DNA of 5,681 nucleotides from positions 1-5,681 of the forward strand of contig JAICYE010000170.1 in assembly GCA_025934385.1 (NCBI GenBank), in the 5' to 3' direction. A model generated the notes under the pieces. It did no database searches. It had not been told where the DNA came from and saw only the letters and a list, made by a program, of their open reading frames with translations. This document shows positions 1 to 5,681 of the stretch, piece after piece (within the stretch, counting starts at the first letter, position 1; every line of letters starts with the position of its first letter). The position numbers were made by a program, and so were the translations under genes. This stretch comes from Acidimicrobiia bacterium (lineage in GTDB: Bacteria; Actinomycetota; Acidimicrobiia; IMCC26256; BP-133).

Positions 1-166
1 ATGTCGGGACGTTTCGCCCGGCGCCGCAAGCGCCAGCGGAACTTCCGTACGTGGGAGGCTGGGGAGCCATGTTCTTGCCGAGGTTGCGTCGCGCCGGGCT
101 GGACGGTCCGGGGCGATGAAACTCGCTCGCAATCGCCGTCCGTCGCCACTGCAACCCTGCGCCGGG

Positions 167-202
167 GTGGCGGAAGGTGGGGACCCGACCTCCTTCCGTC
201 GC
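167..202 (+). other. Hairpin upstream of the pseudokinase gene
   Basis: Bases 171-177 (CGGAAGG) are the exact reverse complement of 192-198 (CCTTCCG), enclosing a 14-base loop. The stem can be extended outward to 167/202 with two G-U wobbles. It lies 14 bases before the GGAGG ribosome binding site of the next gene and has no T tract after it. It may be a leader structure or the end of an upstream transcript, and the sequence does not decide between them. Nothing else in 1-228 looks like a gene: the one open frame from base 1 is Arg-rich, has no visible start signal and resembles no family I know. Confidence 0.35.
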
Positions 203-228
203 AGTGACGAGGATCGGAGGACGGATCG

Positions 229-1317
229 GTGGACAGCGAGAGAGACAACCTCGACGCCGTCCTCGACGATGTGGCCGCGCACTACGACGTCGGCCGCTGG
301 TGGGACGTGCAGCCGGTGGCGGGGGGCTTCCGCATCGCCGCCGAGGCAGGGGAGTTCTTCGCCTCGGTGTCGCCGGAGAGCCGCAGCGCCGGGTCGCTCA
401 CGTTCGAGGCCATGCTGCTGGCCCATCTCGAGGACCGGGCCTACCTCGCGCCCCGTCTGGTTCGGACCAGGGCCGGCCGGCCCTGGCATCGGTCGGTGAC
501 CGGGACGGCAGTCCTGGTCAGCGAATGGGTCGGGGGCGGTCCGGTGGATCCCGCCCTCGCCCCGCATCGGCGGCGGGCGGTCCGAGCGCTGGCGGAGTAC
601 CACGCCGCCGTCCGCTCGTTCCCGCCCCGGCTCCGGGTGGAGGGCGGTCCGACGCCGTTCGCCCTGGCCCAGGACGGGCCCGCCGCCCTCGAGGCGTTCA
701 CTGGCATCTCCGGCTGGTACCTCGACGCCGACGGGCGCCGGCGCCTCCGGAGCGCCACTTCGTACCTGTGGCGCCAGTACGCCCGCGTGCCCGAGGTGCT
801 CACCGCCGGCGGGGTCTCCCTTCCCCGCCTCGTGGTCCACGGTGGGCTCGGAGGCGCCGGCATCATCCTCGACGGGGACCGACCGGGTTGGCCGGCCGAC
901 GGGTTGGCGGGCTTCGAGAGCGCCCGCTACGACCTGCGGGCCGTCGACCTGGCCGCCGCCCTGACGACGTTCGCCCGGGAGGCCCACCCCACCGGAACCA
1001 AAGGTTCCGGCGGGGACCCCGGGGCGGGGGGGTTCGACCTCGACCGTTGTGCGGACGTCATGGCCGCCTACGACGAGGTCGACCGCCTGTCGCCGGGTGA
1101 GATCACGGCCTTGCCGGTCATGCTCCGGGTCGAACGGCTGGCCCGGGTCTACCGGCTGGTGGCCGGCTTCGGCGAGCGCTTCGGCGCCGCCACGGGGCTC
1201 GACGGCCTCGTGGACGGGATCGTGGCGGTGGCCGAGGCGGAGGCCGCCCGCGTCCGGTGGTTGGAGGAGCACGAGTCGGCGCTGGTGGAAGCCCTCGGTT
1301 CGGCGCTCGTGGGCTGA
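229..1317 (+). CDS. APH/type II homoserine-kinase-fold protein, probable pseudokinase
   Basis: This is a 362-residue cytoplasmic protein. The GTG start is set by GGAGG at 216-220, eight bases upstream. The fold is that of the aminoglycoside phosphotransferase/ThrB type II/CotS group. There is a hinge-like VLVSEWVGGG at about 95-104, a catalytic-loop region HGGLGGAG at 204-211, a GFE at 228-230, and the family's YDLxxxDLA at 234-242. A C-terminal helical segment around 279-311 (AYDEVDRLSPGEITALP then Arg/Leu-rich helices) resembles the end of type II homoserine kinases. Active members read HGDLxxxN and DF[GED]. Here Asp206 is Gly, Asn211 is Gly and Asp228 is Gly, and the N-lobe strand where the ATP-binding Lys is expected reads EFFASVSP (about 42-49) with no Lys. 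Loss of all four points to a protein without phosphotransfer activity, perhaps a binding or scaffold protein. It is not frameshifted and its codon use matches its neighbours, so it looks maintained rather than decayed. Its substrate or partner is unknown. APH-fold proteins do occur in some RiPP clusters (thioamitides, class V lanthipeptides), but a link to the peptide gene downstream is only inferred. Confidence 0.75.
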   Translation: MDSERDNLDAVLDDVAAHYDVGRWWDVQPVAGGFRIAAEAGEFFASVSPESRSAGSLTFEAMLLAHLEDRAYLAPRLVRTRAGRPWHRSVTGTAVLVSEWVGGGPVDPALAPHRRRAVRALAEYHAAVRSFPPRLRVEGGPTPFALAQDGPAALEAFTGISGWYLDADGRRRLRSATSYLWRQYARVPEVLTAGGVSLPRLVVHGGLGGAGIILDGDRPGWPADGLAGFESARYDLRAVDLAAALTTFAREAHPTGTKGSGGDPGAGGFDLDRCADVMAAYDEVDRLSPGEITALPVMLRVERLARVYRLVAGFGERFGAATGLDGLVDGIVAVAEAEAARVRWLEEHESALVEALGSALVG

Positions 1318-1335
1318 GGGGCAGGTCGCAACACA

Positions 1336-1393
1336 GCAGTACGGCAGGAACGCAGTACGCAATCGGCAACTGGGGACTGGGGAAAGACTGGGG
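1336..1393 (+). repeat. Short direct repeats in the gap before the HTH gene
   Basis: Two exact copies of GCAGTACG start at 1336 and 1352, giving a 16-base period. They are followed by three copies of ACTGGGG at 1369-1375, 1376-1382 (directly tandem) and 1387-1393. The last copy overlaps the purine-rich ribosome binding region of the HTH gene that starts at 1402. This 84-base gap is visibly less GC-rich than the coding DNA on its left. The repeats could be operator half-sites for the adjacent DNA-binding protein or remnants of a mobile-element end. No terminal inverted repeat is apparent. Confidence 0.5.
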
Positions 1394-1401
1394 GAAGAGC
1401 C

Positions 1402-1677
1402 ATGCGAATGGTTCCGGCACTTCGCATCACCAACGAGGAGAGACGGGAACTGGAGCGGAGAGCGCAGGGCGAGCACGTGTCGCGCCGGGTGGCGCAACGG
1501 GCCCGCATCGTGCTGCTGGCCGCCGACGGCGTCCCGAACCGGCAGATCGCCCTGCTGGTCGGGCTGAACCAGAACCAGGTCGGCATGTGGCGCAAGCGCT
1601 ACGCCGCCCACGGGATGTCGGGCCTGGCCGACCGGCCGCGCCCGGGCCGGCCGCGCCGCACACCGGTCGCCGCCTGA
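1402..1677 (+). CDS. Solo helix-turn-helix protein, IS630-type transposase N-terminus
   Basis: This is a 91-residue protein. The start ATG follows a GGGGGAAG purine run at 1390-1397. It matches the N-terminal winged/helix-turn-helix region of IS630-family transposases: LRITNEERRELERRAQ (about 7-22), VAQRARIVLLAADGVPNRQIALLVGL (about 30-55, the first helix-turn-helix), NQVGMWRKRYAAHGMSGLADRPRPGRPR (about 58-85). The arm ending in GRPRR is the usual linker to the DDE catalytic domain. The frame stops six residues later, and no DDE domain is recognisable downstream in any frame. Full IS630 transposases are about 340-360 residues. This is therefore either a truncated transposon remnant or a DNA-binding domain kept on its own as a regulator. 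An intact frame, a plausible ribosome binding site and a place directly upstream of a strongly translated peptide gene favour the second view slightly. The domain assignment is firm; the regulatory role is inference. Confidence 0.75.
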   Translation: MRMVPALRITNEERRELERRAQGEHVSRRVAQRARIVLLAADGVPNRQIALLVGLNQNQVGMWRKRYAAHGMSGLADRPRPGRPRRTPVAA

Positions 1678-1730
1678 CCGGGTTGTCGTTGTCAGTTTGT
1701 GAAATTCATCAGCCGAAGGAGGAACAAAAT
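1678..1730 (+). promoter_or_regulatory. AT-richer gap before the peptide gene
   Basis: The 53 bases between the HTH stop and the peptide start are about 45% G+C by count, far below the flanking genes. They contain TTGTCG (1683-1688) and TTGTCA (1689-1694), which resemble -35 hexamers. I see no good -10 hexamer at the right spacing; the best placed is TCATCA at 1706-1711. The low GC suggests a promoter or an unstructured leader that helps translation start. A specific promoter cannot be fixed from the sequence. Confidence 0.3.
1716..1722 (+). promoter_or_regulatory. Strong ribosome binding site of the peptide gene
   Basis: AAGGAGG lies eight bases before the ATG at 1731, in an A-rich unstructured stretch (GGAACAAAAT). 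It is the closest match to the anti-Shine-Dalgarno sequence in the window. It fixes the start of the small peptide gene and predicts high translation, as expected for a precursor peptide made in excess over its enzymes. Confidence 0.85.
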
Positions 1731-1925
1731 ATGTTCGAGCTCACCATCGATACCGACGTCCGTGCGCTGCAGTCAGTGGCCGGCACGGCCGAACTGCACC
1801 GGCGTCGCCGTCACTTCCGGAGCTTCCGCAGCAACACGTGCCTGGTCACGGCCAACGGATCGCTCAACGGCCTCAGCGTCCTGAACATCCTGAACGGGTT
1901 CGGCGGCGGCTGGGGCGGCTGGTAA
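1731..1925 (+). CDS. 64-residue peptide, candidate RiPP precursor with WGGW C-terminus
   Basis: I do not recognise the family. The peptide has a mixed acidic/hydrophobic N-terminal part (MFELTIDTDVRALQSVAG, 1-18), a strongly basic middle (RRRR at 24-27, then HFRSFRS to residue 34), a single Cys37, and a low-complexity C-terminal part. That part carries three Asn-Gly pairs (42-43, 46-47, 55-56) and ends in GFGGGWGGW (56-64), with Trp61 and Trp64 as the only tryptophans. There is no signal peptide or clear membrane helix. A small size, a strong ribosome binding site, a leader-like N-terminus and a Gly/aromatic tail are typical of precursors of ribosomally made, modified peptides. The aromatic tail recalls P450-cross-linked peptides such as the tryptorubin type. 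The ferredoxin and reductase genes directly downstream could power such an oxidation. No P450, radical-SAM enzyme, cyclase, protease or exporter lies in the window, so a RiPP role is inferred. It could also be a cationic antimicrobial peptide or a small regulatory protein. That the gene is real is well supported; its function is open. Confidence 0.7.
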   Translation: MFELTIDTDVRALQSVAGTAELHRRRRHFRSFRSNTCLVTANGSLNGLSVLNILNGFGGGWGGW

Positions 1926-1961
1926 GACGCCAACACCCTCGGGACAACTCCGGCTCAGCCC

Positions 1962-1998
1962 CGGGGTGGGCGCAGCGGTACGGTTGCGGTCCACCCCG
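1962..1998 (+). other. Long hairpin between the peptide and ferredoxin genes
   Basis: CGGGGTGG at 1962-1969 is the exact reverse complement of CCACCCCG at 1991-1998. Inside it, CGCAGC at 1971-1976 pairs with GTTGCG at 1983-1988 with one G-U pair, leaving the six-base loop GGTACG. Together they form about 14 pairs with a small internal bulge. It starts 36 bases after the peptide stop and ends 10 bases before the GGAGG site of the ferredoxin gene. No T tract follows, so it is not a classical intrinsic terminator. A partial terminator, or a stabilising 3' end for a short peptide mRNA, would fit. Confidence 0.6.
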
Positions 1999-2020
1999 AG
2001 GCGAGTCCGGAGGTAATGAC

Positions 2021-2215
2021 ATGAGGGTCGTGGTCGACTTCGACCGGTGCCAGAGCAACGCCGTCTGCATGGACGTGGCCCCGGAGATCTTCGAGGTCCG
2101 GGACGACAACTTCCTTTACATCCTCGACGAGAAGCCCTCCGAGGCGCTGCGCCCGAAGCTCGAGGAGGCGGTGCGCCGCTGCCCCACCCAGGCGATCTCG
2201 ATCGCCGAGGACTGA
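2021..2215 (+). CDS. P450-type ferredoxin, atypical CxxNxxC...CP cluster
   Basis: This is a 64-residue single-cluster ferredoxin of the type that passes electrons to actinobacterial cytochromes P450. The start ATG is seven bases after GGAGG (2009-2013). The core is VDFDRCQSNAVCMDVAPEIFEV (residues 5-26), and the distal RRCPTQAISI is at 52-61. Cluster ligands are Cys10, Cys16 and Cys54 (followed by Pro55). Residue 13, a fourth Cys in [4Fe-4S] proteins, is Asn. Family members with CxxXxxC(n)CP usually carry a [3Fe-4S] cluster, or a [4Fe-4S] cluster with a non-Cys ligand; which one applies here cannot be read from sequence. The length is normal for the family. The reductase gene follows after six bases, so the two are certainly co-transcribed and form one electron chain. 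No P450 is present in the window, so the acceptor is unknown. Confidence 0.92.
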   Translation: MRVVVDFDRCQSNAVCMDVAPEIFEVRDDNFLYILDEKPSEALRPKLEEAVRRCPTQAISIAED

Positions 2216-2221
2216 GGCGCG

Positions 2222-3445
2222 TTGGCGTCCTCCGCCCGGCCGGGGCGAATCGTCGTCGTCGGCGCGTCGCTGGCCGGCCTGTCGGCCGCAGAGACGCTGC
2301 GGCAGGAAGGCTTCGAGGGCGAGCTGATCGCCGTCGGCGCCGAGCCCGTCCTGCCCTACGACCGGCCGCCGCTGTCGAAGCAGGTCCTCCAGGGCCACTG
2401 GGAGCCGGAGAAGACGGCGCTGCGGGACCAGTCGCAGTACGACGCCCTCGGTGTCACCTGGCATCTCGGTCGCCGGGCCACGGCCCTCGACCCCGTCGCC
2501 CGCACGGTGACCCTCGACGACGGCGAGCCCCTCTCCTACGACGGCCTCGTCATCGCCACCGGCGCCACGCCGCGCCGGATGCCGGGCAGCGAAGAACTCG
2601 AGGGCGTGTACGTGCTGCGGACGCTGGAGGAGTGCCTCGCCCTCCGGGGCGAGATCGAGAGCGCGTCGCGGGTCTGCGTCGTCGGCGCGGGCTTCATCGG
2701 CGCTGAGGTGGCGGCCTCGGCCCGTCAGCGCGGCGTCGAGGTGACGGTGCTGGAGGCGCTGCCCGCCCCCCTGGCCCGGGCCTTTCCGGCCGAGATGGGC
2801 GCGGCCTGCGCCGCCCTCCACCTCGACCACGGCGTCGACCTCCGCTGCGGCGTGACCGTGGCCGGCTTCGAAGGCGACGGGCGGGTGTCGGGCGTTCGCC
2901 TCGGCGACGGAACAGTCATCGAGGCCGACGTGGTCGTCGTCGGTATCGGCGTCGCCCCCGAGACCGGATGGCTGGAGTCGTCGGGCCTGGCGCTCGACAA
3001 CGGCGTCGTCTGCGACTCCACCTGCGCCACCGGCGCCCCCGGCGTCGTGGCCGCCGGGGACATTGCCCGCTGGCCCAACAACCTCTTCGGCGAAACGATG
3101 CGGGTCGAGCACTGGAGCAACGCCGTGGAACAGGGAGCGGCTGCGGCCAAGCGGCTCCTGGCCGGGCCCGGCGAGGCGGTCGACTTCTCACCGGTGCCGT
3201 ACTTCTGGTCCGACCAGTACGACGCCAAGATCCAGTTCCTCGGGCGCTGCTGCCCGACCGACGAGGTCCGCATCGTCAACGGGTCGGTCGACGAACGGCG
3301 CTTCGTAGGCCTCTTCGGCCGCGACGGCCGGCTCGTCGGGGCCCTGGCCTTCAGCCGGCCCCGGCTGCTCATGGCCTACCGCCGGCTGCTGGCCGCCAAG
3401 ACCAGCTTCGAGGACGCCCTCGCCCACGCCGCCCAGGTGAACTAG
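2222..3445 (+). CDS. FAD-dependent NADH:ferredoxin reductase
   Basis: This is a 407-residue flavoprotein of the rubredoxin/putidaredoxin/terpredoxin reductase family. It takes electrons from NAD(P)H and gives them to the ferredoxin encoded just upstream. Domains in order: the FAD dinucleotide fold RIVVVGASLAGLSAAE (9-24), the conserved YDRPPLSK (46-53), IATGATPR (111-118), the NAD-binding fold VCVVGAGFIGAEVA (151-164) whose second strand ends in VLEA (Glu178, favouring NADH over NADPH), the second FAD motif AAGDIARW (277-284), EHWSNAVEQG (296-305), and the C-terminal reductase domain beginning PYFWSDQYDAKIQFLG (326-341). The length is that of complete members. The start is a TTG at 2222, six bases past the ferredoxin stop, with TGAGG at 2213-2217 as a weak ribosome binding site overlapping that stop. 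This suggests translation coupled to the ferredoxin. The likely final partner is a P450 or another oxygenase encoded elsewhere. Confidence 0.93.
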   Translation: MASSARPGRIVVVGASLAGLSAAETLRQEGFEGELIAVGAEPVLPYDRPPLSKQVLQGHWEPEKTALRDQSQYDALGVTWHLGRRATALDPVARTVTLDDGEPLSYDGLVIATGATPRRMPGSEELEGVYVLRTLEECLALRGEIESASRVCVVGAGFIGAEVAASARQRGVEVTVLEALPAPLARAFPAEMGAACAALHLDHGVDLRCGVTVAGFEGDGRVSGVRLGDGTVIEADVVVVGIGVAPETGWLESSGLALDNGVVCDSTCATGAPGVVAAGDIARWPNNLFGETMRVEHWSNAVEQGAAAAKRLLAGPGEAVDFSPVPYFWSDQYDAKIQFLGRCCPTDEVRIVNGSVDERRFVGLFGRDGRLVGALAFSRPRLLMAYRRLLAAKTSFEDALAHAAQVN

Positions 3446-3463
3446 GCCCGGCGAACGAGGCGC

Positions 3464-4267
3464 ATGGCGGGCGGCGGAGGCGACGGCGGCGACAGGGCGA
3501 TGGCCCACTTCGCCGATCTCGTCGCCCGCCCCGACGACGAGATCCCCCTCGACGAGACGGCTCTCCTCATCGCCTACCACGCCCGGCCCGAGCTCGACCT
3601 GGGCGCCGAGCTGGCCCGGCTCGACGACCTGGCCGCCAGCTGCAATCCGCCGACGTTCGACGGGCTCGTCCGGCACCTCTTCGGCGACCTCGGCTTCCAC
3701 GGCAACGCGGACCACTACCGGGAACCCGACAACTCCTACCTCGACCAGGTGCTCCGCCGGCGGGTCGGGATTCCGATCTCGTTGTCGGTGCTGACGATGG
3801 AGGTCGGCCGGCGCCTCGGCGTGCCCCTCGACGGCGTCGGCATGCCCGGGCACTTCCTCGTCCGCCACCGGGGCGACCCGGCGACGTTCCTCGATCCCTT
3901 CGGCGGCGGCCGCCGGCTCGACGCCGCCGGCTGCCGGGAGATCTTCACCGCCCTCGGGGGGGCGGACTGGAGCGACGACTACCTCGCCCCGGTCGGGGTC
4001 CGGTCGATCCTCACCCGGATGCTCCTCAACCTCCAGGGCCTGTTCCTGCCGTCCGATCTCAGGTCGGCGGCCTGGGTGCTGCAGCTCCGCCTGGCGATCC
4101 CGGGCGTGGCGGTGCCCGACCGGCTCGGCCTGGCCCGGGCGCTGGGGACGCTGGGCCGGTTCGGGGCGGCGGCGGCCGAGCTCGACCGGGTGGCCGACGA
4201 GCTGCCCGACGCCGAGGCCGACACGATCCGGGCGGAGTCCCGATCCCTGCGCGCCCGGTCGAACTAG
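3464..4267 (+). CDS. SirB1-family protein, transglutaminase-like fold plus TPR-like tail
   Basis: This is a 267-residue cytoplasmic protein of the SirB1/transglutaminase-like core-2 family; its biochemical role is not established. Signature segments are FDGLVRHLFGDLGFHGN (65-81), DNSYLDQVLRRRVGIPISLSVL (89-110), GVGMPGHFLVRH (124-135) and FLDPFGGGR (142-150). His130 and Asp144 sit where transglutaminase catalytic His and Asp lie. The Cys position falls in the GIPISLS stretch (about 102-108), which has no Cys; from memory, many SirB1 homologues share that trait, so the enzyme activity is doubtful. Residues about 182-262 form helical TPR-like repeats. The start at 3464 has GAGG at 3457-3460, rather close to it. 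A second ATG at 3500 gives a 255-residue form beginning MAHFADLVARP, which fits the family N-terminus better because residues 1-12 are Gly/Asp filler. The true start may be 3500. It lies 18 bases after the reductase and is probably co-transcribed, but no functional link is evident. Confidence 0.88.
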   Translation: MAGGGGDGGDRAMAHFADLVARPDDEIPLDETALLIAYHARPELDLGAELARLDDLAASCNPPTFDGLVRHLFGDLGFHGNADHYREPDNSYLDQVLRRRVGIPISLSVLTMEVGRRLGVPLDGVGMPGHFLVRHRGDPATFLDPFGGGRRLDAAGCREIFTALGGADWSDDYLAPVGVRSILTRMLLNLQGLFLPSDLRSAAWVLQLRLAIPGVAVPDRLGLARALGTLGRFGAAAAELDRVADELPDAEADTIRAESRSLRARSN

Positions 4268-4300
4268 GGGCCGGGACACGAGCCCCCGCGATCCGGCGAA

Positions 4301-4333
4301 GGGACGATCTACGACCAAAGTCGTCTCTTTGTT
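4301..4333 (+). terminator. Candidate terminator with an alternative hairpin
   Basis: GGGACGA (4301-4307) can pair with TCGTCTC (4321-4327, one G-U pair), followed directly by TTTGTT (4328-4333), which looks like a weak intrinsic terminator for the ferredoxin-reductase-SirB1 transcript. A competing hairpin, ACGAC (4311-4315) with GTCGT (4320-4324) around a CAAA loop, uses the same right arm. The pair could be a switch, or the palindrome could instead be a protein-binding site. The stems are short, so confidence is modest. Confidence 0.35.
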
Positions 4334-4342
4334 GCCCCGCGA

Positions 4343-4451
4343 CTGAATCTGGCAGTGCCAGCCAGAGGGGTGACGCGACACCCTGTCGAAATCCCTGACT
4401 CGTTACGGAGAGGCCACCTCCCGGCCCTCCGATACTGAGAAGGGTCAAAAC
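4343..4451 (+). promoter_or_regulatory. Structured leader of the NHL-repeat gene
   Basis: Three hairpins follow one another. The first is CTGGCA-G-TGCCAG (4349-4361), a perfect 6-base palindrome around one base that could also be an operator. The second is GGGTG (4368-4372) with CACCC (4379-4383) around a six-base loop. The third is CGGAG-a-GGCC (4406-4415) with GGCCCTCCG (4423-4431), nine pairs with one bulged A. The last ends six bases before the ribosome binding site AGAAGGG (4438-4444). This density of structure in a short leader suggests RNA-level control. No known riboswitch consensus could be matched with confidence. Confidence 0.4.
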
Positions 4452-5681
4452 GTGTCCTTGCCGCGCGCCGCCCTCGGAGGCCGGCTCCCCGCGTGTCTCC
4501 TCGTCTTCGCAGTCGCCATCGCTGGCGTCGCCGTTCACGGAGCGGCCGGCGTGCCCGACGTCGGCACGGTCCTGGCCGTGGCCGGTTCGGGCCCCGCCGG
4601 GTATTCGGGTGACGGCGGGCCGGCGGTCGATGCTCGGCTGTATCAGCCCCGCATGATGGCCTTCGACGGTGCCGGCAACATGTACATCACCGACACGTTC
4701 AATCAGGTGATCCGGGTGGTCGACACGACCGGCACGATCTCGACGGTGGCCGGGGTGGCGAAACCGGTGGCCGCCGGGAGCGGAGACCAGTGTCCCCGCC
4801 GCTTCTCCGGCGACGGCGGCCCGGCGCTCGACGCCGAGCTGGCCTGCCCCCACAGCCTGGCGGTGTCCCCGGGCGGGCGCCTCGCCATCGCCGACGCCGC
4901 CAACGACCGGATCCGGGAAGTCGAGCCCGACGGGACGATCCGGACGATCGCCGGCACCGGAGCCACCGGCTTCAGCGGTGACAACGGCCCGGCCACGCAG
5001 GCGAAGCTGAACGATCCGAAGGGCATCATCTTCGACCAGGCCGGGAACCTCTACATCGCCGACACCTCCAACGACCGGATCCGCAAGGTCGACACCGATG
5101 GCATCATCACCACCGTCGTCGGGACGGGCGTCCAGGGCGGGGACGGCGACGGCGGCCCGGCGCTCGGGGCCCAGCGGTCCGAACCCCGGACCCTGGCCTG
5201 GGGGCCCGGCGGGGAGCTCTACATCACCGAGCCGAAGATCCACCGCATCCGCAAGGTCGACGCCGAGGGGATCATCACCCGCCTGGCCGGGACGTCGGTG
5301 GCGGGCTTCAGCGGCGACGGCGGCCCGGCCGTCGACGCCCAGCTCGACACGCCCCGGGGCATCGACGTCGACGCCGACGGCGTCGTCTACATCGCCGACA
5401 GCGGGAACCAGCGCGTCCGCCGCATCGGCACCGACGGGATCATCACCACGATCGCCGGGACGGGCCGGCAGGCCTCCGACGGCGACGGAGGGCCGGCCGC
5501 CCAGGCCGACTTCGCCGGCCCCCGGGCCGTGGCCGTGCTCGGACACGACCTCTACGTGGCCGACACCTACGGCAACCGGATCCGGGTCATCAAAGGCATC
5601 ACAGCCGGGCCCGCCGTCAGCGCCGGCGGCGTGACCACGGTGGTCACGACCTCCAGCACGACGAGCTCGTCGACGTCGACC
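4452..5681 (+). CDS. Secreted NHL-repeat beta-propeller protein, C-terminus beyond window
   Basis: This frame is open for 410 codons to the last base, so the gene is cut by the window edge. The GTG start is seven bases after AGAAGGG (4438-4444). Residues 1 to about 32 form a signal peptide: MSLPRAALGGR, then a hydrophobic stretch LPACLLVFAVAIAGVAV, then a small-residue cleavage region near HGAAG. There is no lipobox. Six repeats of about 56 residues follow (about 51-383). Most begin with [FY]SGDGGPA or a variant, continue with P-x-G-hydrophobic and G-N-hydrophobic-Y-I-A-D, then N-x-R-I-R-x-V, and end in G-x-I-x-T-[IV]-A-G-T-G. These are NHL repeats, which predict one complete six-bladed propeller outside the cell. 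Cys114 and Cys132 could form a disulfide. The visible end (about 394-410) is Thr/Ser-rich (TTVVTTSSTTSSSTST), a typical linker to a further domain or wall/membrane anchor. NHL propellers bind proteins or glycans, and a few are enzymes. No catalytic residues can be assigned here. Confidence 0.88.
   Translation, partial: MSLPRAALGGRLPACLLVFAVAIAGVAVHGAAGVPDVGTVLAVAGSGPAGYSGDGGPAVDARLYQPRMMAFDGAGNMYITDTFNQVIRVVDTTGTISTVAGVAKPVAAGSGDQCPRRFSGDGGPALDAELACPHSLAVSPGGRLAIADAANDRIREVEPDGTIRTIAGTGATGFSGDNGPATQAKLNDPKGIIFDQAGNLYIADTSNDRIRKVDTDGIITTVVGTGVQGGDGDGGPALGAQRSEPRTLAWGPGGELYITEPKIHRIRKVDAEGIITRLAGTSVAGFSGDGGPAVDAQLDTPRGIDVDADGVVYIADSGNQRVRRIGTDGIITTIAGTGRQASDGDGGPAAQADFAGPRAVAVLGHDLYVADTYGNRIRVIKGITAGPAVSAGGVTTVVTTSSTTSSSTST

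Follow-up and report, generated by a model that had tools for sequence, protein, structure and literature searches.

Class IV lanthipeptides form, to our knowledge, a little-studied class. Elsewhere among lanthipeptides, some prochlorosin precursors are encoded distant from their synthetase, ProcM. Venezuelin is encoded by a cluster comprising VenL, VenA and an ABC pair, with no protease gene, and its rings (Cys34-Dhb39 and Cys45-Dha49, each with the Cys N-terminal of the dehydro residue) were proposed from mass spectra (PMC2843593). A census of class IV lanthipeptides covers 815 clusters and 401 precursors, 83% of the latter being the sole precursor in their cluster, and it states that no secondary modification had been reported for the class (PMC7268733). 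Intracellular anti-phage lanthipeptides have been reported in Streptomyces, according to a review (PMC12360287).

Here we analyse a stretch of 5,681 nucleotides (the window) encoding a 64-residue peptide that an earlier note had put forward as a candidate RiPP precursor. The features of its sequence and of its relatives indicate that it very probably is one, and we consider it likely that the gene encodes a class IV lanthipeptide precursor (LanA) situated away from its synthetase, no LanL being found in the 5.7-kb window. The family to which it belongs has hundreds of metagenome members, no family model was found for it, and its likely modifying enzyme is now identified.

Organization of the window

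The following features are referred to below:

229..1317, plus strand: APH-family phosphotransferase-like gene, syntenic in sister genomes
1402..1677, plus strand: gene for a free-standing 91-residue HTH protein, like the N-terminal DNA-binding part of IS630 transposases
1716..1722, plus strand: Shine-Dalgarno sequence AAGGAGG of the putative precursor gene
1731..1925, plus strand: putative solo lanthipeptide precursor gene, 64 residues plus stop
1731..1802, plus strand: putative leader, residues 1-24, with conserved E3, L4, L13, Q14, S15, L22 and R24
1803..1838, plus strand: linker, residues 25-36, basic and variable in length
1839..1922, plus strand: putative core from Cys37, with Cys37, Thr40, Ser44, Asn46, Asn52 and Asn55; it contains a triplet register (residues 45-59) and a variable Gly/Trp tail (59-64)
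1948..2012, plus strand: long hairpin between the precursor stop and the ferredoxin start, arms 1948-1966 and 1994-2012
2021..2215, plus strand: Fer4_13-type small ferredoxin gene
2222..3445, plus strand: FAD ferredoxin reductase gene (Pyr_redox_2 and Reductase_C)
3464..4267, plus strand: Transglut_core2 (SirB1-like) gene, syntenic in sister genomes

The small frame is intact, as had been noted: its translation (MFEL...GFGGGWGGW) runs to 64 residues and closes with a stop codon at 1923-1925, and its GC content is 66% overall and 88% at third codon positions. The ribosome binding site, described earlier as the best in the window, is the joint-best exact anti-Shine-Dalgarno match preceding any start codon; of the 307 start codons counted over the two strands, 2 have an exact 7-base match before them, and the second of these is on the minus strand. 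The AT-richer stretch before the frame was also recovered, the 53 bases at 1678-1730 having 45% GC against 72.5% for the window. Equally borne out were the basic mid-section, which corresponds to the linker between leader and core (the leader would end after residue 24), the restriction of Trp to residues 61 and 64, and the redox pair downstream, a small 4Fe-4S/3Fe-4S-type ferredoxin followed by the FAD ferredoxin reductase. AlphaFold did not fold the unmodified peptide with confidence (mean pLDDT 54). Rfam and tRNA searches of the window returned no structured RNA and no tRNA, and a search for plasmid carriage gave no match. Beyond the conserved block, positions 4452-5681 encode an NHL-repeat propeller protein with no tblastn match in the sister loci.

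A peptide family with a conserved leader and core

Among 5.8 billion proteins the peptide has 54 sequence relatives at E ≤ 10, the weakest of them at 3.3e-7, and it is therefore well beyond a chance reading frame. A profile built from 30 sequences found 552 members at E ≤ 10 among 7977 candidates scored, the best 120 of the 552 extending to 2.7e-28. All organism-named sources among the listed relatives are MAGs of Actinobacteria/Actinomycetota or Acidimicrobiia. The precursor has no match in Pfam at 0.001 and none above cut-off in NCBIfam, and four core strings of the family were not found in the literature searched.

The alignment comprises 148 distinct sequences (140 peptide ids, including that of the window, and eight read from loci) and represents the best-scoring part of the family, to which the best 120 of the 552 profile matches contributed, so that weaker members may depart from the pattern described here. 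Cys37, Asn46, Asn52 and Asn55 are invariant (148/148), while Thr40 is replaced by Ser in one sequence (Thr in 147) and Ser44 by Thr in two (Ser in 146). Such exclusive exchange between Ser and Thr at both positions is what dehydration would require, and a conserved Cys together with Ser/Thr in the C-terminal core, the pattern expected of a class IV precursor, is present in all 148. Residues 45-59 (window 1863-1907) follow a five-fold triplet register with hydrophobic residues at 45, 48, 51, 54 and 57, Asn or small residues at 46, 49, 52, 55 and 58, and Gly or Ile at 47, 50, 53, 56 and 59; beyond Cys37, 143 of the 148 peptides have no Asp, Glu, Lys or Arg.

The conserved part of the family is the leader and core, not the Gly/Trp tail, which the earlier note had taken as the hallmark of the peptide. 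Phe57 is conserved in 146/148, and after it comes nothing, G, GGF, GGGW or GGGWGGW; 85/148 sequences end in GFGGF, Trp is present in 37/148, and 111/148 have no Trp in the tail. As judged from the aligned sequences, the tail is the least conserved part of the core, and a comparison of the tail with the N-terminus, which had been proposed as a check, found the leader kept and the tail variable. Residue 41 and the tail divide the 140 peptide ids into a Leu41 subtype (86, of which 81 have a GGF/GGL-like end) and an Ala/Gly41 subtype (54, with a terminal Trp or a short tail in 49), a rule broken by 10/140. The four located copies in LanL clusters all belong to the Leu41 subtype and the four solo copies, the window's among them, to the Ala/Gly41 subtype; the leader is common to both.

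Homologues in LanL clusters

A pattern scan of one genome per species (84,980 species) found five loci. At L001 (MAG CF_bin.45) and L004 (MAG BP_133) a LanL gene is followed by an S9 peptidase gene and then by two tandem precursors. The two synthetases score 825 (L001) and 830 bits (L004) with the class IV lanthionine synthetase model NF038150 (cut-off 650) and carry RamC_N, Pkinase and LANC_like domains, that is, the lyase-kinase-LanC architecture. Assignment to the class III (LanKC) synthetases was rejected, the scores of 434 and 426 bits for L001 and L004 falling below the cut-off of 575. Both LanL proteins contain, as read by eye, the cyclase Cys and Cys-His motifs WCNG and QCHG, whose residues we take to be the zinc ligands of the cyclase; for L001 only, these motifs also line up with the cyclase region of chain 8car_A. 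An ABC transporter gene lies downstream in L001, and the next gene, which is cut by the contig end, has no family match. By eye, the tandem precursors (L001:7843-8345 and L004:5322-5820) are separated by a palindromic stretch, and the second is followed by a T-run hairpin, which suggests that the LanL operon ends there.

Whole-genome searches located three precursors in G001, one in G002 and three in G003. Each of the three sister genomes has one LanL above cut-off (840 bits in G002), on a contig different from that of the solo copy. The G002 LanL contig comprises 5,078 bases and ends 2.0 kb past the LanL match, a distance similar to the peptidase gene in L004, so that cluster precursors there would fall off the contig end. 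The earlier note was right that the window holds no modifying enzyme, yet homologues of the peptide adjoin genes for a LanL, a peptidase and an ABC transporter, which are the partners that the suggested search for nearby enzymes recovered; a P450 was not among them. The RiPP claim thus stands as to a precursor role, which is very probable, but the kind of RiPP indicated is a lanthipeptide and not a P450 cross-linked peptide. The link to LanL is drawn from three genomes, all belonging to a single family and together making up every genome of it that the analysis covered.

Conservation and distribution of the solo loci

The other solo loci are L005 (in the genome of L001), L003 (in the genome of L004) and L002 (MAG BP_132). 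The gene order APH-HTH-peptide-ferredoxin-reductase-transglutaminase is kept in 3/3 sister genomes, the APH gene being truncated at the locus edge in L002 and the transglutaminase gene at the contig end in L005; the sister genomes form one clade, so the synteny does not amount to four independent events. Ferredoxin and reductase genes lie 3' of the solo gene in 4/4 solo loci, the ferredoxins being 92-98% identical to that of the window. For comparison we took 20 reductase neighbourhoods in further genomes of the order, chosen from 46 with a reductase match (mostly the best-scoring) and covering about 5 kb per side where the contig allowed, four being shorter. The reductase was recovered in 20/20 and an adjoining ferredoxin in 5/20, and the HTH, peptide, APH and transglutaminase genes were found in 0/20 (tblastn, 1e-4).

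Across the order, a LanL above cut-off occurs in 3/58 genomes and the HTH protein (E ≤ 1e-15) in the same three; the peptide, searched for in 395 genomes sampled from the class, turned up in the same three, no listed genome having had more than 16 candidates scored. In metagenomes, 9 of 100 HTH matches share exact contig size and source with one of 139 peptide matches (20 of 120 listed HTH matches had no contig size and were dropped). Control sets with jittered sizes gave a mean of 2.0 and a maximum of 8, and 0/1000 reached 9; several of the nine are probably coincidental (short contigs, LanL-type peptides), so they lend weak support to HTH-peptide co-location.

In the solo loci the HTH protein has 95-96% identity to that of the window (dN about 0.03, dS about 0.3), and the peptide evolves faster (dN 0.27-0.31 and dS 0.41-0.45, window against relatives). 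No catalytic domain was matched in its 91 residues, and a fold search gave 224 matches at E ≤ 10 with none at E ≤ 0.001. The match to the IS630 N-terminal part and the lack of a catalytic domain match point most naturally to a DNA-binding protein that has probably been domesticated. Encoded next to the peptide, it would likely be a dedicated regulator of the solo gene.

Between the precursor and ferredoxin genes, the 3' arm of the hairpin covers most of the ferredoxin Shine-Dalgarno sequence (GGAGGT, 2009-2014). Its folding energy is 3.7 to 8.6 SD below that of dinucleotide shuffles in 4/4 solo loci, compared with -1.5 to +0.4 SD for the same stretch in five other ferredoxin-reductase loci. 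Some of these five are likewise predicted to fold with the ribosome site paired, indicating that it is hairpin strength and not pairing as such that distinguishes the solo loci. All four sequences keep 17 pairs, of which 16 never vary; the arms hardly change, and the covariation count therefore speaks neither for nor against the structure.

Proposed maturation and alternative explanations

The explanation that we prefer builds on the family, its conservation, the LanL linkage of homologues and the synteny, and from these we infer modification in trans, ring formation, processing and regulation. Recognition of the conserved leader would fall to a LanL encoded at another place in the genome, which would phosphorylate and eliminate Thr40 and Ser44, together with linker Ser/Thr where present. 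Addition of Cys37 to one of the dehydro residues would close a small (methyl)lanthionine ring from the N-terminal side, after which the leader and the basic linker would be cleaved off by a peptidase, for which the S9 enzyme encoded behind LanL is a possible candidate. What is left would be a single thioether ring and, after it, a hydrophobic tail that is uncharged and patterned with Asn. In 7/148 peptides the linker (Arg24 to Cys37) has no Ser/Thr, so a ring in these seven would have to use position 40 or 44, with the Cys N-terminal, the orientation also proposed for the venezuelin rings (PMC2843593). A point against the class IV reading is that 130/148 peptides contain a single Cys, as opposed to four in the VenA core, and because residue 41 and the tail set the solo subtype apart from the cluster subtype, the solo copies may have another fate.

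The solo copies might be paralogues that serve in regulation or as decoys, in which case their peptide would not yield a secreted product and would instead act on LanL or the HTH protein as a feedback signal or substrate competitor. This would suit the separate subtype of the solo peptides (Ala/Gly41 with a Trp or short tail in 49/54, against Leu41 with a GGF/GGL-like end in 81/86) and the placement of the four solo copies in a conserved HTH block in which no exporter or leader peptidase was recognized, but the solo copies keep all of the ring residues, so modification still seems to be selected, and we regard the paralogue explanation as unlikely. An ordinary small folded or membrane-active protein lying beside LanL by chance would account for the low Cys count, but the tandem copies behind LanL in two genomes, the confinement of exchanges at positions 40 and 44 to Thr and Ser, and the lack of a predicted fold make it highly improbable.

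The earlier note had looked to cross-linking of an aromatic C-terminus by a P450. We rejected a P450 cross-linked peptide as the main reading: Trp occurs in only 37/148 peptides, no P450 is encoded on the precursor or LanL contigs, the ferredoxin-reductase pair is also found without the peptide, and LanL appears to be the partner enzyme. More broadly, the ferredoxin and reductase might supply an oxidase acting on the core, by cross-linking or hydroxylation at the aromatic tail or the Asn residues, with or without a lanthionine, which we judge to be quite unlikely. The presence of both redox genes at 4/4 solo loci fits this idea, as do the three invariant Asn, for which ring formation has no obvious need, and the 13, 21 and 19 P450 matches in the three genomes. 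However, none of these 53 matches falls on the six precursor/LanL contigs, which are 5-25 kb long so that a P450 could lie further away, and none was found among the seven window proteins scanned. There is likewise no ferredoxin-reductase pair among the frames beside the LanL-cluster copies, where L004 ends right after the second precursor and the frames upstream of LanL in L001 fall outside the family-model scan. With the pair occurring without the peptide in 5/20 other neighbourhoods and a strong hairpin over the ferredoxin ribosome site separating the genes, a role of ferredoxin and reductase in maturation is no more than possible.

A phage-borne homologue

A viral contig of 151 kb (L013) encodes a 61-residue homologue at 10001-10186, found at the same place in three scans. 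Its neighbours match baseplate wedge, virion structural and minor tail proteins and helicases, the two frames flanking it have no Pfam match, and elsewhere on the contig are a tail sheath, a major head protein and a head maturation protease, indicative of a contractile-tailed phage; the model phrog_2, which we take to be the terminase, gave no match on this record. No LanL was found on the phage record, no relatives of the L004 LanL were found in viral contigs, and the peptide had no match among deposited phages. It keeps the leader, the Cys, the Thr, the Ser and all three Asn, and its Leu column is altered, L45, L51 and L54 being replaced by Gly, Trp and Gly, respectively. Identity is 58-68% to the four LanL-cluster copies and, in a different alignment, 57% to the window peptide.

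The phage copy, known from one contig only, is possibly a decoy, a hijack or simple cargo, and raises the possibility that such peptides play a part in the interplay of these bacteria with their viruses. A more far-reaching proposal is that the family constitutes an anti-phage lanthipeptide system, intracellular or released, in which one LanL serves several precursors and the solo copy is a separately regulated arm; the phage would then carry a synthetase-less mimic that occupies the host LanL or yields a dead-end product, a counter-defence by substrate decoy. We consider this whole scenario rather unlikely. A phage-borne precursor with no synthetase ties lanthipeptides to phage conflict in a concrete way that can be tested. 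Literature searches combining 'class IV lanthipeptide' with phage and Actinomycetota found nothing, and those for phage-borne or distant lanthipeptide precursors gave no listed title on this family, with PMC12360287, PMC11118758 and PMC12715929 among the papers returned.

Comparison with known systems

P450-modified peptides of the tryptorubin/biarylitide type have an aromatic C-terminus, and some tails of the present family resemble it; the family differs in that its aromatic tail is variable, no P450 partner was found and a LanL is present instead. Class III (LanKC) systems share the lyase-kinase-cyclase order of the enzyme, and the LQS motif in the leader presumably also resembles class III leaders, but the synthetases here fall under the class III cut-off and have zinc-ligand motifs. 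Prochlorosins differ in having a class II enzyme, Nif11-type leaders and hypervariable cores. What they have in common with the present family is that one synthetase serves several precursors, as described for ProcM (PMC10783134). The likeness to venezuelin (VenA/VenL/VenTH) consists in a LanL with lyase, kinase and zinc-type cyclase and a small precursor nearby, and, in L001 only, an ABC transporter gene downstream, which stands there as a single ABC gene, the next gene being cut (PMC2843593 for venezuelin). In contrast to the four Cys of the VenA core described there (PMC2843593), the present peptides have one conserved Cys. An S9 peptidase gene follows LanL, two precursors stand in tandem, an extra solo precursor is encoded elsewhere, and the core is an Asn-patterned series of triplets; the family would bring to the class IV lanthipeptides a scaffold with a single Cys and an Asn pattern, and the layout of a solo precursor.
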